From: a virus
IMG/VR virus record: IMGVR_UViG_3300009506_000073
Span: 1 to 42,589 of that record
Direction: 5' to 3' (one strand)
Length of the DNA stretch: 42,589 nucleotides
Program-made: the position numbers and the translations under genes
Notes under the pieces: model-generated
The model's input: only the letters and a program-made list of their open reading frames with translations
Databases searched by the model: none
What the model was told of the DNA's origin: nothing
Part shown: one piece after another, positions 1 through 42,589 of the stretch
Numbering within the stretch: the stretch's first letter is position 1
Layout of the letters: each line of letters starts with the position of its first letter

Positions 1-133
1 CATGGCAGTGCCAGCAGACATCCAGACCATGGCCGTGATCACTGGCCCAGTCCGACAAGGCGAGCAGAACCGACTTAGCGGTGATGTCACCCGTTGTCTG
101 GTCCCAGGCCCATTTCATGGCATTTACGCTCAT
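1..133 (-). CDS. Replication initiator, N-terminal fragment cut by window edge
   Basis: The first 44 codons of a protein beginning MSVNAMKWAWDQTTGD and continuing KSVLLALSDWASDHG. This resembles the opening of the phage winged-helix replication initiators (helix_turn_helix_36 type, lambda O-like role), which bind origin iterons and load the helicase. The start is fixed by an ATGA overlap with the stop of the upstream gene and by a GGAGG Shine-Dalgarno at 140-144. The frame is open to position 1, so the protein is truncated by the edge, not by a stop. The C-terminal part of a protein of this type lies at the opposite edge (41852-42589), and I infer the two are one gene. Confidence 0.6.
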   Translation of the reverse strand, partial: MSVNAMKWAWDQTTGDITAKSVLLALSDWASDHGHGLDVCWHCH

Positions 134-429
134 GACCGCCCTCCCATTTCGATAATGTCGAAGGCATTGGTCTGGATATCGTCGAATCGGTCTTCGCAAA
201 GGTTTTCTAGGCCGGTGCGCAGCATCTGCGACAAGTGCCAGATCTGCTGCTCGTCGATCTGGTCGTCCTCGCATCCATTCGCCAGAACTTCAGTCAGAGC
301 TTCGAGAGCCTTGGCGGTCGCCAGAAGGCCGCGAGCCATGGCTTCTGCATCGCCAGACGCCTTGATCAGCGCCTCATATTTTGGGCGAACGACTTCAAAA
401 TCAGCGGTTTTTTTGGAATTGAAGATCAT
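130..429 (-). CDS. Hypothetical protein, 99 aa
   Basis: Function not recognised. An acidic, mostly helical protein beginning MIFNSKKTADFEVVRPKYE. The ATG at 429 overlaps the upstream stop as ATGA, so I prefer it to the GTG 12 bases upstream. Its own stop overlaps the initiator start in the same way. It is therefore co-translated in a run of small genes directly ahead of the replication initiator, which suggests an accessory early role but not a specific one. Confidence 0.7.
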   Translation of the reverse strand: MIFNSKKTADFEVVRPKYEALIKASGDAEAMARGLLATAKALEALTEVLANGCEDDQIDEQQIWHLSQMLRTGLENLCEDRFDDIQTNAFDIIEMGGRS

Positions 430-749
430 GCGCGCCCCCACTGTGCATAGGTGGTGACGGTGAAGTCGGGGCCGATCATCGCGCCGGGCTCGGTGGTCAG
501 GATGGCGAAATCGAGCAGACCGATATTAAGCAGCAGGCCGCCCTTATAATTGGCGACCATCCGATTAACGAAAAGGTCGGAAACAATTTCGCAGGTATCG
601 TGCGCGCCAGTTTTTTCTTGCCACGCGGGCGTAAATGCGACTAGATAATCGGAAAGCCCGAGGCGCATAAATAGCGGGAAAAAACCCATCAATGCCGGGG
701 CTTTTTCATCGGCCTTGACAGGGGCCTGATCGGGATCTATATTAAGCAT
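426..749 (-). CDS. Hypothetical protein, 107 aa
   Basis: Function not recognised. Begins MLNIDPDQAPVKADEKAPAL; the middle is helical with a hydrophobic stretch (ALMGFFPLFMRLGLSDYLVA) and the C-terminal half looks like beta strands. The start overlaps the stop of the upstream 50-aa gene, and the stop overlaps the next start as ATGA. A weak AAAGG Shine-Dalgarno precedes the ATG. Same early minus-strand unit as the initiator. Confidence 0.7.
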   Translation of the reverse strand: MLNIDPDQAPVKADEKAPALMGFFPLFMRLGLSDYLVAFTPAWQEKTGAHDTCEIVSDLFVNRMVANYKGGLLLNIGLLDFAILTTEPGAMIGPDFTVTTYAQWGRA

Positions 750-894
750 TAGTAAATGCCTTTCTTGTGTGTGCGAAAGGTGTGGTTGTCTGAGCCATCA
801 ACGGCAAATTGAGCTGGTCCAGACGCAAACGGCCTGCGGCGGTCGAGATAGAAGCCGACAGTCTATCAGGGGTTGTTGAACGGTTGAGCTTCAT
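742..894 (-). CDS. Small hypothetical protein, 50 aa, first gene of the unit
   Basis: Begins MKLNRSTTPDRLSASISTAA. Two ATGs lie in tandem at 897 and 894 behind a perfect AGGAGG (899-904); the second gives the more usual spacing of four bases and is chosen. Longer in-frame starts upstream (to 945) lack a Shine-Dalgarno. It is the first gene after the strong promoter at 973-1002, with a leader of about 70 bases. It is basic and Ser/Thr-rich with no recognisable domain. Confidence 0.55.
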   Translation of the reverse strand: MKLNRSTTPDRLSASISTAAGRLRLDQLNLPLMAQTTTPFAHTRKAFTNA

Positions 895-972
895 CATTCC
901 TCCTGGTTGTATTCGAGATTTTGGAACTGAGATTGGGCGCGACACCTTGGCCGGATGGACGCGCCTTTCTCT

Positions 973-1002
973 ATTATAGGGACTGGTAGGGCCTCAAGTC
1001 AA
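973..1002 (-). promoter_or_regulatory. Sigma70-type promoter of the initiator unit
   Basis: On the minus strand, TTGACT (1002-997), an 18-base spacer, then a perfect TATAAT (978-973). It lies in the gap between the RusA gene and the small gene at 894, and points at that gene and the initiator. The -35 sits inside an imperfect dyad beginning GGGCTTGA and ending TGAGGCCC, which could be an operator. Predicted transcription start is near 966. Confidence 0.8.
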
Positions 1003-1063
1003 GCCCTGGTTCCAGAAATATTCTTGCGTATTTCATCGAAGATCTTTCCATTTATTGCGCGCT

Positions 1064-1561
1064 CTATTGCAGATGCACACGCTCTGGCGCGACATCCACC
1101 CCAAACTTCTTCTTGATCTGCTGCACCGCCCAGGCTTTCCCGCGCAGGTTTTTCGGCTTGTATTTGGGCTCTTCAGGCAAACTGTCTCCCTGCTTGATGA
1201 AGATGGCGATGCTGTCCGGCGAGCCTGAACCCCAGGCGACGCCGCATTTGCGGACAATCTTGCGGCTGTCGTCCATGATGATGCCAAGCTCGACCAGCAG
1301 ATCGAGGGTCGGCTTCGTCAGATTGTCGCCATCGCGGCGGCGGTTGTCGTCGGGATCGGTCGCCCGGATCTCGATCTCGACCGCACCGGCGAAGCGCGGC
1401 ATCTTGCCCTGCGCCAGGATGGCGTTCCCGGCCAGCTTGCGCCAGCGGGCCAGTTCCGGCGTGACATAGCGGCCCCGCCCGCGCTGACCCTTCTGGCGGT
1501 TCCCATAGGCCGCGTTCACCGATGGCGGACGCGGCACGATCAGGATTGTCTCGTCGGTCAT
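1064..1561 (-). CDS. rusA: RusA-family Holliday junction resolvase
   Basis: Structure-specific endonuclease that cuts four-way junctions during phage recombination and replication. The N-terminus has the family's PRPPSVNAAYG segment (residues 10-20). The active-site block is present: D77, D79, N80 and K83, with the second acidic cluster D97-D98 in LGIIMDDSRK. The body fits E. coli RusA (about 120 aa), but there is a basic C-terminal tail of roughly 45 residues that I do not recognise. The start at 1561 overlaps the stop of the upstream small membrane peptide as ATGA, so a start 24 bases upstream is rejected. RusA genes commonly sit in phage replication clusters, as here. Confidence 0.92.
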   Translation of the reverse strand: MTDETILIVPRPPSVNAAYGNRQKGQRGRGRYVTPELARWRKLAGNAILAQGKMPRFAGAVEIEIRATDPDDNRRRDGDNLTKPTLDLLVELGIIMDDSRKIVRKCGVAWGSGSPDSIAIFIKQGDSLPEEPKYKPKNLRGKAWAVQQIKKKFGVDVAPERVHLQ

Positions 1562-1671
1562 TGCGCGCCCCCTGGAAGCCACCACGTCACATTATAGGTC
1601 ACGGCCATGGTGACGGCGAGAAACGCCACCACCATCACCATGCCGATCACCTTGTCCTTTGTCGTGATCAT
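1558..1671 (-). CDS. Small single-span membrane peptide, 37 aa
   Basis: Begins MITTKDKVIGM, followed by a strongly hydrophobic segment of about 20 residues (8-28) and a short tail ending WWLPGGAQ. The start overlaps the stop of the 209-aa gene (TGATG) and its stop overlaps the rusA start (ATGA), so it fills the gap exactly and is translationally chained to both neighbours. The fit at both ends and the clear membrane segment are the evidence that it is real. Function unknown. Confidence 0.55.
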   Translation of the reverse strand: MITTKDKVIGMVMVVAFLAVTMAVTYNVTWWLPGGAQ

Positions 1672-2300
1672 CACGAATCCTCTTTTCCTGGCATCTCGAC
1701 GATGCGCGCTTTGAACTTGGTGGCCGTCTCGAAAGCGTTATGGCTTGCGCCCTCAAGCAGCTTGTCCATCAGGGCCGTGTCCTGGCCCGCATTGGTCAGC
1801 ATCACGACCATTTTGCCCAGCATCTCCGACAGCGTGGTCATCACCATGCCGGTCATGTCGGGGTCGTAGGCCGCAGACAGGCAGGTCTGTCCATTCACCT
1901 GCTTGGTGCCACGCTCCTGCATGAGGCGAAGCATCAGACGGGCCATTTCCTGATTGAACCAGTGGGTTTCGTCGTAAACGATCTTGCGCTCTGACATCTT
2001 CACCGTGGTGCCATCCGGCCCGACTGCAAACCAGTTTTCGGGGTCAGCGAGGAACTGCCCGGCCTTCGAGGTGTCGGCGGCGCTTTCGAACATGAAGTTG
2101 TTTGCGCCGTCGAGAAACATGCTCATGACCTGAGCATTGCCACCGCATTGCAGGGCAATGAACTTGCCAAGCTGACCAGCCATCGAGGCGCAGATCTCGC
2201 CAGTTGTGCCAGAAGGTAAGCCGCTTTCGATCGTCTCGCCCTTGGTTTCCTCAAGGATCAGTCGGATCAGTTTTCTTTCGAAGCGTGACAGGTTGCTCAT
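1671..2300 (-). CDS. Hypothetical replication-module protein, 209 aa
   Basis: Function not recognised. Begins MSNLSRFERKLIRLILEETK and appears largely alpha-helical, with Met-rich segments between about residues 120 and 185. No Walker motif, zinc cluster or nuclease motif is visible. The start overlaps the helicase stop as TAATG, so it is co-translated with the DnaB-type helicase and probably has a replication role; a helicase loader or accessory factor is possible but nothing in the sequence proves it. Confidence 0.8.
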   Translation of the reverse strand: MSNLSRFERKLIRLILEETKGETIESGLPSGTTGEICASMAGQLGKFIALQCGGNAQVMSMFLDGANNFMFESAADTSKAGQFLADPENWFAVGPDGTTVKMSERKIVYDETHWFNQEMARLMLRLMQERGTKQVNGQTCLSAAYDPDMTGMVMTTLSEMLGKMVVMLTNAGQDTALMDKLLEGASHNAFETATKFKARIVEMPGKEDS

Positions 2301-3757
2301 TAGCGTGTTCCGAAATTTGGTGCTGTGGTGCTGAACTTCATGGCCGGTCCATCGAAATGAAGATTACAAATTCCCCGAGGGCCGGATCTATTGAAGTGAA
2401 CGATGACCTCTGCTTTCCCCCGGAATTTTGTCATGGCGGCCTGCCAGTCCACGGTCTTGTCGATGTCGCCCGGATCAGGCTTCAGCGCGTCGATATAGAC
2501 CTCTGGCCGGTTCAGGAAGATCACCGCGTCGCCGTCCTGCTCGATCTGGCCGCTGTCGCGAAGGTCGCCGTCATTCGGGCGCGTCATCTCGGCGCGGATC
2601 TTCGAGAAGTCGGTGACGGAAGAGCGATCCACCATCTTGCGGTTAAGCTGCGCCAGGGCGACGATCGGCACATTCAGCGTCTTGCGCATGGCGGCGAGAC
2701 CCTGCGAGACTTCAGTGATCTGCTCATATCGACCACGGCCCGGCCCCTTGATGCACTGCATGTAGTCGACGAAGATGGCGACGCAGTTATCGACGCTCAC
2801 CGCATGCCGTGCACGCAAGGCGATGGCCTCGATGGTCAGGCCACCGGCATCATCAATATGCCATGGCCACCGATCGACCGTCTCGGCGGCATCCTCGATG
2901 CGAAGCTCTTCATCCTCGTTGTATTCTCCCCGGCTCATGCGCGTGTAATCGACATCGGCTTCGAGGGCGATCATCCGCTGAATGACTTCATCCTTCGGCA
3001 TTTCCAGCGAGAAGAATTTGATGGTCTGTCCGACCTTGAGCATGTTTCGCATGATGCAGAGCCCGAGCGCCGTCTTACCTTGCTTCGGGCGCGCGCCGAT
3101 GACATAGAGCTTCGACTTGCCTATGCCGTCGATCATGTAATCGAGCTGCGGAAAGCCGGTCGAAAGTCCGCTGATGCCACCGCCTGCCGCCTTGCGGGCG
3201 CGCAGCTTTTCCATGACAATGCCGATGCGGGCCGACACATGGCAGGCCGTGTCCGGCGCATCATTCCCCGAGATCGCGGTCAGATCCTGGCTCATTTTGT
3301 CGACCAGTCCCTCGGCCCCGGTCTTGGCGAGCCCATCATATTGGGCGCACATCACCCGGATACGCCGCCCGACCGCCGCGTTCTTCACCGCATCGACAAA
3401 GGCGGCGACATCGGCAGCCTTGCGGGCGTTGAATTTGAGCTTGTCGAGATAGTTGGCGGTCGTCATGTCCGCCATGGGGGCGGTCTCGGTCAGCTCGGAC
3501 ATGATGCTGGCCGGTTCGGCGCGCTTACCGCGTGCGATCAGTCTGCCTGAAGCCGTGAAGATCTGCCGGTGAAGACCGTCGTGGAAATCCTCGGCGCTGA
3601 TCCGGTCGGCATATTCCTCATAGACACGGTTGTCGGCGAGGATGGACGCCAAGACAATGCGCTCGGCCTCGGCATTGATCGGGCCTTCATCCGGCTGTGC
3701 GTCCGGCTTCTTGCCTTTGGGCTTGCGTGCGCCTTGCTTCTGCTGATAGTCTGACAT
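2300..3757 (-). CDS. dnaB: DnaB-type replicative DNA helicase
   Basis: Hexameric ATP-driven helicase that unwinds the fork ahead of the host polymerase. The N-terminal DnaB domain covers about residues 27-135 (AERIVLASILADNRVYEEYA). The RecA-like C-terminal domain has Walker A GARPKQGKT (221-229), FFSLEMPKDEV after it, Walker B VAIFVDYMQ (336-344), and the family signature RPNDGDLRDSGQIEQDGDAV near 403-422. At 485 aa it matches the usual DnaB length, with a short charged N-terminal extension. An AGAAGG Shine-Dalgarno lies 10 bases before the ATG. It is the second gene behind the ribbon-helix-helix regulator, separated by a strong hairpin. Confidence 0.95.
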   Translation of the reverse strand: MSDYQQKQGARKPKGKKPDAQPDEGPINAEAERIVLASILADNRVYEEYADRISAEDFHDGLHRQIFTASGRLIARGKRAEPASIMSELTETAPMADMTTANYLDKLKFNARKAADVAAFVDAVKNAAVGRRIRVMCAQYDGLAKTGAEGLVDKMSQDLTAISGNDAPDTACHVSARIGIVMEKLRARKAAGGGISGLSTGFPQLDYMIDGIGKSKLYVIGARPKQGKTALGLCIMRNMLKVGQTIKFFSLEMPKDEVIQRMIALEADVDYTRMSRGEYNEDEELRIEDAAETVDRWPWHIDDAGGLTIEAIALRARHAVSVDNCVAIFVDYMQCIKGPGRGRYEQITEVSQGLAAMRKTLNVPIVALAQLNRKMVDRSSVTDFSKIRAEMTRPNDGDLRDSGQIEQDGDAVIFLNRPEVYIDALKPDPGDIDKTVDWQAAMTKFRGKAEVIVHFNRSGPRGICNLHFDGPAMKFSTTAPNFGTR

Positions 3758-3776
3758 TGCTGAATACCTTCTGTTG

Positions 3777-3808
3777 AATGGGCTGGCCGTTCGCGCGGCT
3801 GGCCCATT
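3777..3808 (-). promoter_or_regulatory. Stable 12-bp hairpin between regulator and helicase genes
   Basis: Arms 3777-3788 and 3797-3808 pair over 12 positions (two of them wobble) around an eight-base loop. There is no T-run on either strand, so it is not a standard terminator. It lies just upstream of the helicase Shine-Dalgarno and after the regulator stop, and could act as an attenuator, an RNA-processing site or a protector of the downstream message. Confidence 0.5.
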
Positions 3809-3811
3809 TGC

Positions 3812-4018
3812 TTATGCGAAAACTTTCGCCATCTCCCCCAGATCACCGTCGCTCGTCGGCATGGCGTCGTCCACCGATGCCTTCAGCATGTCCAGGATGA
3901 GCTGATGCAGTGACGTGTTCCGAATCGCGGCAAGAATACGAAGACGCTTGCGCAGGTCATCTGGCAGACGCAGGGTTGTGGCGTGAATGACTTCGGCTGA
4001 AGTTTTTTCGCTGTTCAT
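3812..4018 (-). CDS. Ribbon-helix-helix (Arc/CopG-like) transcriptional regulator
   Basis: A 68-aa protein with the Arc/CopG pattern: a beta strand (HATTLRLPDDL, about 12-22), then two helices (RKRLRILAAIRN and SLHQLILDMLKASV). Such proteins dimerise and put the strand into the major groove of operator DNA. It is the first gene of the leftward replication operon and lies directly beside the paired promoters at 4032-4083, so autoregulation and control of the opposite promoter are likely by position. AAGAGG precedes the ATG by about 10 bases. No other repressor is visible in the window. Confidence 0.85.
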   Translation of the reverse strand: MNSEKTSAEVIHATTLRLPDDLRKRLRILAAIRNTSLHQLILDMLKASVDDAMPTSDGDLGEMAKVFA

Positions 4019-4031
4019 GGCTTTTTGCCTC

Positions 4032-4060
4032 TTGACAGGTTGATATCACCGCTCTATATA
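4032..4060 (+). promoter_or_regulatory. Rightward sigma70 promoter, shares its -10
   Basis: TTGACA (4032-4037), a 17-base spacer, then TATATA (4055-4060): a perfect -35, ideal spacing and a good -10. It points at the accessory block beginning at 4112. The -10 is the same six bases used by the opposing promoter on the other strand. A partial dyad around GATATC lies in the spacer and could be an operator. Confidence 0.85.
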
Positions 4061-4083
4061 GGGCTGTGACGCTATGGTGTCAA
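4055..4083 (-). promoter_or_regulatory. Leftward sigma70 promoter, shares its -10
   Basis: On the minus strand, TTGACA (4083-4078), a 17-base spacer, then TATATA (4060-4055). It drives the regulator and helicase operon leftward. Because TATATA is its own reverse complement, this promoter and the rightward one use the same -10 and cannot be bound by polymerase at the same time. Confidence 0.85.
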
Positions 4084-4111
4084 GGGGAAATCTGCATGAA
4101 GGCGAAAAAAA

Positions 4112-5398
4112 ATGTTCAACATCAGAAGGCAGAAAGGGAAGGATAAGGCACTCGATCCGGGCGCTGGCGGGAGCTATGGCGAAACAGGTCTGCAACAGGG
4201 GTCTGCAGACCCTGCAGGGGGGTCTGTTCAGAACGAGAACTGGCTGGTGCGGATCGTGGCCTACGGCATCAGCCTTGCAGCAGGGGTCTGCATCAATGTC
4301 GAGGCAGTCCTGCACACCCATGACATGGGTCTGCTGATCCTGGCGGTGGGGTCTGTTTTCTTCTGCGCGCTCGGCCTCGATCAGGCATACAAAGCCATGA
4401 TTTCAAAGAGTTTTGGCCGTGCAGCACTGGCAACGATCCTTATGCTGGCCTGCCTGCCGCTGAATGCTTACAATGCCTTCACCTTGAAAAGCGAGACCAT
4501 GGCCCTGCAGGGCCAGAACAGAGCTGCCGCAGGGGTGCAGCAGACCACCCTGCAGACCGAGATCGCCACCCTGCAGACCCTGCGCGAGGCCCCTGCAGCC
4601 CTGTCGGCTGGCAAGTCGGTCGGCATGGTCGAAGCCGAGATCAAGGGTCTAAAATTTGACAAGATTTATGCACGGTCTGGAAGTTGTGAAAACATCACTG
4701 TGCAATCGTCGCGAGAGTTCTGCGATGGTCTGGCCAAAGCCGAGCAGCAACTTGCGGCTGCAAAGCGTGTCGATAGCCTCGACCAGAAGTTGAGCAATCT
4801 TCGCGCGAAACTGAGGGAAGCCACAACCAGTGTCGCCATCGAGAACCCCGGTGCGGTCCGCTTCGCCCAGCTTTCGGGCATGGATGTCGAGAGCGCCGCG
4901 CTGATGCAGATCATCTTCACCGTCCTGGCGCAGCTCGGCATCGAGGTGATCGGGCCGCTGATCCTGCTGCTGACCTTCTGCACGGTCGGCGGCGCAGTGG
5001 TCGCCCAGAAGCGACGCAGCCGTGAGCCTGAAGTCGCTGATCCGCAGCCAGACCCGGTGGTCGAGGAACAAGCCGCCGTAGAGCCCCCTGCAGCCGAGCC
5101 GCAGATCTGCGAGCCCGTGAACAGGATCGCACCGGAAGAGCTGCCGAAGGCCGAAGATGGCCTTGTGGCGGACTTCGTGGCGGCGCGCATGGTGAAGGCG
5201 CAGGGCCAGAACGTGCCGACGACAGAGGTGCATCAGGCGTATTGCCAGCACTGCAAGACCGCAGGGGTCGAGCCCCTGCATATCACCCAATTCGTGCCGC
5301 AGATTATTGCGCTCGGATTCCCGAAAGAACGTGTCGGGAAAATGTGCTTCGTCAACGCGAAGCTTCTGCCGCCAGTCCGTCTGGCGGTTTCTCAATAG
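4112..5398 (+). CDS. Four-helix membrane protein with cytoplasmic C-terminal domain, 428 aa
   Basis: Family not recognised. Predicted membrane segments lie at about 44-64, 71-90, 103-122 and 266-298. Between the third and fourth is a loop of about 140 residues with coiled-coil character and a possible disulfide pair (C192, C204). After the last segment come basic residues (QKRRSR), an acidic Pro-rich linker (305-345), then a compact C-terminal domain (350-415, with HQAYCQHCKTAG and FPKERVGKM) resembling the small winged-helix domain at the end of some phage primases; that likeness is by eye. The start at 4112 follows an eight-A run. It is the first gene of the rightward unit, and its first 500 bases hold an unusual DNA repeat cluster. 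Confidence 0.85.
   Translation: MFNIRRQKGKDKALDPGAGGSYGETGLQQGSADPAGGSVQNENWLVRIVAYGISLAAGVCINVEAVLHTHDMGLLILAVGSVFFCALGLDQAYKAMISKSFGRAALATILMLACLPLNAYNAFTLKSETMALQGQNRAAAGVQQTTLQTEIATLQTLREAPAALSAGKSVGMVEAEIKGLKFDKIYARSGSCENITVQSSREFCDGLAKAEQQLAAAKRVDSLDQKLSNLRAKLREATTSVAIENPGAVRFAQLSGMDVESAALMQIIFTVLAQLGIEVIGPLILLLTFCTVGGAVVAQKRRSREPEVADPQPDPVVEEQAAVEPPAAEPQICEPVNRIAPEELPKAEDGLVADFVAARMVKAQGQNVPTTEVHQAYCQHCKTAGVEPLHITQFVPQIIALGFPKERVGKMCFVNAKLLPPVRLAVSQ
4199..4580. repeat. Cluster of GGGTCTG / CTGCAG palindromic repeats
   Basis: Exact GGGTCTG occurs on the plus strand at 4199, 4220, 4284, 4327 and 4349, and on the minus strand at 4206-4212 and 4574-4580. Perfect palindromes overlap them: GGGTCTGCAGACCC (4199-4212), CCCTGCAGGG (4210-4219) and GGCCCTGCAGGGCC (4501-4514). 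CAGGGGT recurs at 4196, 4281, 4530 and 5262, the last inside a 7-bp stem hairpin (5261-5279). The copies fall in all three codon frames of the membrane-protein gene, so the conservation is at the DNA level. Confidence 0.75.
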
Positions 5399-5412
5399 AA
5401 GGTAATCAGCAA

Positions 5413-5799
5413 ATGCAGACCGAAATCCAGACTACGACTGAAGCCCCTGCCGGTCAAGGCAATGGGGGCCGCGAGCCTACCCGCAAGCAGATCGCTCAGA
5501 TCCGCCGCCCGAAATACGCGAAATTCCGGCGCGAGCAGTTCACCGATTGGGACCAGTTTGCGGCGGTGAATGAGGATGCTGCCGACGCTGAGGAATACGC
5601 TTACGAAAGGGGCGTCGGCGACGAGAGACTGAATATTTACAAGGCGATGGTCGATCAGGCCGATTACTGGCATCGGGCGTCCATGAACCACCATAGCGCC
5701 CATTTGAACGGGCAGGTGACCCCATATGAGGATTATTACCAGCGTTATAAGGCGTTCTCGGACGCGGCGCGGATGATCCTTGAGAGGGGGATGAGATGA
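5413..5799 (+). CDS. Hypothetical soluble protein, 128 aa
   Basis: Function not recognised. Begins MQTEIQTTTEAPAG, then a charged helical body rich in Tyr and Asp (EDAADAEEYAYERGVGDE). The ATG at 5413 is chosen because AGAAGG lies 11 bases upstream; the frame is open further upstream but overlaps the end of the membrane-protein gene. The initiation region AGAAGGTAATCAGCAA resembles that before the helicase gene. The stop overlaps the next start as ATGA. Confidence 0.75.
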   Translation: MQTEIQTTTEAPAGQGNGGREPTRKQIAQIRRPKYAKFRREQFTDWDQFAAVNEDAADAEEYAYERGVGDERLNIYKAMVDQADYWHRASMNHHSAHLNGQVTPYEDYYQRYKAFSDAARMILERGMR

Positions 5800-5972
5800 A
5801 GGCCGATTATTGGTGCAATGGGTTCGTGATCGGCACTGCGTTCGGGCTGTCGCTTCCATATGGCGGCCCGATCCCGATCATCCTTCTGAACCCTTGGCTG
5901 ATCCCGTTGGGGCTGGCACTGGTCGCGGTAATCCTCTGGATCGACCTGATCTTCAAATCCATGAACAGGTGA
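5796..5972 (+). CDS. Small membrane protein, 58 aa
   Basis: Begins MKADYWCNGFVIG. Residues 8-32 and about 33-54 are hydrophobic (LIPLGLALVAVILWIDLIF in the second), so one or two membrane passes are expected. The start overlaps the preceding stop as ATGA. Function unknown; its place in a run of small membrane proteins on the accessory strand suggests an envelope or anti-host role, which is inference. Confidence 0.65.
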   Translation: MKADYWCNGFVIGTAFGLSLPYGGPIPIILLNPWLIPLGLALVAVILWIDLIFKSMNR

Positions 5973-5975
5973 AAA

Positions 5976-6152
5976 ATGGAACTGAATATTAAGCATCTCG
6001 GCTTCTTCATGCTGCTCATCGTGGTCGCCGATGTCGGTCTTCGCCTTAATGGCGTGTGGTGGACTGGCATCCCGTCCATGGTGGCGCTCGGCGCGATTGC
6101 GTCCTTGTTCGCCTTCACCGGCGAAGGCTCTATAAAGGGGAAGATCCTATGA
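5976..6152 (+). CDS. Small two-span membrane protein, 58 aa
   Basis: Begins MELNIKHLGFFMLLIVVADV. Two hydrophobic segments (about 8-24 and 30-48) are joined by a short loop with paired tryptophans, a hairpin topology. It starts three bases after the preceding stop, and its own stop overlaps the next start as ATGA. Function unknown. It could be holin-like by size, but it is far from the endolysin and on the opposite strand. Confidence 0.65.
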   Translation: MELNIKHLGFFMLLIVVADVGLRLNGVWWTGIPSMVALGAIASLFAFTGEGSIKGKIL

Positions 6153-6451
6153 AACAGAATTGCGGAAATTGCAGCGCATGGCATAAGAGTGGCGAAGATT
6201 CGGGGGATTGTCGCGCTGTGCCCCCGACGCCGATCTTGATCGGCATGCAACAGGTGCCGATTCCGGGGAATGCGATCATGATGCCGGGCAACGGCAAAAA
6301 CATGACCACGGTGCCGATCGTGCATTCGTTCTTCCCGAGCATGAAGGCATTCGGCTGGTGCCGGTGCTGGCAACCGGCGAGCGAATCAGGGGTCGGCGAA
6401 GAGATATGCGCCGCGCCAGAAGGTGGCCTCATTGCCACAGATGCGGCGTAA
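6149..6451 (+). CDS. Cys-rich, probably metal-binding protein, 100 aa
   Basis: Begins MKQNCGNCSAWHKSGEDSGD. Cysteines at 5, 8 and 21, then a C71-x-C73 pair in a WCRCW motif, suggest a zinc-ribbon-like site holding the two ends together. The ATGA overlap with the preceding gene fixes the start at 6149. Short Cys-rich proteins of this style occur among phage early accessory genes, but I do not recognise the family. Confidence 0.75.
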   Translation: MKQNCGNCSAWHKSGEDSGDCRAVPPTPILIGMQQVPIPGNAIMMPGNGKNMTTVPIVHSFFPSMKAFGWCRCWQPASESGVGEEICAAPEGGLIATDAA

Positions 6452-6459
6452 AGTGAAGC

Positions 6460-6495
6460 GCCACGGCTTGCGTCACCGCTCGCCGTGGCTATCAT
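6460..6495 (+). promoter_or_regulatory. Hairpin and possible weak promoter before the collagen-like gene
   Basis: GCCACGG (6460-6466) pairs with CCGTGGC (6483-6489), a perfect 7-bp stem with a 16-base loop and no T-run. A weak sigma70-like pair overlaps it: TTGCGT (6468-6473), 16 bases, TATCAT (6490-6495). Either could set separate expression of the downstream secreted protein. Evidence for the promoter is weak. Confidence 0.35.
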
Positions 6496-6529
6496 CAGCA
6501 ACTTCATCAGCAGCTAAATGGAAATGCAA

Positions 6530-7168
6530 ATGAAGACTATCACGAAAACAGCTCTGACCGCAATCGTCCTTATGGGCGTGTCGGCACCTGCTTATGCTAT
6601 TAATTGCAATGATGTGAAGACCTCGCCGGTCACTTGCGGCGATCTTGTCACCGGCGCGGTCGATACCGACGAAATTGCCGATGGCGCTGTCACCGAAGAT
6701 AAGCTTTCGCCTGATGTGCAGGCCAAGCTGAATACGCCCGGCCCTGCTGGCGCGGACGGAAAAGACGGCAAAGATGGTGCAGATGGCAAGGACGGGAAAG
6801 ATGGCGTCGATGGGAAGGACGGCGCTCAGGGCCTGAAAGGCGACAAGGGCGACAAAGGTCTGAAGGGGGACAAAGGGGACAAGGGCGATCAGGGTGTCGC
6901 CGGGAAGGACGGGATCGACGGCAAAGACTTCGATCCGGCTGATCTGGAAAAGGGCCTTGCCACGACCGCAGCCCTGACCGTGCCGCATATCGATCCTGGC
7001 AAAAAGTTCGGCATCGCGGTGTCACCGGCCTTCTTCAATGAGGAAGCGGCCATCGGCGTCGGCGTTGGCCTTCGTCTCGATGACACATGGCAGCTCGGCG
7101 GATCGGTCGCCACGGACTTCGACGGCAAGAACGTGGCTGGAAAGGGTGTACTGACCGGCCAGTGGTAA
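6530..7168 (+). CDS. Secreted collagen-like protein with YadA-like outer-membrane anchor
   Basis: The ATG at 6530 gives a clean Sec signal peptide (MKTITK, hydrophobic core, cut after AYA at residue 23) and has GGAA seven bases upstream; two in-frame ATGs lie just before it. A Cys pair (26, 36) and a short helical stalk (residues 40-68) precede 21 unbroken Gly-X-Y triplets (71-133), many of them GKD or GDK, as in bacterial collagen-like trimers. The last 70 residues look like the four-strand anchor of YadA-type trimeric autotransporters, with glycine-alternating strands and a terminal Trp (GVLTGQW). Expected role: a trimer displayed on the host outer membrane, affecting adhesion, phage exclusion or aggregation. 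It is the last gene of the rightward block and behaves like a moron gene. Confidence 0.8.
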   Translation: MKTITKTALTAIVLMGVSAPAYAINCNDVKTSPVTCGDLVTGAVDTDEIADGAVTEDKLSPDVQAKLNTPGPAGADGKDGKDGADGKDGKDGVDGKDGAQGLKGDKGDKGLKGDKGDKGDQGVAGKDGIDGKDFDPADLEKGLATTAALTVPHIDPGKKFGIAVSPAFFNEEAAIGVGVGLRLDDTWQLGGSVATDFDGKNVAGKGVLTGQW

Positions 7169-7192
7169 CCCTTGAGAAATTAAAGAGTTTGG

Positions 7193-7219
7193 GGGCGGTC
7201 CAGGTGGCCGCCCTTTTTT
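7193..7219 (+). terminator. Rho-independent terminator of the accessory block
   Basis: GGGCGG (7193-7198) pairs with CCGCCC (7208-7213) and is followed at once by six T (7214-7219). The pairing can extend by two GC pairs past a one-base bulge. It ends the rightward unit and overlaps the stop codon of the convergent lysis gene. On the minus strand only a weak T-rich stretch follows, so termination there is less certain. Confidence 0.9.
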
Positions 7220-7715
7220 ACGATCCAGCTTTTCCGGTCAGGGCGACTTTCGTCTGCCAGCTTCTGGTGAATTCGCCGCTGTCGAGCCGCTCAGTGACGA
7301 CGCGCAGCCGCTCTTTGGTGATAATCAGCTCTTCTCGCATATTGTCGATCAGGGTCGACTTTTCTTTCACAGTTTCCCGGATCACGGTCTGGCGCTCGCC
7401 CAGCGTCGTAAAAGGGCCGTTCATCACAGAGGTGATGATCCATATCCCGAGACCGGCCAGGACCGCGCCAGCCGTCACGATGCTGGACGTGGTGCGCACA
7501 ACCTCATTGAGGCCCGGCCCCCTACCAGCAGCCAGGGTTTCGATCTTCTTGTCGAGCCCTTGGAACATGCCGACCAGCGAGCGCACATCCTGCGTCAGGC
7601 TGCCGATGTCTTTTTCTGTTTTCCGAGCATGATCTTCGAGGGAAGACAGCCGGACATTGAAGCCGTCCATGGTCTGTGCCTTCTGTTCGGCGGAATTTGG
7701 CGATATGTTCGTCAT
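7218..7715 (-). CDS. Single-span membrane protein with coiled coils, XhlA/holin-like
   Basis: 165 aa. A predicted coiled coil (about 15-65) precedes one membrane segment (75-98, GAVLAGLGIWIITSV), followed by another long charged helix (105-148). This layout recalls haemolysin XhlA-type phage lysis proteins, but the family match is by architecture only. It is the last gene of the leftward lysis cassette and the only holin candidate beside the endolysin. The ATG at 7715 is chosen over a TTG at 7769 that lacks a Shine-Dalgarno. Confidence 0.6.
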   Translation of the reverse strand: MTNISPNSAEQKAQTMDGFNVRLSSLEDHARKTEKDIGSLTQDVRSLVGMFQGLDKKIETLAAGRGPGLNEVVRTTSSIVTAGAVLAGLGIWIITSVMNGPFTTLGERQTVIRETVKEKSTLIDNMREELIITKERLRVVTERLDSGEFTRSWQTKVALTGKAGS

Positions 7716-7791
7716 GCCAGCGATGCAGCCTTTATCTGCGCCAATGGTGCGGGTCGGTGTGGCGCGCAATCGCCGCCCGGCCCGGTCTCAG

Positions 7792-8016
7792 TCATTTTTC
7801 CGCCTTGGCCTTACGCTCAGCCGCTATGACAGCCGAATGGCTGCGGTTATGGCGCTTGATCTGCCGGATGGTGTCGGGGTCGTCGTTCTGAGAAAAGGTG
7901 ATGTATCGGTAAGGTGCAGATGACGGCACGCTGATCAGCCGTTCCTGAACTTCGGGCGGTGTGGTATTGCACCCGGCCAGGGCGAGCGCCGCCAGGGCGA
8001 TGATGGCGATCTTCAT
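7792..8016 (-). CDS. Outer-membrane lipoprotein, o-spanin (Rz1-like)
   Basis: A 74-aa protein with a lipoprotein signal peptide: MKIAIIALAALALAGC, lipobox LAGC with acylated C16, then TTPPEVQ. Its ATG overlaps the stop of the upstream i-spanin candidate as ATGA. Two-component spanins of this kind connect inner and outer membranes and fuse them at the last step of Gram-negative lysis. The mature part is longer and more charged than lambda Rz1, so the assignment rests on signal, position and pairing. Confidence 0.75.
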   Translation of the reverse strand: MKIAIIALAALALAGCNTTPPEVQERLISVPSSAPYRYITFSQNDDPDTIRQIKRHNRSHSAVIAAERKAKAEK

Positions 8017-8339
8017 TTCTTGCCATCCCGGCAGAACTTGCTGCCCTTGCAGAGTTGCGCCGCTGTCTTGTCGGTCTCGTCTGGCTCATCCGCTGCGATC
8101 TTGGCCAGCAAGTCGCTCAGCGCCCGCGACGATGCGGCCTCATTCTCGGCGATCCGGGTGTCGCAGGCCGCGCGCTCGGCCACGGTCGCCGCCTTGACCT
8201 CGCCTCGCATGTGCATCCAGACGCCACCGGCAGGCAGGCCGATCACCAGCAGGGCTGCCACGCCATAGAACAGGGCAGGCGACAGGCCCGGCATCGCCCA
8301 GCCCAGCGCCTTCCACGCGATCGATCCGATGGTCAGCAT
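8013..8339 (-). CDS. Inner-membrane i-spanin (Rz-like)
   Basis: 108 aa. One membrane segment (about 22-42, ALFYGVAALLVIGLPAGG) is followed by a periplasmic helix with coiled-coil character (48-85) and a Cys-containing basic tail (LCKGSKFC). This is the layout of Rz-type i-spanins. It starts one base after the endolysin stop and ends overlapping the lipoprotein start, the standard endolysin-Rz-Rz1 order. A class II holin is the main alternative. Confidence 0.7.
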   Translation of the reverse strand: MLTIGSIAWKALGWAMPGLSPALFYGVAALLVIGLPAGGVWMHMRGEVKAATVAERAACDTRIAENEAASSRALSDLLAKIAADEPDETDKTAAQLCKGSKFCRDGKK

Positions 8340-8340
8340 G

Positions 8341-9105
8341 TCAGCGCCCCTTCGATTTCAGATCATCGAATCGAGCCCAGACGATCACGCAGAGCACCAC
8401 GATCTGCAGCATATAGGCCGCGATCTGGAAGGACGGGATCGAGACGCCCATTTCCTTGAAGATCGCGCTGATGCCCATGAGCTGCGTCTGGCTGTCCAGC
8501 ACGACCGCGCCACCAACACCGGCGAGCGCCATCGAGGCCGTGGTCGCCCGCACGGTACGGCTGTTCGTGGCCGTCACCGGCGTGCGGTAGCCGAGCAGGC
8601 GGGCCTTGTCCTGATGCGCGATGCTGACCTTGTTGCCCTGGTTTCCGCCCAGAACGAGAATGCCCTGCGCGTCCTCGCCCATGTAGAAACCGACATGGCC
8701 CTGTGTTCCACGGGGATCACCGCGCGAGAAGACGGCGATGTCACCGAGCTTCGGCTTCGCGACCACCTTGCCCCATTGCAGATAGGATCTAGCCATGAGG
8801 GACTTCGAGCAGGGCACACCGGCCCGTTCCAGCATGGCCCCGGTGAATCCGGCGCACCACGCGGTTTCGTCGTCGTTCACCTCAGGATGACCGGCATCCG
8901 CATAATAGCGGAGCACGCGCGGATTGTGTTCCGGGCCAGGGATTTCCTTCACCCCAAGCTCGCCGCGCGCGAGCTGAAGCCACTTCGGTTCGCCTGAAAC
9001 CGGCACTTCATCCGGCAGGTCTGGCGCGCGCCGCTGCGGCTTGCCCATCAGCCATAAAAAAAGCGCCTCGATGGCGCTCGTGATGCTCTGAATAAACGCC
9101 TTCAT
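8341..9105 (-). CDS. Endolysin, NlpC/P60-type (TIGR02594-like), membrane-associated
   Basis: 254 aa. The domain at about 40-175 has the TIGR02594 signature: LGVKEIPGPEHNPRVLRYY, then the catalytic Cys in DDETAWCAGF (C84), His in GTQGHVGF (H137) and the GGNQGN turn (153-158). These enzymes cut peptidoglycan peptide or amide bonds. The N-terminus has a short hydrophobic segment and the C-terminus one or two (about 185-200 and 225-243), unusual for a freely soluble endolysin and suggesting membrane tethering. Spanin candidates follow immediately. Confidence 0.85.
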   Translation of the reverse strand: MKAFIQSITSAIEALFLWLMGKPQRRAPDLPDEVPVSGEPKWLQLARGELGVKEIPGPEHNPRVLRYYADAGHPEVNDDETAWCAGFTGAMLERAGVPCSKSLMARSYLQWGKVVAKPKLGDIAVFSRGDPRGTQGHVGFYMGEDAQGILVLGGNQGNKVSIAHQDKARLLGYRTPVTATNSRTVRATTASMALAGVGGAVVLDSQTQLMGISAIFKEMGVSIPSFQIAAYMLQIVVLCVIVWARFDDLKSKGR

Positions 9106-9115
9106 GGTTCCCCCC

Positions 9116-9472
9116 CTATCGAGACATCAAAGCCCTCAGTTCGTCGGCGGAAATGCCCAGCGCCTCGATCTTTTTCAGGGCGCTCTGCTTCAGTGCGGCC
9201 TTCGCCTCTTTCGCCTCGGCCTTCTGCTTCTCGCGGTCGGTCAGCTCAGGCAAACGCCATTGCTTTGTTGCGGAATTCCAGATGTGACGATGCGATGGCG
9301 GGCGCTTGTCGACCTCGATGGCGTCCTTCGGTGGGCTCATGCCGCCCGGCAAAGGATTGCCATTGTCATCGAGAAAATATTCACCATAAAATTCGCCGGT
9401 CGGTGAGACGAAAAGTCGGCCCTTGGCAGACGCTTCTGCCTGTCCGCTCATGCGAGAGATCATCTTGCTCAT
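9116..9472 (-). CDS. Tail-fibre-associated protein, possible fibre chaperone, 118 aa
   Basis: Begins MSKMISRMSGQAEASAK. A beta-type N-terminal half (FVSPTGEFYGEYFLDDNG, later HIWNSATKQWRLPEL) is followed by a charged C-terminal helix (residues about 78-118). The ATG at 9472 overlaps the fibre stop as TAATG. Small two-part proteins directly after a fibre gene are often fibre assembly proteins; that is the likely role here, by position and shape rather than by a clear family match. Confidence 0.65.
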   Translation of the reverse strand: MSKMISRMSGQAEASAKGRLFVSPTGEFYGEYFLDDNGNPLPGGMSPPKDAIEVDKRPPSHRHIWNSATKQWRLPELTDREKQKAEAKEAKAALKQSALKKIEALGISADELRALMSR

Positions 9473-10443
9473 TAGGAAGCCTTCAATCCATAGAGGTCGA
9501 ATTGACCAGAAATTGTTCCGGTCGCGGCCAGGAAGCGAATGCCATCGATAGCATTGGTATTCAAACGAAGCTTTCCCCAACCATTGAAGACGGACGGCGA
9601 TCCAAAGCAGTATCCGATCGCACCGCATTGAAAAAGGACGCTAACATATGCGCCGTTGGCCAGAGGTCGGTTGAACTCTGCGACAATATATGCGCCTTCA
9701 CTAGATCCGTTTCCAATCGCAAAGCTGGTCTCTATTTCATCGTCGAATGTATCGAACGAATGATCGACTGCACCTTCGTATCCGTAATTATAGCCCCATG
9801 AATAGTTTGTAGCACCAGAAAGAAATGACGAAGACTGACTGAACCTCATCTGCAAAATAGCGTTATCAGTATTGAATGTGATTTGGCCTGACCTTACCTG
9901 AAATGCAGAATAACCTGCTGGAAGAGAAAAGTCGACGTTAGAAGCCCCTGATGCCGTGACGCTGCCGATATATTCCCAGGCGATTCCAAGGGTCTCGCGC
10001 GCCGTCGCAGCGTCATCGTCATCGACCAGAGTTTTACCGAAGTCCGAGATCGTGAAGGTCTGGTTCGTGGCATCTCGCGGGCCGTTTGTGGCGTCTGTGA
10101 TGATCACCGCGCGGCTGCTCTGCGTTACCGTAACCGGCGTGCCGACGCCGTTTCCGAATGTCACAGCAAAATCGCCGCTGGTCAGGTTTTCGACGACCGT
10201 CAAGCCTTGGCAAGCGGTCGTGACCAACACATCAGCGGTTAGCGTGCCTGTCAAACGCAGGATCAGATACTGACTTTCCTCTGCTGTCAGCGTGACATTC
10301 GAAGAGCTGAGCGACTTGGTGACTATGCCGCCCAGATTACGGTCGCCAATGGCGAACGTGTTCTGATTCAGCTCATCGCCCCAGGTGTCCGTCTCGGTGC
10401 CGGTCGTCGGAACGGACCAGCCCTTATATGTAGTTGTCGGCAT
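9472..10443 (-). CDS. Tail fibre / receptor-binding protein, 323 aa
   Basis: The N-terminus GWSVPTTGTETDTWGDELNQ is the short virion-attachment motif of many podovirus fibres. A beta-rich shaft follows (about 40-140), then a collar-like ATARETLGIAWEY (about 145-157) and a C-terminal beta domain (160-323), the probable receptor-binding head. It lies between the ejection proteins and the lysis cassette, downstream of all neck genes. The window has a second fibre (25024-26820), so the virion may carry two adhesin types. Confidence 0.8.
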   Translation of the reverse strand: MPTTTYKGWSVPTTGTETDTWGDELNQNTFAIGDRNLGGIVTKSLSSSNVTLTAEESQYLILRLTGTLTADVLVTTACQGLTVVENLTSGDFAVTFGNGVGTPVTVTQSSRAVIITDATNGPRDATNQTFTISDFGKTLVDDDDAATARETLGIAWEYIGSVTASGASNVDFSLPAGYSAFQVRSGQITFNTDNAILQMRFSQSSSFLSGATNYSWGYNYGYEGAVDHSFDTFDDEIETSFAIGNGSSEGAYIVAEFNRPLANGAYVSVLFQCGAIGYCFGSPSVFNGWGKLRLNTNAIDGIRFLAATGTISGQFDLYGLKAS

Positions 10444-10452
10444 GGGTGCCCC

Positions 10453-12162
10453 TTATTCCGAGATTGAACCGTAAGCGGCCCCTGCAGGGCTGCCATATAT
10501 CAGACCGGCGTCACGCAGGATCTGCGCCAGATATTCACGACTTTCAGGCGCACCGGCTGCCAGTTTGCGCATCATGTCCTGGCCCGCCTTGGTATATAGA
10601 GCCCCAATTCCGATCTCGGCCCCCATTCCGGGGAAGCCGAAACCGCCCGCATAGGGGACGCCATGCAGCAGCGCGGCCATCATCATGCGTTCCGGGGTGC
10701 CTGAATTCGGCACGGTGCCGGTCATCGAGCGCTTCGCCGCGCCGCTGAAGTCCTGCATGTCGGCTCGGCCCTGCGCGAAGGCCCGTTCCGGCGACTTGGC
10801 CTTCACCGCCCGATGCAATTGCGCCGGGGTGAACACGCCCTCTTTCGCGCCGACACCGCTCGCCGCCCGCTCGACCGTCCGCAAGCGCTTGTAAGCCTTG
10901 TTTGTGTCACGCAGCCCCTTGACCAGCTCGGCTGGATTATGGCGCTCGGCCATCTTCAGAACCGCCTCACGCACATCGAAGAGATGCCGCCCGAGTTGCT
11001 TGTCGTATGGCGTCGACGCCATGCTCTTGACCAGATCGGCGGCCTCTTTGTTCAGTGACGCCTCGACCTGCTTGAAGGCATTCCGTGACAAATCGCCGGT
11101 CCTCTGGTCAGCGATGCTGAACAGGTTGCGGCGCAGCGCGTCGTCGAACTCTGGCCACTTCACCTGCGGCAGCTTGCCCCGGATGGTGCCGATCGCGTCC
11201 AGAAGCGGCTTGTCGACGCTTCCGTTCATCCGCGCCAGCGTCTTCTCATAGGACTTGGCGATGGTGTCGGCGGCCTCGACGATCGCGTCATGACCGCCTT
11301 CGCCGGTGATCTTCTTGCCGAGCGGGGCCAGGGCCTCGTTGATCGCGGCCTTATTGAACCCCATGGTCGAGCGCTCTTGCGCTGCGCGGACCGTGTGACC
11401 GGCCAGCGGCAGGCGTGACGCCACATCTTCGAACCATTTGACCGGGCCGCCGATGGTTTCGCCCATGGTCAGCGGGACATCCTTGTCGAGCAGCGCCCGC
11501 GCCTCTTTCGAGGCCCATGGGCCGACCACAGAGCCGATGGCACGGCCTGCGCCCTCAAAGGCAGGCGAGAACAGCGCGCCATACATTGCGCCTTCCTTGC
11601 CCCCTTCCAGGGCCTTCTCGGCGTATTCGCCCGGCGTCGAGATGTCCCTGGCGGTTCCAACCTCATGCAGAGCCCCATACGGGGCACCGGCAGCCGCGCC
11701 GCGCAATGACGAGCGGGTCAGCCATCCCGGCACCTTCTCGATCATCCCGAGCGTCTTGCCAAGCATCGGCACGCCCTTGACCAGACCGGCACCGCCGACC
11801 ATGGTCGGAACCGCGCCGGTGACTTCGGCAGCCGTCGACACATAAGGGTGAAGCTGGCGGAATTGATCACCTTCAGCGCGGACTTCCTTTAGAATTTCGT
11901 CGTAATCCTTCAGGCCGACCCGATGCCCGAGGCCGAAAAGTGACCCCATGCCAGCGGCGATCTCATCTTCAAAGCCCATGGTGACGCCGCTGGCGACTTT
12001 CTGAGCGATGCCGTTGATATAATCGAGCCACCCCTCATCGGCCTTGGCCTTGTCGTTCAGGCCCCAATCGACAGCAGGCGCAGCCGGTTCTGCCGACATT
12101 GCTGTCGGCGTTGCCGTGGATGCCGCGCCCGCCAGGGGGTCATTCAATCCCCAATCTGCCAT
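10453..12162 (-). CDS. Internal virion / DNA-ejection protein, 569 aa
   Basis: Begins MADWGLNDPLAGAAS; the phrase DWGLND recurs at about residue 31. A mostly helical protein with Gly/Ala-rich amphipathic stretches (about 105-175 and 490-569) that could insert in membranes, and a coiled-coil middle (about 290-450). Its start overlaps the stop of the 1504-aa transglycosylase protein as TAATG. In podoviruses such helical partners form the trans-envelope channel with the transglycosylase. No enzyme motif seen. Confidence 0.7.
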   Translation of the reverse strand: MADWGLNDPLAGAASTATPTAMSAEPAAPAVDWGLNDKAKADEGWLDYINGIAQKVASGVTMGFEDEIAAGMGSLFGLGHRVGLKDYDEILKEVRAEGDQFRQLHPYVSTAAEVTGAVPTMVGGAGLVKGVPMLGKTLGMIEKVPGWLTRSSLRGAAAGAPYGALHEVGTARDISTPGEYAEKALEGGKEGAMYGALFSPAFEGAGRAIGSVVGPWASKEARALLDKDVPLTMGETIGGPVKWFEDVASRLPLAGHTVRAAQERSTMGFNKAAINEALAPLGKKITGEGGHDAIVEAADTIAKSYEKTLARMNGSVDKPLLDAIGTIRGKLPQVKWPEFDDALRRNLFSIADQRTGDLSRNAFKQVEASLNKEAADLVKSMASTPYDKQLGRHLFDVREAVLKMAERHNPAELVKGLRDTNKAYKRLRTVERAASGVGAKEGVFTPAQLHRAVKAKSPERAFAQGRADMQDFSGAAKRSMTGTVPNSGTPERMMMAALLHGVPYAGGFGFPGMGAEIGIGALYTKAGQDMMRKLAAGAPESREYLAQILRDAGLIYGSPAGAAYGSISE

Positions 12163-15100
12163 TATGGTTTCACCTTGGTCTGACCGTCAGGGTGCAGGTA
12201 CAGTGTGCCTGAAGGGATCGCTTCATATTCGGCTTGGGTCTTCGGTGCCGGGACGCCAGACGGTGCAGTCTGCGCGCCCTTCTGACCACCCTCGGTACCC
12301 GCTTGTCCGCTCAGTCTCTGGTAAATCTCGCGCGCATGCGGGCTCAAGATCTCCTCGACATTGCGATTATCGCTGAAGACGCGGTTCCATTGATCGTTGA
12401 CGGCGCTCATGCGTGAGCCGATCAGGTCGAGCGCCGCCTGCACTGCTGTGTGCAGAGCTTCTGGCGAATCCGACGTGTCGATCAGCTTCTTCCATTCCTG
12501 GATTTCCGTCACCGATCCTGCGCCGGTCTCGCGGAAGACCTTCATCAGCTCGGTCGCCACCGCGTCCTTCTTCACGTTGAAGGACTTGATCGCGGACTGC
12601 AGGCCGGTGTCGCCGATATTGGTCTGGACCGCGTTCAGAGCGGTATTCAGCATCGGCCAGCGGGTGTTGTTCAGCGGCTCGATGGCCTTGTCGAGGCTGT
12701 CCAAATGGCCCATGACCGTGTTCAGCGACTTGATGTTCGCGGCGGCCTTGCCCTTCGAGAAATCGGCCCGCGTTTCGCTGCGCACCTTCCAGTTTGTCAG
12801 GTCGAAGCCGGGTTCATATTGTGAGGCATAGCCCAGCATTTTCTGCCAATATGGCGACTTAAGTGCAAAGCTGCTCGGCGGGGCCATGCGGCCCTCGACA
12901 ATGGCTTTGACCTGAGAACCAATCTGCGGCGGAAGCGCGCCGATCAGATCTTCGCCAGCAAGACCGGCAAATTGGGCGTCTTCAGCGGCGCGCTGATCAC
13001 CGCCCGGCGATTTGACAGGCGTCACGGTGCCCTTGAACGGATCGACGAATCCATACTGCTTGCCGCCGTACATATCTTCGCCGATCTGCTGGAAGTCGGG
13101 CTTCATTTTGGTCATGATGTCGAGCCGCAGCTTCTGTGCCGCCAAAGAGGCGTCCTGCTGCTGCTTTTCGGCACCCTGCAGATATTGCAGACCGGCCAGA
13201 CCGCCGCGACCGACATCGCCGGTCGACATCATGGTCAGGCCAGCCGACATCAGCGCCATGCGCTCGTTCTCGTTCAGCCGCAACGGGTTGAAATCGATGC
13301 CGAACAGACGCTTCAACAGGCCGCCAGTCTGCTGATCCTGTGGCGACTGATATTTGTTGCTGGCCGGTTCCTCGCGGTCCATACCCTTGGCGACGAGCCC
13401 CTGCGGGCCACCGAATGCGCCGGGCTCTGCCGGTGCGCCGGTGTTCGCGCTCGCCACAGCGCCGGGCTGGCGGAACCGATCGACCTTGCCTTTCCAGAGG
13501 TCTAGGAAGTCGGCGCTGGTCATATTATCGACCGAGCCATATCGAGCCCGCGCATCCTTCGGCACGTTGCCCCAGATCGCCGCCTTGGCCCACGCAGGGC
13601 CTTTCTGGCGTCCCTCGGCGGTAGAGGCCATGTTCTCCCATGCCAGCCCTTCCGGGTTGCTCATGTGAGCCTGAAAGCCGCCTTCGCCCTGCTGGTGCGT
13701 CATGTAAAGTTCCCATGGCGCAGGCGCGCGACCATATTTGCGCTCGAAGTCGGCGCTTTCGGCCTTCAGCTTCAGAGCCGCCGCATTGGCGTTGTCGACG
13801 GGGTTGTAAATGTCGCCGCCGCCATATCGGTCGAACTCGTTGTTCGAGAGTTGGAATAGGCCATGATATGAGCCGGTTCGAGCATTCGGGTCGCCAGAGC
13901 TTTCGATCCGCGCGAATGCGAACAGATCTTCGGGCGACACGCCATATTCACGGGCCGCGTTGAAGATCGCGTCATTGACGCCCCGGTTGAACGGACCCGC
14001 CGTAATGCGCGGCTGAGCTGAATCCGCCATGGCCGGTGCGCCGGTGAAAGTTGGCGTTTTCTCGCCCATGGTCGGCACGTCGCTGAACAGCTCGTCAAGC
14101 CCAGGAATTCCGGGGGCCATGGCCAGCTTGTCGCTCTTCGGCGTGCTCTGCGGGAACTGGATTGCGGGCGCGGCCTCGGCCATGCTGATCGGATTGAAGA
14201 GATCGAGGAAGTCGAAGAGACCGCCGCCAAGCTCAAACCCCGGCCTTACGCCGCCGCCATCCGCATAGGTGCGACCACCCATGGCCCGGCTACCCTTTCC
14301 AAGACCAAACCCGCTGCGAGGTGCTGACCGGGATGATCCCTTGCCCTTGCCCTTTCCGGTGCTGGCCTGCGGCCTGTTGTAATAACCATAGCCGTAATGC
14401 TCGCGAGTTTGAGAGCGCGGCGCGTCTGACTGAAGAGATGTCGGGGCAGAATCAAACGCAATATTCGGTTGATCTGCGATCGGCGTCGGGTTTCGATAAT
14501 AGCTGCTGTACCATGATGTGTCTTCCGGCAGAAGCTGCCCTTGCCGATTGATCGGCCCCTGCTCACCGAATGGATTGGTGCGGTAATTCTCATATGGAAC
14601 AGCTTCGTGCCAAGGATGCTCAGCGCCGACATATCCGCGCCAGTACCCGTAATCGTCATAGCTTCCAGTTCCGCGATCATGAATGTCGCCGGTGTAACGA
14701 TAGTCACCATAACGACCGCCATAGTTGAACCTTACTGGTCCGCCATGCGCGTGAGTGCCCTTCGTGCCCTTTCCAAGACCGCCGACAGGGCGAGATCCTT
14801 TGCCAATCTTTCCTTTTCCTGTCGATGAAGTCGGCTTGACTGCATCTTGTGCTGGCGTTACGACTTTGGTGGCTTCGCTCGGCTTCATCCGAGAACGCAG
14901 AAGATCGAGCCAGCCCTGATCGTAATAATCATTGCCCACACGCCCAGGCGCAAATGCGCTCATCCAATCATAGGCGCTGCCGCCCATCGTCGGCGTGGCA
15001 GGAAGCGCTGGCATTTCGTCCACCCCGCCGCCATCCGCAAACATGCCGAGAAGGCCGCCTAGACCGCCGCCACCAAGAAGGCTGGCAATTCCGCCTGCGC

Positions 15101-16676
15101 CACCGGCATTGTCGCCCATCAGACCCATGATCGGCGAGATCATGGCCATGCCTTCGCCGCCATTCTGAGAAGCGCCCCAGATCGGGGATGCGAAATATTT
15201 CCAGAAATCCCCGAGACCACCGCCGTCGCCATAGCGCGGGATTGCGCCACCCTGTGCAAAGCCGAAAAGTGAGCCGATAGAAGAAAGGCCCTTACCGCTT
15301 GATGCACCGCTCAGTGGCTCGATAGACGCACCCCAGCCCTTCGCAGGATCAAGCCCGCGCAGGATGTTGTCTATTCCAGCTCGTGCCGATTTTCCAAGGC
15401 TGATTGATTTCGATGGATCGAAGCCACCACCCTGATCACCGCCGCCACCCATATCGCTCATGCCCGGCGCGCTCGGAAGAGATGCATCCGGGATGATCGG
15501 CTTTGCGGGCCTCATCTTATTCCAAAGACCGCTAAACTCGCCGAACTGGTTGCCACGAATGAGATCAGCAATCTGCTCTTCAACAGACCCCCCGCCTGCA
15601 TATCCGCCAGTCGCCTTGTCGTAGTTGACCATTTTCATGCCGCCAAGTTCGCTGACCGCTTCAGGATGACGGTCTTCGACTTCCTGCGCCATGAGGCCGA
15701 TCTGGAAGCGCGGATCGCCCTTCATGCGGTATTTGTAGACTGTCTGGCCGTCATCAAGCTCGCCGACCGGCTCGATGTCTTCCTTCATGCGCTCGTCCGA
15801 GAACATGCTGGCGAGGGTTAGCGCGCTGCCGATGATGTTGCCAGCGCCCTTGCCCTGGCTGGCTGTTGCGTTCGTCGTGCTGGTGCCGGTCGTGTTGGTC
15901 GTGCCGCCCATGAGCGGACCGATGCCGGATACAATGCCCGCCAGCCACTGCTGAAGCTGGATCGGCCACATAGTCGCCATCTGCTGATTGCCTGAAGCCG
16001 CATCATAGAGCGACTGCAAGAACGCCTGCTGCTGACCGCCAGCGTTGATAAGGCTTTCAGCGCCCTGCAGACCGAGCGTCTGACCGAGTGTTCCGAGATT
16101 GGCGAACTGCTGCCCAGCTTGCATCTGGCGCGCGGAATCGCTCTGCGCAGCCGACAGGGCTTGCGAGAAGCCACCGGACAGCAGATCTGCAATAGTCTGA
16201 TCGCGAGATAGGTCTTGTGAGCGAGCCAGCTCTGCCTGAGCGATGCCGACACGATTTCCGCCAAGAGCATTCTGCGCAGCAGCATTTCCGATCACGTCCT
16301 GCTGCTGCACCGCATTGCTGCGATTGATGTTTGCCAGCGTGGCGTCGACGACCTGCTGCCGGTACGGGTCCATATAGTTGTTGATCTGCGCCGTTCCGAT
16401 TGGCGCAGCGCCCGCTGCCGTGTATCCTGAAGCCGCGTCCAGATAGGGAATGAAAGCCCCCTGCAGCGCGCCGATCAGATCATAACCGGCGAGCTGTTGC
16501 GGGGTCAGATCCGCGACATTCCGCGTCGTATCGTAATTGAAAGGCGTCTTCGCGACATTGCGGGCACCAGAGATCACATCCTGGTAAGAGCTATAAGCAT
16601 ACGGATCAGGCTTATATGTGCTCGTGCTGCTGCTATTCGTGGTCTGCGATTGCTTCTTAGAGCCCTTGCCGCACAT
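12162..16676 (-). CDS. Giant virion protein with S74-like and lytic transglycosylase domains, 1504 aa
   Basis: Likely DNA-ejection protein that opens peptidoglycan during infection. Residues 1-290 are Gln/Ala/Ser-rich and helical. Residues 291-355 match the peptidase S74 chaperone core: FSDERMKEDIEPVGE, GLMAQEVEDRHPEAV and MVNYDK, with S293 and K298 five apart as in the self-cleaving dyad. A long Gly-rich, Tyr-rich middle (356-880) holds repeated GGG[VS] boxes. Residues about 897-1065 are a lytic transglycosylase with catalytic E925 in FARIESSGDPNA, then YHGLFQLSNNEF. The C-terminal 430 residues are helical. It is followed by the second ejection protein. An S74-like module in the middle of the chain, not at the end of a fibre, is odd. 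Confidence 0.85.
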   Translation of the reverse strand: MCGKGSKKQSQTTNSSSTSTYKPDPYAYSSYQDVISGARNVAKTPFNYDTTRNVADLTPQQLAGYDLIGALQGAFIPYLDAASGYTAAGAAPIGTAQINNYMDPYRQQVVDATLANINRSNAVQQQDVIGNAAAQNALGGNRVGIAQAELARSQDLSRDQTIADLLSGGFSQALSAAQSDSARQMQAGQQFANLGTLGQTLGLQGAESLINAGGQQQAFLQSLYDAASGNQQMATMWPIQLQQWLAGIVSGIGPLMGGTTNTTGTSTTNATASQGKGAGNIIGSALTLASMFSDERMKEDIEPVGELDDGQTVYKYRMKGDPRFQIGLMAQEVEDRHPEAVSELGGMKMVNYDKATGGYAGGGSVEEQIADLIRGNQFGEFSGLWNKMRPAKPIIPDASLPSAPGMSDMGGGGDQGGGFDPSKSISLGKSARAGIDNILRGLDPAKGWGASIEPLSGASSGKGLSSIGSLFGFAQGGAIPRYGDGGGLGDFWKYFASPIWGASQNGGEGMAMISPIMGLMGDNAGGAGGIASLLGGGGLGGLLGMFADGGGVDEMPALPATPTMGGSAYDWMSAFAPGRVGNDYYDQGWLDLLRSRMKPSEATKVVTPAQDAVKPTSSTGKGKIGKGSRPVGGLGKGTKGTHAHGGPVRFNYGGRYGDYRYTGDIHDRGTGSYDDYGYWRGYVGAEHPWHEAVPYENYRTNPFGEQGPINRQGQLLPEDTSWYSSYYRNPTPIADQPNIAFDSAPTSLQSDAPRSQTREHYGYGYYNRPQASTGKGKGKGSSRSAPRSGFGLGKGSRAMGGRTYADGGGVRPGFELGGGLFDFLDLFNPISMAEAAPAIQFPQSTPKSDKLAMAPGIPGLDELFSDVPTMGEKTPTFTGAPAMADSAQPRITAGPFNRGVNDAIFNAAREYGVSPEDLFAFARIESSGDPNARTGSYHGLFQLSNNEFDRYGGGDIYNPVDNANAAALKLKAESADFERKYGRAPAPWELYMTHQQGEGGFQAHMSNPEGLAWENMASTAEGRQKGPAWAKAAIWGNVPKDARARYGSVDNMTSADFLDLWKGKVDRFRQPGAVASANTGAPAEPGAFGGPQGLVAKGMDREEPASNKYQSPQDQQTGGLLKRLFGIDFNPLRLNENERMALMSAGLTMMSTGDVGRGGLAGLQYLQGAEKQQQDASLAAQKLRLDIMTKMKPDFQQIGEDMYGGKQYGFVDPFKGTVTPVKSPGGDQRAAEDAQFAGLAGEDLIGALPPQIGSQVKAIVEGRMAPPSSFALKSPYWQKMLGYASQYEPGFDLTNWKVRSETRADFSKGKAAANIKSLNTVMGHLDSLDKAIEPLNNTRWPMLNTALNAVQTNIGDTGLQSAIKSFNVKKDAVATELMKVFRETGAGSVTEIQEWKKLIDTSDSPEALHTAVQAALDLIGSRMSAVNDQWNRVFSDNRNVEEILSPHAREIYQRLSGQAGTEGGQKGAQTAPSGVPAPKTQAEYEAIPSGTLYLHPDGQTKVKP

Positions 16677-16679
16677 GCC

Positions 16680-17189
16680 TTATTTTCCTGTTTTCGCATT
16701 CACCAAGAAGAACGCCCCGGCAGGAGGGCCGAGGCGTCGACGGTAGAGCCGAATTTTTTCTTCTGTTCTATCGTTTGAAATAATGCCGATCAGAAGCGGG
16801 ACATCGAAGCGTTCCGCGCATGATCTTCCGAATTCGATCAAAGCTTTCGCATTTGACGACCGCCGATATTCTGGCGCGACATAGTTGAAAAGCTCTTCGA
16901 GAATGACTTCGCCCGAATACCACATGGACGAAATCTGCATGTAGATCATGCCCTCGATCTTGCCGACTGGTCCGATCACGCCGATGATCGCGCCGTCTTG
17001 ATTGACGCCCTGCATCATCTTCTGCGCGACCAGCGCCCAATCGACATTCGAGATGCCGTTCTCGTGGTGAAGAGCCCGGCAAAATTGCATGATCTGGTTG
17101 AAGTCTTCAGGAGAGGCAGAGCGGACGCGCGGAAGGGCATTCGCAGAAACCGGCGTGGCCTGCGTTCCATTCATCGGAATGTCGAGCAT
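16680..17189 (-). CDS. GNAT-family N-acetyltransferase, 169 aa
   Basis: Acetyl-CoA-dependent acetyltransferase fold: VRSASPEDFNQIMQFCRAL opens the domain (about 22-40), a central beta sheet follows (GAIIGVIGPVGKIEGMIYMQ), and the acetyl-CoA loop region is VAPEYRRSSNAKALIEFG (about 103-120). The substrate is unknown. Its start overlaps the preceding stop as TAATG, so it is made with virion proteins and comes just before the ejection proteins; GNAT genes at this place are known in several podovirus groups. Confidence 0.75.
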   Translation of the reverse strand: MLDIPMNGTQATPVSANALPRVRSASPEDFNQIMQFCRALHHENGISNVDWALVAQKMMQGVNQDGAIIGVIGPVGKIEGMIYMQISSMWYSGEVILEELFNYVAPEYRRSSNAKALIEFGRSCAERFDVPLLIGIISNDRTEEKIRLYRRRLGPPAGAFFLVNAKTGK

Positions 17190-17695
17190 TATTGATTTGG
17201 TCCTGGCATTGCCTGCAGATCCTGAATGTGCTGCCTTCTGGTCTGCATGACGAGTTGATCGAGGATGTCGTGACCCAGGTCGATGTCGCCACCGCCCACT
17301 TCGGCCACGTCTTCTGGCGAGACAATGAATTCCCCATCGCTGACGAGGATATCGACAGCGCCGCCGCTCGCCCGCTTCGGCTTTGCCTTCTTCAGCGGCT
17401 TCGACATGGGGAAATGGCCGAAAAGCCGATCCATACCGGCCATGGTGTTGCCTTCGCCGAAAGCGGCCACCACATCGGCAGGAATAACGTATGAGCCCTT
17501 GCGGGCCGTGACTGGTAGTTCATCGGCTCTGCCCCCTGTCTTGCCCTTCATGGCCCCCACAGCGCCGCCTGCGGCCTTCTTGCGCGATTCCTTCAGTGCA
17601 ATGGCGACAGCCTGCTTGTGCGGTCTGCCTGAAGCTTGCAATTCGGCGATGTTCGCGCCGACCGTTGCCCGGCTCGATCCAGATTTCAGCGGCAT
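17189..17695 (-). CDS. Virion-associated hypothetical protein with GGAV boxes, 168 aa
   Basis: The N-terminus MPLKSGSSRATVGANIAELQ plus GRPHKQAVAIAL is a recurrent opening in phage late proteins of unknown role. Two Gly-Gly-Ala-Val boxes (43-46 and 111-114) precede small beta segments KGSYVIPADVVAAFGEGNT and VSDGEFIVSPEDV. The same box appears in the 1504-aa protein and in the 120-aa protein next to the portal, which suggests a shared structural element. Co-translated with GNAT. Confidence 0.7.
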   Translation of the reverse strand: MPLKSGSSRATVGANIAELQASGRPHKQAVAIALKESRKKAAGGAVGAMKGKTGGRADELPVTARKGSYVIPADVVAAFGEGNTMAGMDRLFGHFPMSKPLKKAKPKRASGGAVDILVSDGEFIVSPEDVAEVGGGDIDLGHDILDQLVMQTRRQHIQDLQAMPGPNQ

Positions 17696-17703
17696 GGCGT
17701 GCC

Positions 17704-18171
17704 CTATAGATTAATGATCAGGTAATTGAAGGTCTCGGTGCCCGCTGCCGAACCGGCATCTGCCGTATTGACATCGAATGAGACCCCGGCGACCCGGTTC
17801 GTGACATATGGGCCGGACGATCCAGAGACCAGCGTCGCGGCAGAAGCGTTCGTCGGCGTGATGAAGATCAGGCTCGACGCGGTGACATTGGCGTCGGCCA
17901 CCGTGGTCGAGGCGTCCGCATCCATAGTAAAGGTGCCCGCCGTGCCGCCGATGCCCAGAAAGGTCGTGAAGGCGGTCGTCAGTGAGTTGATCGCGGTCAC
18001 GATCATGCCCAACGCCGTGACGTTATCGCCGCCCGTATCGCCAAGCGCCTGAACAAGCTGCGACAGGTTCTGCGCCTGCGCGCGCTGCACGGTGATGTTG
18101 TCGTCGTCGCGTGAGCTGCCGCCAGACTGCAAGATTGCAGCCTGCTGCTCAGCCGTCAGTGATGGTGCCAT
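17704..18171 (-). CDS. Structural protein, probable tail-tip or fibre-like, 155 aa
   Basis: A helical N-terminus (TAEQQAAILQSGG to about residue 75, with a hydrophobic segment near 55-72) is joined to a compact beta domain (80-155: FTMDADASTTVADANVTASS, then YVTNRVAGVSFDV). This C-terminal domain resembles small receptor-facing modules found on phage tail components. It sits directly after the nozzle gene. No specific name is justified. Confidence 0.65.
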   Translation of the reverse strand: MAPSLTAEQQAAILQSGGSSRDDDNITVQRAQAQNLSQLVQALGDTGGDNVTALGMIVTAINSLTTAFTTFLGIGGTAGTFTMDADASTTVADANVTASSLIFITPTNASAATLVSGSSGPYVTNRVAGVSFDVNTADAGSAAGTETFNYLIINL

Positions 18172-18173
18172 GT

Positions 18174-20444
18174 CTATCTGCGCCCGTCCGGTGCGAAGCG
18201 GAACCGCAGCAGCCCGAGCCGCCAGAAGGAACCGCTATCAGAGCTGGAAACCGTGACCGAGATCTGGCGAGCCCGGATGCGGCAGTCGATATATTGCGTC
18301 GCCTGCGTCATCAGGAACGGCCCATATGTGACCGGCGTCTCGCCGGGCGTCTCGACCGCATTGATGGTGATCATCACCTGCGCGTCTTGATCGCCGCCAT
18401 ACGATCCCCACTTCATGTCCGGGATGATCTGGTCGACGATGAAGAAGTTCTGACCCTCATCGAGATAGAAGAATCCGGTCGTGAAGCTCGGCGTCAGCGG
18501 CTCGGTGTCCGCATCGTATCCGGTCTCATGCTGGTAAAGCAGCCCGGTATTGCCGCCGATGGCTATCGGTGCGCCGAGAACCGAGCGATCAATCCACGCA
18601 AGACGTGACATCGGTCCTGCATCCCAGGTGTTTTCGACGATGTTCAGCTTCACATATTTATCGGGATAACCCAGGCCGCCCGATGCGGATGGAAAGAAGA
18701 ACCACACCTCGGTGAAGTCGGTGTTCGATGCCGCGACGCATTTATGCGCGTTCGTTTGGTCGAGATCCTGAAAGACAAAATCCCAGACGGAGCAAGGCAA
18801 TGGCTGCACACCGCTTCCAGTATACATGAAGAAGTTGCTCTTCCCCATCCAGAAGACGCCATTTCCGAGCTGTGCCCAGGCGTGTTTCCCGATCAGGCCG
18901 CAATTCGAACCGATCTTGTTGAAGCTATAGATGAGCGGATAACCGAGATAAGTCATCGCCCAGCATTCAAGATCGGTCCAGATCAGGTTCCGGTTCGGTG
19001 TCGCGCCAGCCCCGACGATTTCCGATCCTGTCGGGATGCGGAAATTTCCGGCCTGCGTGGTGACTGTCGCGGTCCAGTTCGTGAAATCCGACACATTGCT
19101 ATAGGCCACCAGAAGCGGGTCTTGATAAATGCCGATGCCGCCGAAGTCGCGGGCGCTGATCGATGACCCGTAGGCAATGACCTGCTGCTGCGCCATGCTG
19201 ACGAACATGCCGGTGTTGAACAGCGGCGCGGTCTCGATGACGCTCATGTTCTGAAAGCCAGATGTCGGACCCCAGGAATAGATGCCGCCATTTTCAGCAC
19301 CGGCAAGAAGGATTTCGCCCCAGTTGTCGAGCGTCCAGTCTGTCACGACAAGCGCAGTGCCTTCTTGAATATCCGGCGTCGTGCCGCCAATGCCATAAGG
19401 CCCCTCGCCATAGTCGGCCAGACCGTAGCCAGAGCCGCCACCGCGCGGACCGAGCGCAATATAATAAGTCAGAGCCACCTGACCATCGTTCATGAACGCC
19501 ACTGCCGAAGAGGATGCAGCCTCATTCGCGGTAATAACGAAGACATCGGCATTCGTAACACTGGTGACGCTGTATCTTCCCTGAATGGTAATGCCGCCGA
19601 CCACTGTCGGAAGATCCAAGATCACATCATTGCCGACGCTCTGGGCATGGTCCTGAAGGGTCACGCTGACAGCAGATTCCCCGCTGGTCGTCGTGAACAT
19701 CGGAACCGCCGCGAATGACAATGTGCCCCCGGTGGTGTAGGGGGTGAACGTGCTGGTGTCCTCGATCTCAAAGGTGTTTGCGCCGGTATCCAGGTTCGTC
19801 ACGGTCTGGATCGTGCCGTTCACCTCTGCCATGCCGCCGACGCCGAAAATATAGACCAGATCGCCCTCGGCGATATTGTCCGCACCAGAATAAGTCACGA
19901 CACCGGGATTAGCCTGCGTAATGTCCGTGATCGTCAGGTTTGCCCTTGTCTTCGAAGCGTTCGCTTGCGCCTCGATGGTATAACTGGTGGCGCTGGTGCG
20001 CGTGGCGATGGAATAAAGACCCGACAGGATTATGCCGCCGATGCTGACCGGCGTGCGAAAATAGACGCTATCGTCCGGGGTCACATTGCTGATATTGGTG
20101 TCGGTGATCTCGATCGTGGCATCAGAGGCCGTGCTTTCGAAATCTGGGTCGTCTTCGGTTTCCAGCGTCTGCGGGGACAGTTCAGAGAGCGCGCTGTTCA
20201 AAGCGAACAGGCCCGTCGTGGTGCCAATCGCCAGCCGCTTGTTGTTATTCAGGTCCTGCCACGCATGCAGAGCCTTCCCTTCACCGTCGATGGCCAGGGG
20301 ATAGTATTTTTGCCAGCCGCCAAGTTTTTGGAACAGGCCAGCCTTAAAGCGACCATAGGTGATATCGACATATGCCGCCTTATCATAGGTGGCAGTCTCT
20401 TCGACATCGAGCCCAGGTTCGAGGCGGATTTCACCGAGCGGCAT
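18174..20444 (-). CDS. Tail nozzle / stabilisation protein, P22 gp10 or T7 gp12-like, 756 aa
   Basis: A large beta-rich protein of the size and style of podovirus nozzle proteins, which form the hexameric tube below the adaptor and hold DNA in the head. The N-terminus (GEIRLEPGLDVEETATYDKA) and the repeated short blades (FQKLGGWQKYYPLAIDGEG, LHAWQDLNNNKRLAIGT) suggest a beta-propeller, with an inserted beta domain at about 95-320. The C-terminal half has aromatic-rich strands (WTDLECWAMTYLGYPLIYSF). It directly follows a tail-tube-A-like adaptor, the T7 gp11-gp12 order. Confidence 0.75.
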   Translation of the reverse strand: MPLGEIRLEPGLDVEETATYDKAAYVDITYGRFKAGLFQKLGGWQKYYPLAIDGEGKALHAWQDLNNNKRLAIGTTTGLFALNSALSELSPQTLETEDDPDFESTASDATIEITDTNISNVTPDDSVYFRTPVSIGGIILSGLYSIATRTSATSYTIEAQANASKTRANLTITDITQANPGVVTYSGADNIAEGDLVYIFGVGGMAEVNGTIQTVTNLDTGANTFEIEDTSTFTPYTTGGTLSFAAVPMFTTTSGESAVSVTLQDHAQSVGNDVILDLPTVVGGITIQGRYSVTSVTNADVFVITANEAASSSAVAFMNDGQVALTYYIALGPRGGGSGYGLADYGEGPYGIGGTTPDIQEGTALVVTDWTLDNWGEILLAGAENGGIYSWGPTSGFQNMSVIETAPLFNTGMFVSMAQQQVIAYGSSISARDFGGIGIYQDPLLVAYSNVSDFTNWTATVTTQAGNFRIPTGSEIVGAGATPNRNLIWTDLECWAMTYLGYPLIYSFNKIGSNCGLIGKHAWAQLGNGVFWMGKSNFFMYTGSGVQPLPCSVWDFVFQDLDQTNAHKCVAASNTDFTEVWFFFPSASGGLGYPDKYVKLNIVENTWDAGPMSRLAWIDRSVLGAPIAIGGNTGLLYQHETGYDADTEPLTPSFTTGFFYLDEGQNFFIVDQIIPDMKWGSYGGDQDAQVMITINAVETPGETPVTYGPFLMTQATQYIDCRIRARQISVTVSSSDSGSFWRLGLLRFRFAPDGRR

Positions 20445-20447
20445 CTA

Positions 20448-21119
20448 TTAAGCCCCCGTCGAGCCGAATGCTTGGAACTTCTTCCGCATTTCTTCAGCGC
20501 TGGCCGAGGCAAGGCGCATCTGATAGTCGGATTCCCAGCTCAGAGCCATCTTGGGGTCATCGGCCTGCGATCCAAAATTGCGCATATAGCCTGAAGCTGC
20601 CACCATTGAGGCCGCCAGAAACAGGTCCGGCAGATATTGCGACAAAAATGTCGTGGTGTTCGATGCCGACAGCGATGCTGGCCGGATGGTGCCGATCACC
20701 TCGACCGTGAAGGCTGCGCCAGGGGGAGGGCCGAAGAGAACCTGCTGATCGGTCAGCGGCGCATATTTCGACGGAATGGTGGTGGCGCTCGCTGCTGTTT
20801 CAGAGGGCCACAGCAGATCGATCGCCTCGCGCGAGACCTTAGTCAGCGGCACCCGCTCATTGCTGGAATTAAAAATGTTGATCGATTGCACCGTGACGAA
20901 GCGCCCCTGATCTTGCGGCAGCGTAAAGCTGCGCTGATTGGCGCTTGTCGTGGCCGATGTGTCAGAAACGATGGTCGAAAGCAGGTCGAGGTCGCGATAA
21001 ATGCGCTGCTCGGCCTGATCGATTATCGTCGGCAAAATGATGACGAAATTTGTCTCGGTCGAGCTGATGTTCACCTCGGTCGAGAGCGCCGAGACGAATG
21101 TGGCGTAGGTGTAAGCCAT
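20448..21119 (-). CDS. Tail adaptor, T7 gp11-like, 223 aa
   Basis: The N-terminal helical part contains NFVIILPTIIDQAEQRIYRD, a typical start for the adaptor proteins that form a ring under the portal. A beta section follows (RSFTLPQDQGRFVTVQSINI) with the pattern IPSKYAPLTDQQVLFGPPP, then helices (LPDLFLAASMVAASGYMRNF). The length is close to T7 gp11 (196 aa). It is adjacent to the nozzle gene. A second adaptor-like protein lies at 27398, closer to P22 gp4. Confidence 0.7.
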   Translation of the reverse strand: MAYTYATFVSALSTEVNISSTETNFVIILPTIIDQAEQRIYRDLDLLSTIVSDTSATTSANQRSFTLPQDQGRFVTVQSINIFNSSNERVPLTKVSREAIDLLWPSETAASATTIPSKYAPLTDQQVLFGPPPGAAFTVEVIGTIRPASLSASNTTTFLSQYLPDLFLAASMVAASGYMRNFGSQADDPKMALSWESDYQMRLASASAEEMRKKFQAFGSTGA

Positions 21120-21349
21120 TAGCCTACTTCCTTCGCCAGGGCCTCATGCATGGCCATCACTGCTCGATAGATGGTTCGCGCCTCGCTTTCGGCCTTTATC
21201 GCCGTCAGCGCGCTACCTGAGCCGCCAGAGATGGCTGCGGCCATATGGGCGACGATCCGGTCTTCGCGGTCCTGCGCGGCTTCCTGGCGCTTCTGAGCGG
21301 TCATGCCGCCGTTCACCTGAAAGCGGACGTTGATCTGATGGTCTGTCAT
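21119..21349 (-). CDS. Hypothetical small late protein, 76 aa
   Basis: Begins MTDHQINVRFQVNGGMTAQK. A short beta start (INVRFQV) is followed by a helical body ending with an Ala-rich helix. Chained at both ends by TAATG overlaps between a structural protein and the tail adaptor, so it is probably a minor virion or assembly protein. Family not recognised. Confidence 0.65.
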   Translation of the reverse strand: MTDHQINVRFQVNGGMTAQKRQEAAQDREDRIVAHMAAAISGGSGSALTAIKAESEARTIYRAVMAMHEALAKEVG

Positions 21350-21741
21350 TACTGGATCTCGAAAACGCAGTTGCCGACTTGGATGGTCAGGCTGTCGCCG
21401 GTCGTCACATCCTTCTGCGTGACCTGTGCCGATGCCAGAAGGTTGCCCGCCGTGATCGCGTCATAAACGGCCACATAGTTTACCGAGGCGTTGCCGTTCG
21501 CATTGCTGGTGAAGGTGATGATCGCGTCGTTAACGGCCTGCGCCGAAGCTGCCGCTGCCATGGCCGTGGTCAGGTCGATGCGGTTCGATGATCCGGTGAG
21601 CGTGCTGATATTCTCGGTCCCGGCACCTTGCGGATCGCCGTTAAATGTCGTGATATAGCGCGTCGCGGTCGCTGCTGGATCGGCATTGCCGACCAGCCAG
21701 TCGAGCATCGCATTGCGCGGGGATGTCGTGAAAGCTGCCAT
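21349..21741 (-). CDS. Structural protein, small beta-sandwich type, 130 aa
   Basis: Begins MAAFTTSPRNAMLDWLVGNA. A helical start with NAMLDWL, then beta strands with YVAVYDAITAGNLLASAQ and GDSLTIQVGNCVFEI, a pattern of small phage late proteins near fibres. It lies three bases after the ANL2 start region's gene end and just ahead of the adaptor and nozzle. Likely a virion component; no more specific role can be given. Confidence 0.65.
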   Translation of the reverse strand: MAAFTTSPRNAMLDWLVGNADPAATATRYITTFNGDPQGAGTENISTLTGSSNRIDLTTAMAAAASAQAVNDAIITFTSNANGNASVNYVAVYDAITAGNLLASAQVTQKDVTTGDSLTIQVGNCVFEIQ

Positions 21742-21743
21742 GT

Positions 21744-22553
21744 TCAGTAATTCCTTTGCGCGTTGCGCCCGTCAACATAGAGAACGCCCCGATCGAAGCG
21801 TCCCCTATCGCCGATTTTGTACCAGCCGCCATCAAGCGGAAATTCGGTGTCTGATCCGAGATAGCCATCGGCCACGTAAGGCGTCTTGACTTCAATCTGA
21901 CCGTCGACAATCCTCACTGCGACATCATGGGCCAGCCTTCCGACCTTTCCATCAGCGATGCCGCCGCCATTCGAGAACGCTACCAGACTGACCTCTGACG
22001 CCCCATAGCAATTGATCACCGACACCTCGAAGGCTTCAGCAATCGTCCGCCTCTGCCCTTCCGTGAGCGTCTGACCGGCCAGAGAGATGCAGCGCAAGGT
22101 GCCTCGCTTCGGCATCGTCCCGGCGCGAACCAGCGCCATGGTTGCATCGAAATACGAGACCCAGCAGGTGACGCCATGGTCGTCGATGTAGTCGGCCACC
22201 CCGCGCGGATCATCTGTGTCGGCCCACGGCACCGCCTTCAGCCCAGCCATCATCGGGGCAAGCTGTCCAGCGATAATGCTATGCGAATGCGCGAACAGGC
22301 TGGTCGGCATCGTCACACGCATGTTGTCCATGCCCATGGCGGCGACCAGATTGGCGCATCGTCCTTTGACTTTGGGCCACGGCACGATCACACCCTTGCG
22401 CTTACCGGTCGTGCCCTTGGTCCATGTGATCATGGCTGGATCGCCTGAATAGGCCAGTGCCAGATCCATCAGCTCTGCGTCATCGATCTCGATGACCGCG
22501 CTGTCGCCCTCTTCCATCGCCTCGATCAGCAGATTGCCGACGAATGGCTGCAT
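21744..22553 (-). CDS. ANL-superfamily (AMP-binding) protein 2, truncated, degenerate motifs, 269 aa
   Basis: Core motifs of adenylate-forming enzymes in order: P-loop A3 as TWTKGTTGKRKG (43-54), A5 as NCYGASE (181-187, E187 the Mg ligand), A7 as WYKIGDRGRF (244-253, D249 the ribose ligand) and the hinge VDGRN (260-264), after which it ends. It lacks the first ~150 residues and the whole C-terminal lid with the catalytic Lys (A10). Compared with ANL1, the P-loop Ser is Lys (K46) and the A7 Thr is Ile. Start 22553 is chosen because it aligns with the ANL1 start; longer starts overlap ANL1. Clearly paralogous to ANL1 (for example DDHGVTC and LRCIS in matching places). Function unknown; adenylate binding or a scaffold partner are options. 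Confidence 0.85.
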   Translation of the reverse strand: MQPFVGNLLIEAMEEGDSAVIEIDDAELMDLALAYSGDPAMITWTKGTTGKRKGVIVPWPKVKGRCANLVAAMGMDNMRVTMPTSLFAHSHSIIAGQLAPMMAGLKAVPWADTDDPRGVADYIDDHGVTCWVSYFDATMALVRAGTMPKRGTLRCISLAGQTLTEGQRRTIAEAFEVSVINCYGASEVSLVAFSNGGGIADGKVGRLAHDVAVRIVDGQIEVKTPYVADGYLGSDTEFPLDGGWYKIGDRGRFDRGVLYVDGRNAQRNY

Positions 22554-22558
22554 CGGAA

Positions 22559-23398
22559 TTATGCGGACTTGCGACCCATCAGATAGAGCTTGTCGCGCTT
22601 GATTTCCGCCAGATCGCCAGTGGAATACCATCCTTCACCATCCACGGGCAGCGGGCCTTCGCCATAGTAACCAGAGGCAAGCCCAGAGCTTCGAACCTCA
22701 AGGACGCCGCCCGCAATCCTTGCCTCGACGCCATCGACAACGCGACCGACACAGCCATCGACCGGCTCTTCGCCATCTGAGATCGACACGATGCCGGTCT
22801 CATTGCTGCCATAGATATTGATCGGCGCGATTCCATAGCCATCACGAATTTCTCGGTAAGCCTCTGCAGTCATCGGATCGCCGACCGAAATGATGCACCG
22901 CAACGTCTTTTGTTTCGGTGTCGGAAAGCTGCGCAGCATGTAAATATGCGTCCCCGGCGTGCAAATCAGGCATGTGACACCCTGGTCATCCACCACCGGA
23001 AAGATGTTCGCCCCTTCTGCGTAAGTCCATGATGCAGCTTGGCCACCAGCATAATGCGCGGCAAGGCGACCAAGCACCGCGCCGCCGCTGTAAGACGGCG
23101 AGAGCGTGCTGAGCGTCACCGCATAGTTCTGATGGCCGATCGCAGCGACTGACATGCGGCATCTCGCTTCAACCGCAGACCAAGGCACATGCACAAGCTT
23201 CTGTTCGCCGGTCGAGCCTGACGTGATCGAAACGAGACCTGCCGCGACACCATGGTCAGCCTGAAGGGTCGGACGAAACAGATCTCGGAAATGCGCCTTA
23301 TAGCTACCAACAAGGCTGACCAGATCGCCAGCAGCCCAATGCGCCACAAGGCGATCTGTGATCTGAGGCCCGTCATCGAGAAGCTGAAGGCGCGTCAT
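22559..23398 (-). CDS. ANL-superfamily (AMP-binding) protein 1, truncated at the hinge, 279 aa
   Basis: ANL enzymes activate carboxylates as acyl-AMP. This protein has A3 SITSGSTGEQK (57-67), A5 NIYGSNETG (194-202, E200), A7 GWYSTGDLAEI (256-266, D262) and stops at the hinge (MGRKSA, 274-279). The nucleotide-binding residues look intact, but the usual N-terminal third and the C-terminal lid with the catalytic Lys are missing; full enzymes are about 500 aa. Its ATG overlaps the stop of the Gly-rich adhesin gene as ATGA, so it is co-translated with a tail protein, and a paralogue follows five bases later. Possible roles: modification or assembly of the adhesin, ligand binding on the virion, or a two-chain enzyme using a lid from elsewhere. 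None is shown by the sequence. Confidence 0.88.
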   Translation of the reverse strand: MTRLQLLDDGPQITDRLVAHWAAGDLVSLVGSYKAHFRDLFRPTLQADHGVAAGLVSITSGSTGEQKLVHVPWSAVEARCRMSVAAIGHQNYAVTLSTLSPSYSGGAVLGRLAAHYAGGQAASWTYAEGANIFPVVDDQGVTCLICTPGTHIYMLRSFPTPKQKTLRCIISVGDPMTAEAYREIRDGYGIAPINIYGSNETGIVSISDGEEPVDGCVGRVVDGVEARIAGGVLEVRSSGLASGYYGEGPLPVDGEGWYSTGDLAEIKRDKLYLMGRKSA

Positions 23399-25020
23399 GC
23401 GATTATGTATCCACGGAACCGCGCCGCATTGACTTGAAGATAGCTGATTACAATAATGCCCTGCCTGCCAACGCCACCAGAAAACTGCGTGCCGGTGCTC
23501 GTGTCGCCTGCACCGCCGCCACCGCCGCCATAGAGGCCGCCTTGACCGCCAGGGTTGCCGCCACCAGCAGCACCGCCATCACCACCGCCTGCGCCGCCGC
23601 CAGGGCCTGCAGTCGACAAGTCAGAGGTCTGCGTCCACCAGATCGATGGTCCGCCCGTTCCACCAGCCGGGCCATCACCGCCATTATTGTCAGAGCCGCC
23701 GCCACCACCACCATTCGTCCCCGCAGAGGCTGGGTCGCCATTTGCACCACTGCCGGTTCCGTCATATCCATTTCCGCCAGCGCCGCCATTGGTCGAGCTA
23801 TTTCCGGGAGCCCCGACTGACGAAAACCCACCATTTGAACCGCCGCCGCCGCCGCCACATCCCTGCGCTGCTGCAGCACCTGCGCCACCAGTTTTTCCTG
23901 CACCAGATGGACCTGCAGAACCGGCACCGCCGCCGCCGCCGCCGGACGTTGCATTGCCGCCATTTGCGCCTGCAGCCCCGGAATAAGTTACGACACCGAC
24001 GCTTGCCCCAGCCGTTCCGGCAGTCCCGCCTGTGATTGTGCCCGTACCATTTCCACCATCGGCCCCGACAGAGACTGAAGAGCCGTTCGAAATTGCATTC
24101 GCAAGGCTTGTGGCATTAAAGAATGAATTCCCGCCATTGCCGCCATTTGCGGTGCCTCCAGCGCCAACCGAATAGTTGATCGAGGCCCCTGGCGTTAGAC
24201 TGAAATTATGTCCAGATGCATATGCGGAGCTTCCGCCGCCACCGCCGCCAGTTGTCGACGGGGTATCACCACCACCGCCGCCACCGATGCATTCAACGCT
24301 GTTAGCAGCAGGGTCGAAATCATCCGGCACCGTCCATGTACCGGCCCCCGTGCTCGTCAAGAATACCGTTTGAGCTGTGCGGCTTCCTTGAGCCTTCAGC
24401 GCAATCGTGATGGCCACGTTTTCATCATCGCCGTCTGTCACAAAGGCAGATGGCGAGACGATGCCGTAAGCGCTGAACGGCTGCCAACCAATCATCGTTG
24501 TCGATGTGGAACCCGCAGTGCCCCCAGCCGCGATGAAAACAACATCAGTCGCGCCGGATTGCGTGACCGATGTCGCATTCACGTCGTCAAGGAAACCGCA
24601 GGACAGGATCGCGCCAGACCCAGCCTTGCCGATAATAGGCAAGGGCGTCGGATCACCTGTTGCCTGATAATTCACGACAGGCTGCTCTATAAACGGCCCG
24701 TTCACGATGTCGACGCCACGAAAGGTCAACACAATCCACGCCGAATCCTGGCTGCTTCCCGTCAGGGATACAGTCGAATCCGGGGTCGACCCCATGATTT
24801 TATACCAAACGCCGACACTGGGAACGCCAGCGGCAAGCGGACCAAAAACCGCATCATAAGGCGTCGATCCATCTGTCGGCGCAGTAAGCGCAAATGGACC
24901 GTCAACAGAAGCGACGACGATGACAACATCGCCTTCTTGCGGAGTGCCGGGAATGCTTGGCGTAGCAGAACCGCTAGTCGCAATTGCTGATGTGGTCGAG
25001 CCTGCAAGGGTAACAGCCAT
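23395..25020 (-). CDS. Glycine-rich tail adhesin, 541 aa
   Basis: Residues 1-210 are beta-rich (GDVVIVVASVDGPFALTAPT; WIVLTFRGVD). From about 245 to 525 it is dominated by poly-Gly and Gly-Gly-X runs broken by Ala, Asn and Ser, ending in GRQGIIVISYLQ. Gly-rich domains of this kind form packed polyglycine II helices in some phage adhesins (for example Salmonella phage S16 gp38) and show receptor loops at the tip; assignment to that class is inference. It follows the large fibre gene by three bases and is coupled by ATGA to ANL1. Confidence 0.75.
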   Translation of the reverse strand: MAVTLAGSTTSAIATSGSATPSIPGTPQEGDVVIVVASVDGPFALTAPTDGSTPYDAVFGPLAAGVPSVGVWYKIMGSTPDSTVSLTGSSQDSAWIVLTFRGVDIVNGPFIEQPVVNYQATGDPTPLPIIGKAGSGAILSCGFLDDVNATSVTQSGATDVVFIAAGGTAGSTSTTMIGWQPFSAYGIVSPSAFVTDGDDENVAITIALKAQGSRTAQTVFLTSTGAGTWTVPDDFDPAANSVECIGGGGGGDTPSTTGGGGGGSSAYASGHNFSLTPGASINYSVGAGGTANGGNGGNSFFNATSLANAISNGSSVSVGADGGNGTGTITGGTAGTAGASVGVVTYSGAAGANGGNATSGGGGGGAGSAGPSGAGKTGGAGAAAAQGCGGGGGGSNGGFSSVGAPGNSSTNGGAGGNGYDGTGSGANGDPASAGTNGGGGGGSDNNGGDGPAGGTGGPSIWWTQTSDLSTAGPGGGAGGGDGGAAGGGNPGGQGGLYGGGGGGAGDTSTGTQFSGGVGRQGIIVISYLQVNAARFRGYIIA

Positions 25021-25023
25021 TCG

Positions 25024-26820
25024 TCAGGTCTTCGTCACGAACAAGGTCAAAACAACGTGCTCTATAGTTGAAACGCTGTCGACATTAAAATAGAGGATGT
25101 CGCCAGCAGATACACTTGTCGTCCATCCCGTCAATGTGCTATCTGTCGACTTGTTCGTCGCCGATATTGTGGGGGGAGCACTTGCGGTTATGCTGTCGGA
25201 ATTGTCTGGTGGATAATTGGCGTAAGTATCCTTCCAAATGTCGATGACGATAGAGCCGGACTGATCAGCCAGCAGCGTGTTGCTGGTGATCGTGCAGGCG
25301 AATGGAACCTGAAGCCATCCTTGTATTCCAGTTTCGATCTCTGCGCCGCCGCCATCTATATCGGCAACAAGAGCCGCCGCCTGATAATTTGAGGATGCCG
25401 CGATCGTCGGATCGCCGGACACGCCATCGCCATCAGACACGCTGATTCCGGTGCCCGCCGTGATCGTGCGCGCCGCGCCGGTTCCTGCGCCCGTCCTGGC
25501 CCAGAGACCATCGTCGGTATTATCGGCCAGAGCCTGAAGGTCAGCATCGTAAGCCTGAACGTCGACACCGGGCTCAAGATCGAGGTTCTGCTGTGCCGCC
25601 GTGACATCGGTCAGGTCGGATAGATTGTTGGCTGCCAGAAGCGCACCGGCACCAGAAGACGCCAGGGAGCCACCCACGCCGCCGAACTTATTCGCCGTGA
25701 TGAAGGTCTGCGTGCCGTCTGCAAGGTTCGTCGCGCCCTTCTCGGCGATGATCCAGCCCAATGTCACCGCTTCATTGTAAATTGCGGGCGAGACGAACGA
25801 CAGCGTGCCGTCAGTCAAAGCGGCCTGCGCATCGGCGACATTGTTGTAAAAGGCTTGGCCGTAGAAGATGCGGATATTACCGCCAGAACCGGCGAACATC
25901 TTCACCGTGAAGACGGTGGCGCGTGTGGATGCGCCAGGGATGGCCGTAATTGTTCCGGCATTGTCATAGCTGCCGACCGGCAAAGACGTGATGTCAGAGC
26001 CAAGAGCGCCCGCCTGCGTCACCATGCGGAAGGTCGCCGGGGATTTTAGCGGATATTCCACCTCATGCGGCGAGATGGCGCTGGTATAGAAGTTCGCACC
26101 GGCCTGATAAACTTCGCCAGCGGCTACGGCGATCGTCAAATTGGTGCTTGCCGCCGAAAGGTCGAGGTCGCGCTTGATGAATCCCAGCGCACGGAACAGA
26201 TCCCAGATGCCAGGGCCATATTGCTGCACCGGCATGGGGATCGGCGTGCTGGCCGAATAGACATTCGACAGAATCGAGACGCGATGCAGCCAGATATAGG
26301 TCCGGTAATCAGCGTGCGAAGGCTCTGTCGTCGTATTCTGCAGCGTTCCGGTGTCGTCGATATAGAGATAATAAACATCGTCTGTCATGGACAGATCGAC
26401 ATCCTGCTGCGCCCAGGTTACGGCTGTATAGGTCGGATTTTCCGGGTCGGTATTGTCGAGAATGCCACCTTCGCCCGCCGCAATGCGGATGACGCCGCTG
26501 CCCTGGTCGGAGAGAGCGCCGCCGAACAGCACGCCGGTCGAGCGCGCCTTCAACAGAGCGCTATCGGTCTCGTCGAATATGGTCTGCGCGTCGCTGCCGG
26601 TCAGGACTTCGTAGCCGGTATTATCAACGCCGACCAGAGACGCGCCAGACGGGGCGCTGGTGGCCGCAAGCTGGGCGTCGGTCGGATAGTCGGTCGCGGT
26701 CTCTGCCGCCATGCTGCCGAGCGTGCCCTTCTTGGTCACACCGCCCTGCACCATGGGGACGAGTTCGCCGCCCGCGATTGTGCCTGCTGGCAGCTCGCTG
26801 ATTTTGTCGCCTGTTGCCAT
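25024..26820 (-). CDS. Tail fibre protein, 598 aa
   Basis: The N-terminus MATGDKISELPAGTIAGGEL is a common virion-binding start in phage fibres. A beta-rich middle with a conserved-looking section (YYLYIDDTGTLQNTTTEPSH) is followed by fibre modules DLEPGVDVQAYDADLQALAD and ITAGTGISVSDGDGVSGDPT, known from many tail fibres. A C-terminal beta domain (about 480-598) ends VVLTLFVTKT. It precedes the Gly-rich adhesin, so the two probably form one receptor-binding apparatus. Confidence 0.8.
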   Translation of the reverse strand: MATGDKISELPAGTIAGGELVPMVQGGVTKKGTLGSMAAETATDYPTDAQLAATSAPSGASLVGVDNTGYEVLTGSDAQTIFDETDSALLKARSTGVLFGGALSDQGSGVIRIAAGEGGILDNTDPENPTYTAVTWAQQDVDLSMTDDVYYLYIDDTGTLQNTTTEPSHADYRTYIWLHRVSILSNVYSASTPIPMPVQQYGPGIWDLFRALGFIKRDLDLSAASTNLTIAVAAGEVYQAGANFYTSAISPHEVEYPLKSPATFRMVTQAGALGSDITSLPVGSYDNAGTITAIPGASTRATVFTVKMFAGSGGNIRIFYGQAFYNNVADAQAALTDGTLSFVSPAIYNEAVTLGWIIAEKGATNLADGTQTFITANKFGGVGGSLASSGAGALLAANNLSDLTDVTAAQQNLDLEPGVDVQAYDADLQALADNTDDGLWARTGAGTGAARTITAGTGISVSDGDGVSGDPTIAASSNYQAAALVADIDGGGAEIETGIQGWLQVPFACTITSNTLLADQSGSIVIDIWKDTYANYPPDNSDSITASAPPTISATNKSTDSTLTGWTTSVSAGDILYFNVDSVSTIEHVVLTLFVTKT

Positions 26821-26827
26821 GGTCCGC

Positions 26828-27394
26828 TTATGGTGTCGTTAGAGTGAGGGTCACGGCCAGATTGCCGGTAACGGCAAACCCTTGGCCTTCGGTCCCGATA
26901 TAGTCTTCTTCATCCTCGGTGATCAGCTCGACGCCATCTTCCGTGAGAAGCGCGACCGGCTCAGTCACCAGCATTTGCCATGCCAGTTCGAGGTCTGCCT
27001 GAAGGCTGCTCGTATCGCTGAACGTGAACGGCGCGAGCCCCTTGATCTGCGAGAGCAGGGTGAAGAGACTGCTGACCACCGGGAACATCTTCTGACCGAT
27101 AGCGGCAGGCTTCAGCGTGTAGGCATTGCGCTCTTGCACATAGAATTGCGCCGGGCGCGTATCGTAAACAGGGGCCGGGTCTGGCGGCAGAATGAGCGTG
27201 CGCAGGAATTCAGACGGCTCGTCGTAGCAGGTCGGACAGACCTTCAGTCCGGTGTTGTAAATCCGAACCGCATTCCACTGCATCTGATAGCGCAGATCGC
27301 TCAAATTCCACTGACTGCCGCACCGATCGCAGATCCCGAGCGCTTCGGGATTGGCCGGATCGATGACGGCATGGCTCGGATAGGATTGGACCAT
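26828..27394 (-). CDS. Zinc-ribbon late protein, 188 aa
   Basis: A four-Cys site: C22 and C25 (CDRCG), then C53 and C56 (CPTCYDEP), a typical zinc ribbon. A helical middle follows (about 95-150) with an acidic beta hairpin (LLTEDGVELITEDEEDYIG). Proteins with this CxxC/CxxC start occur next to head-tail joining genes in many phages, where their role is poorly defined. It lies between the gp4-like adaptor and the fibre. Confidence 0.75.
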   Translation of the reverse strand: MVQSYPSHAVIDPANPEALGICDRCGSQWNLSDLRYQMQWNAVRIYNTGLKVCPTCYDEPSEFLRTLILPPDPAPVYDTRPAQFYVQERNAYTLKPAAIGQKMFPVVSSLFTLLSQIKGLAPFTFSDTSSLQADLELAWQMLVTEPVALLTEDGVELITEDEEDYIGTEGQGFAVTGNLAVTLTLTTP

Positions 27395-27397
27395 CGG

Positions 27398-28099
27398 CTA
27401 CATCCTGAAATAACCGGCCATGCTCGGCAGGATCTGCAGCGGCGTGTCTTCCTGATCCTCGGCTGCCGCCAGGGTGAAGCGTTTCTCGAAGAGCTGTTCG
27501 AGCTTGTCGGCCTTTCCTGGCTCTTTCGGCGGATAGATCAGAGCCAGCCGCGCGGCCATGCCGGTCGCGATGGCGTCGAGGAACCGATAGGGGCTATCGA
27601 AATTGTAGCCAGACGACAGGTTCACATCCTGCATCTGCCGGAAGGTCTGCATCTTCAGCGTGTATGTCGCTGTGTCATCCGGCACCGGCCAAAGCGTGAT
27701 CGTCGGCGTCTTCTGCAGGTCGAACCAGTAGCTGGTCGGAGGCCCGGACTGTCCCTTATTCGCCAGTGAGGCATAATCGACCGCGCTCATGGGACCGATC
27801 ACCCGGCTGGTCGTCACGCCGCTGGCGGTCGTGTCGATGTAGGCGATGGCGATCGAGACCGTGCGCGCATCGAGGGTATAATCGGGATCGTCGGCGGTCA
27901 GGACTTGGCTCTGCGTTTCCAGCGCCCAGCGGTTCGGATTCCTGTTGGTGAAGTCCACCATCAGCATATTCGCCTGCATATAAGCGTCTTCGAGGTGCTG
28001 CTGCGTGATGTCAGGCCGCCGCACGCCGATCATGCCATATGCATTCAGAATGATGTCCGCCGCTGACGGCGCGAAGGTATAGGTGCCCGTGCTTGCCAT
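27398..28099 (-). CDS. Head completion / adaptor protein, P22 gp4-like, 233 aa
   Basis: Features of the portal-binding adaptor family: helical N-terminus DIILNAYGMIGVRRPDITQQ, HLEDAYMQANMLMVDFTNRN, a beta section with DYASLANKGQSGPPTSYWFD and PTITLWPVPDDTATYTLKMQ, then helices ending LALIYPPKEPGKADKLEQLF. The adaptor binds the portal after packaging and gives the docking site for the tail. It comes four genes after the major capsid protein. Family assignment is by pattern, not by search. Confidence 0.75.
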   Translation of the reverse strand: MASTGTYTFAPSAADIILNAYGMIGVRRPDITQQHLEDAYMQANMLMVDFTNRNPNRWALETQSQVLTADDPDYTLDARTVSIAIAYIDTTASGVTTSRVIGPMSAVDYASLANKGQSGPPTSYWFDLQKTPTITLWPVPDDTATYTLKMQTFRQMQDVNLSSGYNFDSPYRFLDAIATGMAARLALIYPPKEPGKADKLEQLFEKRFTLAAAEDQEDTPLQILPSMAGYFRM

Positions 28100-28111
28100 C
28101 GGCGGAAATCC

Positions 28112-28756
28112 TTATCGAGCGGTCTGGCCAGCCTGAATGACGCTGAAATAGGCGGTGCCGGTGCCGGAATTGATCGTCAGACGGATGGCGAAGATCGGGA
28201 ATTCGAAGCTGCCCGCCTTGCTGGCCGTCTCGTCGGCAAAGTCCGGTGACGACAGGTCGTAAACCGGAACGAAGGTGCCGGAAAACGGCTCATTCGGGTC
28301 TTGATAGGTCACGTCGACCGTATAGTTCACGGTCCCGCTGACCACGACCTCGATGCCGAACACCATCGGCGCGATGTCATTGTCGACCACGAACCACGGG
28401 GTCGAGCCGACGCCGTTGGTGCCGATGATGACCGTGGTGGCCACGCTGCCGGTATGCGTCACTTCGGTGACGGTCAGGAAATCCTGCGTCGTCGCAACCG
28501 CGCCGCCATCGCCGCCCGTGATCGTCTCTTGGAGAGGATGGCCTGCGCCATTCGTTCCGATGACGGTGAATGTGATGCCGGTGTCGGTGCCGCCGCTGGT
28601 GATGCTGACCTGTCGCGGCGTGTCGAGTATTGCAACGCCATCGACCACAAGGTCGCCGTCCAGCGTAATTGCGCCAGCCCCTGGCGTCTGCGATTCCGCG
28701 ATGCCGTTATCGTCTGCCGCCGCCAGCGTCTTGGAAGCTCGCCAAGGATGCGCCAT
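28112..28756 (-). CDS. Structural protein, beta-rich, 214 aa
   Basis: Begins MAHPWRASKTLAAADDNGIA. Almost wholly beta, with Thr/Gly/Val strands (ITSGGTDTGITFTVIGTNGA; TTVIIGTNGVGS) and ending AYFSVIQAGQTAR. No enzyme motif. It lies just downstream of a terminator that closes the capsid genes and ahead of the adaptor, so a head-surface or neck component is likely. A GAGG Shine-Dalgarno precedes the start. Confidence 0.7.
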   Translation of the reverse strand: MAHPWRASKTLAAADDNGIAESQTPGAGAITLDGDLVVDGVAILDTPRQVSITSGGTDTGITFTVIGTNGAGHPLQETITGGDGGAVATTQDFLTVTEVTHTGSVATTVIIGTNGVGSTPWFVVDNDIAPMVFGIEVVVSGTVNYTVDVTYQDPNEPFSGTFVPVYDLSSPDFADETASKAGSFEFPIFAIRLTINSGTGTAYFSVIQAGQTAR

Positions 28757-28784
28757 GTTCGAAAATCCTCAGATGAAAGTAAGA

Positions 28785-28804
28785 GGGCGACCCGAAGGCC
28801 GCCC
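28785..28804 (-). terminator. UUCG-loop terminator after the capsid genes
   Basis: On the minus strand, an 8-bp GC stem (28804-28797 with 28792-28785, one wobble) closed by a TTCG tetraloop and followed by TCTTACTTTC. The very stable UUCG loop and the pyrimidine tail support partial or full termination. It separates the highly needed capsid genes from the neck and tail genes, and could step expression down. Confidence 0.75.
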
Positions 28805-28810
28805 CGTTGC

Positions 28811-28954
28811 TTACTTGCTGGCCTTACGAACCGGCTTGCGTGCCGAGCTGTAAGGGCTGGTATCGGACCCAGAACCATGCTGCGGTTCGGGCCGGGCTGC
28901 TTCCTTAGCCGTTTTTTCGCCGGGCTTGGACTTCGGCGCTTTCATTCCGCTCAT
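28811..28954 (-). CDS. Small basic Lys/Pro-rich protein, 47 aa
   Basis: Begins MSGMKAPKSKPGEKTAKEAA and ends SARKPVRKASK. AGGAGG lies five bases before the ATG, one of the best ribosome sites in the late region. Low complexity and positive charge suggest nucleic-acid or capsid binding, possibly packaged in the head. It is the last gene before the UUCG terminator. No family recognised. Confidence 0.65.
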   Translation of the reverse strand: MSGMKAPKSKPGEKTAKEAARPEPQHGSGSDTSPYSSARKPVRKASK

Positions 28955-28965
28955 GGAACCTCCTA

Positions 28966-29943
28966 TTAGGACTGAGCGACAGCCAGACCGCCGCTGTCGA
29001 CGCTATCAGCGCCATTGACGATCTGAACAGTGGTTGTTGCCGATCCGGCCCATGCGGTCACATTGATGCCAGCGCAACCATCGAGGATGGTGTAGCCGCC
29101 CTGTGAGGCATTGAACGCCACACCCGCATCGATAGCCGTGCCGAAGTTGGTGAACGTGCAACCTTTGAACAGGTTGAAACGATCGACCGAGCCGGATTCG
29201 TTGGCATCGATGAAGGTCGGCGTCGCCGCTGACGCGCGCATCGCGAACAGGCAATTGCGGAAGACGTTGCGGGTCGAAGCTTCGTTCGACGCATTCTTCC
29301 GAAGCTGCACATTCGTATTTGCCGCGCTGCGGTCCTGCGTGTCGGTGCCGAAGAAGCAACCGTCGAACAGGTTCTCGCTGCCGCCATAAAGCTTGAGCGA
29401 GTAGCTGGTCGCCACGCCCGCGCCATTAGCCGAGCCCATGCCGCCAAAAGCGACATTGCCGTAATAATTGCGCTGTCCGGCATCCTGCCAGAGCTGTTCG
29501 GCGGTCGCCGACTGACCGACGCCCTGGAACAGGGAGAAGTTCAGGAAGGCGCAGCCCTGAGCCGTGACGTTCACCAGATTGGCGATGTTCGTCGTGGCCC
29601 CGGTAGCCGTCGAGATGCGGGCGCGCTGAGCGACCATCGACGGCGCGGTCATGCCGATCAGATGCGTTGCGGCTTTCGACCAGACAAGCTGCTCAGAGAG
29701 CCGCTGCGTGGCCGAGGTGGAACCATCGCCGACGATGACGATCACGTCATTGTTGCCAGCGGTGGCTTGATCGAAAGCGTGCGTGATGGATGCGAACGGA
29801 TCGTCAGCCGTTCCGTCGCCGCCATCCCGGCCATTGACCGCATCGCAGAACATCCAGCGACCAGTCATAGGCAGACCGCCGACGCCCCCAATCATGGGGA
29901 CGCCGAAGGAAGTCACGCCGTTCGGAAAGTTGGTGTAAACCAT
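28966..29943 (-). CDS. Beta-helix structural protein following the capsid gene, 325 aa
   Basis: N-terminus FPNGVTSFGVPMIGGVGGLP, then a right-handed beta-helix pattern: DGTADDPFASITHAFDQA followed by repeating rungs with Asn/Gly/Phe (ENLFDGCFFGTD, RNVFRNCLFAM, FNLFKGCTFTNFG, YTILDGCAGINV), each with an internal Cys or Phe as in pectate-lyase folds. Its place right after the major capsid gene, with an AGAGGA Shine-Dalgarno, suggests a head decoration or head fibre, not a tailspike. No catalytic residues identified. Confidence 0.75.
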   Translation of the reverse strand: MVYTNFPNGVTSFGVPMIGGVGGLPMTGRWMFCDAVNGRDGGDGTADDPFASITHAFDQATAGNNDVIVIVGDGSTSATQRLSEQLVWSKAATHLIGMTAPSMVAQRARISTATGATTNIANLVNVTAQGCAFLNFSLFQGVGQSATAEQLWQDAGQRNYYGNVAFGGMGSANGAGVATSYSLKLYGGSENLFDGCFFGTDTQDRSAANTNVQLRKNASNEASTRNVFRNCLFAMRASAATPTFIDANESGSVDRFNLFKGCTFTNFGTAIDAGVAFNASQGGYTILDGCAGINVTAWAGSATTTVQIVNGADSVDSGGLAVAQS

Positions 29944-29955
29944 TGGCGTGTCCTC

Positions 29956-30870
29956 TTAGCTGGTCGGTGTCTCGCCCCAGACGCAACGCGGGTCGTTATA
30001 GAAGAACCCGGCGCGCTGATAGCCTTGCACCAGCAGGTTGTGCGTGATGAAGTCGCAGTGCATGTCCATCTCGTAAGGGATACGGTCGATATGGATCAGG
30101 CCCTCGACATCGGTCTTCACGAACCATGCGAACGCGCTGGTGAAGTAGTCCATGACCTCGTAACCGCCCGGCAGGCCGCCAGACAGCGAGAGGATGGCAT
30201 TCACGTCGTTGTTCGCGGTGCCGGGCCGCAGCTCGGTCTTGGTCAGGCGGATCGCCACGTCTTCCAGGTCGACCGGGACAAGAAGCGTGCGTGCGCGGGC
30301 GCGGACCTTCAGGCCCGATTCCGTCACGAAGTTCTTGCGGATCGATTTCTGGGCATTGGTCAGCGCGGCCTCATTCAGATTGAGAGGGGTCGAGCTGGTA
30401 TTCGCCCAGGTTCCGTTATCGTAGGGATGCGCCGTCGACAGCATCGCCACGCCATCGCCGCCGAGATCGGCATTGTAGGTCGTCGCGGTGTTGAAGATGT
30501 TCGCAGCCTCGATTTCCCAGAAGTCGAGGAAGGACTTGTTCAGGCCGAGGTTGGTCGGCATGAAGGCGTCCTGATAGAGGTTGTCGTCGATCGCAGGCCG
30601 CGTGATGGCATACCCCAGGCCAGCCTCGGAAGGCTGCATGTTGTAGACATAGCGCTCGCCGCTTTCGTTGTCATAGCTCGTTGCCCCGCCTTCCGTCTTC
30701 AGACGGGCAAGAGGCATATAGCGAGCCTGAACGGTGCGCTCGACCTGCATGTTCGACTTGTGCGTGGTGAAGATTTTCGACCACTGCGGTTCGATCTGGC
30801 GATACTCGCCGGTGACTTTCATCAAGCCGGGAAGCAGCAGATCTTTGATGGCTGCAAGATTAACAGACAT
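29956..30870 (-). CDS. Major capsid protein, 304 aa
   Basis: Probable HK97-fold shell subunit. The size, the opening (NLAAIKDLLLPGLMKVTGEY), the domain with GATSYDNESGERYVYNM (about 61-77) and DDNLYQDAFMPTNLGLNKSF, the LLVPVDLEDVAIRL strand, and the gene order scaffold-like, decoration-like, capsid all fit a Mu gpT-like or P22-related major head protein. The decoration-like gene ends 15 bases upstream. It is the best candidate in the window; I see no other protein that could form the shell. Confidence 0.82.
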   Translation of the reverse strand: MSVNLAAIKDLLLPGLMKVTGEYRQIEPQWSKIFTTHKSNMQVERTVQARYMPLARLKTEGGATSYDNESGERYVYNMQPSEAGLGYAITRPAIDDNLYQDAFMPTNLGLNKSFLDFWEIEAANIFNTATTYNADLGGDGVAMLSTAHPYDNGTWANTSSTPLNLNEAALTNAQKSIRKNFVTESGLKVRARARTLLVPVDLEDVAIRLTKTELRPGTANNDVNAILSLSGGLPGGYEVMDYFTSAFAWFVKTDVEGLIHIDRIPYEMDMHCDFITHNLLVQGYQRAGFFYNDPRCVWGETPTS

Positions 30871-30885
30871 AGCTCAATGCCCCCC

Positions 30886-31494
30886 TTATGCGTTGCCGGT
30901 TTCGCCATAGGCGTTGAAGCGGACGACGACCCAGTTATAGGAACTGGAATTGTCGGTGCCTTCCTGGCCCGAAAGCGTGCGGGCCGACCAGAGATCGACG
31001 ATGCGGAACGGCAGGCCCGGACCGACGCCCAAAGTGGACTGAGCCAGGGTCGTGCCGGACTTCGCCCAGCCGCCATAAGGCGTACCGGCCTGATATCCGA
31101 TGTCGACTTCTTCGCCGATGTCCTCAAATGCGAAAGCCGTCGAAGTGGCCTGCGCAACGATCTCGACCGGAGGATGACCAGCCAGCGGCACAAGGTAAGC
31201 CGTCACATCGGCAGCGGCGTCTGCGCCCGGCCAATATGAAGAGAAGACCTTTTTGCCCTGAGCGGTGCTGAGATATTCGCACCCCCAGAAAATGCCAGCC
31301 CATTGCGATGCAACGGTGCCTGCGGCGGTGATCGCCGAGACATAGCCGGTGGTCTCATTCTTGACACCATCGCCACGGTAAATGGCCTGCGTGTCGTCTT
31401 TATCGACGATGCGGGTGATAAGGGGGAAGCCCGGAGTGCCACCGGAATTCACGCCAAGAACCCGCAAGCCGAAAGGTGCGTTTGTGTTAGCCAT
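30886..31494 (-). CDS. Capsid decoration / stabilisation-like protein, 202 aa
   Basis: Begins MANTNAPFGLRVLGVNSGGT, an opening repeatedly seen in phage proteins placed just before the capsid gene. Beta-rich, with TGYVSAITAAGTVASQWAGI and a C-terminal strand YNWVVVRFNAYGETGNA. Probably binds the shell surface. GGAG lies about nine bases before the start. Confidence 0.7.
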   Translation of the reverse strand: MANTNAPFGLRVLGVNSGGTPGFPLITRIVDKDDTQAIYRGDGVKNETTGYVSAITAAGTVASQWAGIFWGCEYLSTAQGKKVFSSYWPGADAAADVTAYLVPLAGHPPVEIVAQATSTAFAFEDIGEEVDIGYQAGTPYGGWAKSGTTLAQSTLGVGPGLPFRIVDLWSARTLSGQEGTDNSSSYNWVVVRFNAYGETGNA

Positions 31495-31498
31495 GTGG

Positions 31499-31597
31499 CT
31501 ACACTCCTATTTCGGTTTTGGATTGGCTTGACTGGCGGCGCGCCAGACGTTGCCTGCTGATCTGTTCCAGCGGCGCGCTGGAATTACTGCCCGACAT
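31499..31597 (-). CDS. Possible 32-aa peptide spanning two hairpins
   Basis: ATG at 31597, TAG at 31499-31501: begins MSGSNSSAPLEQISRQ, Ser/Arg/Gln-rich. It fills the gap between the 177-aa gene and the decoration-like gene, but has no good Shine-Dalgarno, and its sequence is shaped by two perfect inverted repeats. It may equally be non-coding leader. Low confidence. Confidence 0.3.
   Translation of the reverse strand: MSGSNSSAPLEQISRQRLARRQSSQSKTEIGV
31532..31583. repeat. Twin perfect GC-rich hairpins upstream of the capsid genes
   Basis: CTGGCG (31532-31537) and CGCCAG (31541-31546) form a 6-bp stem with a three-base loop. TTCCAGCG (31565-31572) and CGCTGGAA (31576-31583) form an 8-bp stem with a three-base loop. 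Both loops read GCG on the plus strand. No T-run follows on either strand. They lie before the decoration and capsid genes and may protect or process the abundant message. Confidence 0.6.
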
Positions 31598-31607
31598 GGG
31601 TGCCGGG

Positions 31608-32141
31608 TTACTCTTCATCGCTGACCGCGATCTCGCGCTTCGGCAGAGCCGAAACGGGGCCGGGCTCGATGGTGCGCTTCACTCTCTTCTCGGCCTGAGC
31701 ATAACCTTTGTCAAAGCCGGACGGAAGATCGTTCATCGCAAAGTCATCGACTTGCTGCTTCCGCTGTGTCACGGCTGCAGCATAATCCTCATGACGGGCC
31801 TGATTTGACAGTTCCATCGGGCGTTCCATGAGGATCAGGCCCTCGCGCTCGATTGCATTGGTATTCGTCGATTCGCCGAAACGTCCAGCAAATCCTTCGC
31901 GATCTGCGGGAACCGGACGCCAACCATTTTCCTGATGTGTGAAAAGATTGGCCGGGTCTTCCTTGCCATAGCAGGACGACCGAACCCACTGGTAATCCCA
32001 ATCTTTATCCTTCAGATTATCAGGAACATGGAACGGACTTTCGGCACCGCCAGTGCGGGCGCGGGTCAGAACCTCGCCATTACGGCCACGGATTTCAGGT
32101 CGGACCGGCTGCCGTGTCTCTTGTCTTGCTGCGCGCGCCAT
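31608..32141 (-). CDS. Head-region hypothetical protein, 177 aa
   Basis: Begins MARAARQETRQPVRPEIRGR. Basic N-terminus, Trp/Tyr-containing middle (DKDWDYQWVRSSCYG), and an acidic helical C-terminus (QRKQQVDDFAMND). It follows the scaffold-like gene by two bases. Proteins of this kind are regular neighbours of podovirus scaffolds but have no assigned function; an assembly role is plausible. Confidence 0.7.
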   Translation of the reverse strand: MARAARQETRQPVRPEIRGRNGEVLTRARTGGAESPFHVPDNLKDKDWDYQWVRSSCYGKEDPANLFTHQENGWRPVPADREGFAGRFGESTNTNAIEREGLILMERPMELSNQARHEDYAAAVTQRKQQVDDFAMNDLPSGFDKGYAQAEKRVKRTIEPGPVSALPKREIAVSDEE

Positions 32142-32143
32142 GA

Positions 32144-33133
32144 TTAGCCCCCTATCTGCTGCTTGATATGCGGATCATTGGCGCTGAGCCGCAGCTTAAA
32201 ATTCGGATCGTCCTGCCGGTCGGAAATCTCTTTCTTGTACCGGGCATATTCGTCTGCCGTCATCCCGAAGCGGGACGCCGCTTCACGCTCGGCAGTGGTC
32301 AGCATGACCACCTTGCCGTTCACGCCGGTGCCGCGCGACACTGGTGCTGATGCCATCGGTGGCCGCCTCGTCGATGTCCTTGCCTTCGGTGAGCCTGAAA
32401 GACCCATTGCCTTGTCGATATGGGCGAAATAGGCATCGCTGTCCTGTTCCAGCCCTTCGCTGATCGCCGACCAGTGAGCCCCGACAGCCTTCTGGAACGC
32501 AGCCGGGCTGGCGAACAGCGTCTCGCGGTTCTTCCTGGCCCATTCCTGCGACTTCGGCGTGAGCTGCTGGATCGTCGCCTCGACCGGATCGGCCTGCTGC
32601 GGGGCCTGCTTCGGCATACGCTTGATGGCGTCATCGAAACGATCGCGGGCCATCTCATATTGACGGCCTTGGACCTGCGCCTCTGCAATCGCCGCCTGAG
32701 CGTCACCAGCGGCTTCAAAGTCTTGGGCTGCCATAGCCTGCGCGAAAGCCGCTTTGGCCGCCGAGAGCTGCGTCTTCGACGATTTGATGCCATGCTCGAT
32801 CAGGGCGCGCTGCGTGGCGATCTGATCCTGCATCGAGGCATGCGACTGCTGCTCATATTGACGATTGCGGGCATCGGCGGCTTCCCGCGCGGCCTTCATG
32901 TCGTCGAACTGCTTCTGCAGCGCCTCATAAGCGTCTTCGCCGTCCTGACCGCCAGCGCGGTGATCCTCGGCGTTTACGACCTCGACATCAGGCTGACCAT
33001 CATCATCTGCGCGATAATCGTGGCCTTCGCTTTCGATCGGGTTGTTCTCTTCGTCCACCACGGTGATGGCATCACCACCACCCTGGTCGCCGAATTTGGC
33101 ATGGCCGTTGCCACGCCGTCCTCGCTTCGACAT
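32144..33133 (-). CDS. Scaffolding-like protein, 329 aa
   Basis: A highly charged protein with an acidic disordered N-terminus (about 20-70: DEENNPIESEGHDYRADDDG), a long Gln/Ala/Arg coiled coil (75-180) and a small helical C-terminal part. The order portal, small proteins, this gene, decoration, major capsid is where podovirus scaffolds lie; they direct shell assembly and leave afterwards. A GAGGG Shine-Dalgarno precedes the ATG. Assignment is by composition and place. Confidence 0.7.
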   Translation of the reverse strand: MSKRGRRGNGHAKFGDQGGGDAITVVDEENNPIESEGHDYRADDDGQPDVEVVNAEDHRAGGQDGEDAYEALQKQFDDMKAAREAADARNRQYEQQSHASMQDQIATQRALIEHGIKSSKTQLSAAKAAFAQAMAAQDFEAAGDAQAAIAEAQVQGRQYEMARDRFDDAIKRMPKQAPQQADPVEATIQQLTPKSQEWARKNRETLFASPAAFQKAVGAHWSAISEGLEQDSDAYFAHIDKAMGLSGSPKARTSTRRPPMASAPVSRGTGVNGKVVMLTTAEREAASRFGMTADEYARYKKEISDRQDDPNFKLRLSANDPHIKQQIGG

Positions 33134-33145
33134 ATGGTTGCCCTC

Positions 33146-33541
33146 TTAGTAAATCCATTCCGGGTTCTGGCAGCGCCCGACGATGTGATCGTCATAGACG
33201 AAGCGGCACGACACACCGCAAATGCCAGCTTCCCAGGTGTCGGCGGCGCGGTAGAACACCCATTCGCCAATTTCCGGCACGACCGGGACTTCTTCATTCT
33301 CGAACTTGAACGCGATCGGGCCGAACTTCAGCACGAGGCCGACCTTACCCTGGTAACGGCTTTCTTCGATGTTGCGATCTGGCCGAATAATGCCGCCCGC
33401 CGTCCGTTCCGGGGTCACATAGGTGGCCACCAGCACACGATTGCGGAATACATCAATGCCCGGCAGAGCATTCGCGGTCGCTTCCAGAATAGCGGCGCGC
33501 TGATCGGAAGCTGCCGCGAACTTTTGCAGATCAAGTTTCAT
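33146..33541 (-). CDS. GroES-like co-chaperonin, 131 aa
   Basis: GroES-type fold pattern: strand RVLVATYVTPERTAGGII (35-52), where TAGGII corresponds to the SAGGIVL mobile-loop end that binds GroEL; then GKVGLVLKFGP (65-75), EIGEWVFYRA (90-99) and a closing strand CRFVYDDHIVGRC. Phage versions such as T4 gp31 replace host GroES so that GroEL can fold the capsid protein. It lies in the head cluster between portal and scaffold, the right place for a capsid-folding factor. It is longer than GroES (97 aa) because of an N-terminal helix and a Trp-containing insert (DTWEAGICGV). Confidence 0.8.
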   Translation of the reverse strand: MKLDLQKFAAASDQRAAILEATANALPGIDVFRNRVLVATYVTPERTAGGIIRPDRNIEESRYQGKVGLVLKFGPIAFKFENEEVPVVPEIGEWVFYRAADTWEAGICGVSCRFVYDDHIVGRCQNPEWIY

Positions 33542-33562
33542 GATAGTTGCCTTCTTTTGCCT

Positions 33563-33754
33563 TCAACCTTGACGAAGCTCGGCGCGAACTTCCTCAATCA
33601 TCTTGAGAGCTTCATTCAGCCCTCGAATGTAGCCGACCTCTTCTCGATACCTTTCGATCGGCACGCCCGCGACGAGATCTTCTGCCTTCTCTTGGCGGTG
33701 ATCGCCAAGCATCTTGATAAGCCTCGCCTCGAAACTCTGGTTGTATGAGTTCAT
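33563..33754 (-). CDS. Small helical protein, 63 aa
   Basis: Begins MNSYNQSFEARLIKMLGDHR; nearly all helix, with YIRGLNEALKMIEEVRAELR at the end. Small proteins with this Y-x-x-G-x-x-x-A-L ending are frequent in phage head modules. The start overlaps the preceding stop as ATGA. Function unknown. Confidence 0.7.
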   Translation of the reverse strand: MNSYNQSFEARLIKMLGDHRQEKAEDLVAGVPIERYREEVGYIRGLNEALKMIEEVRAELRQG

Positions 33755-34113
33755 TTTGCCTTCTTGCCGTAAGCGCGCTTTTTCTGCAGTCGGCCTTCAC
33801 CGCTGCCAGCGCCGTCTTTCATATTGACCCTGCCGCCCGCCTTGCGTCCTGGCATCGCGCCAAGCTCGCCGAGCGTCGCGGCTGCCAGAGGCAGCGGCGG
33901 TGCGGGAGGGGCCGGGGGCGGTGCGCTCCGAGAAGGCGGCGGAGGCATCGCCCCCGGAGCGATCGGAGCACCCATAGGCGCGTCCCCGCGTCCAGATTGC
34001 ACGATCACGTTGACGGTCGTGCCCTTTTTAACTGCGCCACCGGCTTTGTAACCGGCGAGCTTCTTATCGCTTGCCTTTTGGGCTTGCGCTTTGATTTTGG
34101 CGTAGCTGCTCAT
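33751..34113 (-). CDS. Pro-rich basic protein overlapping the portal gene, 120 aa
   Basis: Lys-rich N-terminus (SYAKIKAQAQKASDKKLA), a GGAV box (25-28), a Pro/Ala-rich centre (47-80) and a second box GGRV (93-96) before a basic tail. It overlaps the last 50 bases of the portal gene in another frame and has AAGGA about 11 bases upstream. Likely a minor virion or assembly protein; it shares its boxes with two other late proteins. Confidence 0.65.
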   Translation of the reverse strand: MSSYAKIKAQAQKASDKKLAGYKAGGAVKKGTTVNVIVQSGRGDAPMGAPIAPGAMPPPPSRSAPPPAPPAPPLPLAAATLGELGAMPGRKAGGRVNMKDGAGSGEGRLQKKRAYGKKAK

Positions 34114-36388
34114 TCTGATCGATCCTTTCAGAGCGCTTGAAGGCCCTATCGGCGGCTTTATCGGCGTGGTTGAACACGCGGTCGGCTTGACGACCGGCAG
34201 CCTGAAGCTCGCCGTCCATGTCCTTCAGGGCAATGTCCTTGGCGAGATCCATCTTCGCCAGATATTCGTCGCTTGCGCGCTGGCGCTCTGCCTCGATGGC
34301 CTGCGCCTGCAGCTTCTCGCGCTCGATCTGATTGCGCTGCTGCTGCACGGCCTCATTGCTGGCCATCTCAATGGTCTTCAGGCGCGTCTTCTCGGCTTCC
34401 TGGCGCTCGCGGGACTCGATCTCTTTCATCTTCGTGGTCGCCGTGGCGATAGCCAGCGTCGCAGCCGGGTCCATAGGCTGAGCGCCCTGCTGCTGCGCCT
34501 CTGGCGGCATGAAGAGATTTTCGGGATCGTCGATCTGCATGCTGCGCAGGATGCGCTCGTCGACGGCGCGCATATTATACATATCCGGCGAGGCGTCTGC
34601 CATCTGCTTCAGGGCCATCATCTTCATCAGCCGGTGCATATGCGTCGGCGTGTTCGGATCGGCGACCGGCTGCAGATCATAATTGTCGAGAGCCTGCTGC
34701 AGCGTTTCCAGCGTCCATTGCCCGTCGCGCTTCAGGAAGCGGAACAGGGCCTCTGGATCTTCGCGGAACAGTTCAAGCAGGATCTGAAACTCTTCGGCCT
34801 GTGCGGCATGCAGACGCTTATGCACGGCGTCCATGACCTTGGCAGCCTGCTCAATCAGGGCGATGGTCGTGCCGACAGGCGCATCCTGGCGACCCTCACC
34901 GACCGCGATCTCGGCAGTGCCGCCAACACGCTGACCAGTCGTCGCGATGTTATCGACAAGCTGCATCGTCGCCGGGCCGGGCTCTTTATAAGGCAACGCC
35001 ATGATGGTCTGCCGAATATCGCCGCCACTCGATGTCACCGGCTGACCTTGCCCAGGCGCAACGCGGAAGTTCAGATTTTCCTGGCGCGCGCCGGTCTTCG
35101 CATAGAGGAAGCCGGGGAAGTTTGCGAACATTCCCGCATCCAGAAGCATCCGCCATGCACCCGTCACGGCTGCGGTCGTGTTGCCCAGGATCTGAAGCAG
35201 GCCAGACGCATAGAAGCCGAACATCGGCGCGAATGGATAGGCGACGAAGACCCGGCGAGCCTGAAAGTCGTCATCATCCTCGTTCCAATTGCGCCGGATT
35301 TCGAGAATCTTCTGGCTGGTCTTCTCGATGCTGACCTTATACGGCAGCGGCAGGCCGGTGATGCGGCCATCTTCGTCACGATGCTCAAAGCCGGGGATGT
35401 CCAGCTCGCAATAGCACTCGTAAACGGTGTATTCGTTATCTTGCGGGCGCTGCGGTTGCGGCCTAATGCCCTGCGTCTGCTTGATCTTCTGATCAACCCG
35501 GTTCAGCTCGGTCATCGGCGGCTGCGAGAGGTCGACATCCCGGTAAGCGCCGACATACTGCATGCGCTTCATGATCGCCTTGCGCATCCGAATGACCTGC
35601 GTCACGCGGCCCGCATTTCGAATGTCCGTGGCGTCATTCGAGACGATCAAGTCCTTGGCATCTACGCTTTCAGAAACCGGGCGTCGGCGGAGCGGATCGT
35701 GATAAAGCTTCTTGAAGCCCATGCCAGAGAAGCCGACGCCGAAGAGCATGCGATCGGTGTCGGGATAATATTCCGGCGCGCCGTCGTGGCTGGTCAGGTA
35801 GCGGTTCAGATCCTCTTCGAGCTGATCCGCCATCGTGTCATTCTGAGCAGTGCCGAGGCCGTTGTTCTTGACCTTCACCGGACCATTGGCAGGCAGCAAC
35901 TCGCCGCGCGCATTGGCCTGAAACTTCAGGCAGGCTTCGAGCAGCAGCGGGTGCTTGATCGTGCTCATGCCGCCAGAATCCGGCTCGGTGCGCGGCTTCT
36001 CGATCTTAAGGCCAAGCAAATCGATGCCGGTAGCGCGATCAGACAGCCATTGCGCCCGGCTTTGGTCGTCAGCCTGAATGCCGTCGAGGATATCGGAACC
36101 GATCAGGTGCAGCTCATAGTCTGAAATCTTCTCGGCCAGATTTTCCCAATGCTCGGAATCGACGCCGAACTCGGCCTCGGACTCCGGGTCGAGGATGACC
36201 ATAAGGCCGCCATCCGGCTGCTCGATCGTGATCGCCAGATTGCCATCGGTCTGCACTGCGCCGCCGTTCGGACCCTTGCGCCAATCTTGGATCTGAAGCA
36301 CATTGTCCGCAGGGTTTCCAGAAGGCGGAATATTGAACCGGCTCATCTCGCGCGGCCCTGGCTCTTCTGGAAGCGGAAGCTTGTTCAT
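34064..36388 (-). CDS. Portal protein, P22-type, 774 aa
   Basis: Twelve-subunit ring at one head vertex through which DNA is packaged and ejected. Size close to P22 gp1 (725 aa). P22-like segments are visible: GFKKLYHDPLRRRPVSESVD, then AKDLIVSNDATDIRNAGRVT, VTQVIRMRKAIM, and FVAYPFAPMFGFYASGLLQI leading into the stem and wing helices. The C-terminal 150 residues form a long charged coiled coil, comparable to the P22 barrel. It directly follows terL. The start at 36388 is used; a second Met 14 codons later is possible. Confidence 0.88.
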   Translation of the reverse strand: MNKLPLPEEPGPREMSRFNIPPSGNPADNVLQIQDWRKGPNGGAVQTDGNLAITIEQPDGGLMVILDPESEAEFGVDSEHWENLAEKISDYELHLIGSDILDGIQADDQSRAQWLSDRATGIDLLGLKIEKPRTEPDSGGMSTIKHPLLLEACLKFQANARGELLPANGPVKVKNNGLGTAQNDTMADQLEEDLNRYLTSHDGAPEYYPDTDRMLFGVGFSGMGFKKLYHDPLRRRPVSESVDAKDLIVSNDATDIRNAGRVTQVIRMRKAIMKRMQYVGAYRDVDLSQPPMTELNRVDQKIKQTQGIRPQPQRPQDNEYTVYECYCELDIPGFEHRDEDGRITGLPLPYKVSIEKTSQKILEIRRNWNEDDDDFQARRVFVAYPFAPMFGFYASGLLQILGNTTAAVTGAWRMLLDAGMFANFPGFLYAKTGARQENLNFRVAPGQGQPVTSSGGDIRQTIMALPYKEPGPATMQLVDNIATTGQRVGGTAEIAVGEGRQDAPVGTTIALIEQAAKVMDAVHKRLHAAQAEEFQILLELFREDPEALFRFLKRDGQWTLETLQQALDNYDLQPVADPNTPTHMHRLMKMMALKQMADASPDMYNMRAVDERILRSMQIDDPENLFMPPEAQQQGAQPMDPAATLAIATATTKMKEIESRERQEAEKTRLKTIEMASNEAVQQQRNQIEREKLQAQAIEAERQRASDEYLAKMDLAKDIALKDMDGELQAAGRQADRVFNHADKAADRAFKRSERIDQNEQLRQNQSASPKGKR

Positions 36389-36396
36389 CGTGTCTC

Positions 36397-38061
36397 TCAG
36401 ACGGGGTAAAGCGCTGTCGTCTTAGGCTTCGGGACGTGCCGAGCCTCGGCCAGGGCTTGTGCTTCGAATTCGGCCAGCATCTGCAGGAAGCTGTGCTTGC
36501 GAAGCCACCAGAGCGCCTGCGTCATGCTGTCCGTCATGTCCTTGTATTTGCCGCGCGGAAAAGCGGCGGCTTCGTCGATCAGTTTCTGTGTGTGCTTCGT
36601 CGCGGCTGCATAGATCAGCCCCTCGGCAAAGACCGGCTGCACACGGACGGCACGGGCATGCTTATCGAGGCCCTTCGGATCGACCAGCTCGACTGACCAC
36701 GGCTCATGAGAGAACAGGCGGATCATCTCGACCGCAACATCGTGGCCGTTCGCCTTGTTCTCGATCAGCAAATGATCGCACCGGAACCGCTTCATCTCGT
36801 AAGCGATCCACTGGATCAGGCCCCAATCCTTTTCCGTCTCGGCCCGGTAATCGCCGAGGCTTTCGCCCCTCGCTTGCTTGCGGGCCTTTCCATGAAGCGG
36901 CAGCCATTTGCGCCACGCCATGATCGGGATCGCTGCCCGATTGCCGTTGCCGTCATTGAAGCAGCCCCAGACCGTAAAGCCTGAAGGGTCGTTTTCCTGC
37001 TTCTCGGTGAAGGCGCTATCGAGCGACGCCAGGATATAGTCGAAGGTCGGATATTTGCCGCCGACCGGCTCGTAATGCTGCCAATATTCCCGTTTGAACA
37101 GACCGCCACCGCGCGGTTCTGGCCGCTGCTGGTATTGGCCCGCATAAACGAATGGCCCCTGCTTCTTACATTCCCGAATGGCGGCTTCATCGAACCGGGA
37201 TGGCCAGAAGCTTTCGCCCTCGATCTCGCGCGGGTCCGACCAGAACGGCAGACCGCCGACATACGTCGTGCAATGCCGCTCAACCTCGTATTCGAGAGGG
37301 ATCAGCAGATGCACATAACCCAGCTCGTCCGCCAGGATCGCGCCGCTCACATCGTCCTCATGGACGCGCTGCATGATCACGATGATGGCCGACTTCGCCA
37401 TATCATTCAGACGGTTCGACATGGCTTCCTTGAACCAGCGGACCGTCTCGCTGCGAATCGTCTCGGATTCGCCTTCCTTGATGTTGTGCGGATCGTCGAG
37501 AAGAACCCGATCGCCGCGCTCGCCGGTGCCGACGCCGCGCACCGCCGTGGCAAACTTCTTGCCCGTCTTGCGGTTGCTGACGATCTGCTTGCCCTTGTCG
37601 CGCAGCTCGCCAATGACGTGGCCCCAGAGTTTTTGATATTCCTCGCTTTCAACCAGATCGAGAAACTTCTGGTTGTCGCGCTCGGTCAAGTGAGCGGCAT
37701 AGCTGAACGAGATATATCGAAAGTCTGGTCGACCGAATGGCCCCCATTCCCAGGCTGGCCAGAACACATTCACCAGCAACGACTTCATGCTGCCGGGCGG
37801 AACGTTGATCAAGAGGCGGATGATCTCGCCGCGCGACACCGCTTCAAGATGCTGGCACATCGCTTCAAGAGCCCAGCCATCCTGAAAATCCCGGTTCGGC
37901 TCAAGAATGCGCCAGAAGTGCCGGACAAAATGGATCAGCCCCCCACGGGCCGACTGCTGTTTCCTTAGCCTGCGGCTTCGAGCTTCATCGAGGGCCGCAG
38001 CCAAAGCCCGGCGCGCCCCCAATTCCTCGACAATTTCCTCATAACGCTCTGCAGACAGCAT
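36397..38061 (-). CDS. terL: Terminase large subunit, 554 aa
   Basis: Packaging motor and nuclease. ATPase: Walker A variant VPPGSMKS (87-94), Walker B VLLDD (186-190), and a coupling region near IIVIMQRVHEDD (226-237). RNase H-like nuclease: D348 in ASLDSAF, E434 in LLIENKANG and D511 in KDMTDSMTQALWW, the expected acidic triad. The length is normal. It sits four bases after the TerS-like gene and just before the portal, the standard packaging order. Pattern agrees with the gp17-like C-terminal family used by many headful-packaging phages; packaging type is not proven. Confidence 0.93.
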   Translation of the reverse strand: MLSAERYEEIVEELGARRALAAALDEARSRRLRKQQSARGGLIHFVRHFWRILEPNRDFQDGWALEAMCQHLEAVSRGEIIRLLINVPPGSMKSLLVNVFWPAWEWGPFGRPDFRYISFSYAAHLTERDNQKFLDLVESEEYQKLWGHVIGELRDKGKQIVSNRKTGKKFATAVRGVGTGERGDRVLLDDPHNIKEGESETIRSETVRWFKEAMSNRLNDMAKSAIIVIMQRVHEDDVSGAILADELGYVHLLIPLEYEVERHCTTYVGGLPFWSDPREIEGESFWPSRFDEAAIRECKKQGPFVYAGQYQQRPEPRGGGLFKREYWQHYEPVGGKYPTFDYILASLDSAFTEKQENDPSGFTVWGCFNDGNGNRAAIPIMAWRKWLPLHGKARKQARGESLGDYRAETEKDWGLIQWIAYEMKRFRCDHLLIENKANGHDVAVEMIRLFSHEPWSVELVDPKGLDKHARAVRVQPVFAEGLIYAAATKHTQKLIDEAAAFPRGKYKDMTDSMTQALWWLRKHSFLQMLAEFEAQALAEARHVPKPKTTALYPV

Positions 38062-38065
38062 GGCA

Positions 38066-38557
38066 TCAATGCACCGTCTCGCCCATTGCGGCGATCAGGG
38101 CAGCATTGTCGCGGGCCGCCTTGGCGATGAAGGATTCAACCTCGGCATCGGACATGGCGCTGAAATCGCCAGGACGACCGACTTCGACCTGCTGCACCGG
38201 CTTGCCCCAGCCACGGTTCAGAATTGAATCCGCTGCAGATACGCGCGCTGCGGGCGTGGCTTCAGCATCTTCCATGATGCTGGCCAGCGTTTCGATAGCC
38301 TTCGAAGTATATGAGCGTGCAAGCTTTTTGACTTCGGCCATTCCCTTTGGCAGTCCACCGGGATTGCCAGACACGCCTTTCTGAAATCGCCCATCCGCAT
38401 GACGGGCCTCAGCTTGCGTGTTATCAGGATTTGCGCCCATGACCTGCTCTTTTGCCTTCTGCAGGTCGGACTTGGCCTTGGTCGCCTTCGGTTTTGCTTT
38501 CGCCTTTGCCTTCGGGGCGGCCTGCCCCTTAGTGCCGTTCGCCTTCTTCGTCGTCAT
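38066..38557 (-). CDS. Small terminase-like protein, DUF5681-type, 163 aa
   Basis: A Lys/Ala-rich low-complexity N-terminus (about 1-35), then GRFQKGVSGNPGGLPKG (about 57-73), the core of the DUF5681-type domain often encoded next to terL, and a helical part with YTSKAIETLASIMEDA and RVSAADSILNRGWGKP. The position directly before terL supports DNA recognition for packaging (TerS role). It overlaps the upstream small gene by 29 bases. Confidence 0.75.
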   Translation of the reverse strand: MTTKKANGTKGQAAPKAKAKAKPKATKAKSDLQKAKEQVMGANPDNTQAEARHADGRFQKGVSGNPGGLPKGMAEVKKLARSYTSKAIETLASIMEDAEATPAARVSAADSILNRGWGKPVQQVEVGRPGDFSAMSDAEVESFIAKAARDNAALIAAMGETVH

Positions 38558-38714
38558 TTTTGCGTCCCTCGATCACAGGTTCAGCCGGGATCTTTGCCCC
38601 GAGGCCAAGCGCCTGTCCGAAAGTTAAACCATCAAACGGACCGCCGATGACCACAGCATTCAGCAGGGCATTGCCCTTCCTGATGGATTCCTGCAGTTCA
38701 TCAGCGGTCCACAT
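38529..38714 (-). CDS. Small hypothetical protein, 61 aa
   Basis: Begins MWTADELQESIRKGNALLNA; a short helix is followed by VVIGGPFDGLTFGQALGLGA and a charged tail. The phrase GGPFDG recurs in small phage proteins of unknown role. Two bases separate it from the preceding stop and its end overlaps the TerS-like gene. Function unknown. Confidence 0.6.
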   Translation of the reverse strand: MWTADELQESIRKGNALLNAVVIGGPFDGLTFGQALGLGAKIPAEPVIEGRKNDDEEGERH

Positions 38715-38716
38715 AG

Positions 38717-38890
38717 TCAGTGCCCCTTTTTCTCTTCTGGCGCGGGGAGCGCTTTAAGCTCGACGACCTCGCCGGTGTCGGCTTCCTCGATCACGGCCTC
38801 GATGACGCCGCGAAATTCTTCACGCTTCTCGACCGAGGCGCGCCTTGCGCCCTTGCCGATGGTGGCGTTCTCGCCGGTGCTGCAGCCCAT
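38717..38890 (-). CDS. Small hypothetical protein, 57 aa
   Basis: Begins MGCSTGENATIGKGARRASV; helical with an acidic C-terminal half (EEADTGEVVELKALPAPEEK). AAGGA lies eight bases before the ATG. It fills the gap between the HNH gene and the 61-aa gene without overlap. The N-terminal Cys/Gly stretch is not a lipobox. Function unknown. Confidence 0.6.
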   Translation of the reverse strand: MGCSTGENATIGKGARRASVEKREEFRGVIEAVIEEADTGEVVELKALPAPEEKKGH

Positions 38891-38901
38891 GGTCTTGATC
38901 C

Positions 38902-39423
38902 TTATGCGACTGCAGGTTCAGCGTCGACCCAGCCCCAGGTCACGCCACGGATGGCGCGGCTGATGGTGTTGGCTACGACTTTGAACTTTGCGGCGATGTC
39001 TTTCATCTTCCACCCGGCACGGCGCAGCTTGCGCGCGGTGATGACGATGGCCTCGGTCAGCACCTTCAAGGGCTTCCCGCGCCGACGCTCACCGGCTGCT
39101 GCGGCGTTCTGCTGCCGCGTCACCGGCTTATGGTGATGCGGATTGATGCAGGCCGGGGTGTGGCATTCGTGGCCGCATTCCATGCCATCAGGCATTTCGC
39201 CATGGGCGATGCGGAAAGCAATCAGGTGCGCCATCGCACCATGCGTAAATGCGCCATATCCACTGGAATTGATCGCGCCCTGCCAGATCCAGCATTCATC
39301 TGCGCCACGGATATCGGCCTTTTCCCAAAAGCCTTTTGGCGCTGCCGTGATCCATTCAGGGGGTAGGTCGAAGGGCAGCGCGAGCTGTCGCTTCGAAAAT
39401 TCGCTTGGCCGGATATGCTTCAT
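38902..39423 (-). CDS. HNH endonuclease with C-terminal helix-turn-helix, 173 aa
   Basis: HNH homing-type nuclease: CWIWQGAINSSGYGAF (44-59), H66 in AHLIAF, then CGHECHTPACINPHHH (83-98) with H85, N94 and H97 as the metal-binding and catalytic set. A resolvase-like helix-turn-helix follows (LRRAGWKMKDIAAKFKVVAN, about 133-152). HNH proteins beside terminase genes can be packaging cofactors (HK97 gp74 type) or mobile homing nucleases; the DNA-binding tail fits either. It is the first late gene, behind a structured leader. Confidence 0.85.
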   Translation of the reverse strand: MKHIRPSEFSKRQLALPFDLPPEWITAAPKGFWEKADIRGADECWIWQGAINSSGYGAFTHGAMAHLIAFRIAHGEMPDGMECGHECHTPACINPHHHKPVTRQQNAAAAGERRRGKPLKVLTEAIVITARKLRRAGWKMKDIAAKFKVVANTISRAIRGVTWGWVDAEPAVA

Positions 39424-39451
39424 CGTGTTAAGTTGCCTTCGTTCGAGATTT

Positions 39452-39551
39452 GGATTTTGGAAATCCTCTTATCGAGAGTGAACGCGGAGAGGTGTTGCAA
39501 TCACCTGCCCCGCTTCTCGATAGAAGGTACACACTAACACCCGAAAGGGTG
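39452..39551 (-). ncRNA. Structured non-coding region, candidate cis-RNA
   Basis: The 234-base gap between the replication and late genes holds no gene but three inverted repeats. GGATTT/AAATCC (39452-39466) has a three-base loop. A long composite stem pairs 39470-39477 with 39515-39522 (8 bp), 39484-39487 with 39510-39513 (4 bp) and 39490-39494 with 39502-39506 (5 bp) around a seven-base loop. CACCC/GGGTG (39538-39551) closes a GAAA loop on the plus strand. On the minus strand this would be the leader of the HNH gene. No T-run follows, so termination is doubtful; a riboregulator, processing site or DNA-level site are the options. Confidence 0.5.
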
Positions 39552-39597
39552 AACGGACGCCGCTGCTTTCTGGGCATGCGGGTCCGACTGTACCCTC

Positions 39598-39625
39598 ATG
39601 CTATCATGAAAATTCTGTTTGGCAA
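39598..39625 (-). promoter_or_regulatory. Possible sigma70-like promoter for the late operon
   Basis: On the minus strand, TTGCCA (39625-39620), a 16-base spacer, then TAGCAT (39603-39598). It lies in the non-coding gap and points at the HNH gene and the late genes. The match is moderate. No phage RNA polymerase gene is visible, so host polymerase should read the late genes. Confidence 0.45.
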
Positions 39626-39657
39626 GGGGTATTTGCCGCGACAAAACGCCGCATGGA

Positions 39658-40479
39658 CTACAATCCCCAATGTTTTGCGAAATCCTCTAAGACGTTCCAC
39701 AAGACTTTCTTGCCCATCCTAAGCTGTGACGGCAAATGCTTGGCCTTCGAGAACATGGTCCCGAGATCGCCGACACTGACATCTTGGCTCAGACAAGCAT
39801 AAGCCCAGGTGAAGAACGGGTCACGATACCGGGCATCAGTTGCGCGCAAGGCTCGATTGACTTGTTCCTGGCAGTGTAGCCGGTAGTCAGAGACCGAATT
39901 GCTGCGCGAGCCGTCGACCGCCTTTTCGAGATTGGCGACAAGGCGGGGTTCAAGCTTGGCGTTGTAGAGATAATGCAGAAACCGGGTTCCGGCCATGTAA
40001 TGCCGTTCCCTGATCCATTTCCGGCGCATGGCCTGCTCGATCGGGGTGTCGATCTTGCGGAACTTCACGCCAGTCGGGAAGCCTGAAGGGGTCAGCAGAT
40101 TGACGGTCCCGGCATCGAGGCCGCGATCAGCGATGTGGCCCAGGCGTTCCGGGGTGGCGTCGATCCAGTCCCCGACTTCACGCTGGCCGCCGCGCCCGCG
40201 CACCGCATCGATCCGCTCGACCTCGCTCTGAATGCGGCGTTCGAGTTCTTCTGCGTCGACCCGGTGCAGGGGGATGATGTAGGCGTAGCCCTGCATCGTG
40301 GCCGAGTACGGGTTCGGGCGTTCCTTCACCGGCGTGTCGTCGGCTGGCGGCAGGTCGGACAGGGGAATGGCGGGACGTGCCCGCCGCTCTGGTTTCGTGA
40401 CCGGATCAAACTGCCGGTTGTCGGCCTCGATGAAGGCCGTGATCTCGTCTGCTGTGTAAATTTTCAGCGCCTTCTTCAT
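39658..40479 (-). CDS. Hypothetical replication-module protein, 273 aa
   Basis: Function not recognised. Begins MKKALKIYTADEITAFIEAD; a Pro-rich disordered part (about 27-60), then helices with many Arg and Glu (RVDAEELERRIQSEVERIDA) and a conserved-looking aromatic C-terminal part (RYRDPFFTWAYACLSQ; SQLRMGKKVLWNVLEDFAKH). No Walker, nuclease or zinc motif. It is the last gene of the replication unit before the non-coding gap. Confidence 0.75.
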   Translation of the reverse strand: MKKALKIYTADEITAFIEADNRQFDPVTKPERRARPAIPLSDLPPADDTPVKERPNPYSATMQGYAYIIPLHRVDAEELERRIQSEVERIDAVRGRGGQREVGDWIDATPERLGHIADRGLDAGTVNLLTPSGFPTGVKFRKIDTPIEQAMRRKWIRERHYMAGTRFLHYLYNAKLEPRLVANLEKAVDGSRSNSVSDYRLHCQEQVNRALRATDARYRDPFFTWAYACLSQDVSVGDLGTMFSKAKHLPSQLRMGKKVLWNVLEDFAKHWGL

Positions 40480-40489
40480 TGCTTACCCC

Positions 40490-40894
40490 TTACGCCGCAG
40501 CGGCTGTCGAGAGTTGCGGCAACAGGGCGCGCGCCCATTCCGCCAGGAACCGCCGCGCTTCCACGATGTCGGCAAGATAGAAATGCTGCCACGCATGGCG
40601 CGGGAGAAGCTTCCACTGCATGGCGCTGGCAAACTCGGTGATGCGGAAGTGCTCAGGGATTTCCGGCAGGCCGCGCTTGTGCATGAAGACGCGGATGATC
40701 ATCATGTCCTCGCCGGTGGTGCGCCGATAGGGCTTGAACGCGCCGAATACGTCCTCGTATCTCACGGGGTCCGGCTTCGGCTTGCTGACCACGGTGCGCA
40801 AGGTCGCGGCATTAGGGCGGTGATTGGAGAAGTCGAGCGCCTTCAGGCGTTTCCGCTTGAATTCTGGCGCGATTTTCAGTGCAGTCTCAGCCAT
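40490..40894 (-). CDS. Hypothetical protein after the primase, 134 aa
   Basis: Function not recognised. Begins MAETALKIAPEFKRKRLKAL. Basic N-terminus, central VRYEDVFGAFKPYRRTTGED, then helices with several Trp and His (AMQWKLLPRHAWQHFY). The ATG at 40894 overlaps the primase stop by eight bases and has AAAGGG seven bases upstream, better than an ATG at 40930. Probably co-translated with the primase. Confidence 0.75.
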   Translation of the reverse strand: MAETALKIAPEFKRKRLKALDFSNHRPNAATLRTVVSKPKPDPVRYEDVFGAFKPYRRTTGEDMMIIRVFMHKRGLPEIPEHFRITEFASAMQWKLLPRHAWQHFYLADIVEARRFLAEWARALLPQLSTAAAA

Positions 40895-41852
40895 GATAGG
40901 CCCTTTCTTCGAGTTTTGGAAGTTCGTCATTCTTGGCTTTGCTCAGGCCATTGCTGATCGATTTCATCACGTCCTTTTCGCCATTGTCGTCGATCAGACC
41001 GTTCGTCTCGCAAGCTGTCTTCAGGCCGGTGATGACATCTTCGAGGCTTAGGATCTCTTGACCGTCGATCCGATTGTGAACATACCGCCCAAGGGTGCAG
41101 GCGGCGCGGAAGAGCTGTTCGCCCCGAGACCCACGCCCGGCGCGTTCCAGCTTTTCGATCTCGGCGTCATAGGCTCGATCAGCCCAAGCCCGATAGCGCT
41201 TCAAATTGCGCTCGCCGGACAGGGCGTCACGATCAGCCGTCTCGAATTTCACGTCAGACGCCTTGCTCTTATAAGCAAACGGCTCGATCAGCCGCTCGAC
41301 CTCATCGATCATGGCCTGCGTGATCACCGGCAGGTCATGCGGCCTGCAGGTTTCCAGATCACCGTTGTGCCAGCGATATGGCCGCCCGGTGTCTTTGTGG
41401 ATGGTCGGGGGGATCACCGTCTGGCGGCCCTTGACCAGTATCTCGACCAGCGTGCCGCCGATCGTTCCGTCCTCATTCGCGGCGCGGAAATTACGATTGG
41501 AGATCAGCCCGGTCGGATCGTAGAAGAACGCGGTCGCGCCGCGCCGCCCGACCTTTGCCGGGGCCTTGATGTGACCAAACACCTGCTTCACCGCGCCATA
41601 GACACGCGGATCGTCGACATCGATCGCCACCATTCCGCCGTAACCGCAGGCCAGGATGATGCCGAGCCCATCGCATGACCGTCCCCAGCTCTTGATCTGC
41701 CAGTCGTCAGCGGGCGATTCGCAATAGACCGACCAGCCGGTCAGTTTGTATTTGCCGCCGAAGCTTGGCACCTTCGAGCCGGGGTTCACGGGAAGCGGCG
41801 AGAAACCGCGCGCCTTGTAATCCATTGCCCACTTGATAAAAGGTCCGGTCAT
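40887..41852 (-). CDS. Prim-pol primase/polymerase (bifunctional, N-terminal type), 321 aa
   Basis: Archaeo-eukaryotic-type primase (PF09250-like prim-pol). It makes primers and can extend them. Early block FIKWAMDYKARGFSPLPVNP (5-24), the metal-binding acidic motif in VAIDVDD (75-81), VGRRGATAFFYD (101-112) where a His is more usual, and the third motif VEILVKGRQTVIPPTIHKDT with YRWHNG (about 136-164). The C-terminal 150 residues are helical and lack a helicase, which is encoded separately as DnaB. The start at 41852 overlaps the initiator stop (TGATG); an ORF start 96 bases upstream is rejected. No other primase is seen. Confidence 0.85.
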   Translation of the reverse strand: MTGPFIKWAMDYKARGFSPLPVNPGSKVPSFGGKYKLTGWSVYCESPADDWQIKSWGRSCDGLGIILACGYGGMVAIDVDDPRVYGAVKQVFGHIKAPAKVGRRGATAFFYDPTGLISNRNFRAANEDGTIGGTLVEILVKGRQTVIPPTIHKDTGRPYRWHNGDLETCRPHDLPVITQAMIDEVERLIEPFAYKSKASDVKFETADRDALSGERNLKRYRAWADRAYDAEIEKLERAGRGSRGEQLFRAACTLGRYVHNRIDGQEILSLEDVITGLKTACETNGLIDDNGEKDVMKSISNGLSKAKNDELPKLEERAYHG

Positions 41853-42589
41853 CACGCAAACGCCTCTTGCTGTCCGAAGTTGGCTTCCTGAAATGCCCTG
41901 GCAGCATCGCGCAGCATCTGCGGGACGTTCAGCCAGGACGGCCACCATTTGCGGGCATATTGCAGTTCCTCGCGGTGCCCTTCCTGCAGATCGAGCGCCA
42001 GGGCCTTAATCTGCTGCTCGCGCTCTTCGCTAGCGTCGGGTGCATAGCATTCCCAACGCCGATCCGTGAGCCAGCCCTGCATATGCTTGACGTGGCGCTC
42101 TTCGGTGCCGTCCTTCTGGATCTGCGCCTTGTAAGCTAGGACGCCGACATGAATGGCGTCGACCTCATCTTCACAGCCCTGCCGAACCCAGGATTTGAAT
42201 GCAGCCGCCTTGCTCATCCGGTTTTTGCACGGAAACACCTGCCAACACCGTTCGAAGCCTTCCGTATATTTCGGCGCGCCCGACTTCTTCGGCTTCGCCT
42301 TCGGTTTGCCTGAAGGTTGCTCTTCTTCCCTGCCCTTCTCAGGCTCACCTCTTCCTGCCGCTTTTGACGACACACTCTCGTCGGAACTTGCTTCCGACAT
42401 AGGTTCTACATTTGAGGTTCTATCTTTTAGGTTCGACGTACTCTGCGTACGGGGGGTAACGCACTCTGCGTCCACCCCCCCCTGTACTTTAAGTCCGTTA
42501 CCCTCCCCCTGTACTTTGCGTCCGGTAAGCTCCTTCCGGCTGATCAGGGGTTGGTTGGCAGGGCGATCGGTGCAGATGAAAATGCGGTC
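41852..42589 (-). CDS. Replication initiator, C-terminal fragment open to the window edge
   Basis: The frame is open from the right edge without a stop (246 codons with stop), so the GTG at 42475 need not be the true start. The edge part (RIFICTDRPANQPLISRKEL) reads like the end of a winged-helix domain. A low-complexity linker follows, encoded by the iteron array, then a helical C-terminal domain with ERCWQVFPCKNRMSKAAAFK and MQGWLTDRRWECY, as in phage replisome organisers and DnaT-like proteins that recruit helicase. It is coupled to the prim-pol gene. The N-terminal 44 residues of a protein of this type occur at the left edge. Confidence 0.75.
   Translation of the reverse strand, partial: DRIFICTDRPANQPLISRKELTGRKVQGEGNGLKVQGGVDAECVTPRTQSTSNLKDRTSNVEPMSEASSDESVSSKAAGRGEPEKGREEEQPSGKPKAKPKKSGAPKYTEGFERCWQVFPCKNRMSKAAAFKSWVRQGCEDEVDAIHVGVLAYKAQIQKDGTEERHVKHMQGWLTDRRWECYAPDASEEREQQIKALALDLQEGHREELQYARKWWPSWLNVPQMLRDAARAFQEANFGQQEAFA
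42401..42523 (-). other. Candidate replication origin: iterons inside the initiator gene
   Basis: Four iterons on the minus strand start at 42523, 42496, 42473 and 42450 (spacing 27, 23, 23): GGACGCAAAGTAC, GGACTTAAAGTAC, GGACGCAGAGTGC, GTACGCAGAGTAC. G- or C-runs follow the first three. Next comes an A+T-richer stretch with three AGGTTC[TG]A copies (plus strand 42401, 42415, 42429) at an exact 14-base period. Lambda has the same layout: four iterons and an AT-rich part inside gene O. Confidence 0.65.

Follow-up and report, generated by a model that had tools for sequence, protein, structure and literature searches.

A symmetric, putative two-way promoter with a common palindromic −10 hexamer between divergent genes of a phage contig

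Introduction

Bidirectional promoters with a symmetric −10 element were reportedly described in bacteria by Warman, Grainger and colleagues (Nat Microbiol 2021). In the sections of PMC10268837 drawn on here, bidirectional promoters are defined by divergent transcription starts lying 7–25 bases apart, and a spacing of 18 bases is given as the commonest because −7T and −11A then pair reciprocally. The corresponding sections of a further paper (Warman et al. 2026, PMC12825309) state that opposite orientations of the polymerase exclude each other sterically. There, five basal E. coli bidirectional promoters were too weak to compete appreciably, the cases tested showed, with one exception, repression of one direction when the opposite one was strengthened, and competition alone changed expression and noise, not commitment.

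The promoters of alphaproteobacteria offer a second comparison. The sigma-70 consensus of Sinorhizobium meliloti is given as CTTGAC-N17-CTATAT in the portion of PMC2873474 used here, and the portion used of PMC8407463 reports that −7T is missing from more than 60% of the sigma-70 promoters of the four alphaproteobacteria it covers, with CarD proposed to help or compensate for the missing base. In searches of the open-licence literature no paper was found on a palindromic TATATA common to two consensus −35 boxes, nor on bidirectional promoters in alphaproteobacterial phages. Here we describe such an element in a virus contig of 42,589 bases, the whole of which was analysed and is referred to below as the window.

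Results

An earlier note on this DNA had pointed to two opposed promoters meeting on one palindromic −10 hexamer, with perfect −35 boxes and 17-base spacers on both sides, and direct reading together with a pattern search reproduced this arrangement exactly: TTGACA (4032–4037), a 17-base spacer (4038–4054), TATATA (4055–4060), a second 17-base spacer (4061–4077) and TGTCAA (4078–4083). With one extra base per box the element reads CTTGAC-N17-CTATATAG-N17-GTCAAG. The features of this region are as follows.

4031–4084, no strand: candidate symmetric bidirectional promoter CTTGACA-N-CTATATAG-N-TGTCAAG, from symmetry and pattern scans
4032–4037, plus strand: −35 box of the rightward promoter, TTGACA, from direct reading and pattern
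4055–4060, no strand: common palindromic −10 TATATA, within CTATATAG (4054–4061), in its presumed register
4078–4083, minus strand: −35 box of the leftward promoter, TTGACA on that strand, from direct reading and pattern
4048, minus strand: predicted leftward start, with a 30-base leader, placed from the −10 position
4067, plus strand: predicted rightward start, 45 bases before ATG 4112, placed from the −10 position
4046–4069, no strand: 24-base palindrome TCACCGCTCTATATAGGGCTGTGA centred on the −10, a candidate operator with putative binding

The pattern TTGACA-17-TATATA-17-TGTCAA occurs once in the window, was matched in none of 100 dinucleotide shuffles and has an expected count of 6.5e-8 from base composition; shuffles and expectation together rule out a chance origin. 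The symmetry extends over the 54 bases of the element, with 18 of 27 pairs symmetric, a score that no other 54-base stretch of the window reaches. The element is placed in a 93-base gap (4019–4111) between two divergent ORFs, of 68 aa on the minus strand and 428 aa on the plus strand, and Shine-Dalgarno-like AAGAGG and AAGGGG sequences adjoin its boxes. Within the rightward leader (4082–4114), an ATG at 4096 follows AAGGGG at a distance of eight bases and starts a 16-codon ORF, which runs in another frame into the beginning of the 428-aa ORF. ATG 4112 itself stands at the end of a stretch of eight A. RNA structure in this leader was considered and dropped (z = 0.46).

Like the promoters of Warman, Grainger and colleagues (as described in the sections of the two papers used here), the phage element has −10 elements that overlap on opposite strands, TATATA at 4055–4060 reading the same both ways, and its predicted divergent starts lie few bases apart. 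The commonest form described there has starts 18 bases apart and paired −7T and −11A, for which we derive a 7-base TANNNTA; the phage element differs in its 6-base TATATA, in predicted starts 19 bases apart (computed from the −10 position), in A at −7 and in the consensus sequence of both −35 boxes. TATATA places A at −7 on both strands and the reciprocal pairing of the 18-base form is absent, with no TANNNTA in CTCTATATAGGG; since the hexamer is palindromic, A at −11 together with T at −7 is impossible in both directions. The kind of promoter is thus already known, and the geometry without −7T and with 19 bases is a variant of it.

The missing −7T also bears on the promoter class. A scan of positions 1–10000 for E. 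coli-style promoters listed neither promoter of the pair, because it demands T at the sixth −10 position, where TATATA has A. They are therefore not plain consensus promoters of the E. coli type, as had been supposed, and with −7A both ways the promoter should be weak for a polymerase of that type. When TATAT was also accepted, nine promoter-like sites were found in the whole window. Four of these have C before both boxes and at least five matches per box, namely the pair itself and the sites at +715 and −1002, while a fifth (+618) has C before both boxes and weaker boxes. The sequence CTTGAC-N17-CTATAT is present on both strands (4031–4059 and 4084–4056), this consensus being that of Sinorhizobium. 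The absence of −7T fits the alphaproteobacteria, as most of their promoters lack it. Compared with these promoters, as far as the portions used of PMC2873474 and PMC8407463 describe them, the element has the same boxes and 17-base spacer, here on both strands; they are described as one-way, whereas the phage element has two on one −10. Terminase and portal relatives include phages of Roseobacter, Paracoccus, Erythrobacter, Rhizobium, Caulobacter and Pelagibacter, at no more than 51% identity, and the terminase matches also include phages of Aeromonas and Shewanella. Judged from these relatives and from the style of the promoter, the host is probably an alphaproteobacterium; because the relatives are distant and mixed, this class is a fair guess rather than a result.

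The genes on either side of the element were assigned as follows.

3812–4018, minus strand: first leftward gene, 68-aa Arc/ribbon-helix-helix-like regulator (phrog_582, E = 1.4e-4; Pfam below cut-offs)
2300–3757, minus strand: DnaB-like replicative helicase (PHROG, E = 1.2e-80; Pfam DnaB_C, E = 1.4e-63)
1064–1585, minus strand: RusA-like Holliday junction resolvase (PHROG, E = 3.4e-22; Pfam)
4112–5398, plus strand: first rightward gene, 428 aa, with no confident family (ORF call, PHROG and Pfam profiles, searches for relatives)
5413–7168, plus strand: remaining rightward block, encoding proteins of 128, 58, 58 and about 101 aa and a 216-aa collagen/YadA-anchor protein (ORFs, profiles)

The element is thus the junction between the leftward genes and a plus-strand block (4112–7168) that gave few family matches to PHROG and Pfam profiles, the collagen/YadA-anchor protein being its last gene. 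The proposed division into replication genes on the left and accessory genes on the right stands, given the helicase (DnaB-like) and the resolvase (RusA-like) to the left and, to the right, a block mostly lacking assigned families. The first leftward gene had been read as a ribbon-helix-helix regulator, and here the outcome was mixed: weak profile matches retain the Arc/ribbon-helix-helix-like assignment (19.9 bits against Pfam RHH_10, cut-off 27), but the fold search returned no such match. The single-sequence model of the 68-aa protein has helices at residues 20–31 and 36–52 with a mean pLDDT of 71, and the search with it gave no PDB match at E ≤ 0.001.

At the far end of the contig, on the strand of the leftward genes, matches were found to a replication initiator, primase, terminase, portal and structural proteins. 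An ORF at 41852–42475 on the minus strand matches replication initiation proteins, and at its start lies a near-palindrome (42452–42505; GGGTAACG...CGTTACCC) with 16 of 27 pairs, possibly an origin feature. A frame at the left end (1–130) looks by eye like the N-terminal part of a replication initiator, while the initiator match falls in the opposite terminal region (41852–42589). With initiator-like sequence at both ends, the genome may be circular or permuted, its junction being imperfect.

A DNA-binding-like regulator as first leftward gene, next to a promoter whose orientations exclude each other at each event, could point to a bistable switch resembling that between lysis and lysogeny, in which leftward or rightward transcription would commit the phage to different programmes. 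This is very improbable in our judgement: none of the 46 distinct ORFs of the window, from a contig that may be incomplete, matched an integrase or non-Arc repressor family in PHROGs, the rightward block has no known regulator, and competition alone alters expression and noise rather than commitment in the sections used of PMC12825309. The lysogeny switch was dropped, with no integrase among the 46 ORFs scanned.

The palindrome TCACCGCTCTATATAGGGCTGTGA is the only ungapped 24-base palindrome in the window with at least 10 of 12 pairs. Next to the −10, 7 of 9 spacer bases (P = 0.0024 against random pairs) and 6 of 8 flanking pairs (P = 0.005) are symmetric, both P values having been computed after the symmetry was seen. 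It is plausible that this palindrome is an operator shutting both directions, and a dimeric regulator bound to it, perhaps the 68-aa protein, would block both. Carried further, the symmetry might exist mainly as an operator, with 4046–4069 binding a ribbon-helix-helix-like or other dimeric repressor and the promoter overlap secondary. That the core is the sole palindrome of its quality in the window, that its symmetry beside the −10 is above that of random pairs and that the spacers of the elements in other phages look unsymmetric by eye would all agree with this; yet the −10 and −35 boxes themselves make up much of the symmetry, the full motif has no second copy in the window, no relative was found that would show conservation, and the P values followed the observation. 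We regard an operator as the main reason for the symmetry as possible, although not the expected explanation.

The near relatives of this phage were sought at several levels. Among phage records there was no near DNA match for bases 1–25000 and no distant DNA match for the 93-base gap, and the 428-aa protein had no relative in viral contigs or phages. The DnaB-like protein has distant homologues only, and the 68-aa protein a single weak relative, whose gene in L002 neighbours one for a TnpB-like protein instead of DnaB. The portal alignment kept 80 loci, the best at 45–56% identity. In the records of 43 loci (42 of the 80 portal loci plus the record of L002), the DnaB of the window was found in one record, at 29% identity; among 35 of these records the ribbon-helix-helix-like protein was found in one, L002's own, and the motif with up to three mismatches in three, against one for a backwards control. 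Two of these three matches have no TATATA-like centre by eye. None of the DNA, protein, portal and motif searches brought up a close relative of the phage. In L002 (900–3120), the TnpB-like gene (1499–2875, minus strand) and the small ribbon-helix-helix gene are accompanied by divergent promoter-like sites and repeated GACACCA motifs, and adjoining repeats resemble a CRISPR array by eye.

The same form was encountered in an unrelated family of environmental phages. In L004, L008 and L106–L110, TTGAC-18-TATATA-18-GTCAA likewise lies between a leftward helicase gene and a rightward gene (phrog_2378); this region differs from the window in that the helicase is of phrog_62 and not DnaB, the −35 box is often TTGACG and no ribbon-helix-helix gene was noted beside it. 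The helicases of L106–L110 are 73–74% identical, and both boxes and the common −10 are kept with differing spacers, an agreement due partly to selection because these contigs were found by the pattern itself. The next relatives, L111 and L112 (66%), do not keep the element, and upstream of the other 73 loci, out of 80 in that search, the sequence is different.

In the viral collection, TTGAC-18-TATATA-18-GTCAA was found at 14 loci and the reversed control, with the same letters and the −35 boxes turned inward, at 8. The canonical 7-base form TTGAC-18-TATNATA-18-GTCAA is commoner than either, with at least 120 loci. Gene contexts were taken from script-called ORFs, not curated genes, and shift slightly with the settings, as seen for Brachyspira. 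With the window excluded, 14 other TATATA loci formed 8 clusters, 3 divergent, 2 co-oriented and 3 coding, whereas all 6 clusters of the reversed control are coding. Of 1000 random positions drawn from the TATNATA loci, 867 were coding and 15 divergent. Against these rates, the divergent excess among the TATATA clusters (3/8) has P = 1.8e-4, or 0.0045 when the homologous clusters of L004 and L008 are merged, and the non-coding excess (5/8) has P = 0.0016. The 120 listed TATNATA loci formed 43 clusters (23 coding, 9 divergent, 10 co-oriented and 1 at a contig end), and by the same comparison their divergent excess has P = 1.4e-8 among the matches listed. Phages repeatedly put such elements between divergent genes. 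Many of the TATNATA matches are nevertheless chance or one-way, as 43 of the 120 listed belong to one family, co-oriented in the 80 loci first classed, and 23 of the 43 clusters are coding. In this widespread phage family (L292 and relatives), the symmetric element TTGACCTCATC...TATATCATATA...GGTCAA is kept and is flanked by two co-oriented genes, one for about 170 aa and the other for about 430 aa, with no divergent gene called.

Both −35 boxes are a perfect TTGACA in 4 of the 14 TATATA loci and in 8 of the 120 listed TATNATA loci. The phage element belongs to this minority, but such counts do not support the earlier view of it as an unusually clean case; it appears to be a slightly unusual, clean example of an already known kind of two-way promoter.

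The frequency of co-oriented contexts (10 of 43 TATNATA clusters among the matches listed and 2 of 9 TATATA clusters, the window included) also bears on whether both directions are used. Palindromic −10s yield reverse promoters for free, and one direction could be real with the opposite TTGACA-17-TATATA a by-product of a near-palindromic −10 and chance or drift, giving a weak transcript or none. A by-product, however, needs no second perfect −35 box at exactly 17 bases; genes begin on both sides at normal predicted leader lengths (30 and 45 bases), and in the stretches separating the element from its neighbouring genes, left and right, the TATAT-accepting scan found no further promoter-like site. 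A promoter working in one direction only is therefore unlikely.

In cellular genomes, covering 84,980 species, the perfect form was found at 99 loci, 89 of them copies of one dispersed Brachyspira repeat. The 10 others comprise 6 coding, 2 contig-end and 2 co-oriented contexts and none that is divergent, and on these grounds cellular examples of the perfect element were dropped. The Brachyspira repeat (89 of the loci L187–L285) has the form TTGACAAA...GTATATAC...TTTGTCAA, and its two arm types combine in several ways. When 94 perfect copies were classed by context, only 3 lay between divergent genes, against 28 co-oriented and 15 convergent copies, 20 in coding sequence and 28 at record ends, a distribution more like that of a repeat family or a dispersed site than of a gene-to-gene promoter. 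A literature search gave no matching description of it.

Discussion

Taken together, the stretch 4031–4084 is likely to be a bidirectional sigma-70 promoter of a phage, the host of which is probably an alphaproteobacterium, giving two competing early transcripts. Weighing against this reading are A at −7 both ways, the distant protein similarity behind the host class, the weak ribbon-helix-helix assignment, the absence of the element from L111, L112 and the other 73 loci of that search, and the lack of divergent contexts among the 10 non-Brachyspira cellular loci.

From the layout of the boxes, host RNA polymerase would load in either orientation on the common CTATATAG, guided by a consensus −35 box 17 bases away on each side, with rightward transcripts expected to start near 4067 and leftward ones near 4048. 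The leftward transcript would carry the ribbon-helix-helix-like regulator and the replication genes, and the rightward one the accessory block. As the two polymerase positions would overlap almost completely, loading should be exclusive at any moment, and the claim that orientations exclude each other at each binding event agrees with what the sections used of PMC12825309 state for such promoters. To call the element a choice element goes too far, as exclusion per event differs from choice, and the five basal promoters of that paper, in the same sections, competed little until one direction was strengthened. Here both sides are near consensus, so that competition between two early transcripts is likely and no committed choice is implied. 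The ribbon-helix-helix-like protein may feed back on the element, for which TCACCGCTCTATATAGGGCTGTGA would be the best operator candidate; if a repressor binds there, it would shut both directions at once.

A broader proposal is that alphaproteobacterial phages use a separate bidirectional geometry, with a fully palindromic CTATATAG, two consensus −35 boxes, a host polymerase that, with CarD, would do without −7T, and an operator built into the common −10 through which a single repressor would close both directions. We offer it as speculative and rather doubtful.

If active, the element would be a compact natural test of the strength of competition between opposed polymerases at two near-consensus promoters, the five E. 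coli promoters studied in PMC12825309 having been weak. It would further test whether a fully symmetric −10, poorly usable in other bacteria, becomes possible in alphaproteobacteria through the lost need for −7T, and it could be used as a small two-way part in work with alphaproteobacteria.

Follow-up and report, generated by a model that had tools for sequence, protein, structure and literature searches.

In trimeric autotransporter adhesins of type Vc (YadA, Hia, and AtaA; anchor family PF03895), three chains are exported by Sec, a single barrel is assembled by BAM, and the passenger ends up outside the cell. The stretch of viral DNA analyzed here (IMG/VR record IMGVR_UViG_3300009506_000073, 42,589 nt, hereafter the window) encodes a protein that has the same kind of signal peptide, the C-terminal helix followed by four strands per chain, and the aromatic last residue in common with these adhesins. 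It differs from them in that it is phage-encoded, comprises only 212 aa, and carries a short collagen-like run as its passenger in place of a head, neck, or coiled coil.

The Eib proteins are, like the window protein, autotransporters of the YadA kind and are carried by temperate phages as conversion genes. According to Sandt and Hill, they reportedly combine a YadA-like head with a coiled-coil stalk; they differ from the window protein by the lack of collagen and by their occurrence in gammaproteobacteria. EibD of E. coli is a prophage-borne trimeric autotransporter (PMC8065619). Another clear trimeric autotransporter, gp018 of the Erwinia phage vB_EamM-Bue1 (Ackermannviridae; L170:1822-3234), features a signal peptide and a YadA anchor (E 2.3e-12). 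Like its counterpart in phiEa2809, it is encoded outside the virion cluster, in Bue1 between exonuclease and dCMP deaminase among nucleotide-metabolism genes, but its long helical passenger, devoid of collagen, sets it apart from the window protein.

Collagen repeats, in turn, occur in phage fibres (PMC3368898). Collagen-like tail fibres of phages and prophages (EPclA; PHROG tail fibres; PMC3368898) share the Gly-X-Y run and a C-terminal trimerisation domain with the window protein, yet they are particle components with phage-fibre end domains and lack an outer-membrane anchor. Collagen-like proteins of bacterial surfaces (Scl1/2, Lcl, Bucl8) similarly present a collagen rod on the cell, and the NCBIfam models for SclA, SclB, and Lcl match only the collagen part of the window protein; Scl, however, is anchored by LPXTG rather than by a YadA-type barrel, and Bucl8 is part of an efflux pump (PMC7682875), likewise without such a barrel. 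While phage-borne trimeric autotransporters and phage collagen fibres are thus each known, our literature search retrieved no description of a phage protein in which a YadA-type anchor bears a collagen rod.

The corresponding gene (P0001; 6530–7168, + strand; delineated from the list of open reading frames, the translation, and Pfam) starts with the ATG at 6530, closely preceded by two further in-frame ATGs (6518 and 6524), and has a G+C content of 59.3 % as compared to 59.4 % for the window. Its first 23 residues (6530–6598, +; MKTITKTALTAIVLMGVSAPAYA, followed by I) read as a Sec signal peptide and resemble the N-termini of all six family members introduced below, in line with what the first-pass annotation had proposed. 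The latter also described a stalk, of which only part holds: a segment in front of the collagen is indeed present (residues 24–70; 6599–6739, +), but it is a short tip of 47 residues with two cysteines (Cys 26 and 36) and without recognisable coiled coil. The adjoining collagen-like region (residues 71–133; 6740–6928, +) contains exactly the 21 Gly-X-Y triplets that had been counted earlier, without any break, and is matched by the Pfam Collagen model (E 3.5e-10). A C-terminal YadA-like segment (residues 134–212; 6929–7165, +), which ends in Trp, completes the protein. Pfam scans of the window protein and of three relatives that were searched in full length returned no head, neck, or stalk domain, and the layout of a classical trimeric autotransporter adhesin (head plus coiled-coil stalk) is hence replaced by a passenger that consists of the collagen run only.

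Several lines of evidence point to a membrane anchor of the YadA kind, as had been suspected from the sequence. The window protein scores 24.9 bits against Pfam YadA_anchor (PF03895; gathering score 22.7; E 2.1e-5), and its C-terminal segment alone reaches 27.5 bits. Four related anchors individually remain below this cut-off but are matched by profile-profile comparison: with hhalign, the alignment of phage anchors (A2) was paired with that of bacterial autotransporter anchors (A4) at a probability of 98 % (E 1.7e-13, score 68.9), and still at 96 % (E 3e-9, score 48.2) when the window sequence was omitted. Permutation of the alignment columns (n=100) gave maxima of only 14.6 and 15.9, respectively, whereas reversed alignments scored 33.0 and 23.6; part of the profile-profile score is therefore generic. 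When the PDB was searched by sequence, the window anchor by itself yielded nothing relevant and the phage anchor profile found YadA only (E 0.66), so that structural comparison was needed for identification. AlphaFold2 predicts the single chain of the window anchor as a linker helix (model residues 7–19; 6935–6973, +) followed by four barrel strands (model residues 31–40, 43–53, 58–67, and 73–82; 7007–7162, +) with a mean pLDDT of 83. In a Foldseek search of this model against 350,542 PDB chains, the top five entries were the anchors of AtaA (9vnj), Hia (3emo, 2gr7, and 2gr8), and YadA (2lme), each with a probability of 1.00 and TM-scores of 0.65–0.71, followed at rank six by an unrelated enzyme (0.35). 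VIA-align ranked the same five anchors (AtaA, three Hia entries, and YadA) first with Z values of 8.3, 8.2, 7.7, 7.4, and 7.3, the next one being 4.9. Moreover, the anchor of the relative L303, predicted from relatives only and without the window sequence, again placed these five entries on top, with TM-scores of up to 0.79.

One might argue that this likeness merely reflects generic amphipathic beta structure and that the protein ends up in the periplasm or is secreted, for which the sub-threshold Pfam scores of the related anchors and the score of the reversed alignment could be cited. The forward score is 68.9, the window sequence passes Pfam by itself, and the five anchor entries come first, by a wide gap, for both of the separately predicted structures, all of which renders this reading the least probable of those considered here. 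The last residue is Trp in all six members, i. e., the aromatic C-terminus associated with recognition by BAM. Having passed Pfam, profile-profile comparison, structure prediction, and Foldseek, the segment is best regarded as a putative outer-membrane anchor on a secreted collagen-like phage protein, and the four strands predicted per chain would add up to a 12-strand barrel in the trimer.

The window protein is not the only one of its kind. Five further proteins follow the same plan, giving six distinct members that combine a signal-peptide-like N-terminus with a single collagen run and the anchor, the new ones comprising 159–265 aa and 16–41 triplets without a globular head: L300 (identical to L302; 238 aa, 41 triplets), L303 (206 aa, 21 triplets), L304 (265 aa, 31 triplets), L307 (identical to L308; 159 aa, 16 triplets), and L371 (202 aa, 28 triplets). 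The last of these is closest to the window protein (47 % identical overall, 52–53 % over the last 83 residues). All anchors end in Gly-Trp or Gln-Trp, and five of the six members have two cysteines between signal peptide and collagen, a distance that shrinks to only about 15 residues in L300 and L307. The collagen sequences, in contrast, differ (charged with K/D in the window protein, rich in Pro and Gln in the others), and the tips are not conserved.

Ordinary searches miss these relatives because the collagen swamps the signal. A search with the full protein returned only collagen matches in unrelated viral contigs, and none of the 77 viral records it delivered reaches the Pfam anchor cut-off, which is an undercount since the anchors of the relatives miss the Pfam model. 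Scans of viral and genome contigs with the anchor alone found nothing, phage and plasmid collections gave weak matches or none, and an initial mixed alignment (A1) proved too divergent to be used in pattern scans. A match in an Acinetobacter phage was discarded as a chance hit inside a ddrB-ParB-domain protein. About 1,100 bacterial genomes were searched with the full-length protein or a profile, which gave two copies. Among 385 alphaproteobacterial genomes, one relative was detected that led to others in viral contigs, and a close relative was found by profile among 397 genomes from the order of Rhizobium. The 346 genomes from the order of G168 (Rhizorhabdus) gave no match in a search that had no positive control.

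Relatives of the anchor also exist on bacterial chromosomes, there without collagen, either as short forms of 160–220 aa or as classical head-bearing autotransporters. L375 and L379 (head-bearing) as well as L360 and L364 (short and collagen-less) were rejected as members, as were the collagen proteins of L377, which show no such anchor. The short autotransporters occur in Hyphomicrobiales (L360, L364, and G173:C1:1216346-1216525) and are paired in G1194 and G1267; their head motif, VRVC..GYQYIPGTETCVRV, is porin-like, and their anchor is similar to that of the phage proteins. L379, from the same bacterial family as L371, terminates in VVAGKAGVTFGW, which is close to the phage anchors, and this C-terminus hints that the phages may have taken the anchor from their hosts.

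In the window, the collagen gene is the last of a short group on the + strand and converges on a lysis cassette on the − strand, beyond which the virion genes are located. As stated in the first-pass annotation, it has its own Rho-independent terminator (7191–7219, +), a GC-rich hairpin (approximately 7191–7215) 3' of the stop codon followed by U6, with a folding energy of -17.6 kcal/mol (z -2.5); a simple terminator scanner did not list this hairpin. Upstream, the same strand (4112–6451, +) encodes a 428-aa membrane protein (4112–5398) and two further products (approximately 5413–5799 and 6149–6451) for which no clear families were found; together with the collagen gene at the end, these genes may form one transcription unit. 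The convergent cassette (7218–9105, −), which lies outside the fibre gene and serves as context only, consists of a holin-like gene (7218–7769), a lipoprotein gene resembling o-spanins (7792–8016), an i-spanin-like gene (8013–8339), and a CHAP endolysin gene (8341–9105; Pfam and PHROG), the holin and spanin roles being read from the sequence. The endolysin has an apparent C-terminal transmembrane segment, as does that of L082, and the PHROG that matches the window endolysin best is a baseplate hub/tail lysozyme.

Further genes on the − strand specify a P22-like stabilisation protein, portal, terminase, DnaB-like helicase, and primase. The host of the window phage is probably an alphaproteobacterium, because terminase relatives in named bacterial genomes come mostly from Rhizobium, Methylobacterium, and further Hyphomicrobiales. 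The window showed no integrase. L082, from a 64.8 kb record, has an endolysin that is 57 % identical to that of the window and carries a tyrosine-integrase-like gene (L082:15786-16925, −), which suggests temperate members in this phage group. Sizes of 55–71 kb are seen for many of the terminase relatives and for G078, which bears an integrase, and the window may thus represent less than a whole genome. Among relatives that share the terminase or endolysin, the collagen autotransporter gene was found neither by Pfam (48 records) nor by BLAST (39 records, with three collagen-type matches). In the virion/tail region of the window, two adjacent genes (21744–22631 and 22559–23398, both −) encode AMP-binding proteins of the adenylating enzyme type (PF00501, 5.4e-22 and 9.4e-19). 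A homologue adjoins a glycosyltransferase-like gene in the tail region of a prophage in G1042 (L371:5249-6046), the same prophage that also holds the closest collagen autotransporter.

All loci of the family belong to phages or prophages, including both copies from the bacterial genomes searched, which are located in prophages. On its bacterial contig, L300 (present with the same sequence as L302 in IMG/VR) is flanked on one side by an M15 endolysin gene and on the other by the gene for a 2019-aa tail fibre together with one additional gene. The L303 gene is convergent with an endolysin gene, as in the window, and that of L304 lies near an amidase. The copies in L307 and L308 have a small-terminase-like gene on one side and the large terminase gene on the other; directly upstream, close to the large terminase, both encode an Acb2/Tad1-hairpin protein (L307:155-424 and L308:2471-2740; PF24729, 3.5e-10), a family of anti-CBASS sponges. 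Lastly, the L371 gene, from a genome of the order Hyphomicrobiales, occupies the end of a prophage that also encodes terminase, portal, and tail fibres; it is on the opposite strand and adjoins host genes. The placement on an accessory strand that had been noted for the window, opposite to the lysis and virion genes, is shared by L303 but does not amount to a family trait, as L300 and L307 are encoded on the late strand together with virion or lysis genes; the timing of expression may accordingly differ between carriers.

Proximity to endolysin genes (in the window, L303, L304, and L300) could imply an accessory of lysis, i. e., a phage protein of the outer membrane that would weaken this membrane when the cell lyses. 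Since the cassette of the window already contains spanin-like genes, the fibre protein would not be needed for this purpose; the copies in L307 and L371 are, moreover, outside any recognised lysis cassette, and nothing about an anchor of the trimeric autotransporter type is suggestive of membrane disruption, which makes such a role highly improbable. We are slightly more sceptical still about a virion fibre, in which the protein would be part of the particle and the C-terminal domain a mere trimerisation module. Phage fibres commonly contain collagen repeats (PMC3368898), a cyanophage virion includes a structural protein with a “YadA domain” (PMC9146016), and the genes of L300 and L371 are near tail-fibre genes. 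Virion proteins, however, assemble in the cytoplasm, and the signal-peptide-like N-terminus of all six members therefore argues against this location. In addition, the anchor resembles membrane-embedded anchor structures rather than fibre tips, and the gene is located outside the virion cluster, and opposite to it, in the window, L303, and L371; a tail-fibre gene would be expected within that cluster and without a signal peptide, neither of which applies to the window gene.

Building on the domain plan, the predicted anchor fold, the family, and its phage and prophage locations, we consider it likely that the protein is displayed as an anchored collagen fibre on the occupied cell, an estimate that does not extend to the benefit for the phage. 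The gene product would represent a small, head-less trimeric autotransporter similar to type Vc systems, three chains of which would be exported by the Sec machinery of the host. In the host outer membrane, the C-terminal segments of these chains would then combine into one barrel, aided by the BAM complex of the host, and the collagen triple helix with its small two-Cys tip would stick out from the infected or lysogenic cell, forming a rod of approximately 18 nm if fully extended (21 triplets, i. e., 63 collagen residues at about 0.29 nm each). Trimerisation, membrane insertion, and surface exposure are in this scheme deduced from sequence and model. That six phages and prophages with little else in common share this protein points to a useful trait in circulation, and, along with surface display, we deem it likely that an accessory (“moron”) gene is moving among unrelated alphaproteobacterial phages.

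What this fibre might be good for can be addressed only tentatively. Characterised trimeric autotransporters of the YadA type are typically adhesins or aggregation factors. As a product of lysogenic or infection conversion, the displayed rods could attach cells to one another, to surfaces, or to polysaccharides, for example, to retain infected cells in biofilms. Phage-borne examples fit this picture, namely the prophage-borne EibD (PMC8065619) and the gene of the Erwinia phages Bue1 (with its clear YadA anchor) and phiEa2809, which is annotated as adhesin or STEC autoagglutinating adhesin. None of the six members has a head domain, though, neither collagen sequences nor tips are conserved, and the late position of L307 between the small and large terminase genes would leave little to gain from adhesion. 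We therefore lean, without much conviction, towards a non-specific steric collagen brush that hinders the adsorption of competing phages, or of progeny to debris and to cells already occupied; the odds for adhesion or aggregation are only slightly lower. The brush is favoured because a globular adhesin head is missing throughout and the tips vary, and a non-specific rod is preferred over a specific receptor-binding adhesin for want of a head and in view of the very short tips of L300 and L307. Phage proteins that block receptors upon conversion are known, for example, Llp of T5. Cor of phi80 and N15 is another one (PMC11436027). Both are unrelated to the window protein, and their likeness to the adsorption block proposed here is functional and hypothetical.

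Taken one step further, the members could constitute a dedicated, mobile family of collagen autotransporters without heads, distributed over unrelated phages of alphaproteobacteria, that coats the occupied cell with a collagen brush to control which phages adsorb to it, be it for superinfection exclusion or for the protection of progeny, a conceivable scenario that we put forward with reservation. With this protein, the phages appear to give their occupied host cells a new surface. If it is indeed displayed, it would represent a minimal natural type Vc system with one anchor, one rod, and no head, useful for studying the BAM-dependent export of a collagen triple helix as well as for surface display, and would constitute a new way for a phage to alter the surface of its host.

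Follow-up and report, generated by a model that had tools for sequence, protein, structure and literature searches.

Lidless ANL-fold proteins encoded behind a phage adhesin suggest an enzyme family that may decorate the host-binding fibre

Two adjacent ANL cores in a phage tail operon

The window (the whole stretch of DNA analysed) is a 42.6 kb virus contig from IMG/VR. It belongs to a tailed, probably podovirus-like phage, since its other genes encode a DnaB helicase, RusA, a terminase, a portal, DNA-ejection proteins and a primase-polymerase. Two adjacent genes, referred to as ANL1 and ANL2, encode proteins related to the ANL superfamily (acyl-CoA synthetases, NRPS adenylation domains and luciferases; PF00501). 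They are located in a minus-strand operon with the order tail fibre, Gly-rich adhesin, ANL1, ANL2, gp80-like protein, an ORF of 76 aa and an SU10-type adaptor. The relevant features are as follows.

25024..26820, minus strand: tail fibre with a widespread C-terminal tip (phrog_35197)
23395..25020, minus strand: Gly-rich adhesin, 541 aa; its N-terminal 210 aa are related to L130:10346-10996
22559..23398, minus strand: ANL1, lidless ANL core, 279 aa (ORF, PF00501, AlphaFold2, Foldseek)
23198..23224, minus strand: ANL1 motif A3, TSGSTGEQK, residues 59-67
22799..22801, minus strand: ANL1 A5 glutamate, E200
22613..22615, minus strand: ANL1 A7 aspartate, D262
22571..22576, minus strand: ANL1 hinge Gly-Arg, residues 275-276, followed by 3 residues and the stop
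22554..22631, minus strand: 26 extra ANL2 codons if translation starts at 22631, nearly all in another frame of ANL1
21744..22553, minus strand: ANL2, lidless ANL core of 269 aa when read from the Met at 22553; the ORF can be opened at 22631
22395..22421, minus strand: ANL2 motif A3, TKGTTGKRK, residues 45-53, with K46 for Ser
21993..21995, minus strand: ANL2 A5 glutamate, E187
21807..21809, minus strand: ANL2 A7 aspartate, D249, with I247 in place of the preceding Thr
21765..21770, minus strand: ANL2 hinge Gly-Arg, residues 262-263, followed by 6 residues and the stop
21349..21741, minus strand: gp80-like fibre protein (PF23140)
20448..21119, minus strand: SU10-type adaptor, downstream edge of the variable host-recognition slot

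The variable host-recognition region is flanked by two SU10-adaptor-like genes (27398-28099 and 20448-21119). Elsewhere in the window, a virion structural protein (18174-20444; phrog_3287) contains an E1_FCCH-like domain (PF16190, E 3e-11), and most relatives retain the GNAT-like acetyltransferase gene (16680-17189; phrog_1249) in their structural operon. A GroES-like co-chaperonin is encoded upstream of the capsid genes (33146-33541) and also in the relatives L083, L084 and L092.

ANL1 and ANL2 are true paralogues, as they are 36% identical to each other (139 bits). An earlier note on this DNA had described them as paralogues which carry motifs A3, A5 and A7 and both end at the hinge, and the open reading frames, the PF00501 matches, the AlphaFold2 models, the Foldseek searches and the motif positions agree on this description. 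Both proteins match PF00501 well over the cut-off and only across its second, A3-A7 half (ANL1, E 9.4e-19, profile positions 170-384 of 384; ANL2, E 5.4e-22, positions 157-384). AlphaFold2, run on an alignment with 50 cellular homologues (L214-L276), gave confident cores with a pLDDT of mostly 92-98, and the top Foldseek matches were ANL enzymes with probability 1.00 (E down to 2.6e-14 for ANL1 and 2.5e-16 for ANL2), namely MatB, MenE, oxalyl-CoA synthetase, FadD5 and McyG. An ANL core is thus predicted for each protein, and its absence, which would have spoken against the initial description, was not observed. The nucleotide-binding residues reported for ANL1 (S60-G64 within TSGSTGEQK, E200 and D262) and the changes reported for ANL2 (K46 for the near-invariant A3 Ser and I247 for the A7 Thr) were recovered, and the overlap between the ANL1 start and the adhesin stop (ATGA), proposed to couple the two genes, is real. 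The residues that are invariant in a 52-row alignment (A3 Thr, Gly and Lys, A5 Glu and A7 Asp) are all kept in both proteins; this conservation is partly circular, as the homologues were gathered by A3/A7 patterns, of which the A5 Glu is independent.

ANL1 and ANL2 share the core fold, motifs A3, A5 and A7 and the hinge Gly-Arg with the superfamily, at about 17-30% identity to its cellular members, but differ from these in lacking both ends. The N-terminal third with A1-A2 is missing, 58 residues preceding A3 in ANL1 and 44 in ANL2, and the lid (A8 after Gly-Arg, A9 and the A10 lysine) is absent, with 3 and 6 residues left after the hinge Arg. The lack of both ends had been noticed before. Thus, the PF00501 core and fold, A3, A5, the A7 Asp and the hinge Arg were found, whereas a lid with the A10 lysine was not. 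The lid domain PF13193 was not detected in either protein or elsewhere in the 42.6 kb contig, nor was the carrier protein domain PF00550. A position of A3 close to the N-terminus is also seen in the profile of PRK07824 (NCBIfam, o-succinylbenzoate-CoA ligase, 362 aa) and in AMP-binding proteins of Paracoccus and Thioclava (L209/L213); unlike ANL1 and ANL2, these retain the C-terminal region past the hinge. ANL2 and ANL1 scored 42.8 and 26.7 bits against PRK07824, below the family cut-off of 345 bits, and L209/L213 did not group with the viral lidless proteins in the tree described below.

In known ANL enzymes the hinge GRxD parts the core from the lid, the A10 lysine of the lid supports adenylation and the A8 lysine supports transfer (PMC11253843). 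Laboratory N-domains without a lid, PqsA (5OE3) and NpsA (6VHW), are stable enough to crystallise (PMC11253843), so the ANL fold can stand alone. These are engineered truncations with a full N-terminus, whereas ANL1 and ANL2 are lidless as native gene products.

A prophage relative and the inheritance of the truncation

A broader motif alignment, used to scan viral contigs, revealed a relative. This record, L278 (L299 and L300; IMGVR_UViG_2832641632_000002), is an integrase-bearing prophage with terminase and portal genes, and encodes a single lidless ANL of 265 aa which is 36% identical to ANL2 (E 9e-42). Its motifs A3, A5 and A7 are fully canonical and it ends with GRRK, two residues past the hinge Arg. 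The short N-terminus is conserved in all three viral proteins. In a tree of 58 rows ANL1, ANL2 and the L278 protein formed one clade (support 100/99, stem 1.26), apart from 50 cellular ligases. Among these 50 cellular homologues usually about 99-137 residues follow the hinge Arg (two shorter values fit cuts at contig ends and values of at least 410 fit multidomain proteins), compared to 2-6 in the viral proteins. Judged from these sequences, the members of a rare viral family inherited their lack of a lid, because L278 shares it, the three proteins form a well-supported clade and the cellular homologues run on past the hinge Arg.

The relative also bears on the start of ANL2. The ORF caller opened the longest ANL2 frame at 22631, within ANL1, and the stretch 22554..22631 shows no conservation in L278. 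From the Met at 22553, which the numbering in the earlier note had implied, the whole N-terminal stretch aligns with the L278 protein (GDS/GES, IEIDDAE/IDIDKAD, LAYSGDPAMITW/LAYKGEPALITW). Translation therefore likely starts at 22553, and the short N-terminus would then also be native.

Since both ends of a standard enzyme are missing, the pair might be read as decayed fragments of a former full-length ligase or as a frameshift artefact. The earlier note had named pieces of one broken enzyme as an outcome that would overturn its description; what was found instead is two open frames with 36% mutual identity, conserved with L278 at both ends, confidently folded, and no lid sequence in the genome. 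On the sequence comparison the reading as debris is already contradicted by L278, and we consider it extremely improbable.

Within the clade ANL2 and the L278 protein join at 100/83 with ANL1 outside, so the two genes of the window look older as a pair than the split between ANL2 and the L278 gene. A two-chain enzyme with one active and one regulatory subunit had been proposed; as an obligate enzyme of this kind, ANL1 would be the active and ANL2 the regulatory chain, each supplying the other's missing lid side. Adjacent, coupled paralogues with differing motif losses would suit such an enzyme. The proposal is weakened by the lone copy in L278, which branches closer to ANL2 than ANL1 does, and we regard it as very unlikely. 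A search for the same pair in other phages had been suggested; L278, the one close family relative found outside the window, has a single copy.

Other phage-borne proteins with an ANL fold were encountered. A short ANL of 231 aa (L282:5617-6312) starts at A3 and ends with GRVP, two residues past the hinge Arg. Its neighbour is a phage exonuclease gene and not a Gly-rich adhesin, and a J-like tail gene is present on the contig. In the original scan, the alignment to ANL2 was confined to the last third of this protein. Its placement in the clade of ANL1, ANL2 and L278 was unsupported; its very long branch joins the tree at another point, and it may be an independent truncation. BFVD contains four further ANL-fold proteins from uncultured phages, one of which (A0A6J5L770, 214 aa) could be a further short ANL. 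The other three (A0A6J5L563, A0A6J7WHT9 and A0A6J5L571) and those of L279 and L280 carry the fold at full or near-full length; the L279 and L280 proteins have the lid domain PF13193 and, unlike ANL1 and ANL2, were not seen behind an adhesin. The full-length ANL with a lid on viral contig L280 (5302-6549) has aminotransferase-like, oxidoreductase-like, carrier-protein-like (83 aa) and glycosyltransferase-like genes as neighbours.

Several searches yielded no further members, and statements of absence refer to these pattern-based or sampled searches. Scans for exact short peptides with one or two sequences found nothing in viral or genome contigs and are weak negatives, as they also missed L278. 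PF00501 was not found in 78 related virus records, many of which are fragments. The family profile, with few candidates scored per genome, detected only long open frames (523-1208 aa) in 385 sampled genomes from the Reyranella class and had no match at E 1e-24 in 369 genomes of the Burkholderia class. Matches to ANL1 and ANL2 in INPHARED were rejected, as both neighbourhoods inspected are bacterial: one match is surrounded by Acinetobacter amino-acid catabolism genes, and MT836749 is an unverified scaffold with bacterial genes. The inspected stretches of MT836749.1 and CAKLQH020000009.1, although labelled as phage, hold bacterial chromosomal genes. No description of lidless phage ANLs was found in open-access papers, in line with the initial remark that no such arrangement was known from a described phage system.

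An exchangeable slot behind the adhesin

The gene order around the lidless ANL was compared between phages. In L278 a Gly-rich collagen-like adhesin is followed by a protein of 158 aa, the lidless ANL and a GT4 glycosyltransferase, with ATGA overlaps. The capsid protein of L092 is 73% identical to that of the window phage, and in L092 a Gly-rich fibre gene is directly followed by gp80, representing an empty site. L086 has a Gly-rich adhesin, a small ORF, a methyltransferase-like protein (a reading of its sequence, with no Pfam match at E 0.001) and a GT4 which is 44% identical to the L278 GT4; behind its adhesin, L088 has a small ORF, a methyltransferase-like gene and a GT4 matching the last three genes of L086. 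In L130, a homologue of the N-terminal region of the window adhesin (36% identity, E 2e-29) is directly followed by a GT4 that is 69% identical to the one of L278. L139 has a fibre tip, a 253 aa protein with no detectable relation to the window adhesin, a methyltransferase-like protein and a GT4. In L104 a methyltransferase/glycosyltransferase fusion, both domains of which are backed by Pfam, follows a fibre-like protein.

Because GT4 and methyltransferase-like genes hold a like place in these relatives and the slot is empty in L092, the lidless ANLs, as far as gene order tells, fill a slot for modifying enzymes that follows the adhesin and whose content is exchangeable. In the window, a gene for a putative enzyme, exchangeable among relatives, lies in the structural operon immediately 3' of the adhesin, whereas a glycosyltransferase was not found in this cassette. 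GT4 genes are present in L278, L086, L088, L130, L139, L132 and L134, and no GT4 homologue was found in the window; the L278 GT4 had no match at E 1e-30 in the 385 genomes of the Reyranella class. For the ANLs of the window, a link with glycosylation is inferred by analogy of position. The cultured cyanophage S-CAM7 has a GT4 of the L278 family and a 2OG-Fe(II) oxygenase among its tail-fibre genes; unlike in the window and L278, no ANL is annotated in the stretch inspected.

Two further observations concern glycosyltransferases in these phages. The fusion in L104 (6968-8584) combines a methyltransferase, a family-2 glycosyltransferase and TPR, and is widespread in relatives (L063, L068, L073, L080 and L105-L107). 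The structural operon of L278 encodes an MptE-like (PF01973) protein, a GT8-like protein and the GT4, all three in common with L130, which suggests that the set is a virion glycosylation system.

Possible roles of the lidless proteins

The best explanation, to which we give an even chance, is that ANL1, ANL2 and the L278 protein are a rare viral family of lidless ANLs in the post-adhesin slot which bind ATP or an acyl-adenylate and help to modify the adhesin or its glycan. ANL1 and ANL2 would bind ATP or acyl-adenylate and activate a small acid, either a carboxylic or an amino acid, for transfer onto the adhesin itself or a glycan that it bears; the role of the lid would fall to the sister chain or to the acceptor protein. 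ANL1 is the more canonical protein; ANL2, with two motif residues changed, may work more slowly, have a specialised role or act as a helper. The outcome would be an altered adhesin surface, which could affect host range, stability or evasion. Modification of the adhesin had been among the initial hypotheses and gains weight from the glycosyltransferase and methyltransferase-like genes in the post-adhesin slot of related phages. Since Gly-Arg is kept and everything beyond is lost, any chemistry would be slow, would need the help of a further chain or would not go past binding; the missing lid and A10 lysine and the altered A3 Ser and A7 Thr of ANL2 appear to count against enzyme turnover.

These same losses would suit a re-use of the ANL fold without catalysis, either as a ligand-binding subunit of the virion or as a folding or assembly factor of the adhesin next to its client. 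Genes for tail-fibre chaperones often sit right behind their fibre gene, and ANL1 directly follows the adhesin. Such a role, which we consider unlikely, is at odds with the small protein that L278 encodes separately between its adhesin and its ANL, the fully canonical A3, A5 and A7 of the L278 protein, the ranking of the nucleotide-site residues among the best conserved of the family, and the enzymes encoded by neighbouring slot genes in relatives.

The proteins might also act on the host surface or metabolism instead of the adhesin, for example in lipopolysaccharide acylation or superinfection exclusion. Small metabolites are the usual substrates of ANL enzymes, lysogenic conversion is possible for the integrase-bearing prophage L278, and the full-length ANL of L280 lies near aminotransferase-like, carrier-protein-like and glycosyltransferase-like genes. 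However, the ANL genes of both the window and L278 lie within the structural operon, with stop/start overlaps with genes of the adhesin region, and the window phage has no detected carrier protein. We judge an action on the host to be rather improbable.

ANL enzymes are viewed as machines of two domains, with both half-reactions driven by the swinging of the lid. A naturally occurring family which is cut exactly at the hinge and keeps its nucleotide site would test what the core catalyses alone. The single copy in L278, in a like place behind the fibre and beside a sugar-attaching enzyme, suggests that phages have an enzyme family, so far unrecognised, whose members may add chemical decorations to the host-binding fibre. 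The position behind adhesins points to a little-explored chemical modification of receptor-binding proteins, which could affect host recognition. A more specific version of adhesin modification, which we put forward tentatively and with more doubt than belief, is that a dedicated phage family of natively lidless ANLs acylates or aminoacylates its own receptor-binding adhesin or the glycan on it, with the client replacing the catalytic lid. If true, host-recognition proteins of phages would have a new kind of post-translational modification, and the ANL fold a new way of working.
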